Assembly (NCBI RefSeq): GCF_041200145.1
Contig: NZ_CP165734.1
Location: 5,518,001 to 5,582,000, forward strand
Length of the DNA: 64,000 nt
DNA from: Bradyrhizobium sp. LLZ17
Lineage (GTDB): Bacteria > Pseudomonadota > Alphaproteobacteria > Rhizobiales > Xanthobacteraceae
Direction of reading: 5' to 3'
A program made the translations under genes and the position numbers. The notes under the pieces were generated by a model, which was not told the DNA's origin, made no database searches, and saw only the letters and a program-made list of their open reading frames with translations. This document shows, one piece after another, positions 1 to 64,000 of the stretch (its first letter is position 1; each line of letters opens with the position of its first letter).

Positions 1-1038
1 ACGTCCTGGTTCTTCTACTGGAAATACCGCTACCTGATCGACTTCACTTACCCGTTGTTGTCGACCACCGCGCTCTACCTGACGCTGATCTTCGCGAGCT
101 TCGTGCGTGAGCAACGCCAGCGCGTGCAGATCCGCGGCATGTTCGCGCAATACATGTCGCCGGTGCTGGTCGAGCAGCTGGCGCAGTCGCCGGAGAAGCT
201 CGTGCTCGGCGGCGAGGAGCGCGAGATGACGATCATGTTCTCCGACGTGCGCGGCTTCACCACGATCTCGGAGAGCTACAAGCACGATCCGCAGGGCCTG
301 ATCGCGCTGATGAACCGCTTCCTGACGCCGCTCACCGACGTCATCATCGAACAAAAAGGCTATATCGACAAATATATGGGCGACGCCATCATGGCGTTCT
401 GGAACGCGCCGCTCGACGACGCCCAACATGAGCTCAACGCCTGCGAGGCCGCGATCCAGATGCTTGACCAGATCGACGCTGTCAACAAGGAGCGCGAGCA
501 GGAGGCCGCCGACGGCGGCCACGTCTACATCCCGCTCAATGTCGGTATCGGCCTCAACACCGGCATCGGCGTGGTCGGCAACATGGGCTCCGATCTGAAG
601 AAGAATTACTCAGTGCTCGGCGACAGCGTCAACCTGGCCTCGCGCCTCGAAGGCCAGACCAAGGAATACGGCTTCCCGATCATCGTCGGCTCCAGGACGG
701 CGCTCGCCGCCAAGGACAAGTTCGCAATCCTCGAGCTCGACTTCATCATGGTCAAGGGCAAGACCGAGCCGGAAGTGATCTACGCCATCGCCGGCCGTGC
801 GGACGTGATGCATTCGGCCGCCTTCCAGCGCCTGCGCAACATCACCATCGAAATGCTCGGCTGCTACCGCAGCCGCAACTGGCAGGGCGCCCTCGACGCC
901 ATCGAGCGCGGCCGAAACAGCGAGGACGCCGGCACGCTGGAAAAGCTGTTCGGGCTCTATGAAGCGCGCATCAAGGATTTCCAGGTTGATCCGCCGCCGG
1001 AAGGATGGACCGGGGCGTATGCACTGCTGACGAAGTAG
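1..1038 (+). CDS. Adenylate/guanylate cyclase, class III (5' end outside window)
   Basis: This is the C-terminal 345 residues of a membrane-anchored class III nucleotide cyclase, which makes cAMP or cGMP. The frame is open from base 1, so the true start lies upstream. A hydrophobic stretch occupies about the first 35 visible residues, followed by a linker and the catalytic domain. That domain opens with MTIMFSDVRGFTTIS, which carries the first metal-binding Asp. It continues with the second-Asp motif YMGDAIMAFW and then GDSVNLASRLEG, which is typical of the family. A hydrophobic segment just before the catalytic domain fits the common CHASE2-transmembrane-cyclase layout, but CHASE2 itself is not visible. 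Substrate choice between ATP and GTP cannot be read safely. The gene stands alone; the stretch downstream is filled with repeats. Confidence 0.9.
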   Translation, partial: TSWFFYWKYRYLIDFTYPLLSTTALYLTLIFASFVREQRQRVQIRGMFAQYMSPVLVEQLAQSPEKLVLGGEEREMTIMFSDVRGFTTISESYKHDPQGLIALMNRFLTPLTDVIIEQKGYIDKYMGDAIMAFWNAPLDDAQHELNACEAAIQMLDQIDAVNKEREQEAADGGHVYIPLNVGIGLNTGIGVVGNMGSDLKKNYSVLGDSVNLASRLEGQTKEYGFPIIVGSRTALAAKDKFAILELDFIMVKGKTEPEVIYAIAGRADVMHSAAFQRLRNITIEMLGCYRSRNWQGALDAIERGRNSEDAGTLEKLFGLYEARIKDFQVDPPPEGWTGAYALLTK

Positions 1039-1097
1039 GCGTGGGTGTGTGGTCCCGGTTGCCGCCGACACGCCCGTCATTGCGAGCTCTCGCACGG

Positions 1098-1219
1098 TGG
1101 GGCAAAGGCGCTCTTGCGCCGTGCCCACCCTATCGCTTCATACCGAGTCAAAATGGTGGGCACGCTTCCGCCTTCGCTCTGCGAGCTACGGCGGACAAGT
1201 CGCTTTGCCCAGCCTACGA
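1098..1219. repeat. Degenerate copy of the GGTGGGCA / TGCCCACC inverted repeat
   Basis: Contains GTGCCCACCCTA and ATGGTGGGCACGCTTC separated by about 25 bases, ending in CTTTGCCCAGCCTACG. It is a worn copy of the better preserved repeats at 14761-14848 and 24677-24760. Together with the next repeat it fills most of the gap between the cyclase and the first binding-protein gene. I see no gene in this gap. Confidence 0.6.
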
Positions 1220-1244
1220 TGTCTGCTCAAGCGTCACACCAACT

Positions 1245-1365
1245 GTCGTCCCGGCGCAGGCCGGGACCCATACTCCGCAGCAGAAGTAGTTGCACGAGAT
1301 CGGAATTGGCTTTCGTCGCCAAATCCAATTTTGTGGTTATGGGTCCCGGCCTTCGCCGGGACGAC
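1245..1365. repeat. 121-bp dispersed element with inverted ends (copy 1)
   Basis: The left arm GTCGTCCCGGCGCAGGCC and the inverted right arm GGCCTTCGCCGGGACGAC enclose about 60 bases. The second copy at 6031-6151 has exactly the same outer length. Its right interior half is similar (TTCGCCAAA followed by TCGTGGTTATGGG against GTCGCCAAA followed by TTGTGGTTATGGG). The transcript could fold into a long hairpin. Confidence 0.75.
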
Positions 1366-1396
1366 AGTGGTGTTTGACGCGGCCGAGTCTCCCGCC

Positions 1397-2992
1397 TCAC
1401 TCCACCCCGATCGTCGTCAGATCCTGGAACCAGTGCTGCGCCTGCACGAACTGCTTGATCTTCGGCGACAGCGCGTGCGGGTTGGTGTCGTGGACGACCC
1501 AGACCAGCACGGCATCGTCGACGATCAAGGCATGCGCCTGTGCGATCAAATCGTCCTGTTTGGCGGCATCGAAGGTCTGCTTGGCTTCGTTGATCAGCGC
1601 GTCGACCTTCGGGTTCTTGTAGCCGCCCCAGTTGACGCCGACCGGCGCGATCTGGTCGGAGGCGAAGAAGCGGACGATGGCGTAGAGCGGATCTGATGTC
1701 ACGTAGGCGATGTTGTTGGCGGTGATGCCGGCGTTGATCTCGTCGGCCGCGCCCTTGCGCCAGTGCGTATAGAGCGTCTCGAGCTCGACCACCTTGAACT
1801 CGATGTCGATGCCGATCTCCTTGAAGCTCTGTTGCAGGAACTCGTTCATCGGCAGCGACAGCATCTGGCCGGTGCCGCCCTGCGCGATGATGAAGGTCGC
1901 CTTCAGCGGCTTGTCCCTAGAGTAGCCGGCTTCCTCGACCAGCTTCTTCGCAGCAGCCGGATCATATTTCAGCTCGAAGCTCGGCTTGCCGAACCAGGGG
2001 CTCGACGGGTCGACCTGGCCCTTGGCGGGCTTGGCAAGCCCGTTCATCAGGCCCACCACCGCCTCGCGATCGATCGCAAGGTTGAGCGCCTTGCGCAGGC
2101 GGATGTCGGTCCAGGGCGAGCCTGGCAGCACGCTCAAATGATAATTCCAGACATGCGGCGTGACGTTGTCGACGAGCTTGATGCCTGCGGCCTTCAACTG
2201 CGGCACCGCATCCGGCGCCGGCGTCTCGATCAGGTCGACTTGCCCCGCGAGCAGCGCGTTAGTGCGCGTCAGCGCTTCCGGCATCGGCACCAGCACGATC
2301 TTGTCGACCTTTGGAATGCGCTTGGCGTTCCAGTAGTCCGGATTCTTGCTGAGCTCGGCAAGCTCGCGCGGCACCAGCTTGGTGAGCTTGAACGGGCCGG
2401 TGCCCGAGGGCTGGCTTGCGAACTTGTCCCAATCCTTGCCGAGCTTTTCATACTGCGCGGGGCTCGACACCAGGAACCACAGCATCTGATAGGGGAAGAA
2501 GGAATCGACCTTCTTGGTCGTGATCTCGATCGTGGACTCGTTGATCTTGGCGTAGCTCGCGACCGACGGCAGCCGCGTCTTCACCTGCGCGCTCTGGCGC
2601 TTGTCGAATTGCGGCGCCTTGTCGTTGAGCACCTTGTCGAGATTCCAGATCACCGCATCGGCGTTGAACTCGCTGCCGTCGTGAAACTTCACCCCCTTGC
2701 GAAGCGTGAAGCGCCATTTGGTCTTGTCGGTGTCGTCGACTTTCCATTCCGTGGCGAGGCCGGGCACCAGCTTGCCGGGGCGGTCGGCGACGTCCATCTC
2801 CCAGGCGACCAGCGGATCGTAGATGGTATAGGCTGTGAACTGATAGGCGCCGGCGCCGCGATCGGGCTGGCCGGTGGTCAGCGGAATGTCCGCCATCGAG
2901 ATGCCGTAGCGCACCACGGTTTCGGCGTGCGCGGAGATTGCGGACAACGCCAGCGCGAGCACGGCGAGACAGGTCGATAATCGATGACGCAT
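1397..2992 (-). CDS. Peptide/nickel-type ABC transporter substrate-binding protein (family 5)
   Basis: Predicted 531-residue periplasmic binding protein of the SBP family 5 (DppA/OppA type). I chose the ATG at 2992 because it starts a clean Sec signal peptide (MRHRLSTCLAVLALALSA, Ala-rich cleavage near residue 23) and has a GGAG about 9 bases upstream; the frame is open further upstream but encodes no plausible extension. Family features include ATEWKVDDTDKTKWRFTLR and KFHDGSEFNADAV near the N-terminal third, and later the TDIRLRKALNLAIDRE motif. It is a paralogue of the divergent gene at 3205-4858, from which it is separated by about 210 bases. The ligand is unknown. The amidase and permeases across the intergenic region suggest an amide, peptide or other nitrogen compound, by inference only. 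Confidence 0.9.
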   Translation of the reverse strand: MRHRLSTCLAVLALALSAISAHAETVVRYGISMADIPLTTGQPDRGAGAYQFTAYTIYDPLVAWEMDVADRPGKLVPGLATEWKVDDTDKTKWRFTLRKGVKFHDGSEFNADAVIWNLDKVLNDKAPQFDKRQSAQVKTRLPSVASYAKINESTIEITTKKVDSFFPYQMLWFLVSSPAQYEKLGKDWDKFASQPSGTGPFKLTKLVPRELAELSKNPDYWNAKRIPKVDKIVLVPMPEALTRTNALLAGQVDLIETPAPDAVPQLKAAGIKLVDNVTPHVWNYHLSVLPGSPWTDIRLRKALNLAIDREAVVGLMNGLAKPAKGQVDPSSPWFGKPSFELKYDPAAAKKLVEEAGYSRDKPLKATFIIAQGGTGQMLSLPMNEFLQQSFKEIGIDIEFKVVELETLYTHWRKGAADEINAGITANNIAYVTSDPLYAIVRFFASDQIAPVGVNWGGYKNPKVDALINEAKQTFDAAKQDDLIAQAHALIVDDAVLVWVVHDTNPHALSPKIKQFVQAQHWFQDLTTIGVE

Positions 2993-3139
2993 GGCCCAAA
3001 GCTCCAAGGAAAAACTCAAGACAAATTCGGGGCCAAACTTGCAAGCTTGATGCCAGAATAGGCAGTAAGGCACTTTTGCGGAGGCTTGATCACAAGGACT
3101 TGTCGTCGCAGGGGCAATTTGCAGAATAAGTTTCCCCAC

Positions 3140-3155
3140 TGGCATAGCCATTGCA
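3140..3155 (+). promoter_or_regulatory. Candidate sigma-54 (RpoN) promoter
   Basis: The sequence TGGCATAGCCATTGCA has the -24 GG and -12 GC dinucleotides exactly 10 bases apart and matches the RpoN consensus TGGCAC/T-N5-TTGCA/T closely. It sits about 50 bases upstream of the ATG at 3205. The expected transcription start near 3166 leaves a leader of about 39 bases. No clear NtrC-type palindrome was found upstream by eye. Confidence 0.6.
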
Positions 3156-3204
3156 TACGTTTGCATCAAAATTAATCATCGAAAGCCGGAAAAGGACCAA
3201 GGCC

Positions 3205-4858
3205 ATGCTCATCAAGACAACTCGCGCGGCGCTGATTGCGGCGCTGGCGCTGACGACGGCCGCCGCATGGCCGCGCGCCGCCTCTGCCGAAACCGTGCTG
3301 CGCATCGGCATGACCGCTGCCGATATTCCGCGCACGCTGGGCCAGCCCGATCAGGGCTTTGAAGGCAACCGCTTCACCGGCCTGACCATGTATGACGCGC
3401 TCACCGGCTGGGACCTGTCTTCCGCGGACAAGGCCAGCGTGGTGATCCCCGGGCTTGCGACCGAGTGGAAGGTCGACGATGCCGACAAGACCAAATGGAC
3501 CTTCAAGCTGCGCCCCGGCGTGACCTTCCATGATGGCTCGCCGTTCAATGCCGATGCGGTGGTGTGGAATGTCGAGAAGGTGTTGAAGCAGGACGCCCCG
3601 CAGTTCGATCCGAGCCAGGTCGGCGTTACGGCGTCGCGCATGCCGACGCTCCTTTCTGCCAGGAAGCTCGACGACATGACCGTCGAGCTCACCACCAAGG
3701 AGCCCGACAGCTTCCTGCCCATCAACCTCACCAACCTCTTCATGGCGAGCCCGGCGAAGTGGCAGCATTTCTACGACAAGGCCGAAGGCGCCGACGCCAA
3801 GGCAAAGTCGCAGGCCGCCTGGACCGCCTTCGCCAAGGACGCCGCGGGCACCGGCCCCTGGAAGATGGCGGCCTTCACGCCGCGCGAGCGGCTCGAACTG
3901 GTCAAGAACGCGAATTACTGGGACAAGGCGCGTGTGCCCAAGGTCGACAAGATGGTGCTGCTGCCGATGCCGGAGGCCAACGCGCGCACCGCGGCGCTGC
4001 TGTCCGGACAGGTCGATTGGGTCGAGGCGCCGGCGCCGGATGCGTTGCCCGAACTCAAGCAGCGCGGCTTCAAGCTCTACGCCAACGAGCAACCGCATGG
4101 TCTGGCCCTGGCAGTTCTCGCGTATTGAAGGCTCGCCCTGGAACGACATCCGCGTGCGCAAGGCGGCAAACCTCTGCATCGATCGCGAAGGCCTCAAGGA
4201 CGGATTGCTCGCGGGGCTGATGGTGCCTGCGACCGGCACCTTCGAGCCAGGCCATCCCTGGCGGGGAAAACCGACTTTCGAGATCAAGTATGACAAGGCG
4301 GCCGCGCAGAAGCTGATGCAGGAGGCCGGCTTCGGTCCCAACAAGAAGCTGACGGTCAAGACCCAGACCTCCGCGTCCGGGTCGGGGCAGATGCAGCCGC
4401 TGGCGATGAACGAATATCTCCAGCAGGCGCTGGCCGAATGCTATTTCGACGTGCAGCTCGACGTCATCGAGTGGAATACGCTGTTCACCAACTGGCGCCG
4501 CGGCGCCAAGGACCCGTCGGCCAACGGCGCGAACGCGACCAATGTCACCTATGCGGCGATGGACCCGTTCTTCGCGCTGGTGCGCTTCCTGCAATCGGGC
4601 ATGGCGCCGCCGGTCTCGAACAATTGGGGGTTCATCAACAATCCCAAGTTCGACGAGCTCGTGAAGAAGGCGCGGCAGACTTTCGATCCTGCCGCGCGCG
4701 ACGCCGCGCTCGCCGAGCTGCACGCAGCCTCCGTCGACGATGCCGCCTTCCTCTACGTCGCCCACGACGTCGGCCCGCGCGCCATGAGCCCGAAGGTCAC
4801 GGGCGTGGTGCAGCCGAAGAGCTGGTTCATCGACTTCTCGCTGGTGTCGATGCAGTAG
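3205..4858 (+). pseudogene. Peptide-type ABC substrate-binding protein, single-base frameshift
   Basis: Second family 5 binding protein, paralogous to the divergent gene. It begins MLIKTTRAALIAALALTTAA, a good signal peptide, at the ATG at 3205. The first frame runs in homology to residue ~298 (KLYANEQPH) and then falls out of frame, stopping at 4128. The homology resumes one base later (WPWQFSRIEGSPWNDIRVRK) and continues to the stop at 4858. Removing one G from the GG at 4099-4100 restores about 550 residues (HVWPWQFS), matching the HVWNYHLS of the paralogue. It is the first gene of the sigma-54 ABC/amidase locus. It may be a real broken gene or a base-call error. The intact remainder on both sides favours a very recent event or an error. 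Confidence 0.85.
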
Positions 4859-4878
4859 TTCGCGCCACACGCACACTG

Positions 4879-5036
4879 CACCCTCTCCCCCTTGTGGGAG
4901 AGGGTGGCTTCGCGAAGCGAAGCCGGGTGAGGGGTTCTCTCCGCGAACTCCTCTCTCTGATTTGAAATGTCTGTACTCGCGGACAGAACCCCTCATCCGG
5001 CGCTTTGCGCCACCTTCTCCCACAGGGGGAGAAGGG
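4879..5036. repeat. CTCTCCC / GGGAGAG inverted-repeat element
   Basis: Two hairpin arms face each other. The left is CACCCTCTCCCCCTTGTGGG through GGGTGAGGGGTTCTC. The right is ACCCCTCATCCGGCG through TTCTCCCACAGGGGGAGAAGG. It fills the gap between the binding protein and the first permease; related elements are at 7113-7243 and 27619-27641. Confidence 0.75.
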
Positions 5037-5051
5037 AAGAAAAGAAACAAC

Positions 5052-6005
5052 GTGCTCGCCTATATCGCCAGACGAATCGTCTACGTCGTTCCGATCGTCA
5101 TCAGCGTCGCGCTGGTGTGCTTTCTGCTCGTGCATATCACGCCGGGCGATCCACTGGTCGCGGTGCTGCCGGCCGATGCCTCGCAGGAGCTCGCCGCCCA
5201 GCTGCGCACCGCTTACGGTTTCGACCGTCCACTGCCGGTGCAGTTCGGTCTGTGGCTGCTCCGCGCCCTTCACGGCGATCTCGGCAATTCCATCGCCACT
5301 GGCCGCCCGGTGCTCGCCGAAGTCATGCGCGCGGTCGGCAACACCGTCACGCTGGCGATTGCCGCCGGGATCATCGGCTTCACGATGGGCATCCTGCTCG
5401 GCCTGGTCGCCGGCTATTTCCGTGAGACCTGGATCGACAAGCTCGCCACATCATTTGCCATCGCCGGCGTCTCGGTGCCGCATTACTGGCTCGGCATGGT
5501 GCTCGTCATCATCTTCTCGGTCGAGCTGAACTGGCTGCCCGCTGTGGGCGCCGGGCCGAACGGCTCCAGCTCCTGGGCCTGGGACTGGGCGCATTTGAGA
5601 TATCTGGTGCTGCCGGCGATCACGACGTCGGTGATCCCGATGGGCATCGTGACCCGCACCGTGCGCGCACTGACCGGCGACATCCTCTCGCAGGATTTCG
5701 TCGAGGCGTTGCGGGCAAAAGGCCTGCACGAAACCGGCGTGTTCCGCCACGTCATCAAGAACGCCGCGCCGACCGCGCTGGCGGTGATGGGGCTGCAACT
5801 GGGTTACATGCTTGGCGGCTCGATCCTGATCGAGACCGTGTTCTCTTGGCCGGGCTCGGGCTTCCTGCTCAATTCGGCGATCTTCCAGCGCGATCTGCCG
5901 CTGTTACAGGGTACGATCCTGGTGCTGGCGCTGTTCTTCGTCTTCCTCAATCTGCTGGTCGACATCGCCCAAGCCGCGATCGACCCGCGCATCAAGCGGG
6001 GCTAG
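5052..6005 (+). CDS. ABC transporter permease, DppB/OppB type
   Basis: Predicted 317-residue inner-membrane permease. The GTG at 5052 gives the usual N-terminus LAYIARRIVYVVPIVISVAL and follows a purine-rich GGGAGAAGGGAAG. Upstream codons in the same frame lie in an intergenic repeat and encode nothing conserved, so they are excluded. The family start HITPGDPL, a large periplasmic loop after the first helix and several hydrophobic helices are visible. The coupling-loop EAA-type motif is present (FVEALRAKGLHETGVFRHVIKNA). It pairs with the permease at 6168 and the ATPases at 7256 and 9916 to form a peptide/opine/nickel-family importer. Transcription probably comes from the sigma-54 site at 3140. 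Confidence 0.92.
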   Translation: MLAYIARRIVYVVPIVISVALVCFLLVHITPGDPLVAVLPADASQELAAQLRTAYGFDRPLPVQFGLWLLRALHGDLGNSIATGRPVLAEVMRAVGNTVTLAIAAGIIGFTMGILLGLVAGYFRETWIDKLATSFAIAGVSVPHYWLGMVLVIIFSVELNWLPAVGAGPNGSSSWAWDWAHLRYLVLPAITTSVIPMGIVTRTVRALTGDILSQDFVEALRAKGLHETGVFRHVIKNAAPTALAVMGLQLGYMLGGSILIETVFSWPGSGFLLNSAIFQRDLPLLQGTILVLALFFVFLNLLVDIAQAAIDPRIKRG

Positions 6006-6030
6006 CGGGATGAGGTGGCACACATTCAGG

Positions 6031-6151
6031 GTCGTCCCGGCGAAGGCCGGGACCCATAACCCCAGTAAGCGGCTGTGGGACGAGACGGCAACCACGAGTC
6101 TTCGCCAAACTACCTTTCGTGGTTATGGGTCCCGGCCTTCGCCGGGACGAC
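6031..6151. repeat. 121-bp dispersed element with inverted ends (copy 2)
   Basis: The left arm GTCGTCCCGGCGAAGGCC and right arm GGCCTTCGCCGGGACGAC are perfect inverses. Its length equals that of the copy at 1245-1365. It lies between two permease genes of the same transporter and ends only 16 bases before the second permease start. Confidence 0.8.
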
Positions 6152-6167
6152 GTTGGAAGTTGCGGTG

Positions 6168-7070
6168 ATGAGCGAGCTCCCACTTCAAGTGACCGCCGAC
6201 GCCGCGCTGCAGGCAGCGCCTGCGACCAGGGCGCGCGGCTATTGGGCGACTGTCGGCCGCCGTATCGCCCGCGACAAGGTCAGCATGGCTTGCGCGCTTG
6301 TGCTGCTGTTGATCTTTCTGTCCGCGATCCTCGCGCCGTGGCTAGGACTGGAGGATCCCTACAAGGGCTCGATGATCCGCCGCCTCCGCCACATCGGCAC
6401 ATCAGGCTATCCGCTCGGCACCGACGAACTCGGCCGCGACATGCTGGCCCGGCTGATCTATGGCGGGCGGCTGTCGCTGGTCATCGGCATCCTGCCCGTG
6501 ATCCTCGCCTTCGGCATCGGCACCTCGCTCGGCCTCGTCGCCGGCTATGTCGGCGGCAAGCTCAACACCGCGATCATGCGCACGATCGACGTGTTCTACG
6601 CTTTTCCATCCGTGCTGCTGGCGATCGCGATCTCCGGCGCGCTCGGCGCCGGCATCCTCAATTCCATCGTATCGCTGACCGTCGTGTTCGTGCCGCAGAT
6701 CACCCGCGTCGCCGAAAGCGTCACCACCGGCGTGCGCAACATGGATTTCGTCGAGGCCGCGCGCGCCTCCGGCGCCGGCCCCTTCACCATCATGCGCGTG
6801 CATATCCTCGGCAACGTGCTGGGCTCGATCTTCGTCTATGCCACCAGTCTCATTTCGGTCTCGATGATTCTGGCGGCCGGTCTCTCCTTCCTCGGCCTCG
6901 GCACCAAGCCGCCGGAGCCGGAATGGGGCTTGATGCTCAACACGCTGCGGACCGCCATCTACGTCAATCCCTGGGTCGCAGCGCTCCCCGGCGCGATGAT
7001 TTTCGCAGTCTCGATCTGCTTCAATCTGCTCTCGGACGGTCTGCGCAGCGCCATGGACATCAGGAATTAG
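6168..7070 (+). CDS. ABC transporter permease, DppC/OppC type
   Basis: Predicted 300-residue permease. I chose the ATG at 6168 (MSELPLQVT) because the in-frame sequence before it is the intergenic repeat. The N-terminal cytoplasmic segment is followed by a first helix around residues 40-60. The DppC-type loop GTDELGRDMLARLIYGGRLSL comes next, split here as GTDELGRDMLARLIYG and GRLSL. The coupling motif is FVEAARASGAGPFTIMRVHI, and the family C-terminal region FLGLGTKPPEPEWG is present. Partner of the permease at 5052. The end of the gene is separated from the ATPase by another repeat, so mRNA folding between the cistrons is likely. Confidence 0.93.
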   Translation: MSELPLQVTADAALQAAPATRARGYWATVGRRIARDKVSMACALVLLLIFLSAILAPWLGLEDPYKGSMIRRLRHIGTSGYPLGTDELGRDMLARLIYGGRLSLVIGILPVILAFGIGTSLGLVAGYVGGKLNTAIMRTIDVFYAFPSVLLAIAISGALGAGILNSIVSLTVVFVPQITRVAESVTTGVRNMDFVEAARASGAGPFTIMRVHILGNVLGSIFVYATSLISVSMILAAGLSFLGLGTKPPEPEWGLMLNTLRTAIYVNPWVAALPGAMIFAVSICFNLLSDGLRSAMDIRN

Positions 7071-7112
7071 AGAATGATGAGAGCGATGCAGACAGCCAGG
7101 GCCTCGGTGCCA

Positions 7113-7243
7113 CACCTCTCCCGAAGGGAGAGGTCGGATTGCATCGCTAGATGCAATCCGGGTGAGGGGTTAGACTGCTTCGAGTTTGCCGCGCCCCCTC
7201 ACCCGCGCCTTCGGCGCGACCTCTCCCCGTTGGGGAGAGGTGG
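7113..7243. repeat. CTCTCCC / GGGAGAG inverted-repeat element
   Basis: Starts ACACCTCTCCCGAAGGGAGA and ends GACCTCTCCCCGTTGGGGAG, with an internal CCGGGTGAGGGG and its inverse CCCCCTCACCCG. The right end supplies the GGGAG-rich stretch in front of the ATPase ATG at 7256, so the element probably contributes its ribosome-binding site. Confidence 0.75.
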
Positions 7244-7255
7244 GAGACCGCCGCG

Positions 7256-8313
7256 ATGACAACGATTGAGCCGATCGCCATGCTGAAGCCCGTCGAGGAT
7301 CGCGGCGGTCTCGCGCAGCCGCTGCTCAAGGTCAATGGCCTGACCAAGCATTTTCCGGTGCGCGGGGGCTGTTCGCCGCCAAGCGCACCGTGCGCGCAGT
7401 CGACAATGTCTCCTTCTCGGTCGCCAAGGGCGAGACCGTCGGCATCGTCGGCGAGTCCGGCTGCGGGAAGTCGACCACCGCGCGGCTTTTGATGCATCTG
7501 ATGCCGCGCGATACTGGCGACATCATCTATGACGGCATGGCCGTCGGTCCGTCGCTGAGCTTGCGCGAACTGCGCCGCGGCATGCAGATGGTGTTCCAGG
7601 ATTCCTACGCCTCGCTTAATCCGCGCCTCACCATCGAGGAATCCATCGCGTTCGGCCCGAAGGTTCACGGCATGGCCGATGGCGCGGCGCGCATCCTGGC
7701 GCGCGAGCTGCTCGGCAAGGTCGGCCTGGTCCCGGCGAATTTCGCCAACCGCTATCCGCACGAGATTTCCGGCGGCCAGCGCCAGCGCGTCAACATCGCG
7801 CGGGCGCTGGCGCTGTCGCCGCGGCTGGTGATCCTCGACGAAGCGGTGTCGGCGCTCGACAAATCCGTCGAGGCGCAGGTGCTCAATCTGCTGGCCGATC
7901 TCAAGCGCGAGTTCGGCCTGACCTATCTCTTCATCAGCCACGACCTCAACGTGGTCCGCTACATCAGCGATCGCGTGCTGGTGATGTATCTCGGCGAGGT
8001 CGTCGAGCTCGGCCCGGTCGATCAGGTCTGGGACAGGCCTGCGCATCCCTACACGCGCGCACTCCTGGCCGCGATGCCGTCGTCCGATCCGGACCGTCGT
8101 ACCGAGACGCCGCCGATCACGGGCGATCCGCCCAATCCGATCGATCCGCCGCCGGGCTGCCGCTTTCACACCCGTTGCCCGTTTGCGGAGCCGCTCTGCG
8201 CAAATGCGACACCAAAACTCACCGCGCTCGATACAATGGGCCACGAGGCTGCCTGCTACATGGCGATTCCGGGTTCAGGCCATAGCCGCGCGCCCAGGGA
8301 GAAGACCGCATGA
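7256..8313 (+). pseudogene. ABC transporter ATP-binding protein, DppF/OppF type, single-base frameshift
   Basis: ATPase of the peptide-type importer. The N-terminus (QPLLKVNGLTKHFPVRG) is in one frame and everything from AVDNVSFSVAKGETVGIVGE onward is in another. One G is missing from the G run at 7364-7368. Restoring it gives PVRGGLFAAKRTVRAVDNVS, the normal family sequence, and a 352-residue protein. Visible motifs are Walker A GESGCGKST, signature ISGGQRQRV, Walker B LVILDEAVSALD, H-loop SHDL, and the C-terminal oligopeptide-transporter segment CRFHTRCPFAEPLC. A shorter protein could start at the in-frame GTG near 7390, but it would lack the first beta strands. The gene ends with an ATGA overlap with the AtzG-like gene. 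Confidence 0.85.
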
Positions 8314-8507
8314 CGAGACCGACACCGAAAGAGATCAAGCCGATCGCACAGCTCGCTGGCATTCCCGTGGACGACGAGATCGCAACGCGCATTTCCAATT
8401 CCATCGGACCTGCGTTCGAAGGCTTCGCGGCCATCGCCGGAACGCTGCCCTTCGACCTCGAACCGGCTTCCTACGTGCTCGCACAGACCGCGAAGGTGTC
8501 AAAATGA
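8310..8507 (+). CDS. AtzG-like small amidase partner (DUF4089)
   Basis: A 65-residue protein (MTRPTPKEIKPIAQLAGIPV...). It resembles the AtzG/DUF4089 family, small GatC-like subunits that bind and stabilise AtzE-type amidases. It begins at an ATG that overlaps the ATPase stop by 4 bases, and its own TGA overlaps the amidase ATG by 4 bases. This is the arrangement expected for a subunit made in step with its partner. Two short helical segments are predicted. The family assignment rests on the sequence pattern plus the adjacent amidase. It has no catalytic residues of its own. Confidence 0.75.
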   Translation: MTRPTPKEIKPIAQLAGIPVDDEIATRISNSIGPAFEGFAAIAGTLPFDLEPASYVLAQTAKVSK

Positions 8508-9919
8508 GCACCGAGCCCGCCTTGATGACGCTCACCGAGGTCGCGCGTGCGATCGCGATGAAGCAGGTCTCCTCGCAGGAGGTGACGCGCGCGCTGCTGC
8601 ACCGCATCGCGCAGTGGCAGCCGCATCTCAACGCCTTCATGTCGATCGAATCGGAAGCCGCGCTGAAGGCGGCCGTGGCCGCCGACGCCTGGCTTACCAA
8701 GGGAATCGTCCGCGGCCCGCTGCACGGCGTGCCGCTCGCGCACAAGGACATGTATTACGATTCGGGGCATGTCGCGACTTGCGGCTCGCTGATCCGCCGC
8801 GATTTCGTGGCGGCCACGACCTCGACCGCCTTGCAGCGGCTGAAGGATGCCGGCCAGGTCCGGCTCGGCACGCTGCATCTGGCTGAATTCGCCTACGGCC
8901 CGACCGGGCACAACCATCACTATGGTCCGGTACGCAATCCCTGGAATGTCGCGCATATCACCGGCGGCTCGTCGTCCGGCTCCGGCTCGGCGGTCGCGGC
9001 GCGCTTGACCTATGCAGCGCTGGGCTCTGATACCGGCGGCTCGATCCGCATGCCCGCGCATTTCTGCGGCGTCACCGGGCTGAAGACCACCTGGAGCCGC
9101 GTCAGCCGCGCCGGTGCGATGCCGTTGTCGCAATCGCTCGACACTGTCGGCCCGCTCGCCCGCACGGCCGAGGATTGCGCGCTACTGTTGGCGGTGATGG
9201 CCGGCCCCGATCCCGAGGACTCGACCGCGAGCCACGAGCCGCTGTCGGATTATGTCGCCGCGACCAGGGGCTCGCTGAAAGGCCTGAAGATCGGCGTGCC
9301 CGCCTCCTTCTATGTCGATGATCTCGACGGCGAGGTCGCGCGCGTGCTGGACGAGACCATCGCGGTGCTCAAGCGCGAGGGCGCCGACATCGTCACCGTC
9401 GAGCTGCCTGACCAGCGGCAATTGTCCGCGGCAAGCCAGCTCGTGCTCGCGGCCGAAGCCGCCGCCTTCCACAAGCGTTGGATGATCGAGCGGCCGCAGG
9501 ATTACGGCCCGCAGGTCCTGATGCGGCTTCAGAACGGCCTTGCCGTTCCCGCCATCACCTATCTCGAGGCGATGCGCTGGCGCGGGCCGGCGCTTGCCGC
9601 GCACAATGCGGCTACAGTCGGCGTCGATGCGGTGATCGCGCCGGCATCGCCCGTGCCGGCGCCGACGATCGCGGAAAGCGACGTCGGTGGCGGACCGAAT
9701 GCGCCGGCGCTGTTGCAGCGGCTGACGCTGTTCACCCGTCCGGTCAACTATCTCGGCCTGCCGTCGCTCACCGTTCCCTCCGGCTTCACCAAAAGCGGCC
9801 TGCCGATCGGCATGCAGCTGATCGGCCGCTCCTTCGACGAAGCGACCCTGCTCACCATCGGCGCCGCGTTCCAGCGCGCGACCGATTATCACGACCGGAT
9901 CCCCAAATTGCCGTCATGA
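8504..9919 (+). CDS. Amidase-signature hydrolase, AtzE-like
   Basis: Predicted 471-residue amidase-signature enzyme that hydrolyses an amide to acid and ammonia. The Ser-cisSer-Lys triad is visible: Lys81 in LAHKDMY, Ser156 in GGSSSGSGSA and Ser180 in SDTGGSIRMP. The ATG at 8504 overlaps the stop of the AtzG-like gene and gives the expected N-terminus (LMTLTEVARAIAMKQVSSQE). The longer in-frame extension upstream overlaps two genes and is rejected. Its place between two ATPase genes of one importer suggests that it acts on the imported compound. In the known AtzG-AtzE pair the substrate is 1-carboxybiuret; here the substrate is unknown. Confidence 0.9.
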   Translation: MSTEPALMTLTEVARAIAMKQVSSQEVTRALLHRIAQWQPHLNAFMSIESEAALKAAVAADAWLTKGIVRGPLHGVPLAHKDMYYDSGHVATCGSLIRRDFVAATTSTALQRLKDAGQVRLGTLHLAEFAYGPTGHNHHYGPVRNPWNVAHITGGSSSGSGSAVAARLTYAALGSDTGGSIRMPAHFCGVTGLKTTWSRVSRAGAMPLSQSLDTVGPLARTAEDCALLLAVMAGPDPEDSTASHEPLSDYVAATRGSLKGLKIGVPASFYVDDLDGEVARVLDETIAVLKREGADIVTVELPDQRQLSAASQLVLAAEAAAFHKRWMIERPQDYGPQVLMRLQNGLAVPAITYLEAMRWRGPALAAHNAATVGVDAVIAPASPVPAPTIAESDVGGGPNAPALLQRLTLFTRPVNYLGLPSLTVPSGFTKSGLPIGMQLIGRSFDEATLLTIGAAFQRATDYHDRIPKLPS

Positions 9920-10905
9920 CAAAGCTCGTCGAGATCTCAGGCCTCAACATCCGCTTCACCGGCGAGCGCGCGGTCTATGCCGTGAACGATCTCAGCCTCT
10001 CGCTCGGCGACGGCGAAGTGCTGGGGCTGCTCGGCGAGTCCGGTTCGGGCAAGAGCGTGACTCTGCGGGCGTTGATGCGGCTATTGCCGAAGAAGCGCAC
10101 GCAGATTTCGGGCGCAGTCAATGTCATGGGACGTGACGTGCTCGCCATGAACGACGAGGAGCTGTCGTCGTTCCGCGGGCAGACTGTGTCGATGATCTTC
10201 CAGGAGCCGGCGCTGGCGCTCGATCCGGTCTACACCATCGGCGCACAGATCGCCGAGAGCGTGGTGCGCCACGAGGGCAAGTCGCACGCGGAGGGCCGCG
10301 CGCGGGCGCTCGATATGCTCGAGGTCGTGCGCATTCCCTCGGCCAAGCGAAGGCTCGACGCCTATCCGCACGAAATGAGTGGCGGCATGCGCCAACGCGC
10401 CATGATCGCGCTGGCGCTGGCCTGCCGGCCGAAGATCCTGCTCGCGGACGAGCCGACCACGGCGCTCGATGCCACCGTGCAGATCCAAATCCTGCTGCTG
10501 CTGCGCGAGTTGCAGCGCGAGTTCGGCATGTCCGTCATCTTCGTCACCCACGACATTGGCGTTGCGGTCGAGATCTGCGACCGCGTCGCGGTGATGTATG
10601 CCGGCCAGATCGTGGAGCAGGGGACCCTTCGCGACATCGTCCGCTCCCCCGTGCATCCCTACGCCAAGGGCCTGCTCGCCTCCACCATCCATGGCGCCAA
10701 GCGGGGGCAGCGGCTCGAGACCATCCCCGGCACCCCACCCTCGCTGGCCGAGAGGCCGCACAATTGCTCCTTCGCCCCGCGCTGCACCGTGGCGCAGCCG
10801 CGCTGCCTGGAGCAGTTGCCTGCGACTGTCGAGGTGGGACCGGGCAGGGCGGCCCGGTGCGTGCTGGCAGCCTCGGTGGCCGCGCCCTCGCCGGAGCGCG
10901 CCTGA
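9916..10905 (+). CDS. ABC transporter ATP-binding protein, DppD/OppD type
   Basis: Predicted 329-residue ATPase, starting at the ATG that overlaps the amidase stop (ATGA). Walker A is GESGSGKSV, signature MSGGMRQRA, Walker B ILLADEPTTALD and H-loop THDIG. The C-terminal extension CSFAPRCTVAQPRC is the cysteine-containing oligopeptide-transporter tail. It completes the pair with the frameshifted ATPase at 7256. If that gene is truly broken, this one would be the only intact ATPase of the importer. It is the last gene of the putative operon; a dispersed repeat motif follows at 10977. Confidence 0.93.
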   Translation: MTKLVEISGLNIRFTGERAVYAVNDLSLSLGDGEVLGLLGESGSGKSVTLRALMRLLPKKRTQISGAVNVMGRDVLAMNDEELSSFRGQTVSMIFQEPALALDPVYTIGAQIAESVVRHEGKSHAEGRARALDMLEVVRIPSAKRRLDAYPHEMSGGMRQRAMIALALACRPKILLADEPTTALDATVQIQILLLLRELQREFGMSVIFVTHDIGVAVEICDRVAVMYAGQIVEQGTLRDIVRSPVHPYAKGLLASTIHGAKRGQRLETIPGTPPSLAERPHNCSFAPRCTVAQPRCLEQLPATVEVGPGRAARCVLAASVAAPSPERA

Positions 10906-10976
10906 TCCCGGGAATTCCCCGCACCAGCAGCGGGTTGTCACACTCCATCGGGCGCGGTCGGCGGAGACCCGTTCTA

Positions 10977-10999
10977 CTGTGCATGGGGTTGTTTTCGAC
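10977..10999 (+). repeat. 23-base motif shared with 48876-48898
   Basis: CTGTGCATGGGGTTGTTTTC followed by GAC and then a T-rich run. The identical 23 bases occur at 48876-48898 in the same orientation, also about 110-180 bases in front of a membrane-protein gene. Its function is unknown. Confidence 0.6.
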
Positions 11000-11106
11000 A
11001 TTTTTGCCTGCGCGGGGGCCTCCGAAAGCGCGGGAACCTGTATTCACACCCCGTTCATCCCGATTGCGGTTCCATGCTCCTCGTTCACGGAGAGGGACTT
11101 CAACTT

Positions 11107-11376
11107 ATGTATATTTCTGGCCAAAGCTTCATCATCATCCTGTTCGTCGGCCTGGTGGCCGGCTGGCTCGCCGGCAAGGTCGTGCGCGGAACAGGGTTCG
11201 GCATCATCGGCGACATCGTGATCGGCATCGCCGGCGCGTTTATCGCCAGCTTCCTGTTCCCGCGGCTCGGCATCCACTTGGGCCTCGGGCTGGTCTCGGA
11301 GATCATCTACTCGGCCATCGGCGCGATCATCCTGCTGCTGGTGGTGCGGCTGGTGCGCGGCGGCGGCCGGTTCTAG
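11107..11376 (+). CDS. GlsB/YeaQ/YmgE-family stress membrane protein
   Basis: An 89-residue, three-helix, glycine-rich inner-membrane protein of the transglycosylase-associated (GlsB/YeaQ/YmgE) family. Visible features are FIIILFVGLVAGWLAGKVV, the central GFGIIGDIVIGIAGAFIASF and a last helix ending in RLVRGGGRF. The ATG at 11107 is preceded by GGAGAGGGA. Members are associated with general stress in other bacteria; the biochemical role is not known. The gene is monocistronic, with a strong terminator 30 bases downstream. Confidence 0.9.
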   Translation: MYISGQSFIIILFVGLVAGWLAGKVVRGTGFGIIGDIVIGIAGAFIASFLFPRLGIHLGLGLVSEIIYSAIGAIILLLVVRLVRGGGRF

Positions 11377-11406
11377 CGCTCGCACGTCCAGTCGATCGGA
11401 ACTTTG

Positions 11407-11443
11407 CGCCTCTCCCCAAGCCGGGGGGAGGCGTCGTTTTTTT
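11407..11443 (+). terminator. Rho-independent terminator
   Basis: Stem CGCCTCTCCCC and GGGGGGAGGCG (one G-T pair) with a four- to five-base loop, then TCG and seven T. It closes the GlsB-type gene and separates it from the secretion operon. Confidence 0.85.
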
Positions 11444-11639
11444 GCTATGAAAAGCCACAAAGACTGTGGAATACCGGACTTGCGCATTAGACCATCCGGG
11501 GTAGACGTGGCCGACCAAGGTCCCGGATTCAGCCGACTGCGTTGCACGCGGAAAACGCGATATTAATCCGCGGCGAGTAGTCCTCGACGTGCCGTTGAAA
11601 TCAGGGGGGTTTGCCCCTCATCCGAAAGAGATCAGACTG

Positions 11640-13388
11640 ATGGCAGCCGTTCCCGGCCTCCGCCGTTCAGAGCTCGGTGATGCGCTGCGTGCCTGCCGCA
11701 CGGCGTTGATCGGGCTCGGCTTCATGAGCTGCATGATCAACCTGCTCTATCTGACCGGGTCGATCTTCATGCTCGAAGTCTACGACCGGGTGCTACCGAG
11801 CCGCAGCATCCCGACGCTGGTCGGCCTCATCGTCCTCGCCGGCGGCCTCTATATAGCGCAGGGCGTGCTCGACATGATCCGCAACCGCATCCTGGGACGG
11901 ATCGGTACGGCGCTCGACGAAGCCCTGAACAAGCGCGTGTTCGACACCATCGTGCGCCTGCCGCTCTTGGTCGGCAGCCGCAACGAGGGACTGCAGCCGC
12001 TGCGTGACCTCGACAACGTCCGCTCCTTCCTCGGCGGCATGGGACCGAGCGCGTTCTTCGATCTGCCCTGGCTGCCGCTGTATCTCGCCATCTGCTTCGC
12101 CTTCCACGTCATGATCGGCCTCACCGCGCTGATCGGCGCCGTCATCCTGGTGGCGCTGACGGTGGTCACCGAGTTTCTGTCGCGCCAGCCGGCGAAAGAG
12201 GCGATGGGCCTTGCCGCCCAGCGCAACGATCTCGCCCAGTCCAGCCGCCGCAATGCCGAAGTGCTGGTGTCGATGGGCATGGCCGGCCGGCTGAATCAGC
12301 GCTGGAGCGAGGCCAACGAAAAATATCTCGCCGGCAACCAGCGTGCGAGCGACGTCGCCGGCGGTCTCGGCGCGGTGGCAAAAGTGCTGCGCATGATGCT
12401 GCAATCGGCCGTGCTCGCGGTCGGCGCCTATCTCGTCATCCACCAGGAGGCGACTGCCGGCATCATCATCGCAGGCTCGATCCTGTCCGCCCGTGCGCTG
12501 GCGCCGGTCGATCTTGCGATCGCGCACTGGAAGTCCTTTGTCGCGGCACGCCAGAGCTGGCATCGCCTCAGCCGCCTCCTGGAGCAGATGCCGGCGCAGG
12601 CGCTGCCGACCCAGTTGCAGGCACCCGCCAGCCGGCTCTCGGTCGAAGCCGTCGCGATGGTGCCGCCTGGCGACCAGCGTCTCATCGTGCAGGACGTCAC
12701 GTTTGCCCTCGAAGCCGGCAACGGCCTCGGCGTGATCGGGCCGAGCGGTTCCGGCAAATCGTCGCTGATCCGCGCGCTGGTCGGCGTCTGGCATCCGGTG
12801 CGCGGCAAGGTGCGGCTCGACGGCGCGGCGCTCGACCAATGGTCGTCCGACGCGCTCGGCCGCCACATCGGATATCTGCCGCAGGACGTCGAATTGTTCG
12901 GCGGCACCATCGCGCAGAACATCAGCCGGTTCGATCCGGAGGCGACGTCTGACGGCATCATTGCCGCGGCCAAACAGGCCGGCGTGCACGAGATGATCAT
13001 CAAGATGCGCGAGGGTTACAACACCCAGGTGGGCGAGCAGGGCACCTCGCTCTCGGCAGGCCAGGCGCAGCGCGTGGCGCTTGCGCGCGCGCTTTACGGC
13101 AATCCGTTCCTGATCGTGCTGGACGAGCCCAATTCCAATCTCGACACCGAAGGTGACGAGGCGCTCACGCGCGCCATCCGTGCCTCGCGCGAGCGCGGCG
13201 CCATCGTGGTCGTGGTGGCGCACCGGCCGGTCGGCGTCGAGGCGGTCGACCAGATCCTGGTGCTGCGCGACGGCCGCATGCAGGCCTTCGGCCCGAAGGA
13301 GCAGGTGCTCGCCCAGGTGCTCCAGCCCCGCGTCGCGCCGCCGGCGCCGATCAAGATCGTCAGCGAAGGCGGAGTGGCCAAATCATGA
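11640..13388 (+). CDS. Type I secretion ABC transporter (permease/ATPase, PrtD type)
   Basis: Predicted 582-residue fused membrane/ATPase protein of the PrtD/HasD type. I prefer the ATG at 11640 (MAAVPGLRRSELGDALRA); an in-frame GTG at 11589 would add 17 residues without a better ribosome site. The membrane half begins with helices around residues 20-70 and includes LYLTGSIFMLEVYDRVLPSR, which is typical of type I exporters. The ATPase half has Walker A GPSGSGKSS near residue 367, signature LSAGQAQRVALARAL near 470 and Walker B LIVLDEPNSNLD. It overlaps the HlyD gene by 4 bases. No TolC-type outer-membrane gene or glycine-rich RTX substrate is visible nearby. Confidence 0.92.
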   Translation: MAAVPGLRRSELGDALRACRTALIGLGFMSCMINLLYLTGSIFMLEVYDRVLPSRSIPTLVGLIVLAGGLYIAQGVLDMIRNRILGRIGTALDEALNKRVFDTIVRLPLLVGSRNEGLQPLRDLDNVRSFLGGMGPSAFFDLPWLPLYLAICFAFHVMIGLTALIGAVILVALTVVTEFLSRQPAKEAMGLAAQRNDLAQSSRRNAEVLVSMGMAGRLNQRWSEANEKYLAGNQRASDVAGGLGAVAKVLRMMLQSAVLAVGAYLVIHQEATAGIIIAGSILSARALAPVDLAIAHWKSFVAARQSWHRLSRLLEQMPAQALPTQLQAPASRLSVEAVAMVPPGDQRLIVQDVTFALEAGNGLGVIGPSGSGKSSLIRALVGVWHPVRGKVRLDGAALDQWSSDALGRHIGYLPQDVELFGGTIAQNISRFDPEATSDGIIAAAKQAGVHEMIIKMREGYNTQVGEQGTSLSAGQAQRVALARALYGNPFLIVLDEPNSNLDTEGDEALTRAIRASRERGAIVVVVAHRPVGVEAVDQILVLRDGRMQAFGPKEQVLAQVLQPRVAPPAPIKIVSEGGVAKS

Positions 13389-14719
13389 GCACGATGACGA
13401 TTGCCGGCACAAAGCCGGGCGCGAAGCGGACCGTGCGGGACTCGATCCGGTTTCACTTGATGCTCGGCCTCGGGATCGTGCTGGTTCTGGCCGTCGGCCT
13501 CGGCGGCTGGGCGTCAACGGTGCAGATTTCCGGTGCACTGATCGCACCCGGCCAGATCGTGGTCGAATCCAACGTCAAGAAGGTGCAGCACCCGACCGGC
13601 GGTGTGGTCGGCGAAGTGCGCGCGCACGATGGCGACGTGGTCAAGGCGGGCGATATCGTCGTGCGGCTCGACGACACTGTCACCAAGGCCAACCTCGCCA
13701 TCGTCACCAAGAATCTCGACGCATCGCAGGCGCGCGCGGCGCGGCTTCAGGCCGAGCAGCGCGGGCTGGACAAGATCGAGTTTCCGCAATCGCTGCTCGA
13801 TCGTGCCGACGATCCCGACGTCAAGGTGCTGCTCTCCGCCGAAACCAAGCTGTTCGACGTCCGCGTCAACGGCCGCGCGGGCCAGAAGGCGCAGCTTCGC
13901 GAGCGCATCCAGCAGCTCAACGAGGAGATCGATGGCCTCGCGGCGCAAGAGAAAGCCAAGGACAAGGAGATCGCGCTGGTGCAGCAAGAGCTGGTCGGTG
14001 TGCGCGACCTCTATGACAAGCATCTGGTGCAGATCTCGCGCCTGACCACGCTCGAGCGCGACAGCGCCCGCCTCAACGGCGAGCGTGCGCAGTACATCGC
14101 GTCGCGGGCCCAGGCCAAGGGCAAGATCACCGAGACCGAGCTCCAGATCATCCAGGTCGACAAGGATATGGTGAGCGAGGTCTCGAAAGATTTGCGCGAG
14201 ACCAATGACAAGATCGGCGAGTTGATCGAGCGCAAGGTCGCGGCCGAGGATCAGCTCCGCCGCGTCGACATCCGCGCGCCGCAGGACGGCATGGTGCTGC
14301 AATCGACCGTTCACACGGTCGGTGGCGTCGTGACTGCCGGCGATGCCCTGATGCTGATCGTGCCGCAGGCTGACGATCTCCAGGTCGAGGCCAAGGTCAA
14401 TCCGGTCGATATCGACAAGCTCCAGATCGGCCAAAAGACGCTGCTGCGTCTTTCCGCCTTCAACCAGCGGACCACGCCCGAACTCAACGGCGTCGTCACC
14501 CGCGTCTCGCCCGACGTCACCACCGACCAGCGCACCGGCCAGAGCTACTACACCATCCGCGTGTCGATGTCCGCGGAAGAGGTCGCCAAGCTCGGCGACT
14601 CCAAGCTGATCCCCGGCATGCCGGCGGAAGCCTTCGTCCAGACCGGCGACCGCACCATGCTGTCCTATTTGATGAAACCGTTGCACGATCAGTTCATGCG
14701 GGCGTTCCGGGAGAAGTGA
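13385..14719 (+). CDS. HlyD-family type I secretion adaptor (membrane fusion protein)
   Basis: Predicted 444-residue periplasmic adaptor. A single N-terminal transmembrane helix (about residues 25-45, HLMLGLGIVLVLAVGLGGWA) is followed by a biotinyl-lipoyl half-motif (KKVQHPTGGVVGEVRAHDGD). A long heptad-rich region (about residues 105-270) forms the coiled-coil hairpin. The second lipoyl half (RAPQDGMVLQ) and a beta-barrel tail complete the protein. It starts with an ATG overlapping the stop of the exporter ATPase, so the two are translationally coupled. It should bridge the inner-membrane exporter to an unlinked TolC homologue. Confidence 0.93.
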   Translation: MSTMTIAGTKPGAKRTVRDSIRFHLMLGLGIVLVLAVGLGGWASTVQISGALIAPGQIVVESNVKKVQHPTGGVVGEVRAHDGDVVKAGDIVVRLDDTVTKANLAIVTKNLDASQARAARLQAEQRGLDKIEFPQSLLDRADDPDVKVLLSAETKLFDVRVNGRAGQKAQLRERIQQLNEEIDGLAAQEKAKDKEIALVQQELVGVRDLYDKHLVQISRLTTLERDSARLNGERAQYIASRAQAKGKITETELQIIQVDKDMVSEVSKDLRETNDKIGELIERKVAAEDQLRRVDIRAPQDGMVLQSTVHTVGGVVTAGDALMLIVPQADDLQVEAKVNPVDIDKLQIGQKTLLRLSAFNQRTTPELNGVVTRVSPDVTTDQRTGQSYYTIRVSMSAEEVAKLGDSKLIPGMPAEAFVQTGDRTMLSYLMKPLHDQFMRAFREK

Positions 14720-14760
14720 CGCGCGACGGCGCGGCGATCAAGCCGCGGCGTGACGGTCCC

Positions 14761-14848
14761 GTAGGGTGGGCAAAGGCGCAAAGCGCCGTGCCCACCATTT
14801 TCGTTCCCCAAGGTTGATGGTGGGCACGCTTCGCTTTGCCCACCCTAC
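14761..14848. repeat. GTAGGGTGGGCA inverted-repeat element
   Basis: Begins GTAGGGTGGGCAAAGG and ends with the inverse CTTTGCCCACCCTACGG, with internal CCCACCATTTT and TGATGGTGGG arms. Near-perfect long hairpin between the HlyD gene and amn. Confidence 0.8.
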
Positions 14849-14903
14849 GGCACCTTGTTTCTTGCTATAGTTCGACTCACGCTCAACCATCCGCGGTCGA
14901 ACC

Positions 14904-16373
14904 ATGCAATCTCCTCCCTCCATCGCCACCGAAGCCTTTTCCGACGCGACTGCGGCCGTCGCCCGTCTCGAAGAGATCTACGAGCGCAACACTAAATTCC
15001 TGCGCGACCGGTTCGAAGCCTATGTCGGCGGCGAGGCGATCACGACGCGGGCGCGGGCTTACTATCCGTTTGTCCGCGTCACGACCGCGACGCATGCGCG
15101 GCTCGACTCGCGTCTGGCCTATGGTTTCGTCGCCCGGCCCGGCGTGCACGAAACCAGCGTGACCCGGCCGGATTTGTTCCGGACCTATCTCACCGAGCAG
15201 ATCGGTTTGCTGATCCAGAACCACGGCGTGCCAGTCGAAATCGGCGAGTCCAGCGAGCCGATCCCCGTCCACTTCGCCTATCGCCGCGACATCAACATCG
15301 AAGCTGCCATTAGCACCAGCGAGAACTCGGCCGTGACGCGATCGCTGCGCGATGCGTTCGACGTGCCTGATCTGGCCACCATGGACGATGCCATCGCCGA
15401 CGGCACGTTCGAGCTTCAGCCCGGCGCGCCCGAACCGCTGTCGCTGTTTCGCGCCGCCCGCGTCGATTACTCGCTGCGCCGGCTCTATCACTACACCGGC
15501 ACCGACCCTGAGCATTTCCAGAACTTCGTGATCTTCACCAATTACCAGTTCTATGTCGATGCCTTCGCGCAGCTGTGCCAGCAGCGCCTCCAGTCCGGCG
15601 AGGCCGGCTTTGATGCCTTTGTTGCGCCGGGCAATGTGATCACGCGCAGCGGCGGCGCGACGACAGGCGTTGCCCCGGCGCGTGCGCCGCAGATGCCGGC
15701 CTTCCACCTGGTCGAGCCCGGCTATCGCGGCATCAGTCTGATCAACATCGGCACCGGACCGTCCAACGCGCGTAACGTCACCGACCATGTCGCGGTGCTG
15801 CGGCCGCATGCCTGGCTCATGCTCGGGCATTGTGCGGGATTGCGGAACACGCAGCGGCTCGGCGACTACGTGCTCGCGCACGGCTATGTGCGCGAGGATC
15901 ACGTGCTCGATCGCGAGTTGCCGCTTTGGGTGCCGATCCCGGCACTCGCCGAGATGCAGGTGGCCCTCGAGGAGGCGGTCGAGGATGTCACGGGGCTCGA
16001 AGGCTTCGAACTCAAGCGGCTGATGCGCACGGGAACCGTCGCGAGCGTCGACAACCGCAATTGGGAGATCAGCGGGCCGGAGGTCATTCGCCGCCTGTCG
16101 CAATCGCGCGCGGTCGCGCTCGACATGGAATCGGCGGCGATCGCGGCAAACGGCTACCGCTTTCGCGTTCCCTACGGCACGCTGCTCTGCGTTTCCGACA
16201 AGCCTCTGCACGGCGAGATCAAGCTTGCCGGCATGGCCAGCGAGTTCTACCGCCGCCGCGTCGGCCAGCATCTCGAAATCGGCCTGAAGGCGCTGGAACG
16301 GCTCAAGCAGCAGGAATCGGAGCGGCTGCATTCACGCAAGCTGCGCAGTTTCGCCGAGGTTGCGTTTCAGTAG
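14904..16373 (+). CDS. amn: AMP nucleosidase
   Basis: Predicted 489-residue AMP nucleosidase, which cleaves AMP to adenine and ribose 5-phosphate in purine salvage and adenylate homeostasis. The N-terminal regulatory domain (residues ~1-190) includes YYPFVRVTTATHARLDSRLA. The C-terminal domain has the nucleoside-phosphorylase fold with LINIGTGPSNARNVTDH, LMLGHCAGLRNTQRLGDYVL and the ribose-binding region VALDMESAAIAANGYRFR. Length and order fit the Amn family. It starts at the ATG at 14904 after a repeat-filled gap and seems monocistronic. Confidence 0.95.
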   Translation: MQSPPSIATEAFSDATAAVARLEEIYERNTKFLRDRFEAYVGGEAITTRARAYYPFVRVTTATHARLDSRLAYGFVARPGVHETSVTRPDLFRTYLTEQIGLLIQNHGVPVEIGESSEPIPVHFAYRRDINIEAAISTSENSAVTRSLRDAFDVPDLATMDDAIADGTFELQPGAPEPLSLFRAARVDYSLRRLYHYTGTDPEHFQNFVIFTNYQFYVDAFAQLCQQRLQSGEAGFDAFVAPGNVITRSGGATTGVAPARAPQMPAFHLVEPGYRGISLINIGTGPSNARNVTDHVAVLRPHAWLMLGHCAGLRNTQRLGDYVLAHGYVREDHVLDRELPLWVPIPALAEMQVALEEAVEDVTGLEGFELKRLMRTGTVASVDNRNWEISGPEVIRRLSQSRAVALDMESAAIAANGYRFRVPYGTLLCVSDKPLHGEIKLAGMASEFYRRRVGQHLEIGLKALERLKQQESERLHSRKLRSFAEVAFQ

Positions 16374-16453
16374 GACGAAGGCCCGTTTGCTGCTGACAAG
16401 CGGAGAGATTTTCAGCATTGTCCCGCGCGGGGGCGCTCGACCGGGACGATTAG

Positions 16454-16735
16454 ATGCCGCTGACGCGCGACAGGATCATTGGCCATGACCTCGAACGGCT
16501 GGCCTTCCGCTTCACCATGCTGAGCGACGGCGATGGTGACATCGTGCAATGCCAGATCAGCGATGCCGCGATGGATGAGCTTGCGGGCATGCAGGGTACC
16601 GAGAGCAGCGCACGGCAGGCGCAGTTCGTGTCGCTGCGCGAGACCATCGAGCGGATCGCGTCGGACCTCTACGACGAGGCGCCGCGCTTCAAGGGTTACA
16701 TCGTGCGGATTTTCATGCGGCATTTGGGAAGGTAA
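16454..16735 (+). CDS. DUF1488 family protein
   Basis: A 93-residue protein beginning MPLTRDRIIGHDLERLAFRF. It fits the small DUF1488 family seen in alphaproteobacteria, with the conserved core VQCQISDAAMDEL and the tail FVSLRETIERIASDLYDE. No catalytic motif or membrane segment is visible. It lies 80 bases downstream of amn on the same strand and could share its transcript. Function unknown. Confidence 0.7.
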   Translation: MPLTRDRIIGHDLERLAFRFTMLSDGDGDIVQCQISDAAMDELAGMQGTESSARQAQFVSLRETIERIASDLYDEAPRFKGYIVRIFMRHLGR

Positions 16736-16754
16736 CGTCGACCCGACCTCCGCT

Positions 16755-16856
16755 GTCATCGCCCGGCTTGACCGGGCGATCCAGTACTCCGAGACGGTTG
16801 TGATTCAATCGACAGGCCGCGGCGTACTGGATGCCCCGCCTTCGCGGGCATGACAG
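16755..16856. repeat. Inverted repeat of the GCCCGG/CCGGGC type
   Basis: GTCATCGCCCGGCTTGACCG and ATCCAGTACTCC on the left are answered by GTACTGGATGCCCCGCC and CGGGCATGACAG on the right. Located between convergent genes (DUF1488 and CinA-type), where it could act as a bidirectional transcript end. Confidence 0.65.
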
Positions 16857-16903
16857 CGAGCTTTTGGGGAGGCTTTCCCGACTCACTTGAGTTGACGATG
16901 CAG

Positions 16904-17386
16904 TTACTCCGACAAATTCCGCAGCAGCAGCTTCAGCGCCGTCGCCGCGAACGCCTGCATGTTCGCAAGCCGGTCGTTGCTGCCGGTCTCCAGCGTCATC
17001 ACCTCGGCCGCAGGCCCCGCGACGGCCATGCAGCTATGGCCGGCGGCATCGCCGTAGCGGTTGCCGGTCGGACCGGTGGCGCCGGTCTCGGACAGGCCCC
17101 AGTCGCAGCCGAATCTGCCGCACATCTGCTCCGCCAGAAGTTTCGCATAAGGCTCCGAGGACGAACGGAAGCCTTTCATTCCTTCGTCCGAAATATCCAT
17201 CAGCACGCGGCGCGCGTCGCGGGTGTAGACCACGGCGCCGCCAAGGAAATAAGCCGACGCGCCGGGCACCGCGAGCAGGCTCGCCGAGATCAGGCCGCCG
17301 GTCGAGGATTCCGCGACCGCGATGGTCTGCTTGCACGCAATCAGTCTGCCTGCGATTTGTTCCGCAATGCCAACCAGCTCTTTCAT
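16904..17386 (-). CDS. CinA C-terminal-domain protein (nicotinamide-nucleotide amidase-like)
   Basis: Predicted 160-residue single-domain CinA (PncC-type) protein. In characterised members this domain deamidates NMN for pyridine nucleotide recycling. The start ATG at 17386 (MKELVGIAEQIAGRL) has AGAGGTG upstream, whereas the longer frame has low-complexity upstream sequence. The family core is visible: TIAVAESSTGGLISASLLAV, GAVVYTRDARRVLM and GLSETGATGPTGNRYGDAAG. It faces the amidohydrolase gene divergently across about 165 bases. Confidence 0.9.
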   Translation of the reverse strand: MKELVGIAEQIAGRLIACKQTIAVAESSTGGLISASLLAVPGASAYFLGGAVVYTRDARRVLMDISDEGMKGFRSSSEPYAKLLAEQMCGRFGCDWGLSETGATGPTGNRYGDAAGHSCMAVAGPAAEVMTLETGSNDRLANMQAFAATALKLLLRNLSE

Positions 17387-17552
17387 CCCTGCACCTCTGA
17401 TCTTCGCAACCGAGCCGCGCCTTCCTAGCATATGACAGCGCCATTGGCCGAGTTGCGGACGACGGGCAGGCCTGCTTGAATAGTGGAACGCAAGACGGCG
17501 CGAGGAAGCGCTGCGCAAGGGAAACGCGACGAGGACACGTAAGGGAGACGTC

Positions 17553-18611
17553 ATGGCGTCCCTGATCGCTGGCGGGGTGGATTGCGATGTGCATCCGGCC
17601 GTGCCGCATCTGACCAGCCTGCTGCCGTACCTGAACGACTATTGGCGTGATCAGGTGATGACGCGCGGCATGGTCGATCTGATCTCGCAATCCTATCCGC
17701 AAAACTCGCCGATCACGGCGCGGCCGGACTGGCGGCCCGAATCCGGCAAGCCCGGCTCCGCCATCGCGGACATGCAGCGCCATGTGCTCGATGCCTTCCG
17801 GGTCGACCATGCCATCTGCAATCCGCTCTACGGCGTGCAGATGGTGTTTTCCGAGGATTTGCAACCCGCCTTCTGCCGTGCGCTGAACGATTGGCTCGCC
17901 AAGGAATGGCTCGATCGCGATCCGCGGCTGCGCGGCTCGATCGTGATCCCGACGCAAAGCGTCGAGAAGGCCGTCGCCGAGATCGAGCGTTGCGCGCCCG
18001 ACAAGCGTTTCGTGCAGGTGCTGATGCTGGTGATGGGCGACACGCCGCTCGGCAAGCGCGCGCTGTGGCCGATCTACGAGGCGGCGGAACGCCTGGAGCT
18101 GCCGGTCGGCATCCACGCCGGCTCCGCCTATCACAATCCGCCGACCGCGGTGGGCTGGGGTTCCTATCACATCGAGGATTATGTCGGTCAGGCGCAGGCG
18201 TTCCAGACCCAGCTCACCAGTTTGATCGTCGAGGGCGTGTTTGTCCGGCACCCGCGGCTGAAGATGGTGATGCTGGAATCCGGAATCTCCTGGATTTCCC
18301 CCTATCTCTGGCGCCTGCACAAGTTCTGGCGAGGGGTGCGGATGGAAACGCCCTGGGTCGATCGCGCGCCGCTGGAGATTGTGCGTAGCAACATCCGCTT
18401 CTCGTTACAGCCATTTGATGCGCCGCCAGATGAAGCGACATTAATTCGCCTGTTTGATCATATGCAGTCGGACGAATTGGTCCTATTCTCCACGGACTAT
18501 CCGCACTGGCAGTTCGACGGCCAGGATGCGCTGCCCAAAGGGCTCACTCCCGATCTCGTGCGCAAGATCATGATCGATAATCCACACGCCACCTATCCCC
18601 GCCTGACTTAG
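17553..18611 (+). CDS. Amidohydrolase-2 family metal-dependent hydrolase/decarboxylase
   Basis: Predicted 352-residue TIM-barrel enzyme of the amidohydrolase-2 (ACMSD-like) family, which includes decarboxylases of aromatic acids. The N-terminal metal motif is VDCDVHP and the C-terminal catalytic Asp is in FSTDYPHW. A central HAGSAYHNPP supplies a further metal-binding His. The ATG at 17553 is well placed after AAGGGAG. It is followed 23 bases later by a sister gene with a similar fold and then a Rieske protein, suggesting one operon for an oxidative or hydrolytic pathway. Substrate not identifiable. Confidence 0.85.
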   Translation: MASLIAGGVDCDVHPAVPHLTSLLPYLNDYWRDQVMTRGMVDLISQSYPQNSPITARPDWRPESGKPGSAIADMQRHVLDAFRVDHAICNPLYGVQMVFSEDLQPAFCRALNDWLAKEWLDRDPRLRGSIVIPTQSVEKAVAEIERCAPDKRFVQVLMLVMGDTPLGKRALWPIYEAAERLELPVGIHAGSAYHNPPTAVGWGSYHIEDYVGQAQAFQTQLTSLIVEGVFVRHPRLKMVMLESGISWISPYLWRLHKFWRGVRMETPWVDRAPLEIVRSNIRFSLQPFDAPPDEATLIRLFDHMQSDELVLFSTDYPHWQFDGQDALPKGLTPDLVRKIMIDNPHATYPRLT

Positions 18612-18634
18612 CCGCTGCCAAAGGAGGCAAGGCG

Positions 18635-19744
18635 ATGAATATCCAGTTCCGCGAGAGCACCGAAGCCGCTTCCCCCGTCACCGCCAAGACCGCGATCGCG
18701 GACTGCGACATCCATCCGGCGCGCGCCACCCGAACCGAACTTTATCCCTATCTCGCCAAACGCTGGCAGCATCATCTCGAGATCTACGGCGTCCATGCCT
18801 ATCAGGGGATGATGGAAGGCCCGCCCTATCCCAAGGCGCAGCCCAACGCCTCGCGCCGCGATGCCTATCCACCCGAAGGCGGCCCGCAGGGCTCCTCGCT
18901 GTCTTTCATGCAGAAGCAGTTGCTCGATCCCAATAACGTGCAGTTGGGCGTGCTCAACCCGCTCAACACCGGGCAGGGCATCCGCAACCACGAGCTCTCG
19001 GCCGCCCTGTGCTCGGCGATCAACGATTGGCAGATCGACAAATGGACCTCCAAGGACAAGCGCCTGAAGGCGTCCATTGTCGTCGGCAATGAGGACGGGA
19101 TGGCGGCGGCCGCCGAGATCCGCGAGCGCGCCGGTGACAAGAACTTCGTGCAGGTGCTGTTGCTCAGCCGCAATGTCGAGCCGCTCGGGCAGCGCCGCTA
19201 CTGGCCGATCTATCAGGCTGCGGAGGAAGCGGGGCTGCCGGTCGGCGTCCACGCCTTCGGCTTCGGCGGCAACCCGATCACGCCGTCGGGCTGGCCGAGC
19301 TATTACATCGAGGAGATGGTTGGCCACTCGCAGTGCCAGCAATCCGCGTTGGCGAGTCTCGTGCTCGAAGGCGTGTTCGAGCGCTTCCCGAAACTGAAGA
19401 TGGTGATGATCGAGGCAGGCTTCGGCTGGGCGCCCTCACTGGGATGGCGGCTGGACAAGGTTTGGCAGCGCCTGCGCAGCGAGGTGCCGCATGTGAAGCG
19501 GCCGCCGTCGGAATATATCCGCGAGCAGGTGTGGTGGACGACGCAGCCGATGGAAGATCCGGAGCGGCGCGAGGATCTGTTCGACGTCATCAAATGGATC
19601 GGCTGGGACCGGCTGCTGTTCGCGACCGACTATCCGCATTGGGACTATGACGAGCCCTCGCGCGTGCTGCCGCCCGGCGTCAGCGAGGCCAATCGCGAGG
19701 CGTTCTACCTCGGCAATGCCAAGAAGCTCTACGGCATTTGCTGA
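18635..19744 (+). CDS. Amidohydrolase-2 family metal-dependent hydrolase (paralogue)
   Basis: Predicted 369-residue enzyme homologous to the preceding one. Metal motif CDIHP sits near residue 27 (IADCDIHPARATRTELYPYL), with VGVHAFGFGGNP mid-barrel and the terminal FATDYPHWDYDEP. The ATG follows a very strong AAAGGAGG. Its stop TGA shares a base with the ATG of the Rieske gene, so translation is coupled. Two adjacent amidohydrolases could form a heteromer or act in sequence. Which of these applies cannot be told from sequence. Confidence 0.85.
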   Translation: MNIQFRESTEAASPVTAKTAIADCDIHPARATRTELYPYLAKRWQHHLEIYGVHAYQGMMEGPPYPKAQPNASRRDAYPPEGGPQGSSLSFMQKQLLDPNNVQLGVLNPLNTGQGIRNHELSAALCSAINDWQIDKWTSKDKRLKASIVVGNEDGMAAAAEIRERAGDKNFVQVLLLSRNVEPLGQRRYWPIYQAAEEAGLPVGVHAFGFGGNPITPSGWPSYYIEEMVGHSQCQQSALASLVLEGVFERFPKLKMVMIEAGFGWAPSLGWRLDKVWQRLRSEVPHVKRPPSEYIREQVWWTTQPMEDPERREDLFDVIKWIGWDRLLFATDYPHWDYDEPSRVLPPGVSEANREAFYLGNAKKLYGIC

Positions 19745-20157
19745 TGGCGAGACACGTTATTGGTCCGGTCGACGAGCTGCCGCCGGGCACGCGAAAATTT
19801 CTGGAGATCGACGGACGGCCGATCGCGGTCTTCAACATCAAGGGCGAATATTTCGGCCTGATGAACCGCTGCCCGCATCAGGGCGCAGCGCTATGCGAGG
19901 GCCCGCTGATCGGCCTTGCGCAATCGAGCGACCCCGGCGAGATCGAATACACCAAACTCGGGGAGATCATCCGCTGCCCCTGGCATGGCTGGGAGTTCGA
20001 CGTCCGCACCGGCCAATCCTACTGCGACCCCCGCCGCTTTCGGGTCAAGGCGTATCCGGCACATGTCGAGCCGGGCGCGAGTGTGGTGAAGGGGCCGTAT
20101 GTCGCCGAGACCATACCGGTGAAGGTCGAAAGGGACTACGTGGTGGTGGAGCTGTAG
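19744..20157 (+). CDS. Rieske [2Fe-2S] ferredoxin-like protein
   Basis: A 137-residue soluble Rieske protein with both cluster motifs: CPH at residues 43-45 (NRCPHQGAALCEG) and CPWHGW at 78-83. The cluster ligands are therefore two Cys and two His. There is no oxygenase catalytic domain and no membrane anchor, so it is likely an electron carrier or a regulatory or binding subunit. The start at 19744 overlaps the preceding stop. The pairing with two amidohydrolases is more informative than the domain itself: it points to an oxygenase-linked or redox-assisted pathway, by inference. Confidence 0.88.
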   Translation: MARHVIGPVDELPPGTRKFLEIDGRPIAVFNIKGEYFGLMNRCPHQGAALCEGPLIGLAQSSDPGEIEYTKLGEIIRCPWHGWEFDVRTGQSYCDPRRFRVKAYPAHVEPGASVVKGPYVAETIPVKVERDYVVVEL

Positions 20158-20167
20158 GGCGGCCGCT

Positions 20168-20272
20168 GTCATTCCGGGGCGCGCCTCTTGGCGCGGGCCC
20201 GGAATCCATCGTGCCGCAGGAATGCTCTGAGAAATGGATTCGGGCTCGCCCTTCGGGCGCCCCGGAATGACG
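20168..20272. repeat. GTCATTCCGGGG / CCCCGGAATGAC inverted repeat
   Basis: The outer arms GTCATTCCGGGGCGCG and GCGCCCCGGAATGACG are inverse, with inner arms CCCGGAATCCAT and ATGGATTCGGGC. Lies between the convergent Rieske and MFS genes. Same family at 37208-37289 and 43102-43176. Confidence 0.75.
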
Positions 20273-20273
20273 A

Positions 20274-21620
20274 TCAGTGTCCCGCCACCGGCTCGATCAC
20301 CGCGTCATACGTTCTCACCGCCTTGCCGCCGTCGCGATAGACGACGAGCGCGCCGATGATGCCGAGCGCCGCGCCGAACATCAGCCAGTACGCCGGCGAG
20401 GCCTTGTCCCCGTTGGTCATGCCGATGAGCTTGGTTGCCACGGCCGGGGTGGACGTGCCGAAGATACCTGCAGCCAATGCGAAAGCGATGGAGAAACAGG
20501 TGGTACGGACATGTGCCGGCACGATCTCGACCAGACATCCCAGCATCGTGCCGCTGTAAACGCCAAAGTAGAACGAGAACATCATCTGGACTGCCAGCAG
20601 TTTCCCGAGAGTGGGCGCTGCCGCGAGCCAGGACAGCGCCGGGTATGCAGTCAAGAATGCCAGGATCGCGATGGTCACCAGCACCGGCTTGCGGCCGATC
20701 CGGTCAGAGACTGCGCCGCCAACCGGATTCCAGATGAAGTTGGTGACCGCGACGAGAAGGGTCACGAGCAGGGTTCCCTGCGGCGAAAGGTTGAGCTGCT
20801 TGCCGAAACCGGGAGCATACACCGTAATGAAGTAGAAGGTCGTCGTGGTCAGTACCGCGATCATCATCCCGAGAATGACGATGCGCCAGTTCGCGATCGC
20901 CGACGCGAACACCTCGCGCGCGGTCGGATGCTTTTTCATGGCCAGGAACGCCGGGGTTTCCTCGAGCGAACGCCGCAACATGAAAATGACGGGGATGATG
21001 ATACAGCCGACAAAGAACGGGATGCGCCACTTCGCGATGCCCCCGATCGCATCCAGGAACGTGTCGGCCGGCACGGCTTCTCTCAAGATGAAGCCGATGA
21101 TCGCTGCAACAAAGATCGCTACCTGCTGACTGGAAGATTGGAACGAGGTGTAAAAGCCGCGGTTACCTGGGGTCGCGATCTCGGACAGATAAACAGAGAC
21201 ACCGCCGAGTTCTACGCCGGCGGAGAAGCCCTGAATCAATCGGCCGATCAGCACAATCGCGGGGGCAGCGACACCTATCGCTGCGTAAGACGGGCAGAAG
21301 GCGATCACTACTGTGCCGAGCGCCATGAGCGCGAGCGTGACGATCAGGCCCTGGCGACGGCCAATGCGATCGATATAGGAGCCGAGGACGATCGCGCCGA
21401 CGGGACGCATCAGCGCACCGAGCCAAAACACGCCATAAGCATTGAGCAGAGCTGCGGTCTCGTCTGCGGCGGGGAAGAACGCCTTTGCGATATCCTGCGC
21501 ATAAAATCCAAACAGGAAGAAGTCGAACTGCTCGAGGAAATTGCCGCTGGTGGCGCGCAGGATCGCGCCGATGCGCGACTTGATCCTGGGCGGATTGGTT
21601 GATGCTGCTGGTCCAGCCAT
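20274..21620 (-). CDS. MFS transporter, citrate/tricarballylate-proton symporter type (MHS family)
   Basis: Predicted 448-residue, 12-helix carrier of the metabolite:H+ symporter branch (citrate, tricarballylate, ketoglutarate). Features include the N-terminal [20 protein letters not shown], the MFS signature [14 protein letters not shown] after helix 2 and [15 protein letters not shown] in helix 4, plus a second RIGRKP motif midway. The start follows GGGGAG. It is adjacent to a divergently arranged regulatory region and in the same direction as the LysR gene upstream. It may import a polycarboxylate, consistent with the family, but the ligand is not proven. Confidence 0.9.
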
Positions 21621-21761
21621 GGCGTTTCTCCCCTTCGGACGTGGCCGGACCGGAATCCATTTTCACGGCAAGGCGACAGATTGTTGCTGTGACAATCCGG
21701 CTTACCCCTCCGCGCGAGGCGCCGCGAGTCAACTTGTTTTGCTGCGGAAGCTGATGATTTT

Positions 21762-22661
21762 TCAGGCTTTATTCTGCGTCGCCACGATTATCCATTGGCG
21801 GAAGGCGGCGAGCTTTGGGGCTTCGCGGCGGCCCTCCGGCGAGACCAGGTAGAAGCCCGCATCGGCCGGCAACGCGATCTTGAAGGGGACAACGAGCCGG
21901 CCCTTGGTGATGTCGTCCTGCACGTAGGAGGTTCGTCCCATCGCCACGCCGATGCCGTCGATCGCGGCCTGGATGGTCATGAAGATCATGTCGAAGGTGA
22001 TGCCGGGCTGTTTGGAGATGTCGACGGGCAGGCCCGCCGCCGTGAGCCACAGCCGCCAGTCGTCGCTGTTGGCGTTGGATGTGTGCAGCAGCGGATAGCC
22101 CGTCAGGTCCTCGGGCCGTTGCAACGGCTTCTCGCCGCGCAGCAGCGACGGACTGCAGACCGGAAACAACTCGTCGGCCATCAGCCAGTCGGCGCGCAGG
22201 CCCGGCCATTGGCCCCGGCCGTAGCGGATCGCAGCGTCGACGTCGTCGCGCTGGAAGTCGACGAGGCTCGTCGATGTCGTGATGCGGACGTCGATGCCGG
22301 GATGGGCCTCCTGGAAATCGGTCAGCCGCGGCAGCAGCCATTTTGCGGCGAGCGATGCCAGCGTCGAGATCGTCAGCACCTTGTCGTCGTCCTTGCGCAG
22401 CAGGCGGTCGGTCGCGAGCCGGAGGTCGTTGAAGGCGGCGCGAATGCCCGGCAGGTACTCGCGCGCCTCCGGTGTCAGCGCCAGCGCGCGGTTCTGCCGG
22501 ATGAACAGGCGAATGCCGAGTTCCTCCTCGAGCCTGCGGATCTGGTGGCTGATCGCGGTCTGCGTCACGTTCAGTTCGACCGCTGCCAGCGTGAAGCTGA
22601 GATGGCGCGCGGCAGCCTCGAACGCCCGCAATCCGTTCAGGGACGGCAATCTGGCAGTCAT
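21762..22661 (-). CDS. LysR-family transcriptional regulator, GcvA type
   Basis: Predicted 299-residue LTTR. The N-terminal winged helix carries LNGLRAFEAAARHLSFTLAA, the recognition helix LNVTQTAISHQIRRLEEELG and the C-terminal effector domain LTISTLASLAAKWLLPRL, all typical of the GcvA/AmpR-like branch. It lies upstream of the MFS gene on the same strand and may control it. The intergenic stretch to the divergent DUF1127 gene holds GCATGAGCTTATTGCATGC (22675-22693), a weak dyad that could be an operator. The effector is unknown. Confidence 0.92.
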   Translation of the reverse strand: MTARLPSLNGLRAFEAAARHLSFTLAAVELNVTQTAISHQIRRLEEELGIRLFIRQNRALALTPEAREYLPGIRAAFNDLRLATDRLLRKDDDKVLTISTLASLAAKWLLPRLTDFQEAHPGIDVRITTSTSLVDFQRDDVDAAIRYGRGQWPGLRADWLMADELFPVCSPSLLRGEKPLQRPEDLTGYPLLHTSNANSDDWRLWLTAAGLPVDISKQPGITFDMIFMTIQAAIDGIGVAMGRTSYVQDDITKGRLVVPFKIALPADAGFYLVSPEGRREAPKLAAFRQWIIVATQNKA

Positions 22662-22771
22662 TTGGCAGCAGGATGCATGAGCTTATTGCATGCGAAGGAG
22701 TACAAATTGTCGTTTGTCGAAGGCCGCGTATAGGCCGATATTCCGCTGGAATTTAGCTCAAGGAGCTGAAA

Positions 22772-22975
22772 ATGTCCACTTGCACCGATAATTCGATGAC
22801 AAATCATCATGCACCGGGCCTGCTCTCCCAGATCGGGGAGACGCTGCATGTCTGGCATGAGCGCTACCGCACCCGCCGCGAGCTGACCAATTGGACCGCC
22901 CGCGATCTCCACGACGTCGGCCTGTCCTGGAGCGATATCGCCGATGAAGCCGACAAACCCTTCTGGCGGGCCTGA
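22772..22975 (+). CDS. DUF1127 (YjiS-like) small protein
   Basis: A 67-residue protein with the DUF1127 arginine-rich core (WHERYRTRRELTNWTARDLH, then DVGLSWSDI) at its C-terminal half. Small DUF1127 proteins in alphaproteobacteria are linked to RNA turnover and phosphate/carbon metabolism. It is preceded by AAGGAG and divergent from the LysR gene. A terminator-like hairpin follows directly, so the acetyltransferase may be read only by read-through. Confidence 0.85.
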   Translation: MSTCTDNSMTNHHAPGLLSQIGETLHVWHERYRTRRELTNWTARDLHDVGLSWSDIADEADKPFWRA

Positions 22976-22986
22976 TTGGCCGCCAG

Positions 22987-23028
22987 GCCGGCGCCGCCTG
23001 ATCACAGGGGCGCCGGCGTTCCTTTTTT
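22987..23028 (+). terminator. Hairpin terminator or attenuator
   Basis: Perfect nine-base stem GCCGGCGCC and GGCGCCGGC with a 13-base loop, followed by GTTCC and six T. It sits between the DUF1127 gene and the GNAT gene, whose ATG is only 18 bases beyond the T run. Confidence 0.75.
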
Positions 23029-23045
23029 CTCCTGAGGCCGATGTC

Positions 23046-23669
23046 ATGAGCATTCTTCGCTTCGAAGACCTGAAGCAATATTCGGACACGTTGCGAACAC
23101 GGCAGGGTGACGCGCTCAAGGTCCGCTTCGTCGAGCCGCGCGACACCGACGAGCTTCAGCACTATTTCCGTTCGCTCACGACCCGCTCCCGCTACAACCG
23201 CTTCTTCGGCGCGATCAGCGAATTGCCCATGGGCCTGCTGCACGACTTCCTCCAGGTCGGCGAGCGCGAACGTTTCACTGTGGTTGCGACCAGGATGATC
23301 GACGGCTTCGAGACCATCGTCGCCGAAGCCCGCTACGCTCTCCACGCGGAATCCGCGACGGTCGAATTCGGCCTGTCGGTCGCCGATCGCTGGCAGGGCC
23401 ACGGCATCGCCACCGCGTTGCTCAAGAACCTGGATTGCCGTGCGGCTGCGCTGGGCGCCGCGCACATCTTCGGTGACACGCTGCGCTCCAACCAGGCCAT
23501 GATCTCGCTTGCGCGCAAATCCGGCTTCGCCTTCGTCAATCATCCGGACGATTGGAAACTGGTGCGCTTCGACAAGGAGATCAATGTCGCGCCAAAGGAC
23601 ATTCCCTGCGCCAGCTGGCGTCTCGCCGCGCTTTCCCGTCAGACCGTAAGCCCCTCAGCCTCGGTCTGA
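23046..23669 (+). CDS. GNAT-family N-acetyltransferase
   Basis: Predicted 207-residue acyltransferase that uses acetyl-CoA. The CoA pyrophosphate-binding motif is seen as VADRWQGHGIATALL (R/Q-x-x-G-x-G/A). Further family features are RYNRFFGAISELPM and a C-terminal LARKSGFAFVNHPDDW. The ATG at 23046 is preceded by CCTGAGG. The longer frame overlaps the terminator and is rejected. The substrate amine is unknown. A good terminator follows 12 bases after the stop. Confidence 0.88.
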   Translation: MSILRFEDLKQYSDTLRTRQGDALKVRFVEPRDTDELQHYFRSLTTRSRYNRFFGAISELPMGLLHDFLQVGERERFTVVATRMIDGFETIVAEARYALHAESATVEFGLSVADRWQGHGIATALLKNLDCRAAALGAAHIFGDTLRSNQAMISLARKSGFAFVNHPDDWKLVRFDKEINVAPKDIPCASWRLAALSRQTVSPSASV

Positions 23670-23680
23670 CACCACTGCAA

Positions 23681-23716
23681 GCCCGGCTCTGTTGATTCAG
23701 GGCCGGGCGCTTTTTT
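23681..23716 (+). terminator. Rho-independent terminator
   Basis: Stem GCCCGGCTCTG and CAGGGCCGGGC (one G-T pair), loop TTGATT, then a T-run (GCTTTTTTGC). Ends the GNAT transcript. Confidence 0.9.
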
Positions 23717-23733
23717 GCTTTCACGCTTGCTGC

Positions 23734-23819
23734 GTAGCCCGGATGGAGCGCAGCGCAATCCGGGATTCGTGCCACATTCGCAAGCGCCCCGGATTACGCT
23801 GCGCTCCATCCGGGCTACG
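23734..23819. repeat. GTAGCCCGGATGGAGCGCAG inverted repeat (REP/BIME-like)
   Basis: The left arm GTAGCCCGGATGGAGCGCAG and its inverse CTGCGCTCCATCCGGGCTAC enclose about 45 bases. Lies between convergent genes. Confidence 0.85.
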
Positions 23820-23828
23820 AACGGCCAG

Positions 23829-24659
23829 CTACTTCCCCGTGAACACCGCCTTGCGCTTCTCGATGAAGGCCTGCACGGCCTCCTTGTGATCGGCGGTCGT
23901 GGTCAGACGGACCAGCCGCTCGGCCTCGTGGTCGCGCGCGGTTTCGAAGTCGAACTGGAGGGCTTCGTCGAGATTGTCCTTCATGTAACGCAGCGCGAGG
24001 CGCGGGCCTTCGGCGAGCGACTTTGCAAGCCCAAAAGCCTCTTCCTGCAATTTGTCGTCAGGCACCACGCGGTTGACGAGACCGATCGCCTCGCAGCGCG
24101 CGGCGTCGACCTTGTCGCCGGTGAACATCAATTCGCGCGCCCGCGCGGTCCCGACCAGCCGGGTCAGCAGCCAGGCCATGCCGTAATCGCCGCTGAGCGC
24201 GATGCGGGCGTAGCCGGTGGCGACGAAGGCCGATTGTGCGGCGATGCGGATGTCGCAGGCCATGGCAATGGCAAGTCCCGCGCCCGCCGCCGGTCCCGGC
24301 AGCGCGGCGATGGTCGGCTTGCGGACCGAGACCAGCGCGCCGGTGAGCAGCCGCTGCCGCTCCTGGAGATCGGCGACCTTGTCGTCAAAGGACATCTCGA
24401 GCTTCTTCGGGTCGCGATGCGCGCCCATGCCCTTGACGTTGCCGCCGGCGCAGAACGCTTCGCCGGCACCGGTGATCAGCAACGCGCCGATATCGGGATT
24501 CTCGCCGCAGGTGCGGATCATGGTGCGCAGCGCCGGTGTCAGCGCGTCCGACAGCGAGTTGCGCGCCTCCGGCCGGTTCAACGTGATCACCGCGACGCGG
24601 TCGCGGACGACGCAAAGCAATTCATTAGTGCCGGTGTCGATGCTGGTTTCCGTGGTCAT
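23829..24659 (-). CDS. Enoyl-CoA hydratase/isomerase family protein
   Basis: Predicted 276-residue crotonase-fold protein. The oxyanion-hole segments are present: NRPEARNSLSDAL at the N-terminus, ITGAGEAFCAGGNVKGMG in the middle and PGPAAGAGLAIAMACDIRIA. In the usual acid/base region (GYARIALSGDYGMAWLLTR) the first catalytic Glu of classical hydratases is not obvious. The Glu in ARAREL, at the second position, is retained. The reaction may therefore be an isomerisation or thioester hydrolysis rather than simple hydration; this is a tentative alignment by eye. It is flanked by repeats on both sides. Confidence 0.88.
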   Translation of the reverse strand: MTTETSIDTGTNELLCVVRDRVAVITLNRPEARNSLSDALTPALRTMIRTCGENPDIGALLITGAGEAFCAGGNVKGMGAHRDPKKLEMSFDDKVADLQERQRLLTGALVSVRKPTIAALPGPAAGAGLAIAMACDIRIAAQSAFVATGYARIALSGDYGMAWLLTRLVGTARARELMFTGDKVDAARCEAIGLVNRVVPDDKLQEEAFGLAKSLAEGPRLALRYMKDNLDEALQFDFETARDHEAERLVRLTTTADHKEAVQAFIEKRKAVFTGK

Positions 24660-24676
24660 CGTTCCTCCCTAGCCTT

Positions 24677-24760
24677 GTAGGGTGGGCAAAGCGAAGCGTG
24701 CCCACCATTTGTTTCTCGCCATCGATGGTGGGCACGGCGCTGTGGCCTGCCCACCCTACG
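24677..24760. repeat. GTAGGGTGGGCA inverted-repeat element
   Basis: Begins GTAGGGTGGGCAAAGC and ends with the inverse GCCTGCCCACCCTACG; inner arms CCCACCATTT and GATGGTGGGC. Same family as 14761-14848. Confidence 0.8.
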
Positions 24761-24770
24761 GCAGCTCTTT

Positions 24771-24856
24771 CGTCATTACGAGCGAAGCGAAGCAATCCAG
24801 ACTGTCTCCGCGGATGAAGTCTGGATTGCTTCGTCGCTTCGCGCCTCGCAATGACG
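24771..24856. repeat. CGTCATT(A/G)CGAGCGAAGC inverted repeat
   Basis: CGTCATTACGAGCGAAGCGA and GCAATCCAGACT on the left mirror AGTCTGGATTGCTTCG and GCGCCTCGCAATGACG on the right. Sister copies at 28790-28907 and 59940-60018. Confidence 0.8.
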
Positions 24857-24876
24857 GCTGTTCTTGAATTGCCGCC

Positions 24877-25578
24877 TCAGAACTTCTCCACCCACGGCCG
24901 CAGCTCCAGCTCCCAGCTCCAGGCGCTGCGCGGCTGCTGCAACACGTTCCAATAGCTCTCGGCGATGGCGTCGGGATCGAGCATCGAATCCGGCCTGTCC
25001 GCCGCTTCGGTCCGCGCGGCGCCACGGATGCCGCCGTCGATCACGAAATGCGCGACATGAATGCCCTGCGGAGACAGCTCGCGCGCCATGCTCTGTGCAA
25101 GGCCGCGCAGCGCGAACTTGCCCATCGCGAACGGCGCCGACTGGGCATAGCCCTTGACGCTTGCCGAGGCGCCGGTGAACAGGATCGCGCCGTGCTTGTT
25201 CGGCAGCATGCGGCGGGCCGCCTGCTGCGCCACCAGGAAACCGCCATAGCCGCTGACCGCGATCGCCTGCGCGACCTCGGCCGGGACCAGATCGACAAAC
25301 GGCCCGCGCGCGCAGCCGCTGGCATTGTAGACGACGAGATCGGGCGTGCCGATCTCGCGCTCGACCAGGCCGAACAGGCGCTCGACGTCATCAGGCTCGG
25401 TGGCATTGCAGGCATAGGCCTTCGCGCCGGTCTCGGTGCAGAGCGCGCCCAGCTTCTCGATCTTGCGCGCGGCGAGCGCGACGCGAATGCCTTGGGTGGA
25501 CAGCAGCCGCGCCAGCGAGGCGCTCAAGCCCTCGCCGGCGCCGACGATGAGGGCGATCTTGTATTTCGGATGTTCCAT
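24877..25578 (-). CDS. Short-chain dehydrogenase/reductase-like protein lacking the catalytic Tyr
   Basis: A 233-residue SDR fold: N-terminal nucleotide motif IVGAGEGLSASLA replacing TGxxxGIG, and YNASG in the place of NNAG. The active-site region reads GASASVKGYAQSAPFAMGKF, so the canonical YxxxK becomes Phe150-x-x-x-Lys154. The proton-relaying Tyr is thus missing, and ordinary carbonyl reduction is doubtful. Similar SDR-like proteins exist in catabolic clusters of rhizobia. The protein may bind NAD(P) or CoA thioesters, or be a degenerate enzyme. The start ATG at 25578 is unambiguous. Confidence 0.82.
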   Translation of the reverse strand: MEHPKYKIALIVGAGEGLSASLARLLSTQGIRVALAARKIEKLGALCTETGAKAYACNATEPDDVERLFGLVEREIGTPDLVVYNASGCARGPFVDLVPAEVAQAIAVSGYGGFLVAQQAARRMLPNKHGAILFTGASASVKGYAQSAPFAMGKFALRGLAQSMARELSPQGIHVAHFVIDGGIRGAARTEAADRPDSMLDPDAIAESYWNVLQQPRSAWSWELELRPWVEKF

Positions 25579-25824
25579 GGCGTGATCTCTCGGAGACGGG
25601 GAGCCGCTGATCTAGGCATGACGCGCGCGAACAGCCAGCGGCAGCGCCGGCAAGCTCGATCACAATTCCGCAGAGCGAATTGCTCCTTCACGGCGATCAT
25701 GCCTCCCTGACGATTTGCGGCTTTATCCGCTCTCGCGGCGGGAGCATGATCGACATCATCTCAAGCGGCAAGCGCTAAAGCAGCGCAAAAACGACCGCAG
25801 GGTACGGAAACGAAGAGGACGATC

Positions 25825-27609
25825 ATGCGACAGCCGGCCACAACGCAGCAGAAAGATGTCGCGGCCGCACCGTCCGGCCTGCTGGCGCCCGATACATCGG
25901 GCATGAATTTCTACCGGGCCGATCAGGCATTGACGGATTTGTTACGCATCCATCTGCCGGAGGCGCTGTTCCGGCATATCGAACCGCATCTCGACCGCCT
26001 GGGTGAGTTGGCCGGCGGCCCGCTCGACGAGTGCGCGCGGCTCGCCGACCGGCATCCGCCGGTGCTGCACCAGCGCGACAAGTTCGGCCGTGATGTGCAG
26101 TGGATCGAATATCACCCGGCCTATCGCGAGCTGGAGAAAGCGGCGTTCGGCGAGTTTGGCATCCATGCGCTCTCGATCCGCAAAGGCATCATGGGCTGGC
26201 CGGACAAGTATCCGGTCGTGGCCAAGCACGCCTTCACCTTCCTGTTCAACCAGACCGAATTCGGCATGGGCTGCCCGATCAACGTCACCGATGGTTGCGC
26301 CAAGCTGCTGGCGAATTTCGGCAGCGAGGCGCTGAAGGCGAAATATCTCGACGGCCTGACGCAGACCGATATGAGCAAGCTGACGCAGGGCGGCCAGTTC
26401 ATGACCGAGAAGGAAGGCGGCTCCGATGTCGGCACGCTGACCACCACGGCGGTGCAGGACGGCGACCATTGGCGCCTTCATGGCGAGAAATGGTTCTGCT
26501 CGAATGCCGATGCGAAAATCGTGATGCTGCTGGCGCGTCCCGAAGGCGCCGGTCCTGGCACGCGCGGCGTGGGCCTGTTCCTGATGCCGCGCTTTCTCGA
26601 CGACGGCTCGCAGAACCACTACCGGATCGTGCGCCTCAAGGACAAGCTCGGCACGCGCTCGATGGCTTCGGGCGAAATCAAGCTGGAGGGCGCGATCGCC
26701 TATGCGGTCGGCAAGCTCGACCGCGGCTTCGTGCAGATGGCCGAGATGGTGAACTCGTCGCGGCTTTCCAACGGCGTCAAATCCACCGCGCTGATGCGCC
26801 GCGCCTATCATGACGCGATGACAGTGGCGACGAACCGCGTGGTGTTCGGCAACCGCATCATCGACCTGCCGCTGGGCCGGCGGCAGATGCTCAAGATCAT
26901 GCTGCCGGTCGAGCAGGCGCTGTCGATGAGCTTTCTCACCGCCGATGCGCTCGACCGCGCCGAGGACGGCAGCCAGGACGCAGCGGCGCTGCTGCGCATC
27001 CTCACCCCGACGCTGAAATTCCGCGCGACGCGCGACGCGCGCAAAGTCTGCGGCGATGCGCTCGAGATGCGCGGCGGCATCGGCTATATCGAGGAGTTCG
27101 CCACGGCGCGGCTGCTGCGCGATGCGCATCTCGGCTCGGTCTGGGAAGGCACCGGCAATATCGTCGCGATCGATGCGCTGCGGCGTGCGGTCGGCCGTCA
27201 CGGCGCCGAATCCGCGCTGTCAGCCGATCTGCACGCCCGGCTCGACGACAGCCCGTCCGTGCCGCAAGCCTGGCGCGACCGCTTGCGCGATCTCACCGAT
27301 CGCGCGGTCGGCTTTGCGCGCGAGGTCGCGGGCAAGGCCGACAACGAGGCCGATGCGCGGCGCGCCACCAGCGTGCTCTATCACGTCGCCAGCGCCGTTG
27401 CGCTCGCCTGGGAAGCGCACCGCATCCACGACATGCGCGGCGATGCGCGACGTCTGCTGCTGTCGCGGTTGGTGGTCGATCATCGGGTATCGCCAAGCGA
27501 TCCGTTCCGGCTTACGGAAAATGCCGTGCACCAGAACATTGCCGCGCTGCTGCTCGGTGATCGTACCGCCGACATGAGCGAGGTTGGCGAACTGGTTCTG
27601 GCAGCGTAG
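25825..27609 (+). CDS. Acyl-CoA dehydrogenase family protein (AidB-like length)
   Basis: Predicted 594-residue FAD-dependent acyl-CoA dehydrogenase. The middle domain has GGQFMTEKEGGSDVGTLTTT. The C-terminal helical domain has DALEMRGGIGYIEEFATARL, followed by LGSVWEGTGNIVAIDAL. Length and the extra C-terminal helices resemble AidB rather than short-chain enzymes of about 380 residues. It starts after AAGAGGACG at 25825. It is followed 75 bases later by an alcohol dehydrogenase on the same strand, forming a probable two-gene unit. The substrate is unknown. Confidence 0.9.
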   Translation: MRQPATTQQKDVAAAPSGLLAPDTSGMNFYRADQALTDLLRIHLPEALFRHIEPHLDRLGELAGGPLDECARLADRHPPVLHQRDKFGRDVQWIEYHPAYRELEKAAFGEFGIHALSIRKGIMGWPDKYPVVAKHAFTFLFNQTEFGMGCPINVTDGCAKLLANFGSEALKAKYLDGLTQTDMSKLTQGGQFMTEKEGGSDVGTLTTTAVQDGDHWRLHGEKWFCSNADAKIVMLLARPEGAGPGTRGVGLFLMPRFLDDGSQNHYRIVRLKDKLGTRSMASGEIKLEGAIAYAVGKLDRGFVQMAEMVNSSRLSNGVKSTALMRRAYHDAMTVATNRVVFGNRIIDLPLGRRQMLKIMLPVEQALSMSFLTADALDRAEDGSQDAAALLRILTPTLKFRATRDARKVCGDALEMRGGIGYIEEFATARLLRDAHLGSVWEGTGNIVAIDALRRAVGRHGAESALSADLHARLDDSPSVPQAWRDRLRDLTDRAVGFAREVAGKADNEADARRATSVLYHVASAVALAWEAHRIHDMRGDARRLLLSRLVVDHRVSPSDPFRLTENAVHQNIAALLLGDRTADMSEVGELVLAA

Positions 27610-27618
27610 GCTCGCGGT

Positions 27619-27641
27619 CACCTCTCCCGTAGGGAGAGGTG
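27619..27641. repeat. Short CACCTCTCCC hairpin
   Basis: CACCTCTCCC and GGGAGAGGTG are perfect inverses around GTA. It is the minimal form of the elements at 4879-5036 and 7113-7243 and lies between the dehydrogenase genes. Confidence 0.7.
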
Positions 27642-27684
27642 AAGACCTGCACGCAACGAAAAAAACAACAACGAGGAAACGCAA

Positions 27685-28773
27685 ATGAAGGCCGCCGTCC
27701 TCTATGAAGTCAACAAGCCCCTGGTCATCGAGGATATCAGCTTGCCGAAGCCGGGCCCGCGCGAGGTCCTGATCCGAACGTCGGTCGCGGGCCTCTGCCA
27801 CTCCGACCTGCACTTCATGGAAGGCCTTTATCCGCATCCGCTGCCCGCGGTGCTCGGCCACGAATCGGCCGGTGTGGTCGAGCAGGTCGGCTCCGACGTC
27901 ACCTACGTGAAGCCGGGCGATCACGTCGTCACCTGCTTGTCCGTGTTCTGCGGCACCTGCGACAATTGCACCACGGGACGGACCGTGCTCTGCACCGACA
28001 CCACCGTAAAGCTGCTGCCGGGCGTCTCCGACCGGATGCAATGGTCCAGGCCCGAGAAGCTGCACCAGTTCCTCAACCTCTCGTCATTTGCCGAGCAGAT
28101 GCTGGTGCACGAGAACGCGATCGTCAAAATCAGGAAGGAGATGCCGCTCGATCTCGCCGCGCTGATCGGCTGCGGTGTCATCACCGGCTATGGCGCGGTG
28201 GTGAACACGGCGAAAGTGACGGCCGGCGAGACCGTGGCGGTGATCGGCTGCGGCGGCGTCGGCATGGCCGCGATCAACGGTGCGCAGATTGCGGGTGCAG
28301 GCCGCATCATCGCTATCGATACCAATCCGGCCAAGCGCCAGCTCGCGACCAAGCTGGGGGCCACGGACATCATCAATCCCGCCGACGGCGACGTCGTGAA
28401 GCAGGTGCGCGACCTCACCAATGGCGGCGTGCATCATTCGTTCGAGGTGCTCGGCCGCAAGGAGACGGCGGAGCAGGCGTTCGCCATGCTCGCCTCCGGC
28501 GGCACCGCCACCATCGTCGGCATGATCCCGTTCGGCCAGAAAATCGAGCTGCACGGCTTCGACTTCCTGCGCGAGCGCAGGATCCAGGGCTCCTCGATGG
28601 GCTCCAACCATTTTCGCGTCGACATGCCGCGCCTTGTCGATTTCTATCTGCGCGGCCGACTGCACTTGGAAGACTGGATCTCGGCCAAGCTGAAGCTGTC
28701 GGAGATCAACGAGGGTTTTGCCAACATGAAAGCCGGCAAGACGCTGCGCAGCGTGATCATGTTTGACAGTTGA
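27685..28773 (+). CDS. Zinc-dependent alcohol dehydrogenase (class III/NDMA-type MDR)
   Basis: Predicted 362-residue medium-chain dehydrogenase. The catalytic zinc site includes Cys in AGLCHSDLH and GHESAGVV. The structural zinc lobe has four Cys (CGTCDNCTTGRTVLC) near residues 93-107. The nucleotide-binding motif is VIGCGGVGMAAINGAQIAGA with IAIDTNPAKR, implying NAD preference. It lies downstream of the acyl-CoA dehydrogenase, which suggests alcohol or aldehyde intermediates of the same pathway. The start ATG follows AACGAGGAAA. Confidence 0.93.
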   Translation: MKAAVLYEVNKPLVIEDISLPKPGPREVLIRTSVAGLCHSDLHFMEGLYPHPLPAVLGHESAGVVEQVGSDVTYVKPGDHVVTCLSVFCGTCDNCTTGRTVLCTDTTVKLLPGVSDRMQWSRPEKLHQFLNLSSFAEQMLVHENAIVKIRKEMPLDLAALIGCGVITGYGAVVNTAKVTAGETVAVIGCGGVGMAAINGAQIAGAGRIIAIDTNPAKRQLATKLGATDIINPADGDVVKQVRDLTNGGVHHSFEVLGRKETAEQAFAMLASGGTATIVGMIPFGQKIELHGFDFLRERRIQGSSMGSNHFRVDMPRLVDFYLRGRLHLEDWISAKLKLSEINEGFANMKAGKTLRSVIMFDS

Positions 28774-28789
28774 GTGAAGCATTCTCCTC

Positions 28790-28907
28790 CGTCATTGCGA
28801 GGAGCTCGCGACAAAATTGCGAAGCAATTTTGCGCTGATGCGACGAAGCAATCCAGACTGTTTCGGCGGATACATTCCTGGATTGCTTCGCTTCGCTCGC
28901 AATGACG
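28790..28907. repeat. CGTCATTGCGAG inverted repeat
   Basis: CGTCATTGCGAGGAGCTC and AAGCAATCCAGACTG on the left, CTGGATTGCTTCGCTTCG and TCGCAATGACG on the right. It ends 5 bases before the convergent amidase stop. Confidence 0.8.
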
Positions 28908-28911
28908 AAGA

Positions 28912-30384
28912 CTAATCGTCAAACATCTTCGGCGGCACAAAGCCGCCGAACTCGCGCTCGATCAGTTCGGCAAGCCTCAAGGGGGTGCGGTCCTCCAGCC
29001 ACGGGCCGACGATCTGGACGCCGACCGGCAGGCCGTCCGGTGCAAAGCCGGTCGGGACCGCGGTTGAGGGCAAGCCCGGCAGCGTCGCGATGCCGGGCCA
29101 GGCGAGCTGGTCGGAATAGATATGCTCCTTGCCGTCGATCTTGATGCGGCGCATCTCCTGGTCCGGCGAATGGTCGTGCGGATAGGCCGGAATCGGCATG
29201 ATCGGGCAGATCACAGCGTCGAACGTCTTGAACAGCTCGCGCCATTGCGCGCGCAGCCGCGTGCGTCCGGAATTGGCGACCAGCCAATCGCGATGGCTGA
29301 GCGCGATGCCGCGCAGCCGTTCCGCGGAAAGGCTGTTGTCGCCTTCCGGCAGCGCGTCCGCCGCCGCCTTGGCGCCGGCATAGATGTCGGGCGCAAAGGA
29401 CGCGGCCAGGAACGACATCAGCATGCGCATATAGAGCCGGGACGAGGCCGCGAAATCCGGCAACAGCGGACTGCTGCGTTCGATCCTGACGCCGGCCTTG
29501 GCGAGATTGTCCGCTAGCTTGTTGATGGTCCCGCGCACCGCGGTGTCGGTCGGCAGCACCGGATCCGTGTTAACCACCAGCACGCGGAAATCTCTCAGCG
29601 CGGTGTGGCGCGCCGCCGGCAAGTCGAGCCGGTAGGCGAGGCCTGCGTCGATCGGATCGGGCCCGGCCATGACATCGAGCAAGAGGGAAAGGTCGGCGGC
29701 GCTGCGGGCCATCGGGCCGATGACCGAGAGGTCACGCTCGAACGGCAAGGGCGGTAGCGGCGGGGGCGTATGACCGCGCATGGCGACGAGATTGAAGGTC
29801 GGCTTGTGCGCGTAAACACCGCAATGGAACGCCGGCACGCGCAGCGAGCCGCCGATGTCGGAGCCGATCGACAGCGGGCCATAGCCGGCCGCGAGTGCGG
29901 CCGACGAGCCGCCCGAAGAACCACCCGGCGTGCGGCCGAGATCGTAGGGATTGTTGGTGGTGCCGTAGATGTCGTTGTAGCTCTGCCAGTCGGCGAGCGC
30001 GAGCGGCACGTTGGTCTTGCCGAGCACGATGCTGCCGGCGTCCTTCACCCGCGTGACCGGCAGCGCATCTTCCTTCGCGATGAAATTCTTCTGCTCGGGA
30101 GTGCCCCAGGTCGTGGGCAGGCCGGCGATGTTGTAGGATTCCTTCACCGTCATAGGCAGGCCGAGCAGGGGCTTTCTCTCGCCGCGCGCCAATGCGGCAT
30201 CCGCCTCGCGCGCGGCACTGAGCGCACGATCAAAATCCCGGACGCAGATCGCGTTGATCTTGCCGTCGTGCCGTTCGATGCGGTCGATCGCGTCTTGCGT
30301 GAGCTCGACCGACGAGACCTTCTTTGCGCTCAATGCGGCCGACAACTCGACCGCGCTTTTGAAGCTGAATTCTGATTTGGCCAC
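28912..30384 (-). CDS. Amidase-signature family hydrolase
   Basis: Predicted 490-residue amidase. The catalytic triad is Lys81 (TVKESYN), Ser156 (GGSSGGSSAA) and Ser180 (SDIGGSLRVP), the same spacing as the amidase at 8504. I chose the GTG at 30384 because AGGAG lies 7 bases upstream and it gives VAKSEFSFKSAVELS, the usual first helix. The 63-residue extension upstream is low quality. The gene is the last of a leftward series (mbfA, barrel protein, cytochrome b561, amidase), though the gap to cytochrome b561 is about 90 bases. There is no AtzG-like partner here, so it differs in context from the first amidase. Confidence 0.9.
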   Translation of the reverse strand: MAKSEFSFKSAVELSAALSAKKVSSVELTQDAIDRIERHDGKINAICVRDFDRALSAAREADAALARGERKPLLGLPMTVKESYNIAGLPTTWGTPEQKNFIAKEDALPVTRVKDAGSIVLGKTNVPLALADWQSYNDIYGTTNNPYDLGRTPGGSSGGSSAALAAGYGPLSIGSDIGGSLRVPAFHCGVYAHKPTFNLVAMRGHTPPPLPPLPFERDLSVIGPMARSAADLSLLLDVMAGPDPIDAGLAYRLDLPAARHTALRDFRVLVVNTDPVLPTDTAVRGTINKLADNLAKAGVRIERSSPLLPDFAASSRLYMRMLMSFLAASFAPDIYAGAKAAADALPEGDNSLSAERLRGIALSHRDWLVANSGRTRLRAQWRELFKTFDAVICPIMPIPAYPHDHSPDQEMRRIKIDGKEHIYSDQLAWPGIATLPGLPSTAVPTGFAPDGLPVGVQIVGPWLEDRTPLRLAELIEREFGGFVPPKMFDD

Positions 30385-30473
30385 CACGCTTCTCCTGTCG
30401 TTGCGGAGGGATGATGCGCAGTTTGGCCTGTTGTGGCAACCGCCGCTTGATAGAAGTTGACCCCCACAGAAAA

Positions 30474-31004
30474 CTATCCCGGCAGCATCCGCTGCATGAC
30501 CCGATCGCGGTAGACGAAAATGTGCGCGAGCGCAGATGCAACGTGAATGACGATGGTCACGAGGAGCGCCCATTCCATCGCCTGATGTAGGCCGTCGATG
30601 GTGCGTCCGGCGGCTTCGTTATCGGACGCCAGCATTGGCAGCGGCACGAGGTAGAAGAACGAAACGGACCAACCGCGGAACGACGCAAACAGCCAGCCGG
30701 AAACTGTCGTCGTCAGCACCAGCACATAGAGCAGCCAGTGCACGGCCTCCGAGCTCAGGCGCTGCCAGGCCGGGAGCGAGCTCTCCGGCGCGACAGGGTG
30801 GGTCAGCCGCCAGACGAGGCGAAGCGCGGTCAGAACCAGAATGGTCATTCCGATCGAGATGTGGAACGTCATCGCGGCACCCGGCGTCATCCCGCGGTGC
30901 AGGTCCGGCATCAGCCAGCCGATCGGATATTGAACGGCAAGCAGCGCCACAATGAGCCAGTGGAAGATCTTTGCCGGGGTCCCATAGTGCAGTTGGGCGG
31001 TCAT
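30474..31004 (-). CDS. Cytochrome b561 family protein
   Basis: A 176-residue, four-helix di-haem b protein of the prokaryotic cytochrome b561 (CybB) family that exchanges electrons with quinones. Haem-ligand histidines are seen in IFHWLIVALL, FHISIGMTIL, AVHWLLYVLV and IHVASALAHI, one in each helix. I chose the ATG at 31004; the codon before it is TTG. The gene is 30 bases downstream of the barrel gene on the same strand. It may supply reducing power across the membrane to the iron-related genes upstream, which is inference from position only. Confidence 0.9.
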   Translation of the reverse strand: MTAQLHYGTPAKIFHWLIVALLAVQYPIGWLMPDLHRGMTPGAAMTFHISIGMTILVLTALRLVWRLTHPVAPESSLPAWQRLSSEAVHWLLYVLVLTTTVSGWLFASFRGWSVSFFYLVPLPMLASDNEAAGRTIDGLHQAMEWALLVTIVIHVASALAHIFVYRDRVMQRMLPG

Positions 31005-31034
31005 CAATTGGTCCGATCCGACGAAAAATTCGTC

Positions 31035-31897
31035 CTAGGGTTGGAAGCTGCGCGCAGATGCGTGTGCGAACGGATTGACGGGGCCGCTGCTCATGCGTGT
31101 GTTGGCATCGGAGGTCGCGCCCGGGACCGGAAACGCGTAACCGATGATCGTCTTGACCACCAGCCGGTCGGATGCCGGCGTTAACCCGTAGCCGATACCA
31201 AAGTTCACATCGAAATCCCCGGCTTTGAAATCGGTGACCGCGAACAGCGGTGTTGCTGGTCCGCAAGCTTGTCGAAGCTCCCGATCTGGCCGAGGTCGCT
31301 GTAATATTCCAATCCCGCGAACAGGTTCTCGCCGAACCTGCGTGCGACACGAGCGGCCGGCGTGAAGTGCTGCTCGGCGAACTTTCCGAAATGGACGTCG
31401 ACGATTGGATTGACGATGAACTCGTAGTCGCTGTTCCGGACGCCGATGATCGGGCGAATCTCCATTGAGAAGCGGGATTGGGAGAATGGCGGCGTCTCGT
31501 TGCTGAATTCAAAGTTCACGCCATAGAAGAAATTGCGCTGTTCGGCATGCGGCGAAACGAACAGCGTTCGCAATTTGAACGCGTCCGAGTAGAAGCGCTG
31601 GTCCTGAACCGAGAACGGCAGGTAGAGGCCCACCTCCCACCAGTCGGTCACGCCGTAGGCGAATTCCGGCGTGCCGTTCAGGCTGTGGTTGGAAACCAGC
31701 CCGCCGGGAAAGGCCGGGTTCTTCTGGCCGAGCGCAATGTAGTTCAGATGCTGCTGGATCGTGAACTGGCCGACATCGGCGATGCCGGCGTTGTAAACTT
31801 GGATCTCGTCGGTGGCACGCGCGGCCTCGGCCGACGCAAGCAGCATGAGCCCGCCAGACAGGCTTGCGAGCGCGGTGTATGAAAAATGCCGCTTCAT
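31035..31897 (-). pseudogene. Outer-membrane beta-barrel protein, single-base frameshift
   Basis: Signal peptide MKRHFSYTALASLSGGLMLL, then alternating beta-strand sequence with aromatic girdles (ADVGQFTIQQHLNYIALG, EFAYGVTDWWEVGLYLPF, FVNPIVDVHFGKFA-type strands). The first frame ends as DKLADQQHRCSRSP and stops at 31205. A different frame then continues LFAVTDFKAGDFDVNFGIGY, TPASDRLVVKTIIGYAFP up to a TAG at 31035. One base is missing near 31249-31250 (CAACACCGCTG would be CAACACCCGCTG). The repaired protein would be about 287 residues and resembles porin-like transporter families (MetA-pathway phenol type). Nine bases separate it from mbfA, so it is in the iron-regulated operon. Confidence 0.8.
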
Positions 31898-31906
31898 TGC
31901 CGCCGC

Positions 31907-32878
31907 CTAAGCCGCCCCGATCAAGATGCCCACCGCGAGCACGATGGCGCCGCCGAGCACGATCTGGAACACCGCCTGGAGGAACGGCGTGTCCATGTAG
32001 CGCGCACGGATGAACGCGATCGCCCATAATTCAAAGAACACGACGACGCCGGCGATCGCGGTCGCGATCCAGAACGCATTGGGCCAGGCGTCCGGCACCA
32101 GATAAGGCATGGTGTGGCCAAGCCCGCCGAGCGTCGTCATCAAGCCGCAGGTGAGACCGCGCAGCCAGGGCGAGCCCCGGCCGGTGAGCGATCCGTCATC
32201 CGACAGCGCCTCCGCAAATCCCATGCTGATGCCGGCGCCGATCGAGGCGGCGAGGCCGACCAGGAAAGTCTGCCAGTTCTGGTGGGTGGCAAAGGCAGCC
32301 GCGAACAGCGGCGCCAGCGTCGAGACCGATCCATCCATCAAGCCGGCAAGGCCGGGCTGCACATATTGCAGCACGAACATGCGGCGGTTGGTGCGGTCTT
32401 CCTCGGCGCGCACGTCGGAGCTCAGGATCTGGTCCGTCAGCTTCGCGGCGGTCTCTTCATGGCCTTTCTCGGCTTCGGCGAGATCACCCAGCAGGCGGCG
32501 CACCCCGACATCCTCCGCCTGCTCGGCCGCCTTCACGTAAAAGCGCTCGGCCTGCATTTCCATGGTCTCGACTTCCCTGCGGATGGTGTCGAGCGGCAGG
32601 TTCTTGGTGAGCCAGACCGGGCGGCGGCGCAGGAAGCCCTTGACGTCCTCGCGGCGGATGGGAGGCAAATGCGGACCGAAGCGCTGTTCGTACATTTCCA
32701 GCAGCATGTGCCGATGGCCGCGCTCTTCCTCGGCCATCTGCTCGAAGATTTTGGCGGAATCCGGATAGCGCTCCTTCAGGTCCTCCGCGAAGCTCATGTA
32801 GATGCGGCTGTCCTCCTCCTCGGAGGAAATCGCCACGGCAAGCACCTCGCGCTCGGTCAAATCGGCAAAATTCTTCAC
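31907..32878 (-). CDS. mbfA: Membrane-bound ferritin-like iron exporter MbfA
   Basis: Predicted 323-residue fusion of an N-terminal rubrerythrin/ferritin-like di-iron domain (residues ~1-155) and a C-terminal VIT1/CCC1-type membrane domain. Iron-ligand patterns are [35 protein letters not shown] and [17 protein letters not shown], then AEKGHEETA. The membrane half begins [20 protein letters not shown] and carries the [20 protein letters not shown] helix. In Bradyrhizobium japonicum MbfA exports iron and is repressed by Irr; in Agrobacterium it protects against iron and peroxide. The start is GTG at 32878. An ICE-like box lies 18 bases upstream of the start codon. Confidence 0.95.
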
Positions 32879-32896
32879 GGATCACGCCTGCTCTAG

Positions 32897-32913
32897 TTTA
32901 GAATAATTCTAAT
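32897..32913 (-). promoter_or_regulatory. ICE-like Irr operator of mbfA
   Basis: TTTAGAATAATTCTAAT on the plus strand contains the perfect palindrome TTAGAATNATTCTAA. It matches the iron control element TTTA-N9-TAAA at all but one base (TAAT). It sits in the core promoter/leader of mbfA, as known for Irr-repressed genes. So Irr repression at low iron is the likely control. Confidence 0.8.
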
Positions 32914-33061
32914 CTGATATAGGCTGCAATTCGTTCAGGGTCAATTCACGCGAGCTGCGCGAACGGTTGCATCCGAAGGGCCGTCACAACGTTGTTTGGG
33001 TGCATGAACCCGGGGCCGACGCAGGTTCGAACTTTTTAAAACGTGGCTGGACGGGTGAATG

Positions 33062-33785
33062 ATGGACAAGGTCAAGTTTCGTCTGAACGATCCGCGGCTG
33101 GCGCCGCGTCGCACCAAGCTTGAAATCCCCGGATGGGCCGGCAAGCGCGAACCTCGCGTCGATGGTTCGCGCGAGCAGGTCTGGCATTGCGTGCCGTTTT
33201 CCGAGGGCGCGCAATACGGCATCGAGCTGTTCTATCCCTATGATTTCGAGCTTCACGTTACGACCAGGGACGGTCACTTGATCCTGGAGGCCGATTGGGG
33301 TGAGCCGCCGGAAGGGGGCGCGGAATGGCCGCCGTTTCGCAAGTTTGGCGACGCCTTCTACACCTATCAGATACTGCTCGATCTCAAGGTCGAAAAAGGC
33401 CTGGCGGTTCGCACCGAGCCGCATCCGCGATCTCTATACCGATCCGACTGACACCGTGCCGATCGCCGTCCCCGCGCTGATCCGCAATTGGTGGCCCATG
33501 ATGTTCTTTTGCGTCTTCAAGGCGCCCGCCGAGGGCCGAACCCACATCTTCCGGCCCAACGAGCCCTTTGCGCAGATCATCGTCATTCCCGAGGAAGCGA
33601 ACTTCGATCTCGAGCCCATGGGCGAGGAGGAAGCGGCGGAGCGCGAGCTGCAGGCCCGCCGCATCTACAACAACAGGCCCAAACTGGCGGCCGGCACCGA
33701 GTGGACGTCGTCGTCCGATACGGTGTTCGACGGCACTTACCGGCACCTGCACCGCGCGGCAAAGGACAAGGCTCGCAACGGATAG
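33062..33785 (+). pseudogene. Hypothetical protein (possibly DUF6065-like), single-base frameshift
   Basis: A conserved-looking protein split between two frames. The first begins MDKVKFRLNDPRLAPRRTKL and runs to GLAVRTEPHPR, then stops at 33451. The second carries LYTDPTDTVPIAVPALIRNW, FFCVFKAPAEGRTHIFRPNE and AQIIVIPEEANFDLEPMG to the stop at 33785. One extra base lies between 33428 and 33432. Repaired length is about 241 residues, without signal peptide or membrane helix. The pattern of a beta-rich N-terminus and a proline/aromatic middle resembles the DUF6065 family, but I am not sure. It is divergent from mbfA and shares its intergenic region. Confidence 0.65.
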
Positions 33786-33909
33786 GGCGGACGACCGGGT
33801 CCTGGCCCTGCGGTCCCGCCTGTTTCCTTGCTTCCGGCGTTTGCCGTTTGCGGCGATCGCGATGGGCGATTCTGCCTGGATTTCCGGATGCCCGGCCCCC
33901 CGACAGCAA

Positions 33910-33931
33910 AACAGGACCCGTAGGTCCTGTT
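33910..33931 (-). terminator. Terminator of the histidine-rich gene
   Basis: On the minus strand ACAGGACC, loop TACG and GGTCCTGT form a perfect eight-base stem, followed by TTTGC. The tetraloop is UACG, a very stable type. Confidence 0.65.
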
Positions 33932-33955
33932 CACCTCATTCCTGCCGTTGCGACC

Positions 33956-34312
33956 TCAGTAGCCGCGGCGATAGAAGCTGTGATGGTGGTGATGGTGATG
34001 ATGATGGTGATAATAGCGCCGATATCGCGGGACCACCACGACCGGCGCGTCGTAATAGCGGCGATAGAAGCTGTGGTGATGATGGTGATGGTGGTGATGA
34101 TAGAATTGGGCGACCTGAACATTTTCGCCGGCTTTTGGCGGGGTCGCTTCATCGAGGGCTTGCAGCCGGGCGCCGGCGTTTGCGATCGGCTCCAGCAGGT
34201 CGGCGTATGAATTCGCCTGCAGGACGTCCGTAGGCGCAGGCGCAGCTTGGGCGCTGCCGAGCGCTCCGAACGCGGCTGCCGCTCCCAAAATTCCAGCGAT
34301 CTTCTTGTCCAA
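33956..34312 (-). CDS. Secreted histidine-rich repeat protein
   Basis: A 118-residue protein that I start at a TTG at 34312, because GGAGAACG lies 7 bases upstream and LDKKIAGILGAAAAFGALG is a good signal peptide ending SAQA-A. A longer ATG start exists but adds basic, low-complexity residues. After an alanine-rich middle, the C-terminus has two copies of a unit made of an aromatic residue, 9-10 His and SFYRR (for example YHHHHHHHHHSFYRR), separated by DAPVVVVPRYRR. Such tracts bind Ni, Zn or Cu. It is probably a periplasmic metal sink. Known His-rich proteins in rhizobia suggest this; no partner gene is evident apart from mbfA about 1.5 kb away. Confidence 0.75.
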   Translation of the reverse strand: MDKKIAGILGAAAAFGALGSAQAAPAPTDVLQANSYADLLEPIANAGARLQALDEATPPKAGENVQVAQFYHHHHHHHHHSFYRRYYDAPVVVVPRYRRYYHHHHHHHHHHSFYRRGY

Positions 34313-34424
34313 TGTCGTTCTCCATGGTCGCCGGACCCAGCTCCGGTATCTCCGCAACGTCAGACATTGCCGAATGTTCCCTGAACCCCCGATTAACGCC
34401 TTGTGGCGGGAGGGTGGCGGCGCT

Positions 34425-35582
34425 TCAGGCGGCAGGGGCCGTGGCGGCGCGCTGGAGAAATTGAAGCAGCAATCGGCTGACCTCGGCCGGTTGCTCCTGC
34501 TGCACCCAATGGCCGGCGCCGTCGACCAGATGGCAGCCGAGCAATTGGGTGCACGCGCTCGCCTGCATCGTCTCGAACACGCCGGGGCGCTGATAGGTGC
34601 CCCAATCCTGCCTGCCCGAGATGAAACAGGAGGGAACGTCGATGCTGCGGCCGGAGAACAGCTGCAACTCGTTGTTGTAAGCAGCCGACGTGCCGCAGCG
34701 ATACCATTGCAGGCCGCCCTGGAAGCCGGTACGTCCGTATTCGGCGCTGTAGTAAGCGAGATCGCTGTCCGGCAGCCATTGATTGGCGGCGATTTCGGCC
34801 GGCGAGGGCATCTCCTTCGCGACGGTCTCGGCCATCGTCTCGTCGCGGTCCATCACGTAGTAGGTCGGCAGCTTCGCCAGCTCACTCGCCGACCATGATT
34901 TCAGCGGGTACGGCTTGTTGTCGGTCCAGTCCGCGCTCTTGTGGTGATAATAGGCGCGCAGCAAATCATGCACGCCCTGCGGCGCGTGCTGCATGTCGGC
35001 GTTGGCCGCGCGTGTCGAATAATACCATTGATAATGCTTTCGCGGTCGAGGCAGGGCCGCCAGCTCACGATGCACGGGATCTTCAGCCTGCGGCTTCGCC
35101 GGTGTGTGGACCGTGTCGAACGGCAGCGGCGGCGGTCCGCCGAACGGCGCGCTCATCATCACGACCGAGCGAAACACGTCGGGCCGCATCAGCGCACACC
35201 AGGATGCGACCGGGCTGCCGAAATCATGCCCGACCAGATCCACTTGCCTGTAACCGAACGCCGACACCAGCCCGAGCGCGTCACGCACTAGGTTGAACAG
35301 ACGGAACGGCGCGAGGTCGCCGTCGTAATCGGCAGTCCATCCGGTGGTGCGGCCATAGCCGCGCTGGTCCGGCACGATCACGTGATAACCGGCGGCTGCA
35401 AGCGCCGGCATCACCTTGCGCCAGGAGAACGCGAGCTCGGGAAAGCCGTGCAGCAGCAGGATGCAGGGCCGGCCTTTGGTCTCGAAGCCGGCCTCCAGCA
35501 CATGCATGCGCAAGCCGTTGATGCCATCCACGTAACGCGAGCGGATTCCGGCGGGCAGGGGGATGTCAGGGAGATCGGCCAT
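34425..35582 (-). CDS. Alpha/beta hydrolase, epoxide-hydrolase-like
   Basis: Predicted 385-residue hydrolase. HGFPE (residues 45-49) carries the oxyanion motif and GHDFG holds the nucleophile Asp120, as in epoxide hydrolases and haloalkane dehalogenases. The catalytic His is probably in VDGAGHWVQQEQP near the C-terminus. A large insert before it (residues ~160-260) forms the lid. The length exceeds the usual 290-330 residues because of this lid. It starts a leftward catabolic run but is separated from the MBL gene by a repeat. Confidence 0.88.
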   Translation of the reverse strand: MADLPDIPLPAGIRSRYVDGINGLRMHVLEAGFETKGRPCILLLHGFPELAFSWRKVMPALAAAGYHVIVPDQRGYGRTTGWTADYDGDLAPFRLFNLVRDALGLVSAFGYRQVDLVGHDFGSPVASWCALMRPDVFRSVVMMSAPFGGPPPLPFDTVHTPAKPQAEDPVHRELAALPRPRKHYQWYYSTRAANADMQHAPQGVHDLLRAYYHHKSADWTDNKPYPLKSWSASELAKLPTYYVMDRDETMAETVAKEMPSPAEIAANQWLPDSDLAYYSAEYGRTGFQGGLQWYRCGTSAAYNNELQLFSGRSIDVPSCFISGRQDWGTYQRPGVFETMQASACTQLLGCHLVDGAGHWVQQEQPAEVSRLLLQFLQRAATAPAA

Positions 35583-35592
35583 GATGTTTCCT

Positions 35593-35693
35593 CGTCATGG
35601 CCGGGCTTGTCCCGGCCATCCATGCTTCTTCGCTGTCGTGGATTGTAAGAACGTGGATGCCCGGGACAAGCCCGGGCATGACGGAAACGAAGG
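35593..35693. repeat. CGTCATGGCCGGGCTTGTCC inverted repeat
   Basis: CGTCATGGCCGGGCTTGTCC and its inverse GGACAAGCCCGGGCATGACG are the outer arms around an internal ACGTGGATG. A truncated copy lies at 39841-39913. Confidence 0.8.
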
Positions 35694-35698
35694 CGGCG

Positions 35699-36565
35699 CT
35701 ACACCGCCGCGCAGACGAATCCATTCCCCTTGCGCCGGATCTTCCCGACCGACGGCGACGGAAAATGCGCGGTGCAGCACAGCGTGTCGGTGTCGCAATA
35801 GCGCTCCAGGAAGCTGCGGCGTGTGGTTGCCGCCGCTGCCTGGTCGACGTCGAACTTGATCGAGAGCTCCGGATACAGCGTCTGGATCGGCGAGTGCATG
35901 AGATCGCCGCTGAAGACCGCGTCGTCCTTGCCGCGGCCGAAGGTGAAGGCGACGTGACCGGGCGTATGGCCTGGTGTCGGCACGATGCGGACGTGATCGC
36001 CGATCTGGTGGTCGTTGCCGACGACCTCGTGGCGCTTGGCCTCGACCACGGGCAGCACGCTGTCGACGAAGGGCGCGACCTCCGCCTTCGCGTTCTGCTC
36101 GGTCCAGTAGTCGAACTCGCGCTTCGCGAACACGTAGCGCGCCTTCGGGAAGGTCGGCACCCAGCGGCCGTTTTCCAGCCGCGTATTCCAGCCGACGTGA
36201 TCGACGTGCAGATGCGTGCACATCACGAAGTCGATGTCGTCGACGGAGATGCCGGCGCTCGCGAGCCCGCGGAAATAGGTGTCGTCGGTCTTCATGTTCC
36301 ACTTCGGTCGCGGCCGCGGCTTGTCGTTGCCGATGCAGCTGTCGACCAGAATGGTGTGATGTGGCGTCTTGATCACGTAGGACTGGAAGCACAGGATCAA
36401 CCCGTCCTGCTCGTCCAGCGCTTTCGCCTGCCGCATCCAGGTGCGGTTCTCGGCCAGCACCTCCGGCGTCAACCCGGGCAGCATCTCCAGCGCCGGCAGG
36501 AACGTGGTCTCCTGCTCGATGATGCGATGGATGGTGAGATCGCCGATCGCGTATTTCAGACTCAT
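35699..36565 (-). CDS. MBL-fold metallo-hydrolase (sister of the gene at 38368)
   Basis: Predicted 288-residue metallo-beta-lactamase-fold hydrolase. The metal motif is THLHVDHVGWNT (HxHxDH), with downstream PTPGHTPGHVAF and FSGDLMHSP. It shares THLHVDHVGWNT and WVPTFPKARYVF with the enzyme at 38368-39216, so the two are recent paralogues flanking a GST and an FAH-family gene. Lactonase or quorum-quenching activity is common in this branch, but the substrate is not known here. Confidence 0.9.
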   Translation of the reverse strand: MSLKYAIGDLTIHRIIEQETTFLPALEMLPGLTPEVLAENRTWMRQAKALDEQDGLILCFQSYVIKTPHHTILVDSCIGNDKPRPRPKWNMKTDDTYFRGLASAGISVDDIDFVMCTHLHVDHVGWNTRLENGRWVPTFPKARYVFAKREFDYWTEQNAKAEVAPFVDSVLPVVEAKRHEVVGNDHQIGDHVRIVPTPGHTPGHVAFTFGRGKDDAVFSGDLMHSPIQTLYPELSIKFDVDQAAAATTRRSFLERYCDTDTLCCTAHFPSPSVGKIRRKGNGFVCAAV

Positions 36566-36581
36566 GACAACACTCCGCGCG

Positions 36582-37193
36582 CTACGCCGCCGGCGGCACC
36601 GAGATTTTCACCGAGGGCCGCTCCAGCATCTTCTGATCAAAGGCGTCGAGTTTCGGATAGGCCTTGCGCCAGCCGCAATCGGCGAAGCGGAAGTCGGCGT
36701 AGCCGAGCACGCAGACGAGGCCGATCTGCGAGATGTCGAACGGCCCGTTCAGCACGTCCGGCATGTTCTCGAAACGCGCCATGCCGGTCCAGGCCCGGTT
36801 CCAGTGGTCGTCCGACCACGCCTGCCATTGCAGGCCCTGCGGCCGCACCATCTTCTCGTAGCGGCACAGCAGCATGGAATCGAGCATGCCGTTGATGAGG
36901 GAATGATTGGTCTTGGCCTTCCAGCGCCGAGGGCCGTAGTCGGGAATGAGGCTGCCGCCCGCCATCTCGTTGAGATATTCGACGATGACGTAGGAATCCA
37001 AAATGACGTCGCCGTCATTGGTGATCAGCACCGGCAGCTTCTTCAGCGGCGTGATGCGCGAATAGTCCTCATTGACCGTACCCGGCGCCACGGTCGCGGG
37101 CATGAACTCGATGTTGTCGATCAGCCCAAGCTCGATCGCGGCGATGCGCACCTTGCGGGCGAACGGCGAGGCGGCGGAGAAGGAGAGTTTCAT
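36582..37193 (-). CDS. Glutathione S-transferase family protein
   Basis: Predicted 203-residue GST. The thioredoxin-like N-domain reads MKLSFSAASPFARKVRIAAI with a Ser in the catalytic position and VNEDYSRITPLKKLPVLI carrying the cis-Pro. DSYVIVEYLNE binds the gamma-glutamyl group. The C-terminal helical domain follows from residue ~85. It lies 16 bases upstream of the MBL gene in transcription order, suggesting co-transcription. Confidence 0.9.
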   Translation of the reverse strand: MKLSFSAASPFARKVRIAAIELGLIDNIEFMPATVAPGTVNEDYSRITPLKKLPVLITNDGDVILDSYVIVEYLNEMAGGSLIPDYGPRRWKAKTNHSLINGMLDSMLLCRYEKMVRPQGLQWQAWSDDHWNRAWTGMARFENMPDVLNGPFDISQIGLVCVLGYADFRFADCGWRKAYPKLDAFDQKMLERPSVKISVPPAA

Positions 37194-37207
37194 TTTGGAT
37201 CCTTGTT

Positions 37208-37289
37208 GTCATTCCGGGGCGATGCGAAGCATCGAACCCGGAATCTCGAGATTCCGGGTCTGGCGCGAGAGCGCCATCCCGGAATGACA
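37208..37289. repeat. GTCATTCCGGGGCGATGCG inverted repeat
   Basis: Outer arms GTCATTCCGGGGCG and TCCCGGAATGACA, inner arms CCGGAATCTC and GAGATTCCGG. Same family as 20168-20272 and 43102-43176. Confidence 0.75.
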
Positions 37290-37303
37290 GATGAGGTCGC
37301 CGC

Positions 37304-38146
37304 CTAAGCCGCAACGATCTCCTGCCGCTGCTCGCCGAGGCCTTCGATGCCGAGGGTGATGACGTCGCCGACATTGAGGAAGGTCGGCGGCTTCATGCCG
37401 AGACCGACGCCGGGCGGGGTGCCGGTGGTGATGATGTCGCCGGGCAGCAGCGTCATGAACTGCGAGACATAGGAGATGCACTTGGCCATCGAGAAGATCA
37501 TCGTTTTGGTCGAGCCGGTCTGGCGGCGCTGGCCGTTGACGTCGAGCCACATCGACAGGTTCTGCACGTCCTTGATCTCGTCCTTGGTGGCGAGCCACGG
37601 CCCGAGCGGGCCGAACGTGTCATGCGACTTGCCCTTCGTCCACTGTCCCAGGCGCTCGGTCTGGAAGTTGCGCTCGGAGACGTCGTTGCAGACGCAATAG
37701 CCGGCGACGTGGTTGAGCGCGTCAGCCTCCGAGACATATTTGGCGCGGGTGCCGATGATGGCGGCGATCTCGACTTCCCAGTCGAGCTTGGTCGAGCCGC
37801 GCGGCTTTTCGACCACATCGTTCGGGCCGGACAGCGAGGTGTTGGCCTTCATGAAGATGATCGGTTCGGTCGGGATGGCAGCGCCGGTTTCCTTGGCGTG
37901 GTCGCTGTAATTGAGGCCGATCGCGACGAATTTGGAAATGCCGGTGACGGGCGCGCCGAACCGCGGCTTGCCGGAGACGGCGGGCAGTGACGCGGGGTCG
38001 AGGGCCGCCAGCTTGGTCAGGGATTCCGGGGAATAGGCCTCGCCCGTGAGGTCCTTCACATGCGCCGACAGGTCGCGCAACTGGCCGGATTTGTCGACCA
38101 GGCCGGGTTTTTCCGCACTCTTTTCGCCGTAACGAACAAGCTTCAT
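37304..38146 (-). CDS. Fumarylacetoacetate hydrolase-family protein
   Basis: Predicted 280-residue FAH-fold hydrolase or ring-cleavage-product hydrolase/decarboxylase. Start ATG at 38146 (MKLVRYGEKSAEKPGLVD) has AGGGAG upstream; the longer frame is not plausible. Catalytic-core motifs are AIGLNYSDHAKE, LDWEVEIAAIIG with the metal-binding Glu residues, and LPGDIITTGTPPGVG. Enzymes of this type act on 2-oxo acids from aromatic breakdown. With the GST and MBL genes it suggests an aromatic or xenobiotic catabolic cluster, by inference. Confidence 0.9.
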   Translation of the reverse strand: MKLVRYGEKSAEKPGLVDKSGQLRDLSAHVKDLTGEAYSPESLTKLAALDPASLPAVSGKPRFGAPVTGISKFVAIGLNYSDHAKETGAAIPTEPIIFMKANTSLSGPNDVVEKPRGSTKLDWEVEIAAIIGTRAKYVSEADALNHVAGYCVCNDVSERNFQTERLGQWTKGKSHDTFGPLGPWLATKDEIKDVQNLSMWLDVNGQRRQTGSTKTMIFSMAKCISYVSQFMTLLPGDIITTGTPPGVGLGMKPPTFLNVGDVITLGIEGLGEQRQEIVAA

Positions 38147-38249
38147 TCTCGTTTCTCCCTGGAGATGGACCGATCGGTTAAATAGCTTCATGGAACAGCG
38201 CGGCGGGAAATTCAACCGCCGACTAGCCGCCGTTCCCGCATTGCTCCCC

Positions 38250-38362
38250 CTCATCCTGAGGGTCCGCCGAAGGCGGGCGTCTCGAAGGATGGCCGCGGAC
38301 GAGAAAGCGGGGCCTGCATGGTTCGAGACGCGCGAAGACGCGCTCCTCACCATGAGGAGCAA
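38250..38362. repeat. TCATCCTGAGG-type inverted element
   Basis: The region from TTGCTCCCCCTCATCCTGAG to CTCACCATGAGGAGCAATG has inverse ends (ATTGCTCC / GGAGCAAT), with the inner pair GGGCGTCTCGAAGGATGG and GTTCGAGACGCGC. Confidence 0.6.
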
Positions 38363-38367
38363 TGTCG

Positions 38368-39216
38368 TCAAGCCAGCGCCTCAAACCTGAACGCGTCGCC
38401 ATCGCGCTTGATATGCCCGGCCGAAAAATGCCCGCCGATCACCAGCGTCCGGGTGTCGGCAAAGCGGCCGAACAGCACTGCCCGCGTCGCGGCCGATTGT
38501 ACCTGGTCGGAATCCGCGGTCGATGACCAGTCGACATGGGCCATCTGGCAGGGATGATGGGCGACGTCGCCGGTCAGCAACCCTTGTTCACCGTCCGATC
38601 GGATCAGGATGCTCATATGGCCGGGGCTGTGGCCGGGCGTCGGAATCACGCTGATCTCCTCGCACAACCGGTGATCGCTCGGGATCAGGTCGGCGCGATC
38701 GGCATCGACGACCGGCTTCACTGAATCGTTGAACACGGCCTGCTTGTCCGGCTCGGTCGAATGATCGCGCCAATATTCATATTCGGTGTCGCCGAACACA
38801 TAGCGCGCTTTGGGAAAGGTCGGCACCCATTTGCCGTCGACGAGCTTCGTATTCCAGCCGACATGGTCGACGTGAAGATGCGTGCACAGCACGGTGTCGA
38901 TGCTGTCGGGGGCAAACCCCGCCGCCATCATCGTCTCCAGGAACGGCGTGCTGCGGTTATTCCAGGTCGGGACGCCGCGGCCCTGCTTGTCGTTGCCGAG
39001 GCCGGTGTCGACCACGATGCGTCGGTCTGGCGTTTCCACCACCAGCGAATGGATCGACATCTTCAGCCGGCCCTCTTCGGTGGCAAAATGCGGGATCAGC
39101 CAAGGCAGCTTCCGGATCGCGTCATTGCTCGCCAAGGGCAGGATGAAGCGGGTCGAGCCGACCGTCTCCAATTCCACCACCCTGGTGATTTTGACCTTGC
39201 CGACTGTCCACTGCAT
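38368..39216 (-). CDS. MBL-fold metallo-hydrolase
   Basis: Predicted 282-residue MBL-fold enzyme. The ATG at 39216 (MQWTVGKVKITRV) has AAGGAGGG 10 bases upstream; upstream in-frame residues are excluded. Metal motif THLHVDHVGWNT, PTPGHSPGHMSIL and the Asp in LTGDVAHHPCQM. It is paralogous to the gene at 35699. The stop-side gap is filled by a repeat. Confidence 0.9.
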   Translation of the reverse strand: MQWTVGKVKITRVVELETVGSTRFILPLASNDAIRKLPWLIPHFATEEGRLKMSIHSLVVETPDRRIVVDTGLGNDKQGRGVPTWNNRSTPFLETMMAAGFAPDSIDTVLCTHLHVDHVGWNTKLVDGKWVPTFPKARYVFGDTEYEYWRDHSTEPDKQAVFNDSVKPVVDADRADLIPSDHRLCEEISVIPTPGHSPGHMSILIRSDGEQGLLTGDVAHHPCQMAHVDWSSTADSDQVQSAATRAVLFGRFADTRTLVIGGHFSAGHIKRDGDAFRFEALA

Positions 39217-39343
39217 TGCGGCGTGCCCTCCTTGTTCTTGCTTTGGCGGCAAAAGATGCGGGTTTCCGTCACCCAGCGCAATGGATCATCTGACGCGGTG
39301 CGGCGTTATCGCGGGAACCCAGGACAGGCCAAAAGGGGCAGTC

Positions 39344-39820
39344 ATGCCAGAGCTTGCAATTTCCGCCGAGAAGGTCGCCTTCATCATCGAGAAGGCCCGC
39401 GAATTCGACGTCAAGGAAGCGGACTCCGATCCGGATTTGGGCTCGAACGCCGCCGATGACGATATGGTCGACGTGCTGGACGATGACGGCTCCGATCCCG
39501 CGGGGCAAGAACTCAGCAGTTTCATCGCCGCCCTCAACGAGGACGAGCAGCTGGACCTCGTCGCGCTGACATGGCTCGGGCGCGGCGAGGGCACGATCGA
39601 CGATTGGGACGATTTGCGCGCCCGCGCCGTGGAGGCCCGCGCCACCTATCGCGCGCCGCGGCGCGAAACCATCCGCTATCTGCTCGGCGATCCCATGCTG
39701 GGCGATTTGCTCGCGGAGGGATTGGACGCGTTCGGCATCGACTGGACCGACGGAAACACCACCGCCGATTCATCGGCCCCGAGCCAGCGCGACGAAGACG
39801 AGATCACCAAGCAGCGGTGA
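39344..39820 (+). CDS. DUF3775 domain-containing protein
   Basis: Predicted 158-residue acidic cytoplasmic protein with the DUF3775 pattern: AISAEKVAFIIEKAREFDVK, ELSSFIAALNEDEQLDLVAL and TWLGRGEGTIDDW. The start at 39344 follows AAAAGGGGCAG and the longer frame is rejected. No catalytic site is visible. It faces the MBL gene divergently. Function unknown. Confidence 0.8.
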   Translation: MPELAISAEKVAFIIEKAREFDVKEADSDPDLGSNAADDDMVDVLDDDGSDPAGQELSSFIAALNEDEQLDLVALTWLGRGEGTIDDWDDLRARAVEARATYRAPRRETIRYLLGDPMLGDLLAEGLDAFGIDWTDGNTTADSSAPSQRDEDEITKQR

Positions 39821-39840
39821 TCATTCTCGCTGGCTCAACG

Positions 39841-39913
39841 TCGTCATGGCCGGGCTTGTCCCGGCCACCCACGTCTTGCCTCGCCGTCCAAAGTACGTGG
39901 CTGCCCGGGCATA
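39841..39913. repeat. Truncated CGTCATGGCCGGGCTTGTCC repeat
   Basis: The left arm TCGTCATGGCCGGGCTTGTC is complete, but the right side stops after CTGCCCGGGCAT. It is a damaged copy of 35593-35693. Confidence 0.6.
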
Positions 39914-39936
39914 GGCGAGTGGAAGCGTAGTTGCCG

Positions 39937-40719
39937 CTACAGCGTTCCAGGAAACGCGCCGCCATCCAGCAGGATGTTCTGCCCGGTGATGAAGCCGGCC
40001 TTGGCGCCGCAGAGGAAAGCGCAGGCGTAGCCGAACTCGTCGGGCTGGCCGAAGCGGCCGGCGGGGTTGAGCTTGGCGCGCTCGGCCAGAAGCTGATCCG
40101 GCGTGATGCCGCGCTTGTCGGCCTCGGCCTTCGCGGTGCCGCGCAGCCGGTCGGTCTCGAACGGGCCGGGCAGGAGTCCGTTGATGGTGACGTTGTTGAT
40201 CACGGTCTTGCGCGACAGGCCGGCGATGAAGCCGGTGAGGCCGGCGCGCGCACCGTTGGACAGGCCGAGAATGTCGATCGGCGCCTTCACCGCGGCCGAC
40301 GTGATGTTGACGATGCGGCCGAATTTGCGCGCCATCATGCCGTCGACGGTCGACTTGATCAGCTCGATCGGGGTCAGCATGTTGGCGTCGATCGCCTTGA
40401 TCCAGTCGTCGCGGGTCCAGTTGCGGAAATCGCCGGGCGGCGGGCCGCCGGCATTGTTGATCAGGATGTCGGGCTCGGGGCAGGCCTTCAGCACGGCCTC
40501 GCGGCCTGCCGGCGTCGTGATGTCGCCGACGATCTCGGTGACCGTCACGTCCGGACAGGCTTTGCGGATGTCGTCGGCCGTCTTCTTCAGGACATCAGCG
40601 CCGCGGGCGGTCAGCGTGACGTGAACGCCTGCTTCGGCAAGCGAGATGGCGCAGGCTCGGCCGAGACCCTTGCTGGATGCGCAGACGATGGCGCGGCGAC
40701 CTTTGATCCCAAGATCCAC
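39937..40719 (-). CDS. SDR-like protein with altered catalytic motif
   Basis: Predicted 260-residue SDR fold. The GTG at 40719 (VDLGIKGRRAIVCASSKGLG) has GGGAG upstream and starts just before the nucleotide-binding motif CASSKGLGRA. NNAGGPPPG is normal. The active-site region reads NITSAAVKAPIDILGLSNGA then RAGLTG: Ser141 is present but YxxxK is replaced by Ser154-x-x-x-Arg158. Related proteins with SNxxR exist in many proteobacteria. Normal dehydrogenase activity is unlikely without the Tyr. It is next to, but independent of, DUF3775. Confidence 0.85.
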   Translation of the reverse strand: MDLGIKGRRAIVCASSKGLGRACAISLAEAGVHVTLTARGADVLKKTADDIRKACPDVTVTEIVGDITTPAGREAVLKACPEPDILINNAGGPPPGDFRNWTRDDWIKAIDANMLTPIELIKSTVDGMMARKFGRIVNITSAAVKAPIDILGLSNGARAGLTGFIAGLSRKTVINNVTINGLLPGPFETDRLRGTAKAEADKRGITPDQLLAERAKLNPAGRFGQPDEFGYACAFLCGAKAGFITGQNILLDGGAFPGTL

Positions 40720-40854
40720 TGTTTCACTCCCGTAAATAGCTGGCTGGTTTTGGATGCTCGGTACTCTAGCCAATCGTGGTGCCGCTGATAAGGGACCGGC
40801 TCGCATCAAAATGCATGCACGCTTCCGCGGCGATGCAAATGTGCGGGCATGATC

Positions 40855-41367
40855 CTAGATGCGCCGTTCCTGCTTGAGGCGGTCGATCGCGGCAGCCGCC
40901 TCCGGCGGCAGCGACTTGAAGCCCATCTGGCCGACGGTCGAGAACAGCGGCCGCAGCCGCGAACCGGCGAGGAAGGGTGGCTGGTGGTTGGCCGGCACGA
41001 TCTGGTCGAACACCAGCACCAGCGTGGTGGCGACGAGTCCGACCCGGACGGCGCCCAGCGCAGCGCCGCCGAGGCGGTCACCGATGCCGGCCTCGCCCAT
41101 GGTGTCGTTCAGCGCGACCCGGCCGATATGCCCGAACAGCATGCCGACGATCACGAAGATGGCGAAGAACCAGATCCAGTTCTGCAGCAGCGGCGAATTC
41201 GGATTGCCGGTGATCTGCGGCGCGATCAGTGGCATCAGCGCGATCGCGATCGGCGCGGCGAGCAGATAGGCCAGGATGGTCATGGCGCTGCGGAGCAGGC
41301 CGGTCCTGAAACCGAACCCGATCGCAATCGCGAGGGCCGCATAGACCGCGAGATCGAAACTGTTCAT
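40855..41367 (-). CDS. CvpA family membrane protein
   Basis: Predicted 170-residue protein with four hydrophobic helices, starting MNSFDLAVYAALAIAIGFGF at the ATG at 41367. The central segment IGRVALNDTMGEAGIGDRLG and a helix after it (GGAALGAVRVGLVATTLVLV) match the colicin V production family. CvpA is linked to envelope stability and, near purF in other genomes, to purine genes, but no purine gene is adjacent here. Confidence 0.85.
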   Translation of the reverse strand: MNSFDLAVYAALAIAIGFGFRTGLLRSAMTILAYLLAAPIAIALMPLIAPQITGNPNSPLLQNWIWFFAIFVIVGMLFGHIGRVALNDTMGEAGIGDRLGGAALGAVRVGLVATTLVLVFDQIVPANHQPPFLAGSRLRPLFSTVGQMGFKSLPPEAAAAIDRLKQERRI

Positions 41368-41490
41368 GAGCGGGAGCCTGCCATGGAACGTATGAACGCC
41401 CAACCGATCATTCCGGTTTCAGATCGCTAAAATCGTCTGTATTTTTTTGCCCCGACGGGCCCCCCGTAAGAACGGGGAGAGGGAGAAGAG

Positions 41491-43083
41491 CTACCGCACC
41501 TCCTCCCTGATCATGTCCGCCGCCCTCTCTCCGATCATGATCGTCGGCGCATTGGTGTTGCCGCCGATCAGCGTCGGCATGATCGAGGCGTCGACGACGC
41601 GCAATCCTTCCACGCCGTGGACCTTGAGCCTGGGATCGACCACGGCCATCGCATCCGTCCCCATCTTGCAGGTGCCGACGGGGTGATAGACGGTATCGAC
41701 GCGGTTGCGCAGGACGGCGCGGATGTCGTCGTCCGTCCTCACGTCGGACGTGAACATGTCCTTCTTCTGCAACGCGCGCATCGCGGGCGTCTCCATCAGC
41801 CGTCGCGTGGTCTTGAAGCCGGCGACCATCGTCTCGAGATCCTCCGCCTCGCCCAAGAAATTCGGATCGATCATGGGGGCTGCGAGCGGATCAGCGCTTT
41901 TCAGCCAGACGCTGCCGCGGCTCTTTGGTCGCAACAGGCAGACATGGCATGAGAACCCGGCCTCCTTGTGCTTCTTGCGGCCGTGGTCGTCGAGCATCGC
42001 GATAACGAAATGAAGCTGAATGTCTGATACGTCGAGGTCGGGGCGGGTTTTCAGGAAGCCGCCACATTCGGCGAAATTGGTGGTCATCAGGCCGCGCCGC
42101 TCGCTGCGGTAGCGCTGGATCGCGCGGAGCAGGGATGGCAGCCGACCGAGCGAGGAGTGAACAAGGTGCGGATAGTCGGACGCGTACACGAACACGAAAT
42201 CCGGATGGTCCTGCAGATTGCGCCCGACGCCCGGCAAATGGTGCACGACGCCGATGCCTTGTGCGGCAAGCGCATCGCCGTCGCCAATGCCCGACAGCAT
42301 CAGCAATTGCGGTGACTGGAAGGCGCCGCCGGCGAGGATGACCTCGCGGCGGGCGTGCAGCCGCTTGGTGTGCTTGCCCTGCACATATTCGATGCCGACC
42401 GCGCGCCCGCCTTCGAACAGGATTTTCGTGGCATGCGCTCCCGTCTCGACGCGCAGATTCGCGCGCTTATCGATGTGGGGCTGCAGATAGGCGCGCGCCG
42501 CGCTCCAACGCTCGCCGTTCTTCTGTGTCACCTGGTAGCTGCCGAGTCCTTCCTGGTCCTCGGCGTTGAAGTCCTCGCGGACGCGGAATTGCGCCTCGCG
42601 CGCGGCCTGATGGAAGACCTCGTGGATCGGATTCTCCGAACGCAACCTGTTGACGTGCAGCGGGCCGCCCTTGCCATGATACGCGCCGTCGAAATCACTG
42701 TTGTTCTCCGAGCGCTTGAAATAGGGCAGCACGTCGTCATACGACCAGCCGGCATTGCCAAGCGAGGCCCAGTGGTCGTAATCCCATTTGTGGCCGCGGA
42801 TGTAGACCATGGCGTTGATCGCCGAGGAACCGCCGAGGCCCTTGCCGCGCGGTTGATAGCCGATACGGCCGTTCAATCCCTTCTGCGGCACGGTCTCGAA
42901 GGCCCAGTTGGCCGCGCTATAGGGCAACGCAAGGCCGAATGGCGTGGTGATCCGCCAATTGTCGTTGCGTCCGCCGGCATCGAGCAGCGCCACCGATGCC
43001 GCCGAATCCTCCGACAGCCGCCCCGCCACCGCGCAACCGCCGGAGCCCGCGCCCACGACGACGAAATCGAATGTGTCAGTCAC
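41491..43083 (-). CDS. GMC-family FAD oxidoreductase (choline/alcohol dehydrogenase-like)
   Basis: Predicted 530-residue flavoprotein. FAD motif VVVGAGSGGCAVAGRL at residues ~8-23, GMC signature QPRGKGLGGSSAINAMVYIR and C-terminal VYHPVGTCKMGTDAMAVVDP with catalytic His. I chose GTG at 43083 because GGGGGAAA lies 8 bases upstream. The ATG at 43107 falls inside the adjacent inverted repeat. The enzyme oxidises an alcohol with FAD. It precedes an aldehyde dehydrogenase gene in the opposite order, separated only by a repeat, so alcohol to acid oxidation is a natural pair. Confidence 0.92.
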   Translation of the reverse strand: MTDTFDFVVVGAGSGGCAVAGRLSEDSAASVALLDAGGRNDNWRITTPFGLALPYSAANWAFETVPQKGLNGRIGYQPRGKGLGGSSAINAMVYIRGHKWDYDHWASLGNAGWSYDDVLPYFKRSENNSDFDGAYHGKGGPLHVNRLRSENPIHEVFHQAAREAQFRVREDFNAEDQEGLGSYQVTQKNGERWSAARAYLQPHIDKRANLRVETGAHATKILFEGGRAVGIEYVQGKHTKRLHARREVILAGGAFQSPQLLMLSGIGDGDALAAQGIGVVHHLPGVGRNLQDHPDFVFVYASDYPHLVHSSLGRLPSLLRAIQRYRSERRGLMTTNFAECGGFLKTRPDLDVSDIQLHFVIAMLDDHGRKKHKEAGFSCHVCLLRPKSRGSVWLKSADPLAAPMIDPNFLGEAEDLETMVAGFKTTRRLMETPAMRALQKKDMFTSDVRTDDDIRAVLRNRVDTVYHPVGTCKMGTDAMAVVDPRLKVHGVEGLRVVDASIMPTLIGGNTNAPTIMIGERAADMIREEVR

Positions 43084-43101
43084 TTGTGTTTCCCCCATTA
43101 T

Positions 43102-43176
43102 CGTCATTCCGGGGCGATGCGTAGCATCGAACCCGGAATCTCGAGGTTCCGGGTTCGCTCCGCGCCCCGGAACGAC
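43102..43176. repeat. CGTCATTCCGGGGCGATGCG inverted repeat
   Basis: Starts CGTCATTCCGGGGCGATGCG; the inverse end CGCGCCCCGGAACGACC is a little diverged. It contains the alternative ATG of the GMC gene, which shows that start to be unlikely. Confidence 0.7.
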
Positions 43177-43182
43177 CGATTC

Positions 43183-44655
43183 CTACGACATGAACCGCAT
43201 CAGCTTCTCCAGTCGCGCGATCTTGCCGCCATAGGGCGGATAGAGGTCGGCGAGGCGGTTTAATTTCGAGCGATGAAACACCGGCTTCAGTTTGCTGAAC
43301 GTGCGAAATCCCCATTCGCCGTGATAGGCGCCGCTGCCGGATGCGCCGACGCCGCCCATCGGCTGGTTGATTTGCGCGAAATGAAACAGGCAGTCGTTGA
43401 TGGTGACGCCGCCGGAGATCGTGCGCGCCAGCACCTCGTCGCGGGCGTCGCTGTTCTTCCCGAACCAATAGAGCGCCAGCGGCCGGTCGCGGGCATTGAC
43501 GAAGGCGATCGCGTCTGCGGGATGGCGATAGCCAAGCACGGGCAGTACGGGGCCAAAGATCTCCTCCTGCATCACCGCCATCGCTTCGGTGGCGTTGACG
43601 ATCAGCGTCGGCGGGAATTTGCGGTGCGCCTTCCAGTTGGGATCGTCGGGCGTTGCCGGTTGCAGGATCTTCGCGCCGCGTTGCGCGGCATCGGCAACGA
43701 GGCCTTCCAGTCGTGCATAGTGCCGGTCGGAAATGATCGAAGTGTAGTCCTTGTTGGCGGGATCGGTGCCGAACATGCGCCGCATCTGCGCACGCAGTTT
43801 TTCGGCAAACGCCTGCAACGCGCCCTCAGGCACCAGCACATAATCCGGCGCGATGCAGGTCTGCCCCGCATTGAGCAGCTTGCCATAGGCGATGCGCTCG
43901 GCCGCCTCCTCGAGATCGGCCGAGGCGTCGATGATCGCGGGCGACTTGCCGCCGAGCTCGAGCGTCACCGGCGTCAGATTGCGTCCCGCGGCTTCCGCGA
44001 CCAGCCGGCCGACCCGGGTCGAGCCGGTGAACACCAAATGATCGAACGGCAGCGACGCAAAGGCCTTGGCGATATCGTCCTCGACGCCGGTGACGAGCAG
44101 TTCGCTCGCATCGAATTTCGCGGCGACGATCTCCTTCAGAAGGCCTGCGAAGTGCGGCACCAGTTCGCTCGGCTTGATGATGACACGGTTGCCGGCGGCG
44201 ATGGCGCCGATCGCGGGCGCCAGCGTGAGCTGCAGCGGATAATTCCAGGGCGCGATGATGCCGACCACGCCGAGCGGCTGCGGGATCAGCCGGTTGCGCG
44301 CGGGCAGGAATTGCAGCGCGGTCGCCACACGCTGCGGCGCCATCCAGGCCTTCAGGTGCTTGGCGGCATGCCGGATCTCGGAGAACACCATCATCGTCTC
44401 GGCGATATTGGTCTCCACCGCGCAGCGGTGGCCGAAATCGGCCGAGATCGCCTGCCGGAAGCGCTCCTCGTTCTCGGCGACAACAGCGCGCAGCCGCGCC
44501 AGCCGGTCGAGGCGCTCGGCCAGATCAGGCGCCGGCTCGGCCCGCGATCGCGCGGTCATGGCGTGGAACGCGTCCGCGAGTGCCAGCTGCGCGGCGCTCG
44601 TCGGCGATTGGTCCAGGGTCTGGTCCAAAATCTGGTGGTCCATGGAAAGCTCCAT
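43183..44655 (-). CDS. Coniferyl-aldehyde dehydrogenase-type ALDH
   Basis: Predicted 490-residue NAD(P)-dependent aldehyde dehydrogenase of the coniferyl aldehyde (CalB) branch. Start ATG at 44655 (MELSMDHQILDQTLDQ) is preceded by GAGGAGGAG. The Asn oxyanion segment is APWNYPLQL, the active-site Glu is in LELGGKSPAIID and the nucleophile Cys in GQTCIAPDYV. The C-terminus YPPYGGKIARLEKLMRF is typical of this branch. It likely oxidises a lignin- or phenylpropanoid-type aldehyde. With the GMC enzyme, it could turn an aromatic or aliphatic alcohol into its acid. Confidence 0.9.
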   Translation of the reverse strand: MELSMDHQILDQTLDQSPTSAAQLALADAFHAMTARSRAEPAPDLAERLDRLARLRAVVAENEERFRQAISADFGHRCAVETNIAETMMVFSEIRHAAKHLKAWMAPQRVATALQFLPARNRLIPQPLGVVGIIAPWNYPLQLTLAPAIGAIAAGNRVIIKPSELVPHFAGLLKEIVAAKFDASELLVTGVEDDIAKAFASLPFDHLVFTGSTRVGRLVAEAAGRNLTPVTLELGGKSPAIIDASADLEEAAERIAYGKLLNAGQTCIAPDYVLVPEGALQAFAEKLRAQMRRMFGTDPANKDYTSIISDRHYARLEGLVADAAQRGAKILQPATPDDPNWKAHRKFPPTLIVNATEAMAVMQEEIFGPVLPVLGYRHPADAIAFVNARDRPLALYWFGKNSDARDEVLARTISGGVTINDCLFHFAQINQPMGGVGASGSGAYHGEWGFRTFSKLKPVFHRSKLNRLADLYPPYGGKIARLEKLMRFMS

Positions 44656-44960
44656 GGCGCTCCTCCTCAAACGGCGTTTCGCCTCGTTTTGTTGCCGCAG
44701 GCTGGCCCTTTGTGGAACTTGTGGCAAGGGCGAGCCAAACAGACCCGAATTCGGTCCATCGGCCTGTCATAAAGTCGAAAAAAACGTCGCCGCAGCCCTT
44801 TCCAAAGGCAGCCCGGGTTGGTACATACCGCCCGCACCCAACGGGCTTTGCCCGGGGTTGCCTTCCAAGGAAGCCTTTGGGACGGAAGAGCAAGCCACGC
44901 GCGCAGCGCCGGCCCTCTATTCACCGTCCCCGGCATTTTTCGAAGGCGCGCAAGGATTAA
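44656..44960. other. Intergenic region without recognised gene
   Basis: About 305 bases between the aldehyde dehydrogenase start and the initiator tRNA. I see no plausible gene. It should hold the promoters of both flanking transcripts, which run in opposite directions. A small dyad, CTTCCAAGGAAG, lies near 44865. Confidence 0.5.
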
Positions 44961-45037
<77 letters not shown>

Positions 45038-45041
45038 AGAT

Positions 45042-45075
45042 AGCCCGTCAACTCGAATGAGTTGGCGGGCTTTTT
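45042..45075 (+). terminator. Rho-independent terminator of the tRNA
   Basis: Stem AGCCCGTCAACTC and GAGTTGGCGGGCT (one G-T pair) around GAAT, then five T. Begins 5 bases after the tRNA CCA end. Confidence 0.92.
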
Positions 45076-45177
45076 GATTCTCCCGGCTCGCCGCTGAATC
45101 ATCTCCGCACTCCACGATCTCCTGCCGCCACATCCGGCTCAACACGGAAAGTTGTCACGTCAACCGCGTGTCGCCCG

Positions 45178-46218
45178 TCAGCGCGCGATTGGGCGGGGGC
45201 TCGGCGCTCGCGCCAATTGCGCCAAAATGGCGGCTGAGCGCCGCGCATCTCCGCCGGACGTGGGATCCGATGTGGCGGCATTGGGCTTGCCGCATCGAGT
45301 CCAGCTGTCGCCGAGATAGCGGGCGCCGAAGCCGAGCGGCACCCGGTAGGCCCAGTCGCCGGGAATTTCCTGATCGGCCTGAGCGCGTGCCGCAAGCGGC
45401 TTCGGGGCGCACAAGCTCTGCCCGATCATGTCGGCCAACCGCTTGAGCCGGGCGGTGTCGGCCGGCGTGTCGCGATAGCCGAGCCCTTCGCGCGCCGCAT
45501 GCAGCACGAGCGCCGCCGAGAAGGAGAACATGTGGTAGATCAGCGCCCGTTGTCCGCGCGCCAGCTCGGCATCGATCGTTCCATCGTCGTGGATCGCCGC
45601 CATCGCCTCGTGCCAAACCTGATCCTGAAAGCTGAGCGCATCGGCATCAGGCTGGATCAGCGCGAACAATGCTGCTCCCGCCGCGGCCCAGACGCGCAGG
45701 TTGCCGCGATTGCTCGCCTTCTCGTAGAAGCTGCGATTTTCGCGGTTCAGCGTCTGCAGCCAATCGATCACCCTCGGATCGAGGGCGAATCCGGCTGCGC
45801 GGAACTTTAGCGCAAGAACGTTGAGGCCGATCAGGTATTCGCCGCGCTTGACAGTCCCATCACGATTGTATGGCTTGGACACCACAGTCAGCGCGCCAGC
45901 GGCGGCCCACTTTCTGAAATTCTCGTAGGCGCACACGGCCGCGGAATCGGTGGCGCTGACGCCGGGCCGATCGAGCGCCGATTCCAGCGAGCGTTGGAAC
46001 TGGTCGACCCCGGAGGTCAACTCACTGTTCTTTTTCTCGGCGGACGGATCCGGCACCGATTGCCGCGCATCGGTGTAAATCCCGACGAGCTGAAGCGAGA
46101 GGACCGGCGGAAATTCAGGGCAGGTCGGGCCGGCGGCATGCGCCACATGCGCAAAGCTCGATGTCGCCAGGCAGAGAGCAAGGAGGGCCGTACCCCATTG
46201 TCGGACACCATACAGCAC
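45178..46218 (-). CDS. Secreted alginate-lyase-like (PL5) protein with altered active site
   Basis: Predicted 346-residue secreted protein. It begins at GTG 46218, with GGAG 9 bases upstream. The signal peptide is about residues 1-29 (GTALLALCLATSSFAHVAHA). The alpha/alpha-barrel lyase signature RGQRALIYHMFSF (residues 222-233) matches the conserved RRALAYHNY of AlgL. The NNH motif with the catalytic His of AlgL reads SNRGNLRVWAAAG here, so that His appears missing. It could be an alginate lyase with altered chemistry, a lyase for another uronic polymer, or an inactive homologue. Confidence 0.75.
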   Translation of the reverse strand: MLYGVRQWGTALLALCLATSSFAHVAHAAGPTCPEFPPVLSLQLVGIYTDARQSVPDPSAEKKNSELTSGVDQFQRSLESALDRPGVSATDSAAVCAYENFRKWAAAGALTVVSKPYNRDGTVKRGEYLIGLNVLALKFRAAGFALDPRVIDWLQTLNRENRSFYEKASNRGNLRVWAAAGAALFALIQPDADALSFQDQVWHEAMAAIHDDGTIDAELARGQRALIYHMFSFSAALVLHAAREGLGYRDTPADTARLKRLADMIGQSLCAPKPLAARAQADQEIPGDWAYRVPLGFGARYLGDSWTRCGKPNAATSDPTSGGDARRSAAILAQLARAPSPRPIAR

Positions 46219-46472
46219 GCTCGATACTCCGTTCCGTCAAGCCCTACGCCTTGACCCTCGTTCGAGTTACGCGAGTTAGCCTGACAGAGCACTTGGTTTT
46301 TCACCCGGTTCACGCGAGCGTGCGGTCTGATGAGAACAGGCGACGTTTCGTTGGTCTGACGGGCCGCTGCCGCAATTCCAAAGCCGTTGAGGTCAAGCGG
46401 CAATGTCGGCATATCTCGGTGCTGGTGTTGCGCCTCCCTGTGACCAATTTCGGACTGCGCCGATCCGATCCG
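46219..46472. other. Intergenic region, no recognised gene
   Basis: Upstream region of the lyase-like gene. A short frame near 46310-46564 on the minus strand has no supporting start or codon pattern. The terminator at 46473-46501 belongs to the copper protein gene. Nothing else is seen. Confidence 0.5.
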
Positions 46473-46501
46473 AAAATGGCCCGCATCAAGCGGGCCATTT
46501 T
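46473..46501 (-). terminator. Rho-independent terminator
   Basis: Perfect twelve-base inverted repeat AAAATGGCCCGC / GCGGGCCATTTT with loop ATCAA. It works in either direction; on the minus strand it would end the copper-storage gene, 132 bases past the stop. Confidence 0.85.
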
Positions 46502-46632
46502 GTTGCAGCGTTCTACGCCGTCTTGGAGCGTGTCGACGTGCTGCTGCCGACAGGATCCCTGCATCCCGTTCGCTCGATGTACACCGCCAACATGGAAGCC
46601 GCCGCAAGCGTCACAGCCTGCTCACGGCCGGC

Positions 46633-47037
46633 TCAGTGCACCATGCTCCGGCCCGCCTCCTCACACGCATTCAGGCAACGACGACAGGCCTCGGCGCAGA
46701 CCCGGCAGTGTTCGTGCATCTTGGCGTGCTTCTCGCATTCTTCAGCACAGAGGCGACAGGCGCTGGCGCAGGTGTCGAGCATCCTGCGGATCATCTCTTC
46801 GTCAGAACCGGTGCGGCGGGTCGCAATCCGCCCGGTGATGTTGCAGATATCGGCGCAGTCGAGGTTGAGCCGGATGGACTGCGTCAGCGACTTGACATTA
46901 TCCTCCGCGAGGCAGGCGTCCGCACATGACGTGCAGGTCTGGGCGCAGGAATAGCACTCCTCGATACAGCGGATGAGCGCATCATTGGTTTGACCGCGGA
47001 CGTGCGGGTGCGTGCTGATCATGTCTTGAGCGTGCAT
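46633..47037 (-). CDS. Cytosolic four-helix copper storage protein (Csp3-like)
   Basis: Predicted 134-residue protein with 17 Cys, nearly all in CxxxC spacing along amphipathic helices (for example IRCIEECYSCAQTCTSCADA and RVCAEACRRCLNACEEAG). This fits the DUF326 copper storage family, in which many Cu(I) ions are bound inside a four-helix bundle. There is no signal peptide, so it is cytosolic and Csp3-like. The chosen ATG at 47037 has TGGAG upstream; the longer start has no advantage. No copper sensor or P-type ATPase is adjacent. Confidence 0.9.
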   Translation of the reverse strand: MHAQDMISTHPHVRGQTNDALIRCIEECYSCAQTCTSCADACLAEDNVKSLTQSIRLNLDCADICNITGRIATRRTGSDEEMIRRMLDTCASACRLCAEECEKHAKMHEHCRVCAEACRRCLNACEEAGRSMVH

Positions 47038-47190
47038 GTGGATACTCCAGGTATGTGCCCCCACCCCCCAATGATCTCGTTCTGCAAAGTTTCCTATCGC
47101 GCGACAACTCGCGCATGGCTCGTTGCAACGACAGGAACTTCAGCGGGCCGCCCCGGTTGCCTCGGCAGTCAATCGAGCAGCTAACGCCAG

Positions 47191-47469
47191 ATGTCCACCA
47201 AAGAGCACAGCCCCAGTATCCGGGATTTCGAGACGCCGGCCGACGGCTACACGATCCTGGTCACCTGGCCGCAATATTCGGCCGGGCAGCACAAGCAGGA
47301 CGTCTGGTTTCCGTATCTCTCGGAACAGGCGGCCGCCGTGCAAGCCGTCCAGAATGCGTGTGGCGCGATGAACGACGCGAAGGTCGAGATATTGGGTCAG
47401 GCGAGCAGAGACGCGCTGCTGGAACACGGTCTTTCTAGAGGAGCGGTGAAGAGAGCACCGCCGCGCTGA
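47191..47469 (+). CDS. Small hypothetical protein
   Basis: A 92-residue protein (MSTKEHSPSIRDFETPADGY...). It has a beta-rich, aromatic N-terminal half (YTILVTWPQYSAGQHKQDVW) and a helical C-terminal half. No motif, signal peptide or membrane segment is visible and I do not recognise the family. The codon pattern fits a real gene, but the ribosome site is weak. It lies between the copper storage gene and an ArsR gene, reading away from the former and towards the latter. Confidence 0.5.
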   Translation: MSTKEHSPSIRDFETPADGYTILVTWPQYSAGQHKQDVWFPYLSEQAAAVQAVQNACGAMNDAKVEILGQASRDALLEHGLSRGAVKRAPPR

Positions 47470-47590
47470 AGAGTGAGGGAGACACTGCGCTCAATGCCCC
47501 GAGTTACCGAGACAGTGCACTCAATGCACCATCGGAGCTGACTGCACGGTCACTGTAGTCGCGCGTAAACCCGCTGTCGTGGGCTCCCCC

Positions 47591-47902
47591 TTACTCCGGA
47601 AAGCTCAGGATCATCTTGAGCAGTTTCGGAAACCGCGCATTGATGTCCTCTTCGCGCAGCACATTGCGGTGCTGGACGCCTTGCTTTGAGGTTCGGATCA
47701 GGCCGGCCTCCCGCAGGATGCGAAAATGGTGCGACAGGGTCGACTTCGCCATGTCAGGGCAAGGCGCCGCCTCGGTGCACGACATGCAATCCTTCTGCGC
47801 GGCCAGGCTCTTGACGATGCGCAGCCGCATCGGATCCGCGAGGGCTCCGAGCACGCCCGCCAGTGTAATCTCCTCCCGCGCCGGGTGAACGAACTGCGCC
47901 AT
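47591..47902 (-). CDS. ArsR-family winged-helix repressor
   Basis: Predicted 103-residue regulator. The helix-turn-helix is DMAKSTLSHHFRILREAGLI and the wing RTSKQGVQHRNVLRE. Helix 1-2 reads VLGALADPMRLRIVKSLA. A CMSCTEAAPC cluster of three Cys lies before the recognition helix, near the usual metal or redox site, so metal or thiol sensing is possible, though the exact CVC motif of ArsR is not present. Divergent from the SDR gene, with a palindrome between them. Confidence 0.9.
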   Translation of the reverse strand: MAQFVHPAREEITLAGVLGALADPMRLRIVKSLAAQKDCMSCTEAAPCPDMAKSTLSHHFRILREAGLIRTSKQGVQHRNVLREEDINARFPKLLKMILSFPE

Positions 47903-47923
47903 GCCTAAAATGTAGCATCTCCC

Positions 47924-47961
47924 TTGATCTACTTCAATAGTTCATTAGTATTGAACTATTG
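47924..47961 (+). promoter_or_regulatory. Promoter and ArsR operator for the SDR gene
   Basis: A perfect ten-base palindrome CAATAGTTCA-N7-TGAACTATTG spans 47935-47961. A sigma-70-like -35 TTGATC (47924-47929) and -10 TAGTAT (47946-47951), 16 bases apart, overlap its left arm and spacer. Repressor binding would hide the promoter of the SDR gene and probably the divergent ArsR promoter. Confidence 0.7.
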
Positions 47962-47997
47962 GAGTAACCGGCCTCTGCCGAATAACGGAGATATGCG

Positions 47998-48750
47998 ATG
48001 ACCAAGAGACTTGAAGGAAAAGTTGCGCTCGTGACCGGTGCCTCCAAAGGCATCGGTGCCGAGATCGCCGCCCGGCTGGCGGCGGAGGGTGCGGCGGTCG
48101 CCGTGAACTACAGCGCCAGCAAGCAGGGCGCCGACCGCGTGGTCGCCGCCATCATCGGCAAGGGCGGCAAAGCCGTCGCCGTTCAGGGCAACCTGGCCGA
48201 CGCCAAAGACGTGAAGAGCGTCGTGGCCGAAACCGTGAAGGCATTCGGCGCGATAGACATCCTCGTCAACAACGCGGGGGTCTACGAGTTCGCGCCGATC
48301 GAGGCCATCACGCCGGAGCATTTCCACAAGCAGTTCGACCTCAATGTGCTCGGCCTTCTCCTGGTCTCGGCGGAAGCGGCGCGGCACTTCAACGCCAATG
48401 GCGGAAGCATCATCAATATCAGCTCTGCCGCGTCGACCATCGCGCCGGCGAACACGGCCGTCTACTCCGCGACCAAAGCCTCGGTGGATGCGATCTCCGC
48501 CGCGCTGGCCAAGGAGCTGGCGCCGCGCAAGATCCGCGTCAATGCGGTCAATCCGGGCATGATCGCCACTGAGGGCGTGGTGTCAGCCGGCCTGCACGAG
48601 GGCGACATGCGCAACTGGATCGAATCCAACACCCCGCTTGGCCGTATCGGCAAGGTTGAGGAGATCGCCGCCGCGGTCGCGTTCTTCGCGTCGGACGACG
48701 CGTCCTACGTCACGGGTGAGACACTTCACGTAGCGGGCGGCCTGCGCTGA
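47998..48750 (+). CDS. SDR-family oxidoreductase (classical)
   Basis: Predicted 250-residue NAD(P)-dependent dehydrogenase/reductase. All classical motifs are present: TGASKGIG, NNAG, the catalytic Ser of ISSAAST and YSATK (Tyr156, Lys160). The C-terminus GETLHVAGGLR matches 3-oxoacyl reductase-like SDRs. The ATG follows ACGGAG. Likely repressed by the divergent ArsR-type regulator, so it may be induced by a reactive metal, thiol or aldehyde signal; this is inference. Confidence 0.92.
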   Translation: MTKRLEGKVALVTGASKGIGAEIAARLAAEGAAVAVNYSASKQGADRVVAAIIGKGGKAVAVQGNLADAKDVKSVVAETVKAFGAIDILVNNAGVYEFAPIEAITPEHFHKQFDLNVLGLLLVSAEAARHFNANGGSIINISSAASTIAPANTAVYSATKASVDAISAALAKELAPRKIRVNAVNPGMIATEGVVSAGLHEGDMRNWIESNTPLGRIGKVEEIAAAVAFFASDDASYVTGETLHVAGGLR

Positions 48751-48799
48751 CCAGGTGCGGGCTCACTGACCCTGGTCCCCCGTGGGGCGTGCGATTGTA

Positions 48800-48898
48800 C
48801 CGTCGGGCCGATTTTTTCGCCCGACGGGTCATTTGAGTTTCGTAGACAAAGCAAGGACTTACAAGGCCGCCTCTCCTGTGCATGGGGTTGTTTTCGAC
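48800..48898. repeat. Hairpin plus 23-base dispersed motif
   Basis: A hairpin CCGTCGGG / CCCGACGG (48800-48827) with a T-rich loop is followed at 48876-48898 by CTGTGCATGGGGTTGTTTTC then GAC, the same 23 bases as at 10977-10999, again leading to a T run. The hairpin could terminate the SDR transcript. No gene is seen between 48751 and 49081 beyond this. Confidence 0.6.
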
Positions 48899-49081
48899 CT
48901 TTTTTGATAAGGGCCGCTCCGAGCGCGCCTCCGCGCCGTGATGACGAAGGCCCTTGCACGCACGCCAAGGTGGGCTACCGTTGCCACTGGCCGTAGGGTC
49001 AGGTGATTTTTGATTTAAGTTTTTTAGCATCCGATTTTGCCGGCGCCGCGACGGCGCCCGCCCACCGAATGAGGCGGGGTC

Positions 49082-50299
49082 ATGATCACACGGGACCAGT
49101 CAGCACTGTTGGCGCCGGTCGAGCGCGACCTGCGGCTCGATCTGTTCCGCGGCATCGGGCTGTGGATGATCTTTCTCGATCACATCCCGCACGACGTCGT
49201 AGCCTGGCTGACGCTGCGCAATTACGGCTTCAGCGACGCCGCCGAGTTTTTCGTCTTCATCTCCGGTTATCTCGTCGGCTGGATCTACGGGCCGATCATC
49301 GCCGGCGGTTGGTTTGTCGCCGCGCTCAAGCGGCTGTGGCGGCGCGCCGCCGAAATGTACGTCGCCCACATCATGCTGTTCCTGCTGTTCACGGCGCAGA
49401 TCGCGCGCACCGCGCGGCGCTTCGACAATCCCATGTACGAGCACGAGTTCAACGTGTTCAATTTCCTGGCGCATCCGGACGAGTTGATCGGACAGGCGAT
49501 CCTGCTGAAATACAAGCCGGTCAATCTTGACGTGCTGCCGCTCTACATCACGCTGGTATTCGCCGCGCCCTTCATCGTCTGGTGCCTGGTGCGCCGGCCG
49601 AGCCTGACGCTCGCGGCGTCCGTGGTGCTCTACGTGCTGTCGCGCTGGTTCGACTGGAACCTCGCGTCCTATCCGCCCGGCACGACCTGGTACTTCAACC
49701 CGTTCTGCTGGCAGCTGATGTTCGTGTTCGCTGCCTGGTGCGGCATCGGCCAGATCGACAGGATCGGCAAATGGGTCTGGTCGGCGCCGGCGATGCTGAT
49801 CGCCGCGGCCTGGCTCGTCTTCGCGCTTCTGATCGTGATGACCTGGCACGTCCCTGCGCTCGAGGCGCTGATCCCGAAATGGATGATCAAGGCGATTTAC
49901 CCGATCGACAAGACCGATCTCGACATGCTGCGCTTCACGCACTTCCTGGCGCTGGCACTATGGACCACCCATTTCATCTCGCGCAAATGGAAGGCGCTGC
50001 ATACGGCATGGCTGCGTCCCGTGATCCTCTGCGGCCAGCATTCGCTGCCGATCTTCTGTCTCGGCGTGTTCCTGTCATTCTCCGCGCACTGGATCTTGAC
50101 GCAGTATACCAAGGGCGCGTGGGAGCAGCTCGCCGTCTCGCTTGCCGGCATTCTCATCATGATTGGTGCCGCGTGGCTGCTTGATCGTGCCGAGCGGGTG
50201 CCGAACCTGTTTGTGAAGGTGACCGAGGTCGAGGAACCCGAGACCGCCGTCGAGATCGCCCCTGTCGCGACCGGTACGGCGGCGCCTGCGAGCCGCTGA
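49082..50299 (+). CDS. opgC: OpgC-family glucan succinyltransferase
   Basis: Predicted 405-residue membrane protein with about ten helices, matching OpgC. This family attaches succinyl groups to osmoregulated periplasmic glucans. Family features are RDLRLDLFRGIGLWMIFLDH at the start, a NYGFSDAAEFFVFISGYLVG segment and the later CGQHSLPIFCLGVFLSF. The ATG at 49082 has AGGCGGGG upstream. In Bradyrhizobium the cyclic glucans would be beta-(1,3)(1,6); the acyl group here is inferred. The downstream DUF2059 gene is on the same strand. Confidence 0.9.
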   Translation: MITRDQSALLAPVERDLRLDLFRGIGLWMIFLDHIPHDVVAWLTLRNYGFSDAAEFFVFISGYLVGWIYGPIIAGGWFVAALKRLWRRAAEMYVAHIMLFLLFTAQIARTARRFDNPMYEHEFNVFNFLAHPDELIGQAILLKYKPVNLDVLPLYITLVFAAPFIVWCLVRRPSLTLAASVVLYVLSRWFDWNLASYPPGTTWYFNPFCWQLMFVFAAWCGIGQIDRIGKWVWSAPAMLIAAAWLVFALLIVMTWHVPALEALIPKWMIKAIYPIDKTDLDMLRFTHFLALALWTTHFISRKWKALHTAWLRPVILCGQHSLPIFCLGVFLSFSAHWILTQYTKGAWEQLAVSLAGILIMIGAAWLLDRAERVPNLFVKVTEVEEPETAVEIAPVATGTAAPASR

Positions 50300-50341
50300 A
50301 CCCGTCGCCTACCCTTGGCCTGCCTCTTCGTGGAGAAGTCC

Positions 50342-50830
50342 ATGTCCAGACGTTTGTTGACGATCGCCGGCATTCTCCTGCTCCTCGTCTGCGGAGCATC
50401 CGCCGAGACGCCGTCGGCGGAGGCGATGAATGCGGCGCGCAAGCTCGTGGTCACGCTGAGGATAGCGGATCAGTACCGCGCGTTGCTGCCGCAGCTTCTG
50501 CTCAAGCTGCGGCCCGTGGTGGCGCAGGACAGGCCGGAGATCGAGCGCGATTACGACACGATGACGGCGCCGGGCGCCGAGATCTACGCACCGTTCTTCG
50601 CTTCGATGATCGACCAGATCGCGGCCGTCTATGCCGCGAGCTTCACCCTGGATGAGCTGCGCCAGATCGAGGCGTTCTATGCCCAGCCGACCGGCCGGAA
50701 GCTGTTGGAGAAGTCGGATGCACTGGCTCAAGCCAGCGCCCAGATCGGCCAGGACGTCAGCCAGAAGGCCACCGACGAACTGAAGCAGCGCCTGGTCGAG
50801 GCGCTGCGCCAGAAGGGCCACAAGCTGTAG
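50342..50830 (+). CDS. DUF2059 periplasmic protein
   Basis: Predicted 162-residue exported protein; the signal peptide MSRRLLTIAGILLLLVCGASA is cleaved after residue ~21. The DUF2059 core is seen as AAVYAASFTLDELRQIEAFY and YAQPTGRKLLEKSDALA. The ATG at 50342 follows GTGGAGAAG. The function of the family is unknown. It lies 42 bases downstream of opgC and may be in the same transcript; it runs convergent with the ABC operon, 9 bases apart at the ends. Confidence 0.88.
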   Translation: MSRRLLTIAGILLLLVCGASAETPSAEAMNAARKLVVTLRIADQYRALLPQLLLKLRPVVAQDRPEIERDYDTMTAPGAEIYAPFFASMIDQIAAVYAASFTLDELRQIEAFYAQPTGRKLLEKSDALAQASAQIGQDVSQKATDELKQRLVEALRQKGHKL

Positions 50831-50839
50831 GCGCCGCCG

Positions 50840-52332
<1,493 letters not shown>

Positions 52333-52336
<4 letters not shown>

Positions 52337-53430
52337 GAGCAAAACTCCTCGGCAAGGCCGGCCAGCGGCAGCCTGAGAACCCGGCCCGGCCCCTTTGCGA
52401 TCAGGACGAGGTCGTCGCCCATCTCGATCGCCGCAACGATGCCGTGGTTGGCACCGTCGACGCGGCTGTGCAGCGAATAGAGCGGCTGGCCTTCCGCATC
52501 GAGGCGGATGACGAGGCCATAGGAGCGCGGCGGCGCCCATGGCTTGATCACGCCCATGGTCTTGATGTGCGCGCCCTGCATCGGCTCCTTGAACGAGATG
52601 CCGGAGCGCAGGCGCGGCGCAACCCAGTACGCCGGGTCAATCTCCGCCATCATCCGACGCCGATAAGCGGGCTCGCGCAACACGAACTCGACGAGCTGTG
52701 TACGTGCTGTGAAAGCAGTGAGCCAATAGCCGCCGCCCGAGGCCTTTGTCAGTCGCGACGGATAAACGGGAAGGTGAGCGAGCACGATCCGCGGCGACGC
52801 GCCCGGCGTCAAAAAAACGAGGCGGTGGCGCCAGCTCTCGCTGACCAGCACGCCGTTGTCATGTGCGCAGGCGCCGAAGGCGTAACCAAGTCCCTGGGCC
52901 AGTCGCGTTACGGTCTTGTTCCGGGGATCCAGCCGGAACACGCGGCCGGTCCGGTTCATCTCCATCAGGTCGCGCGCCCAATCGTCCACGCTGCATGTCG
53001 CTGAGCCGTCTGTCGCAATGAGGGTGTTGTCCTCCGCCAGCGCGAGCGCATTGATCGCGTTGAACGCCGCATCGGCAAACGACACACTCGGTTGCTCAGC
53101 CGATGGGCTTGCGTAAAGCCGCACCTCGCGTCCGCCGAGCGCGACGGCGAGGCCGCCGCCGGGCAGCGCGCATAGTGCCGTGATCGACCGCTCGAAGGCG
53201 CGCACCTCCGATGCGGATCCGGCGTTCAGGCACATCAGCCGCTGTCCGTTGGCGACGAAGAGGTTGTGGCCGTCGGTGGCGAGGTCTTCCGGCGCCTCGC
53301 AGGTCAGCAAGGTCTCGGCCGATTCCAGCTTCTGGTTAGGCTTCAGCGCGCCGTCGAAGGAGGGCACGGTGATGGTGGCATCGCCGCGCCCGAGAAAGCG
53401 GTTGGCGAACTCTTTGACAGCCGCGATCAC
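52333..53430 (-). CDS. SMP-30/strictosidine-synthase-like beta-propeller protein
   Basis: Predicted 365-residue beta-propeller protein without a signal peptide, so cytoplasmic. I chose the GTG at 53430: it shares bases with the stop of the fused permease (GTGA) and has GGGGGAAG upstream. Propeller repeats with central PxD/N-type patterns are visible, such as ITALCALPGGGLAVAL and KASGGGYWLTAFTARTQLVE. It is related to the propeller domain of the fused gene (SGGGYWL against SDGNYWLAL) but diverged. Activity might be lactone or ester hydrolysis, as in gluconolactonase/arylesterase families; metal ligands cannot be assigned by eye. Confidence 0.8.
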
Positions 53431-55550
53431 GATAGCTTCCCCCACCGCTTGTCATACTGAACGAAGTTCGCATCGGCGTTTTCGAGCTTGTAGCGGCCGA
53501 TCCGGTTGTTGGCGATGCCGCCGAGATAGAGATAGCCGCGGTGTTCGCGCATCGAGGTGATCATCGGATGGTTTTCGCCGCGCAGGTCCCAGAACGATTC
53601 GAGAATCTTGCCCTGCTCGTTGAATTTGACCACGCAGCCGGTATTAATGTTGGGGAATAGCCATTCGTCGACCGGCACGCGCTTGGCCATGCGGCGCCGG
53701 AAGCCGGGCATCTTCCAGGCGAGGTCGAGCGAGGGGCTGCGCATGCCGACCAGCGCCAGCCAGTAATTGCCGTCCGAGGCGAGATTGATGTTGTCAGGAT
53801 AACCTGGGAGGTTGTCCATCACCATCTCGACCGTGCCCTTCTTCGGTCCCGCGAACCAATAGCGCTTGATCGAGCAACCGAACGTCTCGGCGAACAGGAT
53901 CGACTGGCCGTCACTGGCGACGCAGATGCCGTTGGGGAATTTCAGGCCGCGCAACTCGGTTCGTGTCGCACCGGTCTTGGTATCGTAGGAAATGATGCGC
54001 CCGTTGCCGCGCGCTTCCAGTCCGTCGATCGGCCATTCGTCCATCTCGTAGCGGACGGTCGCTTCGGAGAAGAAGATGAGGCCGTCGTCGGTGATGTCGA
54101 GGTCGTCGGCGAGCCTCAGGCGGCTGTCGTCGTTGACCGAACGCATGCTGCGGTTGGTTTCGTCGGTCGCCTTTTCCACCGTGCCGTCCGGCTTGATGCG
54201 ATAAAGTCCCATGCCGCCGATACAGATGTAGAGGTTGTCCTGGCGATCGAACGCCATGCCGAGCGGCTGGCCGCCGATATGGGCGAACACCTCCATGGTC
54301 TGATAGTCGGGCGCGAGAAAGCGGATGATGTCGCCGTGACGCGACCCCGCATAGAGATTGTCGTGGCGATCGAGGATGACATCCTCCGGTGCCTCGATGC
54401 GGCCAAGGCCGATCAGCTCGACATCGCGCAGCTTGTCGTTCTGCTCGAACGGGCCGCCATGGCCAATTTCGGTCGACGGTGGTGGCGGCAGGGCGTGATA
54501 GGTCGGCGCCACGTAGACCTTGCTGATGATGCGCGTGCGGTTCTTCTGCCAGCGGATATCCACCATCGCCGCGACGAGCAGGATGCCGGCCAGCGCCATC
54601 CGGTTGACGCCGCCGCGGGCGTTCATGGTCGTGAGGCCATTGGTGATCAGGAGCACGATCAGCACCCCGACGGCCGATTTGGCAACCGAGCCCTTGCCGC
54701 CGCCGAGCGTGATGCCGCCCAGGACGGTCGCGGTCAGCACGATCACCTCTAGCCCGACGCCGATGTCGCCACCGACGGTTCCGAGCCGAGATGCGAAGAA
54801 CAGCGCACCGATGCTGGTCAGCACGCCGCTGGCGACGTAGCAGAGCGCGATGGTGCGACGCACGGGAATGCCGGAGTTGTACGCGGAACGGCGCGAGCCG
54901 CCGATCGCGGTGATGTGCCAGCCCGGGCGTAGCCGGGTCAGGAAGATATGGCCGAAGACGGCGATCACGACATAGGCGAGCGCTACGGTCGGAACGCCGA
55001 AGACGCTGCCGCCGCCGAGAAAATCCCAGGACGGGATGTCGGGGAAGGCCGACGCGATCGCATTGGAATAGCGCTGGATCAGGAGGTCGTAGGCGGAACG
55101 GTAGATGATCAGCGTGATCAGCGTGGTGATGAATGCGCGCAGCCGCAGGTATCCGACCAGGATGCCGTTGACGGCGCCGAGCAGTGCACCGCAGAGCAGC
55201 GTGGCGGCCACCACGGCCGGCACCGGCCAGCCCAGCACCTCGAGCAAATAGAGCGCGCAGAAATCAGTCAGCGCGAAGATCGAGCCAACAGACAGATCGA
55301 TGCCGCCGACGATGACGACCAGCGCCAGGCCGAGCGCGATGAAGCCAATCTCTCCGGCCTGCCGCGCCGTGTCGGCGAGGCTCGCCGGCGACAGGAAGTT
55401 ATCGATGGATCGGCTGAGCGCGAAGCCGATGATCAGGAGCAGGATCACCGGAATGGCCGTCTCGGTCCATCGCTTGGACAGGATTTCGCCGAGCAGATGA
55501 TCGGGCCAGTAGCGGTAACGCAGGCTTGTCAGGGTGTCGCGCATCGGCAT
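53427..55550 (-). CDS. Fusion: sugar ABC permease + strictosidine-synthase/SMP-30-like beta-propeller
   Basis: Predicted 707-residue fusion protein. Residues ~1-335 form an RbsC-like permease (AGEIGFIALGLALVVIVGGI, DLSVGSIFALTD and the coupling loop GSRRSAYNSGIPVRRTIALC). The last helix is ~320-335. A short Pro-rich linker (PPPPST) near 355 leads to a propeller at ~380-700: RIEAPEDVILDRHDNLYAGS, FPNGICVASDGQSILFAETF, DNLPGYPDNINLASDGNYWL. I start at ATG 55550; a second ATG at 55544 is possible. In RbsC both ends are cytoplasmic, which would place the propeller at the cytoplasmic exit of the transporter. The fusion is complete and without a stop. Confidence 0.9.
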   Translation of the reverse strand: MPMRDTLTSLRYRYWPDHLLGEILSKRWTETAIPVILLLIIGFALSRSIDNFLSPASLADTARQAGEIGFIALGLALVVIVGGIDLSVGSIFALTDFCALYLLEVLGWPVPAVVAATLLCGALLGAVNGILVGYLRLRAFITTLITLIIYRSAYDLLIQRYSNAIASAFPDIPSWDFLGGGSVFGVPTVALAYVVIAVFGHIFLTRLRPGWHITAIGGSRRSAYNSGIPVRRTIALCYVASGVLTSIGALFFASRLGTVGGDIGVGLEVIVLTATVLGGITLGGGKGSVAKSAVGVLIVLLITNGLTTMNARGGVNRMALAGILLVAAMVDIRWQKNRTRIISKVYVAPTYHALPPPPSTEIGHGGPFEQNDKLRDVELIGLGRIEAPEDVILDRHDNLYAGSRHGDIIRFLAPDYQTMEVFAHIGGQPLGMAFDRQDNLYICIGGMGLYRIKPDGTVEKATDETNRSMRSVNDDSRLRLADDLDITDDGLIFFSEATVRYEMDEWPIDGLEARGNGRIISYDTKTGATRTELRGLKFPNGICVASDGQSILFAETFGCSIKRYWFAGPKKGTVEMVMDNLPGYPDNINLASDGNYWLALVGMRSPSLDLAWKMPGFRRRMAKRVPVDEWLFPNINTGCVVKFNEQGKILESFWDLRGENHPMITSMREHRGYLYLGGIANNRIGRYKLENADANFVQYDKRWGKLS

Positions 55551-55629
55551 TCCAGGACCTTGCAAATTTCGGGAGCAAGCGTCCCGGACCTGTGATGGCC
55601 CGGGACGTCTGGGTCTGGCGTCGCGACAA

Positions 55630-56646
55630 TTATTTCTTCAGGTCGCTGAGATTCCAGCAGGTCGTCTGGCTGTCGGCGTTCTCCTTGGTGATCGGAATCA
55701 GCGTGGTGTATTCCGAGCCCTTGATCGACCCGGGCTTGGCGCCCGACGACAGCAGCCATTTGATCGTGCCGGCCATCTGCGCTGCCTGGGTCGGCACGTC
55801 GTAGCTCATGTCGAGATCGAACGCGCCGGACTTCACCAGTTCGCAGGCGCCCTTGCGCTCTCCGCCACCCGAGGTGGTGACGAACACCTTGCCCGTGAGG
55901 CCGGCTTCCTTGACGGCCGCGGCGGTGCCGATGTCCATGCCGTCCCAGAAGCCGACGATGCCGCAGAGATCGGGATTTTGCTTCAGGACCGTTTGCGTGA
56001 TGGCCTTGGCTTTGGCCGCATCCCAATCGGCGGCCTGGCTGGACACCACCTTGATCTCGGGATGCTTGGCGAGCACGTTCTCGACGCCCTTCAGCGTATA
56101 GGCGCTCGCGGCGGCCGACAGCGCCCCCTGGATGATCGCGATCTTGTTGGACTTGCCCTCGCAGGCCTTGACCACGCCTTCGGTCTGCCGTTCGCCGATT
56201 TCGACCCAGTTGGCGCCGACGAAAGCGGAGCTCCGATAGGCCGAGCCCATGTTGATCTGGATGACGTAGATGCCTTCGTTCTCGGCGCGTTGCAGCAATT
56301 TGGCGTAGGTCTGCACGTCCGGATTGTGAACCACCATCACCGCCGGCTTCTCCGAGATCAGCGAGGTGACGGCTTGCGCGCCGGCGTTGGTGTTCCAGTT
56401 GGCATCGCGGATCACGAACTTGACGCCGAACGGCTCGAGCTCCTTCTTCAGCCCGGCATACCAGCCCTCGGTGAGGTCGAAGTTCATGGCGACTGGGACG
56501 TAGGCCACGGTCTTGCCGGCCAGCGCTTCCTTGAACGGCTTCTGGAACGGCTCGTCCAGGCCTTGCTGGGCAAGAGCCGGTGCAGTCATTGCCGCGAGAG
56601 CCAATGTGGCAACGATCGCCTTTGTCGGGCTACCAAAATGTTTCAT
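55630..56646 (-). CDS. Sugar ABC transporter substrate-binding protein (RbsB type)
   Basis: Predicted 338-residue periplasmic binding protein of the ribose/xylose type (PBP I-like). Signal peptide MKHFGSPTKAIVATLALAAM cleaved near QA-QQ. The core has AYVPVAMNFDLTEGWYAGLK, SEKPAVMVVHNPDVQTYAKL and ADWDAAKAKAITQTVLKQN, with the ligand-cleft Asp region GFWDGMDIGTAAAVKEAGL. It lies between the two permease genes, 37 bases downstream of the first permease stop. The ligand is unknown, but its neighbours imply a sugar or sugar-lactone. Confidence 0.93.
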   Translation of the reverse strand: MKHFGSPTKAIVATLALAAMTAPALAQQGLDEPFQKPFKEALAGKTVAYVPVAMNFDLTEGWYAGLKKELEPFGVKFVIRDANWNTNAGAQAVTSLISEKPAVMVVHNPDVQTYAKLLQRAENEGIYVIQINMGSAYRSSAFVGANWVEIGERQTEGVVKACEGKSNKIAIIQGALSAAASAYTLKGVENVLAKHPEIKVVSSQAADWDAAKAKAITQTVLKQNPDLCGIVGFWDGMDIGTAAAVKEAGLTGKVFVTTSGGGERKGACELVKSGAFDLDMSYDVPTQAAQMAGTIKWLLSSGAKPGSIKGSEYTTLIPITKENADSQTTCWNLSDLKK

Positions 56647-56682
56647 TGCTTCCTCCTTGGTTATGGTTGTCGTTCTTGTCGT

Positions 56683-57654
56683 TCAGATGTCGCCTTGTTG
56701 TGCCGTTTCTTCGTTGCGCGGATTCAGGAAGGAGTCCGTGATGACAGCCAGCAGCAGAACCACGCCCTTGATGAGATTTTGTCCGGCGTAGGAGATATCC
56801 ATAATGGTCATGCCGTTGAGCATCGTGCCGATCAGCAGCGTGCCGATGACGACGTTGAGCACGCCGCCGCGACCGCCGGACAGGCCGATGCCGCCCAGCA
56901 CCACGACCAGGATCACGTCGTAGATCAGCGTCGAGTTGAACACCCGGGTCGGCATCGAATTGACGGATGCGGCCATCACGAGGCCGGCGAAGCATCCGAT
57001 CAGCGCTGCGACGACATATTGCAGGACGATGATCGGACGCGACGGGATGCCGGTGACGCGCGCGGCATAGGGGTTATCGCCGATCGCGTAGATATAGGCG
57101 CCCCACCGCGTCTGGCGCAGCAGGAAGGCGACGACGACGCAGGCGATCGCAAACATCACGATCGACGTTGGGATGCCGAGAATGGTGCCCTGTCCGAGGC
57201 GCTCGAAACCGTCCATGCCCGAGCTCCATTGCACGACGTCGAGCTGAAACAATGCGGCTTGCCCAAGTCCGGCCAGCAGCAGGCCGGTTGCGAGCGTCGC
57301 AAACAGCGAGGGCACCTCGGCATAGGCGATCAGCCAACCGTTGACGAGGCCGAACGCGATCGTGAGGATCACGGCGGTCAGAAGCGAGGCCGGCAGCGAG
57401 TGACCGTTCTGCACCATTTGCAAGACGAGCCCTGGGGGCACCGCGAGCGCCGCGATCAGCGAGATGTCGATGCCGCGTCCGATCACGACGATCGCCATGG
57501 CAAGGCCGAGGATGCCGAGCACCGCCACGTTCTGGAGCAGCGTTAGCATATTGTCCGCAGTCAGAAAGCCGTTCAGGAAAATCGAGAACACGAGGAAGAG
57601 CAGCGCGAAGACGGCGAAGACGATCTCTTGCTGATTGAATCGAATGCGCGTCAT
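56683..57654 (-). CDS. Sugar ABC transporter permease (RbsC type)
   Basis: Predicted 323-residue permease and the first gene of the operon. The ATG at 57654 (MTRIRFNQQEIVFAVFALLF) follows AGGAAAG; upstream residues are not plausible. Conserved segments are GILGLAMAIVVIGRGIDISL, GDNPYAARVTGIPSRPIIVL (coupling loop) and VVVLGGIGLSGGRGGVLNVV. It forms the transport pair with the fused permease at 53427. Binding protein, two permeases and one tandem ATPase make a complete importer. Confidence 0.93.
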   Translation of the reverse strand: MTRIRFNQQEIVFAVFALLFLVFSIFLNGFLTADNMLTLLQNVAVLGILGLAMAIVVIGRGIDISLIAALAVPPGLVLQMVQNGHSLPASLLTAVILTIAFGLVNGWLIAYAEVPSLFATLATGLLLAGLGQAALFQLDVVQWSSGMDGFERLGQGTILGIPTSIVMFAIACVVVAFLLRQTRWGAYIYAIGDNPYAARVTGIPSRPIIVLQYVVAALIGCFAGLVMAASVNSMPTRVFNSTLIYDVILVVVLGGIGLSGGRGGVLNVVIGTLLIGTMLNGMTIMDISYAGQNLIKGVVLLLAVITDSFLNPRNEETAQQGDI

Positions 57655-58247
57655 GACCGGGTCTTTCCTGCGGGCTATGGATGCGGCATGTGCAGCGCGC
57701 ACGGCGTTCGGCGCGGCCGACCTCGCGGTCCCGCGGTCGCGGCTTGATGCTCATGCTTGAGTGCGGCGAAAGGCAGATTCCGCAGGCGGATCGAGGCGTG
57801 ACGACGTGCCAGAATGCGCGGGCACAGCGCTTCTGTCGAGAACGTATTCGTCCACGTTCGTCGGCGCGCGAGATCCACGCTGCCTCCCAAAATTCCTCCC
57901 GGACCGTTTGGCGTTATTATCGATCCAGGCGTGGGCTTTGCGCCCTTGTCGTTATTCCTAGCGCAGAGCGTGGCAGTCGGGAAAGGGGGCAAGCCAGATT
58001 TTCTGAGGGCGCGCTCGCTCGTTTTTCCGCGCCATGCAATGTCGTGGAGCTTTCCCGCAACGGGAGACCGGTCCGTAGGGTCGCTCTCTCAAATGGTCAA
58101 TTCTTGCGTCATGGCGTCGCCGTCCAGGCCCATTTGACGCCGCCGGTGGCGCCGACTAGCCTTTTGGGCAAACGCGAGGACGCGTCAAGATGCAAGAGCC
58201 GGTCGAGCATCGAGGGTGACACTCACGTGAATTAGGAGTCCGGGGGA
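57655..58247. other. Divergent intergenic region, no recognised gene
   Basis: About 590 bases between the ABC operon and the acyl-CoA synthetase. Several short frames on the plus strand (57681-58235) lack a ribosome site and have Arg-rich, random composition, so I do not call them. The region should hold the promoters for both directions. I see no clear palindrome by eye. Confidence 0.5.
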
Positions 58248-59879
58248 ATGGACATGTTGAGCGACATCGCAGCCACTATCTCGAAAGCGCGCGAGCATTC
58301 CATCGGCGATCTCCTGCGCCGCGCAGGCAGCCGCGAGCCAGGCAAGCTTGCCGTGAGCTGCGGCAGCGTGAGCTGGACCTTTGCCGAGATGGACGCGATC
58401 TGCAACCGACTCGGGCGCGGCCTGCTCGGTCTCGGTGTGACGAAGGGCGACCGCCTCGCCGTACTCTCGCGCAACTCGCATGCCTTTGCGGCACTGCGCT
58501 TTGCCGCAGCGCGGATCGGCGCGGTGCTGGTGCCGATCAACTTCATGCTCAATCCGGACGAGATCAATTTCATCCTGAAGAGCTCGGGCGCAAAGCTGCT
58601 CGCGGTCGGCCCTGATTTCGTCGAAGCGGCGCGCGCCGCAAGCGCCAAGAATAGCGGCAAGGATTGCGCCGTTGAAAAGCTGATCTGGCTGCCGGGCGAG
58701 GATCCGGCCTCGGCGCCCGCAGGCCTCACCACGTTCGACGATCTCCTCAGCCCCGACGGCTCGTTTCTGGAGGCGTCCGTCGACAGCCGAGATCTCGCAC
58801 AGATCGTCTACACCAGCGGTACGGAATCGCTGCCCAAGGGTGCGATGCTGACCCATGAAGCCGTGATGTGGCAATATGTCAGCTGCATCATCGACGGCGG
58901 CATGAGCGTGGACGACAAAGTCCTGCACGCGCTGCCGCTCTATCATTGTGCCCAGCTCGACGTCTTCCTGGGGCCGCAGATCTACCTCGGCGCCTCCGGC
59001 GTGATCACGGGCAAGCCGAGCGCCGACAACATCCTGGCGCTGATCCAGGCGCACAAGATCACCTCCTTCTTCGCGCCGCCGACGATCTGGATCGCGATGC
59101 TGCGCTCGCCGAACTTCGACAAGACCGACCTCTCGACGCTGCAGAAGGGTTATTACGGCGCATCGATCATGCCGGTGGAAGTGCTGCGGGAGCTGCAGCG
59201 CCGCCTGCCGAAGGTCAAGTTCTGGAATTTCTACGGCCAGACCGAGATCGCGCCGCTGGCCACCGTGCTGCGCCCGGAAGACCAGCTCCGCAAGGCCGGC
59301 TCGGCCGGCAAGCCGGTGCTCAATGTTGAAACGCGCGTGGTCAACACGGCGATGCAGGACGTCAAGGTCGGCGAAGTCGGTGAGATCGTACACCGCTCGC
59401 CGCATCTGTTGTCCGGCTATTATAACGATCCCGTGAAGACCGCGGCGGCGTTCGCCGGCGGCTGGTTTCACTCCGGCGATCTCGCTACGGTCGACGAAGA
59501 GGGCCACATCACCGTGGTCGACCGCGTCAAGGACATGATCAAGACCGGCGGCGAGAACGTCGCGAGCCGCGAGGTCGAGGAGATGGTCTATCGCATCCCT
59601 GCGGTCTCGGAAGTTGCCGTCGTGGGCCTGCCTGATCCGCGCTGGATCGAGGCCGTCACCGCCATCGTCGTGGTCAAGACCGGCGAGACGCTGGATGAGG
59701 CGGCCGTCATCAAGCATTGCGGCGGCCAGATGGCACATTTCAAGGTGCCCAAGCGCGTCATCTTCGTCGACAGCCTGCCGAAGAACCCGAGCGGCAAGCT
59801 GCTGAAGCGCGAGCTGCGCCAGCGCTTCCTCGGCGCCGAGACGCTCGACAAGGCGGTCCAGAAGAACTCTGGGAGGTGA
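58248..59879 (+). CDS. Acyl-CoA synthetase (long/medium-chain fatty-acid-CoA ligase family)
   Basis: Predicted 543-residue AMP-forming ligase. The ATP/AMP motif is IVYTSGTESLPKGAML, where ES replaces the common TG. Later motifs are NFYGQTEIAPLATVL, WFHSGDLATVDEEGHITVVD, RVKDMIKTGGENVASREVEE and the C-terminal catalytic Lys in PKNPSGKLLKRELRQR. It activates a carboxylic acid, probably a fatty or aromatic acid, to its CoA thioester. The ATG at 58248 follows AGGAGTCCGGGGG. A strong hydrophobic first part is absent, so it is cytosolic. Confidence 0.92.
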   Translation: MDMLSDIAATISKAREHSIGDLLRRAGSREPGKLAVSCGSVSWTFAEMDAICNRLGRGLLGLGVTKGDRLAVLSRNSHAFAALRFAAARIGAVLVPINFMLNPDEINFILKSSGAKLLAVGPDFVEAARAASAKNSGKDCAVEKLIWLPGEDPASAPAGLTTFDDLLSPDGSFLEASVDSRDLAQIVYTSGTESLPKGAMLTHEAVMWQYVSCIIDGGMSVDDKVLHALPLYHCAQLDVFLGPQIYLGASGVITGKPSADNILALIQAHKITSFFAPPTIWIAMLRSPNFDKTDLSTLQKGYYGASIMPVEVLRELQRRLPKVKFWNFYGQTEIAPLATVLRPEDQLRKAGSAGKPVLNVETRVVNTAMQDVKVGEVGEIVHRSPHLLSGYYNDPVKTAAAFAGGWFHSGDLATVDEEGHITVVDRVKDMIKTGGENVASREVEEMVYRIPAVSEVAVVGLPDPRWIEAVTAIVVVKTGETLDEAAVIKHCGGQMAHFKVPKRVIFVDSLPKNPSGKLLKRELRQRFLGAETLDKAVQKNSGR

Positions 59880-59939
59880 TGTGCGAGACAGCGCTCTACA
59901 ACTTGCTTGCGGCAGCATGAAGTGACGCGGCATCCACAT

Positions 59940-60018
59940 CGTCATTGCGAGCGTAGCGAAGCAATCCAGAGTGCCTCCGTGGTGAACGTCTGGATTGCTT
60001 CGCTGCGCTCGCAACGAC
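59940..60018. repeat. CGTCATTGCGAGCGTAGCG inverted repeat
   Basis: CGTCATTGCGAGCGTAGCGA, AGCAATCCAGA and the inverse TCTGGATTGCTTCGCTGCG, CTCGCAACGACG. Sister of 24771-24856 and 28790-28907; it separates convergent genes. Confidence 0.8.
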
Positions 60019-60044
60019 GGAGAGGCCGGAGGCTCTGCTCGTCT

Positions 60045-61244
60045 CTAATACTTCTTCACCGCCGCTCCGAACGCCAGCCACAGCGCTATTGACGCCACCC
60101 CGAAGCCTCCGAGCAGGAGGAAGGTCGGGCTGTAGCCGATCCATTGCGCGATCCAGCCGCCGAGTGCGGGGCTGAGGCTTGCACCGACGCCTTGTACGGT
60201 AATGACCGCGCCCTGGCCGAGATTGATGCGGCCGGTACCGTTGAGCGAGCGTGCGACCATGCCGGGAACGGCGACCGTTTGAAGTCCGGTGCCGATGCCG
60301 TCGAGCACCTGCATCGGCACGACGCCCCACCATCCCGTAACGAAGAACGCGAGCACGCCGCGGATGGGCAGCATCATGAAGGAAACCAGGATCACCGGCC
60401 AATAGTTGCGCTTGCCCGCGACCTGCATGCCGATGATCGATGTCGCGATCATCACGCCCTGTGCGATTACGACCGTTGTCGCCACGAAGCTCGGACCGTT
60501 GGCTTGCGCCTGGGCCACCGCCGCGAGACCGTAGAGCGGCACGATCGCGGCATTGCCGAGATGGAAGATCGCAAGCGCGAGCGCCAGCACCAGCAAGGGC
60601 TTGTGCTTGAACAGGATGGACAGGCCGGTGGGCGGACTGTCGGGGTCATCTTCCTTGCCACCGCGCGCGGCGCGATCGTCGATCGACTTCGCCGGGATCA
60701 TCAGCACGCAGGCGACCGCGATGGCGCCGAATACCGCGGCCAGAACGAACACGATGACATAGCCGAATTTATAGCCGAGATAGCCCGATAGCGCCGCGCC
60801 GACCATATTGCCGGCGTGGTTGAAGGCCTGGTTGCGGCCGTTCAGCGCATTGAAGCCCTTCTGCTTGGCGATGCCGAGGGTGATGCCGGTCACCGCCGGT
60901 ACGATCGCGGCGCTCGCCAGCGATTGCGCGACTTGCGAGAACGTCACCGCCCAGAAATTCTGCGAGATCAGGATGATTGCGGACGCAAGCACCACGCAAA
61001 TGCCGGGGATGACGACCCAGAGCCGCTTGTTGCGGCTGGAATCGATGAAGCCGCCGATGGGCGTCGTGACCAGCATGCCCGCGACATTGCCGATCGTCAT
61101 GGCGGTGCCGATCAATCCGCTCGCCCAGCCGCGCTCCTGGAGGAACACGCCGACAAAGGGCCCGATGCCCGACTGCATATCGGCCATGAAGAAGTTGACT
61201 GCAAAAAGGGGCCAAAGGCGAGACGGGGAAGGGCGCGATGTCAT
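60045..61244 (-). CDS. MFS transporter
   Basis: Predicted 399-residue MFS carrier with 12 helices. The first helix is LWPLFAVNFFMADMQSGIGP and the loop 2-3 motif is GGFIDSSRNKRL, with a matching central loop at GGKEDDPDSPPTGLS. I chose the ATG at 61244 (MTSRPSPSRLWPL); a longer start at 61319 is possible because its ribosome site is equally weak. The family resembles drug/sugar efflux carriers, so a substrate cannot be assigned. The gene is convergent with the acyl-CoA synthetase. Confidence 0.85.
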   Translation of the reverse strand: MTSRPSPSRLWPLFAVNFFMADMQSGIGPFVGVFLQERGWASGLIGTAMTIGNVAGMLVTTPIGGFIDSSRNKRLWVVIPGICVVLASAIILISQNFWAVTFSQVAQSLASAAIVPAVTGITLGIAKQKGFNALNGRNQAFNHAGNMVGAALSGYLGYKFGYVIVFVLAAVFGAIAVACVLMIPAKSIDDRAARGGKEDDPDSPPTGLSILFKHKPLLVLALALAIFHLGNAAIVPLYGLAAVAQAQANGPSFVATTVVIAQGVMIATSIIGMQVAGKRNYWPVILVSFMMLPIRGVLAFFVTGWWGVVPMQVLDGIGTGLQTVAVPGMVARSLNGTGRINLGQGAVITVQGVGASLSPALGGWIAQWIGYSPTFLLLGGFGVASIALWLAFGAAVKKY

Positions 61245-61426
61245 CAAGATGCTGAAAGTGATGCTGCCATCCGAATGGTCGCTCTTGCGTCGGAAATTGG
61301 CGGCCAATTGTGCCGGCACGGACGGGAATCTAACTTAGGCTAACAGCATTGGTTCCGCCCCCCACTTGCGATCGTGCGAGTGCGATGTCACTTCATTCTG
61401 TCACGGTCTCATTCTGGATCACGGCC

Positions 61427-62230
61427 ATGCCCCTCTGGACCTGCGAAACCTGCGGCGCGCAATTCCCGGATAGAGGAAAACCGCCTGCCCTGTGTCCGAT
61501 CTGTGAAGACGAACGGCAATTTGTCGGCTGGAAGGGACAAACCTTCCTCACGCGCGATGCCTTGGCCGAGCGTCACCACCTGGTCTGCCGCGAAGATCTG
61601 GGCCTCACGGGAATTGCACTCGAACCCAGTTTTGCCATCGGTCAGCGCGCGCTGCTGGTGCCGCTGGGCGACGGTTACATGATGTGGGATTGCATACCGC
61701 TGGCAACGCCGGAGGCGATCGCTCAGGTCCGCTCGCTCGGCGGTCTGAAGGCGATCGCGATCTCGCATCCGCACTATTATGGCGCACTCGCCGACTGGAG
61801 CGATGCGTTCGGCGGCGTTCCGGTCTATTTGCACGCGGATGACCGTGAATGGGTGACGCGGCAGCATGCCTCGATCGTCCACTGGACCGGAGATACCCAC
61901 CGCATCTCCGACGAGGTGTTGTTGCTGCGGACCGGCGGTCATTTCGCCGGCGGCACCATGCTGCATGATGCACTGGGAGCGGACGGCAAGGGTGCCCTTC
62001 TCACCGGCGACATCGCGCAGGTGACGATGGACCGCCGCTTCGTCAGCTTCATGTACTCCTACCCGAACTACATCCCGCTCAATGCCGCCGCGGTGCGGCG
62101 GATCGCGGCCATGGTCGAGCCGCTTGCCTTCGACCGCATCTACGGCGCCTGGTGGGGCCGCAATATCGCCTCAGGTGCCAAGGCCGCGTTCGCAGCATCC
62201 GTCGAGCGATATAACGCGGCTATCGCCTGA
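61427..62230 (+). CDS. Zinc-ribbon plus MBL-fold protein with altered metal motif
   Basis: Predicted 267-residue protein. The first 30 residues form a rubredoxin-like zinc ribbon, WTCETC and ALCPIC (Cys6, Cys9, Cys23, Cys26), followed by a metallo-beta-lactamase-like domain. The usual HxHxDH reads ISHPHYYGALADW, so the Asp and the last His are not in their normal place. RTGGHFAGGTMLH, LTGDIAQV and the C-terminal region are otherwise MBL-like. Activity may be altered or lost. The ATG at 61427 has a weak ribosome site but the zinc ribbon starts immediately after. Confidence 0.75.
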   Translation: MPLWTCETCGAQFPDRGKPPALCPICEDERQFVGWKGQTFLTRDALAERHHLVCREDLGLTGIALEPSFAIGQRALLVPLGDGYMMWDCIPLATPEAIAQVRSLGGLKAIAISHPHYYGALADWSDAFGGVPVYLHADDREWVTRQHASIVHWTGDTHRISDEVLLLRTGGHFAGGTMLHDALGADGKGALLTGDIAQVTMDRRFVSFMYSYPNYIPLNAAAVRRIAAMVEPLAFDRIYGAWWGRNIASGAKAAFAASVERYNAAIA

Positions 62231-62267
62231 ACCGCGCGAGGGGCCAGAGTCTGCGTTGCTATCATGA

Positions 62268-62294
62268 AATAATTGTACTATAAGTACAGTTATT
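62268..62294. promoter_or_regulatory. Near-perfect palindrome upstream of the MetX-like gene
   Basis: AATAATTGTACTATAAGTAC followed by AGTTATT (62268-62294) is a 27-base palindrome with one mismatched pair per arm, centred on TGTACT-ATA-AGTACA. It is very AT-rich in a GC-rich region and lies about 100 bases before the ATG at 62392. Probable operator or promoter; the factor is unknown. Confidence 0.5.
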
Positions 62295-62391
62295 GGATGT
62301 GGCACAACGGTGCGTTTGCTGGTCCGGCATGATCGATGCATCGTTGTTTCGGCGGACGCTTTCCTGTGCCGCGTGAGCGGGAGTTGGATGC

Positions 62392-63408
62392 ATGACGGCC
62401 CAGCGCGATTATGAGACATTCGAAGCGGGCGACGTCACGCTTCAATCCGGAACCATCTTCCCCGCGCTGAAGCTGGCCTACAAAACCTTCGGTACGCTGA
62501 ACCCGGCCAAGAGTAACGTCATCCTCTATCCGACCTCGTTCAGCGCGCAGCACGCGGACACCGAGTGGCTGATCCGGCCGGGCGGCGTGCTCGATCCCGA
62601 ACGCTACTTCATCATTATCCCGAACCTGTTCGGCAACGGCCTGTCGTCCTCGCCGTCGAATTCCGGCGCGCCGTTCCCGCAGTTCACCTATCACGATGCC
62701 ATCGCGGTTCAGCACAGGCTGCTCACCGAGCGCTTCGGCATTACGAAACTCGCGCTGGTCTATGGCTGGTCGATGGGCGGCATGCAGGCCTATCACTGGG
62801 CGGCCCTTTATCCCGACATGGTCGGGCGCGCCGCGGTCGTGTGCGGCAGCGCGCGTTGCGCGCCGTATAATCACGTCTTCCTCGAAGGCGTGAAGGCCGC
62901 GCTGACGGCAGATCCAGCGTTCCGTGACGGCCGCTTCGTCGAAAAGCCCGTCGCGGGTTTTCGCGCGATGGGGCGGGTCTATGCCGGCTGGGCGATGTCG
63001 CATACTTTTTACCGCGACGAGGTCTGGCGCGAGGCGGGCTTTACGTCGCTGGAGGACTATCTCGTCCGCGCCTGGGACTCGACTTTTGCCCGCCGCGACG
63101 CCGACGATCTGCTGGCGCAGATCGGCATCTGGCGGAACGGCGACATCAGCCGCTGTCGCATCTTCGATGGCAATCTCGATCGCGCGCTGGCCGCCATCAA
63201 GGCGCATGTGCTGCTGATGCCGGGTGCGACCGACCGTTATTTCGACGTCCGCGACAACGAGGCCGAGCTCGGAAAGCTGGTCAACGCGAAATCTGCGGTG
63301 CTGCACCCGATCCCGTCGTTGCATGGCCATCGTGCCGGCAACCCCGTCAACAATCCGCGCGACCAGGCCTTTATCAAGGCCGAGATCGCAGAGCTTCTCA
63401 GCAGGTAG
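62392..63408 (+). CDS. MetX-like alpha/beta hydrolase (homoserine O-acetyltransferase family fold)
   Basis: Predicted 338-residue alpha/beta hydrolase. The nucleophile is Ser127 in GWSMGG, preceded by LALVY. An N-terminal segment FPALKLAYKTFGTLNPAKSN and YPTSFSAQHADTEWL are typical of MetX-like proteins, as is the C-terminal HGHRAGNP with the catalytic His. The length is near 340-380. It may transfer an acyl group (to homoserine, serine or an alcohol) or hydrolyse an ester; homoserine pathway partners are not adjacent. It lies 16 bases upstream of the desaturase gene. Confidence 0.82.
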   Translation: MTAQRDYETFEAGDVTLQSGTIFPALKLAYKTFGTLNPAKSNVILYPTSFSAQHADTEWLIRPGGVLDPERYFIIIPNLFGNGLSSSPSNSGAPFPQFTYHDAIAVQHRLLTERFGITKLALVYGWSMGGMQAYHWAALYPDMVGRAAVVCGSARCAPYNHVFLEGVKAALTADPAFRDGRFVEKPVAGFRAMGRVYAGWAMSHTFYRDEVWREAGFTSLEDYLVRAWDSTFARRDADDLLAQIGIWRNGDISRCRIFDGNLDRALAAIKAHVLLMPGATDRYFDVRDNEAELGKLVNAKSAVLHPIPSLHGHRAGNPVNNPRDQAFIKAEIAELLSR

Positions 63409-63423
63409 GACAGGCAATCAATC

Positions 63424-64000
63424 ATGAGCGACGCTAGCCTTTCAGAGACGGCCCATCGCCTGAAGCCGCTGACGCCGGCGATGCTGCGCGAATTGTCGGC
63501 TCGCTCCAACCTCAGGGGAGCCGCGCAAAGCCTCATCCATTACGGCTTGATCGTGCTGGTCGGCGCATTGATCTGGAAGGTCGTTTCCAGTTACGGCGTG
63601 CTCTGGGCGCTGCCGCTGGTCTCAGTGCAGGGCTATCTCGTCGCTTTCCTGTTCATGGCGGTGCACGAGACCGCGCACAAGACCGCCTTCAAAAGCCGCG
63701 GGCTCAATCTCGCGGTCGGCTACCTCTCGGGTTTCATCATCGGCTTGCCCTACGAATATTACTGCCTGTTTCACTGGGACCATCATCGCTATACCCAGGA
63801 CCTGGACAAGGATCCGGAGCTTATCGTCGGCGTGAAGCCAAAGTCCGATGCGCAGCTCGCGATCGCCTTTAGCGGCCTGCTCCAGGTTGTCGGCCGGCTC
63901 TGGCTGATGCTCGGCCATGCCGTCAGCGGCAAGGTTGTCGTGCCCTGGATCCCCGAGACCAGGCGAGCCACCATCGTCACCGAGGCGCGCGCCTATCTCG
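63424..64000 (+). CDS. Fatty acid desaturase (3' end outside window)
   Basis: First 192 residues of a membrane desaturase. It starts at ATG 63424 (MSDASLSETAHRLKPLTPAM). Hydrophobic helices flank the first histidine box HETAH (residue ~81, AVHETAHKTAFKS) and the second HWDHH (residue ~117, FHWDHHRYTQDLDKDPE). The third box should lie beyond base 64000. Such enzymes use a di-iron centre to desaturate or hydroxylate lipid acyl chains. The gene is cut by the window, so family and length cannot be completed. Confidence 0.88.
   Translation, partial: MSDASLSETAHRLKPLTPAMLRELSARSNLRGAAQSLIHYGLIVLVGALIWKVVSSYGVLWALPLVSVQGYLVAFLFMAVHETAHKTAFKSRGLNLAVGYLSGFIIGLPYEYYCLFHWDHHRYTQDLDKDPELIVGVKPKSDAQLAIAFSGLLQVVGRLWLMLGHAVSGKVVVPWIPETRRATIVTEARAYL

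Follow-up and report, generated by a model that had tools for sequence, protein, structure and literature searches.

A CUT2-type ABC permease fused to a six-bladed propeller, with a putative tethered hydrolase, in Bradyrhizobium sp. LLZ17 and other Proteobacteria

The window analysed here, a stretch of 64,000 nucleotides from Bradyrhizobium sp. LLZ17, holds a minus-strand operon of five genes in the order PERM1, binding protein, fusion, PROP2 and ATPase. The fusion, the third gene, is a single uninterrupted frame of 707 codons from its ATG. The features of the locus are:

53427..55550, minus strand: fusion protein of 707 aa, CUT2-type ABC permease plus strictosidine-synthase-like/SMP-30 propeller (open reading frame, Pfam, AF2 model)
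54516..55550, minus strand: permease half (residues 1-345) with ten assigned spans; the two ends are predicted to be cytoplasmic (BPD_transp_2, model helices, charge distribution)
54387..54515, minus strand: linker region, residues 346-388, its end overlapping SSL_N (366-411) (Pfam, model, linker comparison)
53427..54455, minus strand: propeller half, residues 366-707, with the ligand positions E389, D482, N540, D586 and N587
56683..57654, minus strand: PERM1, second, unfused CUT2-type permease (Pfam; start chosen by comparison of homologues)
55630..56646, minus strand: periplasmic substrate-binding protein, Peripla_BP_4 (Pfam; by eye, the N-terminus looks like a signal peptide)
52333..53430, minus strand: PROP2, second, unfused propeller (Str_synth 27.9 bits against a cut-off of 25; AF2 pLDDT 86.7)
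50840..52336, minus strand: RbsA-like ATPase with two ABC domains (Pfam, NCBIfam; ATGA overlap with PROP2)
58248..59879, plus strand: divergent acyl-CoA ligase (AMP-binding), a flanking gene and possible functional partner (Pfam; an orthologue adjoins the cassette in several other Bradyrhizobium loci)

The preliminary description of this DNA had reported a permease joined to a full beta-propeller in one unbroken frame, which is confirmed by the open reading frame and by the Pfam domains, and which recurs in other genomes. BPD_transp_2 matches residues 58-329 (E 6e-30; the two permeases of the operon score 104.7 and 98.5 bits against a cut-off of 26.8), while SSL_N (366-411), SGL (412-602) and Str_synth (482-568, E 6e-19) are found on the propeller half. 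That description did not mention the second propeller gene, which overlaps the fusion by four bases, nor the permease, binding-protein and ATPase genes that complete the operon. The binding protein matches Peripla_BP_4 with 141.7 bits (cut-off 35.1), and the ATPase has two ABC_tran stretches, its best NCBIfam relatives being of the XylG, AraG and RbsA types, all below their equivalog cut-offs. The overlaps of fusion with PROP2 (GTGA) and of PROP2 with ATPase (ATGA) suggest translational coupling among the last three genes.

The AF2 model of the fusion has a mean pLDDT of 84.5 and a pTM of 0.66. In this model the propeller half is predicted to be a folded six-bladed propeller, with TGW6, strictosidine synthases, DFPase and Drp35 as the nearest folds, and TGW6 (8kg3) is the best solved match by both sequence and fold. 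Drp35 of Staphylococcus, a mevalonolactone lactonase, is unfused and 15% identical to the fusion over the structural alignment. A single-sequence search of the permease half against solved structures gave no relative at E 0.001, and the rows shown in the fold searches of the fusion are all propeller matches, so that the permease fold is taken solely from Pfam and the helices.

The linker between the two halves, also noted in the preliminary description, is 40-43 residues long in all 103 fused proteins compared. Over the same 103 sequences, with the ten spans taken from the AF2 model, the mean number of Lys/Arg is 14.6 in loops on the N-terminal side and 0.8 in those on the opposite side. Charge distribution and helix count thus predict a cytoplasmic propeller on a tether of 40-43 residues and disfavour a periplasmic one. 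The earlier proposal that the propeller sits at the exit of the channel is upheld as to the side of the membrane; the exit position itself is not, since the orientation of the two halves is not fixed by the model (pTM 0.66).

The same domain order is present in many other genomes. When 5.8 billion proteins were searched with the fusion, 3519 of the 7999 scored candidates matched at E <= 0.001, and permease and propeller domains occur together in 120 of the 120 matches listed for the window fusion and likewise in all 120 listed for a far paralogue; this search admits lengths of 0.55-1.75 times the query, so that short stand-alone relatives are absent from both lists. Among 398 genomes sampled from the phylum (E <= 1e-10), 11 carry the fusion in 17 copies, with propellers at least 53% identical and frames of 707-840 aa, the remaining propeller matches being at most 39% identical in frames of 354-627 aa. 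From the N6P superfamily (SMP-30, strictosidine-synthase-like proteins, DFPase, paraoxonase) the window propeller differs in its tether to an ABC permease, and in this sample no unfused match exceeds 39% identity. In a sample of 385 genomes of the class, 10 genomes have the fusion at E <= 1e-80, in 16 copies, of which 15 lie in frames of at least 707 aa; the exception is a 559-aa frame in an assembly of 280 contigs (G727). The two samples overlap in some genomes, and at most five candidates were scored per genome in each, so that copies may escape these counts. The gap between 53% and 39% identity suggests that the fused propellers constitute a separate clade and that the fusion arose long ago. 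A frameshift or a wrongly merged assembly is ruled out by the uninterrupted frame and the same fusion in many genomes, and chance read-through of two genes by the conserved length of the linker.

The fusion is also conserved as part of a cassette, which is spread over Alpha-, Beta- and Gammaproteobacteria. Gene order is identical in 72 of the 80 named loci compared (the 80 best among 105 relatives), and the other eight are cut by contig ends; these loci include Bradyrhizobium, Rhodopseudomonas, Vineibacter, Chelatococcus, Mesorhizobium and Burkholderiales (Variovorax, Hydrogenophaga). Fifteen plasmid records, from Shinella, Rhizobium, Rhodobacterales, Paraburkholderia and Pantoea, carry the fusion at E <= 1e-100; all 12 annotated plasmid loci show this gene order (one stretch stops before the ATPase), and all five genes are present in the three unannotated ones. 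The PERM1 match of one locus (L033) and the binding-protein and ATPase matches of another (L038) come in two pieces, perhaps through frameshifts; a further locus, L187, was left out of the counts. In 57 of 59 complete cassettes the propeller half is more similar to that of the window than its own permease half is. For the most distant group (n=18), mean identities to the window are 63.5% for the ATPase, 55.9% for the propeller, 47.4% for PERM1, 47.1% for the permease half, 40.7% for the binding protein and 40.1% for the second propeller, which indicates that the propeller is more constrained than the parts that choose the solute and less constrained than the ATPase.

This constraint extends to the putative active site. 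The preliminary description had noted lactonase/arylesterase-type motifs, and the propeller does have ligand positions like those of lactonases and esterases: four metal-ligand positions are kept in all 118 fused proteins aligned (15 of them added; for the tree, 57 rows remained after thinning at 93% identity), and some members of the family match Pfam Arylesterase. These positions were matched to TGW6 by sequence alignment, with the Glu placed by counting from the first aligned residue. In hhalign against regucalcin, the region around N540 and D586 aligns sensibly and the N-terminal Glu does not, so that the Glu assignment rests on TGW6; the regucalcin counterparts of N540 and D586, Asn-154 and Asp-204, we take to be metal ligands. 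The sequence alignments end at fusion residue 599-600, and by motif the catalytic Glu-309 of strictosidine synthase would presumably fall at the invariant Thr-665 of the fusion. Strictosidine synthase (2fp8) shares the propeller fold; the absence of the ligand set, a hallmark of these enzymes, is not seen in the fusion, which keeps the set in 118 of 118 proteins. True strictosidine synthases are described as metal-independent outliers without this set (PMC4215206). The fused propeller is therefore a probable metal-dependent hydrolase, as judged from its sequence.

In PROP2 the metal-ligand positions are lost, with Asn replaced by Arg in 102 of 103 copies. In the first residue comparison, the PROP2 set was the 90 copies found (five loci were missed: L040, L050, L076, L078 and L087), and the fused set lacked four of 94 loci (96% or more identity to the window) as well as the shortened L087. 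Since the ligands are kept in the fused propeller and lost in PROP2, a probable hydrolase is accompanied by a dead copy in the cassette. PROP2 is perhaps a non-catalytic companion, either the second half of a propeller pair, to which the two permeases would give a natural two-fold, or a sensor that would respond to the product through its nearly invariant arginine.

Neighbouring genes vary by lineage and none is common to all copies. Of the 69 loci that have 4 kb or more of upstream sequence, 38 have an acyl-CoA ligase nearby, of one of several kinds, and 31 showed none; these loci are closely related, so that the 38 are not independent. CoA transferases follow the cassette in five Burkholderiales loci. 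CoA-type genes accompany five of the 12 annotated plasmid loci and are absent from the stretch of the other seven, at least two of which have sugar genes nearby (Pantoea, Paracoccus seriniphilus).

The most specific neighbourhood is linked to mevalonate. At locus L113 the cassette lies beside a degradative HMG-CoA reductase (TIGR00532, 431 bits, cut-off 260), a family III CoA transferase and an HMG-CoA lyase (411 bits, cut-off 246). The reductase adjoins the cassette in five genomes (L113, L125, L152, L181, L183), in four of them together with the lyase; it is 80% (L152), 78% (L181) and 74% (L183) identical to that of L113, and is identified by record annotation in L125. In L152, L181 and L183, reductase, five-gene cassette and lyase follow one another on one strand, while L125, from Shinella sp. 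HZN7, has the reductase beside the cassette and no HMG-CoA lyase in the stretch read. A MocR-type regulator lies beside the reductase in L113, L183 and L161, and probably in L125. With the L113 reductase as query, 31 of 297 genomes of the order match at E <= 1e-40, and the surroundings of all 31 reductases were fetched, with at least nine stretches shortened by contig ends. Only three of these 31 genomes (G055, G818, G940) have the cassette next to the reductase, so that the link concerns one sub-lineage; two further cases (Shinella sp. HZN7 and G702) were reached by other routes. On the tree of 57 rows, the five reductase-linked copies fall within one group of 13 rows (support 93/67), and the four other than L113 form a clade (100/100). 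The reductase label requires two changes, a number as low as which was reached in 0 of 500 shuffles (mean 4.9).

Among the other 28 reductase genomes, an SMP-30-type propeller is present in the fetched stretch of three (L161, L164, L172), of which L161 and L164 are from one genus and thus not independent. In L161 the propeller gene comes after that of a TRAP transporter, and the N-terminus of the propeller looks like a signal peptide. The reductase pathway would therefore occur in two settings, one having an acid transporter and a propeller that is probably secreted, the other an ABC importer whose propeller is predicted to be cytoplasmic; at most of the reductase loci neither arrangement was seen in the stretches fetched. 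For Drp35 of S. aureus a rate of 478 umol/min/mg on mevalonolactone is reported, which exceeds the rates on the other lactones tested by a factor of at least 100 (PMC6052127). Together with the reductase neighbours, this activity makes mevalonolactone the leading candidate in the reductase-linked lineage, and the data suggest mevalonolactone/mevalonate as the best substrate case for this one sub-lineage. The genome of the window has no match to the degradative HMG-CoA reductase (TIGR00532), which rules out its copy as a mevalonate importer; the window system would instead handle an organic acid that is freed by hydrolysis and then activated with CoA.

CUT2 importers (TC 3.A.1.2), such as RbsABC, AraFGH, Als and Ytf, have in common with the window system a permease, a double-NBD ATPase and a Peripla_BP_4 binding protein; the window system differs in its two permease genes, one of them fused to a propeller, and in its free second propeller. 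We consider it probable, with some reserve, that this is a CUT2 importer with a tethered metal-dependent hydrolase which opens a lactone or ester at the inner side of the membrane and traps the acid, the substrate differing by paralogue. A lactone or ester of an organic acid, itself neutral, would be captured by the binding protein and imported by the two permeases with the double ATPase. At the inner face the tethered six-bladed propeller would open it to a charged acid, which could not leak back and would go to catabolism, often after CoA activation. Paralogues would carry different substrates, and PROP2 might pair with the live propeller. In vectorial acylation and in LplT-Aas, a solute is chemically changed at the inner face by an acyl transferase or CoA ligase acting on a facilitator, which makes uptake irreversible; the principle would be alike in the fusion, which has a hydrolase-type domain on an ABC importer instead. 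More tentatively, and as a proposal that could well fall short, the cassette may represent a distinct class of importers joining transport and hydrolysis of a lactone (mevalonolactone in one lineage), with chemically irreversible uptake and a dead twin, that has spread to many organic acids through exchange of binding protein and pocket.

Of the other readings, that of a non-catalytic sensor or gate, in which the fused propeller would bind the imported compound or its product and control ATPase cycling in the manner of the CBS domains of OpuA, is in our opinion unlikely. The near-constant tether length is consistent with it, as is PROP2, a propeller kept in the operon without metal ligands, although PROP2 would itself be the likelier sensor. 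If the propeller were only a sensor, it should change along with the substrate, yet all 118 proteins retain the ligand set although the mean identity of the binding proteins is down to 40.7% in the most distant group. TGW6 of rice, a plant IAA-glucose hydrolase that cleaves a sugar ester, has most of the ligand positions and yet its authors saw no Ca2+ (PMC10958001), which favours the sensor and counts against the hydrolase that we prefer. As the best solved match by sequence and fold, TGW6 also points to a plant acyl or aryl sugar ester, which would be split inside the cell into sugar and acid. Many members belong to genera of soil and legume nodules, and the acyl-CoA ligases near 38 of 69 loci would suit the released acid. 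This special case, close to the hydrolase reading, is nevertheless rather improbable: D482 is acidic in most fused proteins where TGW6 has Asn-167, members also occur in Rhodobacterales, some from seawater, and the reductase-linked loci are better matched by a lactone.

The preliminary description had proposed a sugar permease whose propeller processes the substrate on entry, that is, a sugar importer opening aldonolactones. Its assignment of the permease is retained as to the CUT2-type family, permease, ATPase and binding protein all being of this sugar kind, sugar lactonases are known among SMP-30 relatives, and the Pantoea and Paracoccus seriniphilus plasmid loci have sugar genes nearby. 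Sugar as the substrate is doubtful, since the cassette often has genes for CoA-dependent breakdown of acids beside it (CoA ligases, CoA transferases, acyl-CoA dehydrogenases or HMG-CoA enzymes) and the NCBIfam sugar-transport equivalogs shown all stay below their cut-offs; we regard an aldonolactone importer as quite improbable. Paraoxonase-type enzymes can degrade acyl-homoserine and other signal lactones, and the lactonase-type fold, the ligand positions and the Arylesterase signature of some members would fit uptake and degradation of such compounds. We give this very little credence, as no quorum-sensing gene was recognised on a general reading of the neighbourhoods.

The importer with a tethered hydrolase has known parts, and their combination is present in databases. 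We know of essentially no enzyme domains fused to ABC importer permeases, and, in agreement with the earlier remark that no such transporter had been described, a search of mostly non-subscription literature gave no paper describing a permease-propeller fusion in title or abstract. We therefore file the system as a CUT2 importer variant for which this search found no published description. Its fusion is conserved across three proteobacterial classes with a propeller more conserved than its own permease half and a dead twin, and it would offer a testable case of uptake rendered irreversible by chemistry at the inner face, with mevalonolactone as the candidate substrate in one lineage and a possible transporter for bacterial mevalonate catabolism. 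It would also correct the database names of the fusion proteins, which are uninformative, such as 'ribose transport system permease protein' and 'SMP-30/gluconolactonase/LRE family protein'.

Three complete cassettes lie in a tandem array of about 23 kb in the sampled genome G702 (contig C25, about 34750-57670, loci L182 and L183). The third of these is reductase-linked, adjoining a degradative HMG-CoA reductase, and the neighbours of the other two differ; the tandem cassettes look as if they had been duplicated toward new substrates. The most divergent fused copy, at L185:8387-10555 (+), has a propeller with 49% identity and forms a very long branch on the tree, where its placement is unsure. 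Among the matches listed for a far paralogue of the fusion protein, the protein P0238 is a fused protein assigned to a Candidatus Cybelea MAG, perhaps through transfer or mis-binning; this lineage would belong to a phylum other than Proteobacteria.

Stand-alone propellers with a signal-like N-terminus were also found at two loci of the same genus with an HMG-CoA reductase nearby (coordinates here and below are local to each locus):

L161:10595-14820, stand-alone propeller locus, with the propeller coming after a TRAP transporter
L164:5023-7467, stand-alone propeller locus

The stand-alone propeller of these loci is a candidate secreted mevalonolactonase.

Four long frames accompany the cassette in L075, a Comamonadaceae locus, and L084:

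L075:2524-4833 (+), TetR-type regulator and acyl-CoA ligase in one open frame (TetR_N, TetR_C_24 and AMP-binding in 769 aa), immediately upstream of the cassette
L084:1520-3874 (+), frame of similar length
L075:11736-14138 (+), frame of 800 aa that contains two stretches matching CoA-transferase III, after the ATPase gene
L084:10792-13194 (+), its 800-aa counterpart, likewise after the ATPase gene

The 769-aa frame is possibly a regulator-enzyme fusion, and the frame at L084:1520-3874, judged by length, is perhaps a second one. The CoA-transferase stretches come from a domain scan that covered L075.

The cassette also occurs in a record named Frankia sp. RB7 (L011), with a fusion protein 96% identical to that of the window; this assembly is probably mislabelled or contaminated. 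The binding-protein and ATPase matches of L038, and the match to the permease PERM1 in L033, are each split into two pieces, perhaps reflecting frameshifts or sequencing errors.
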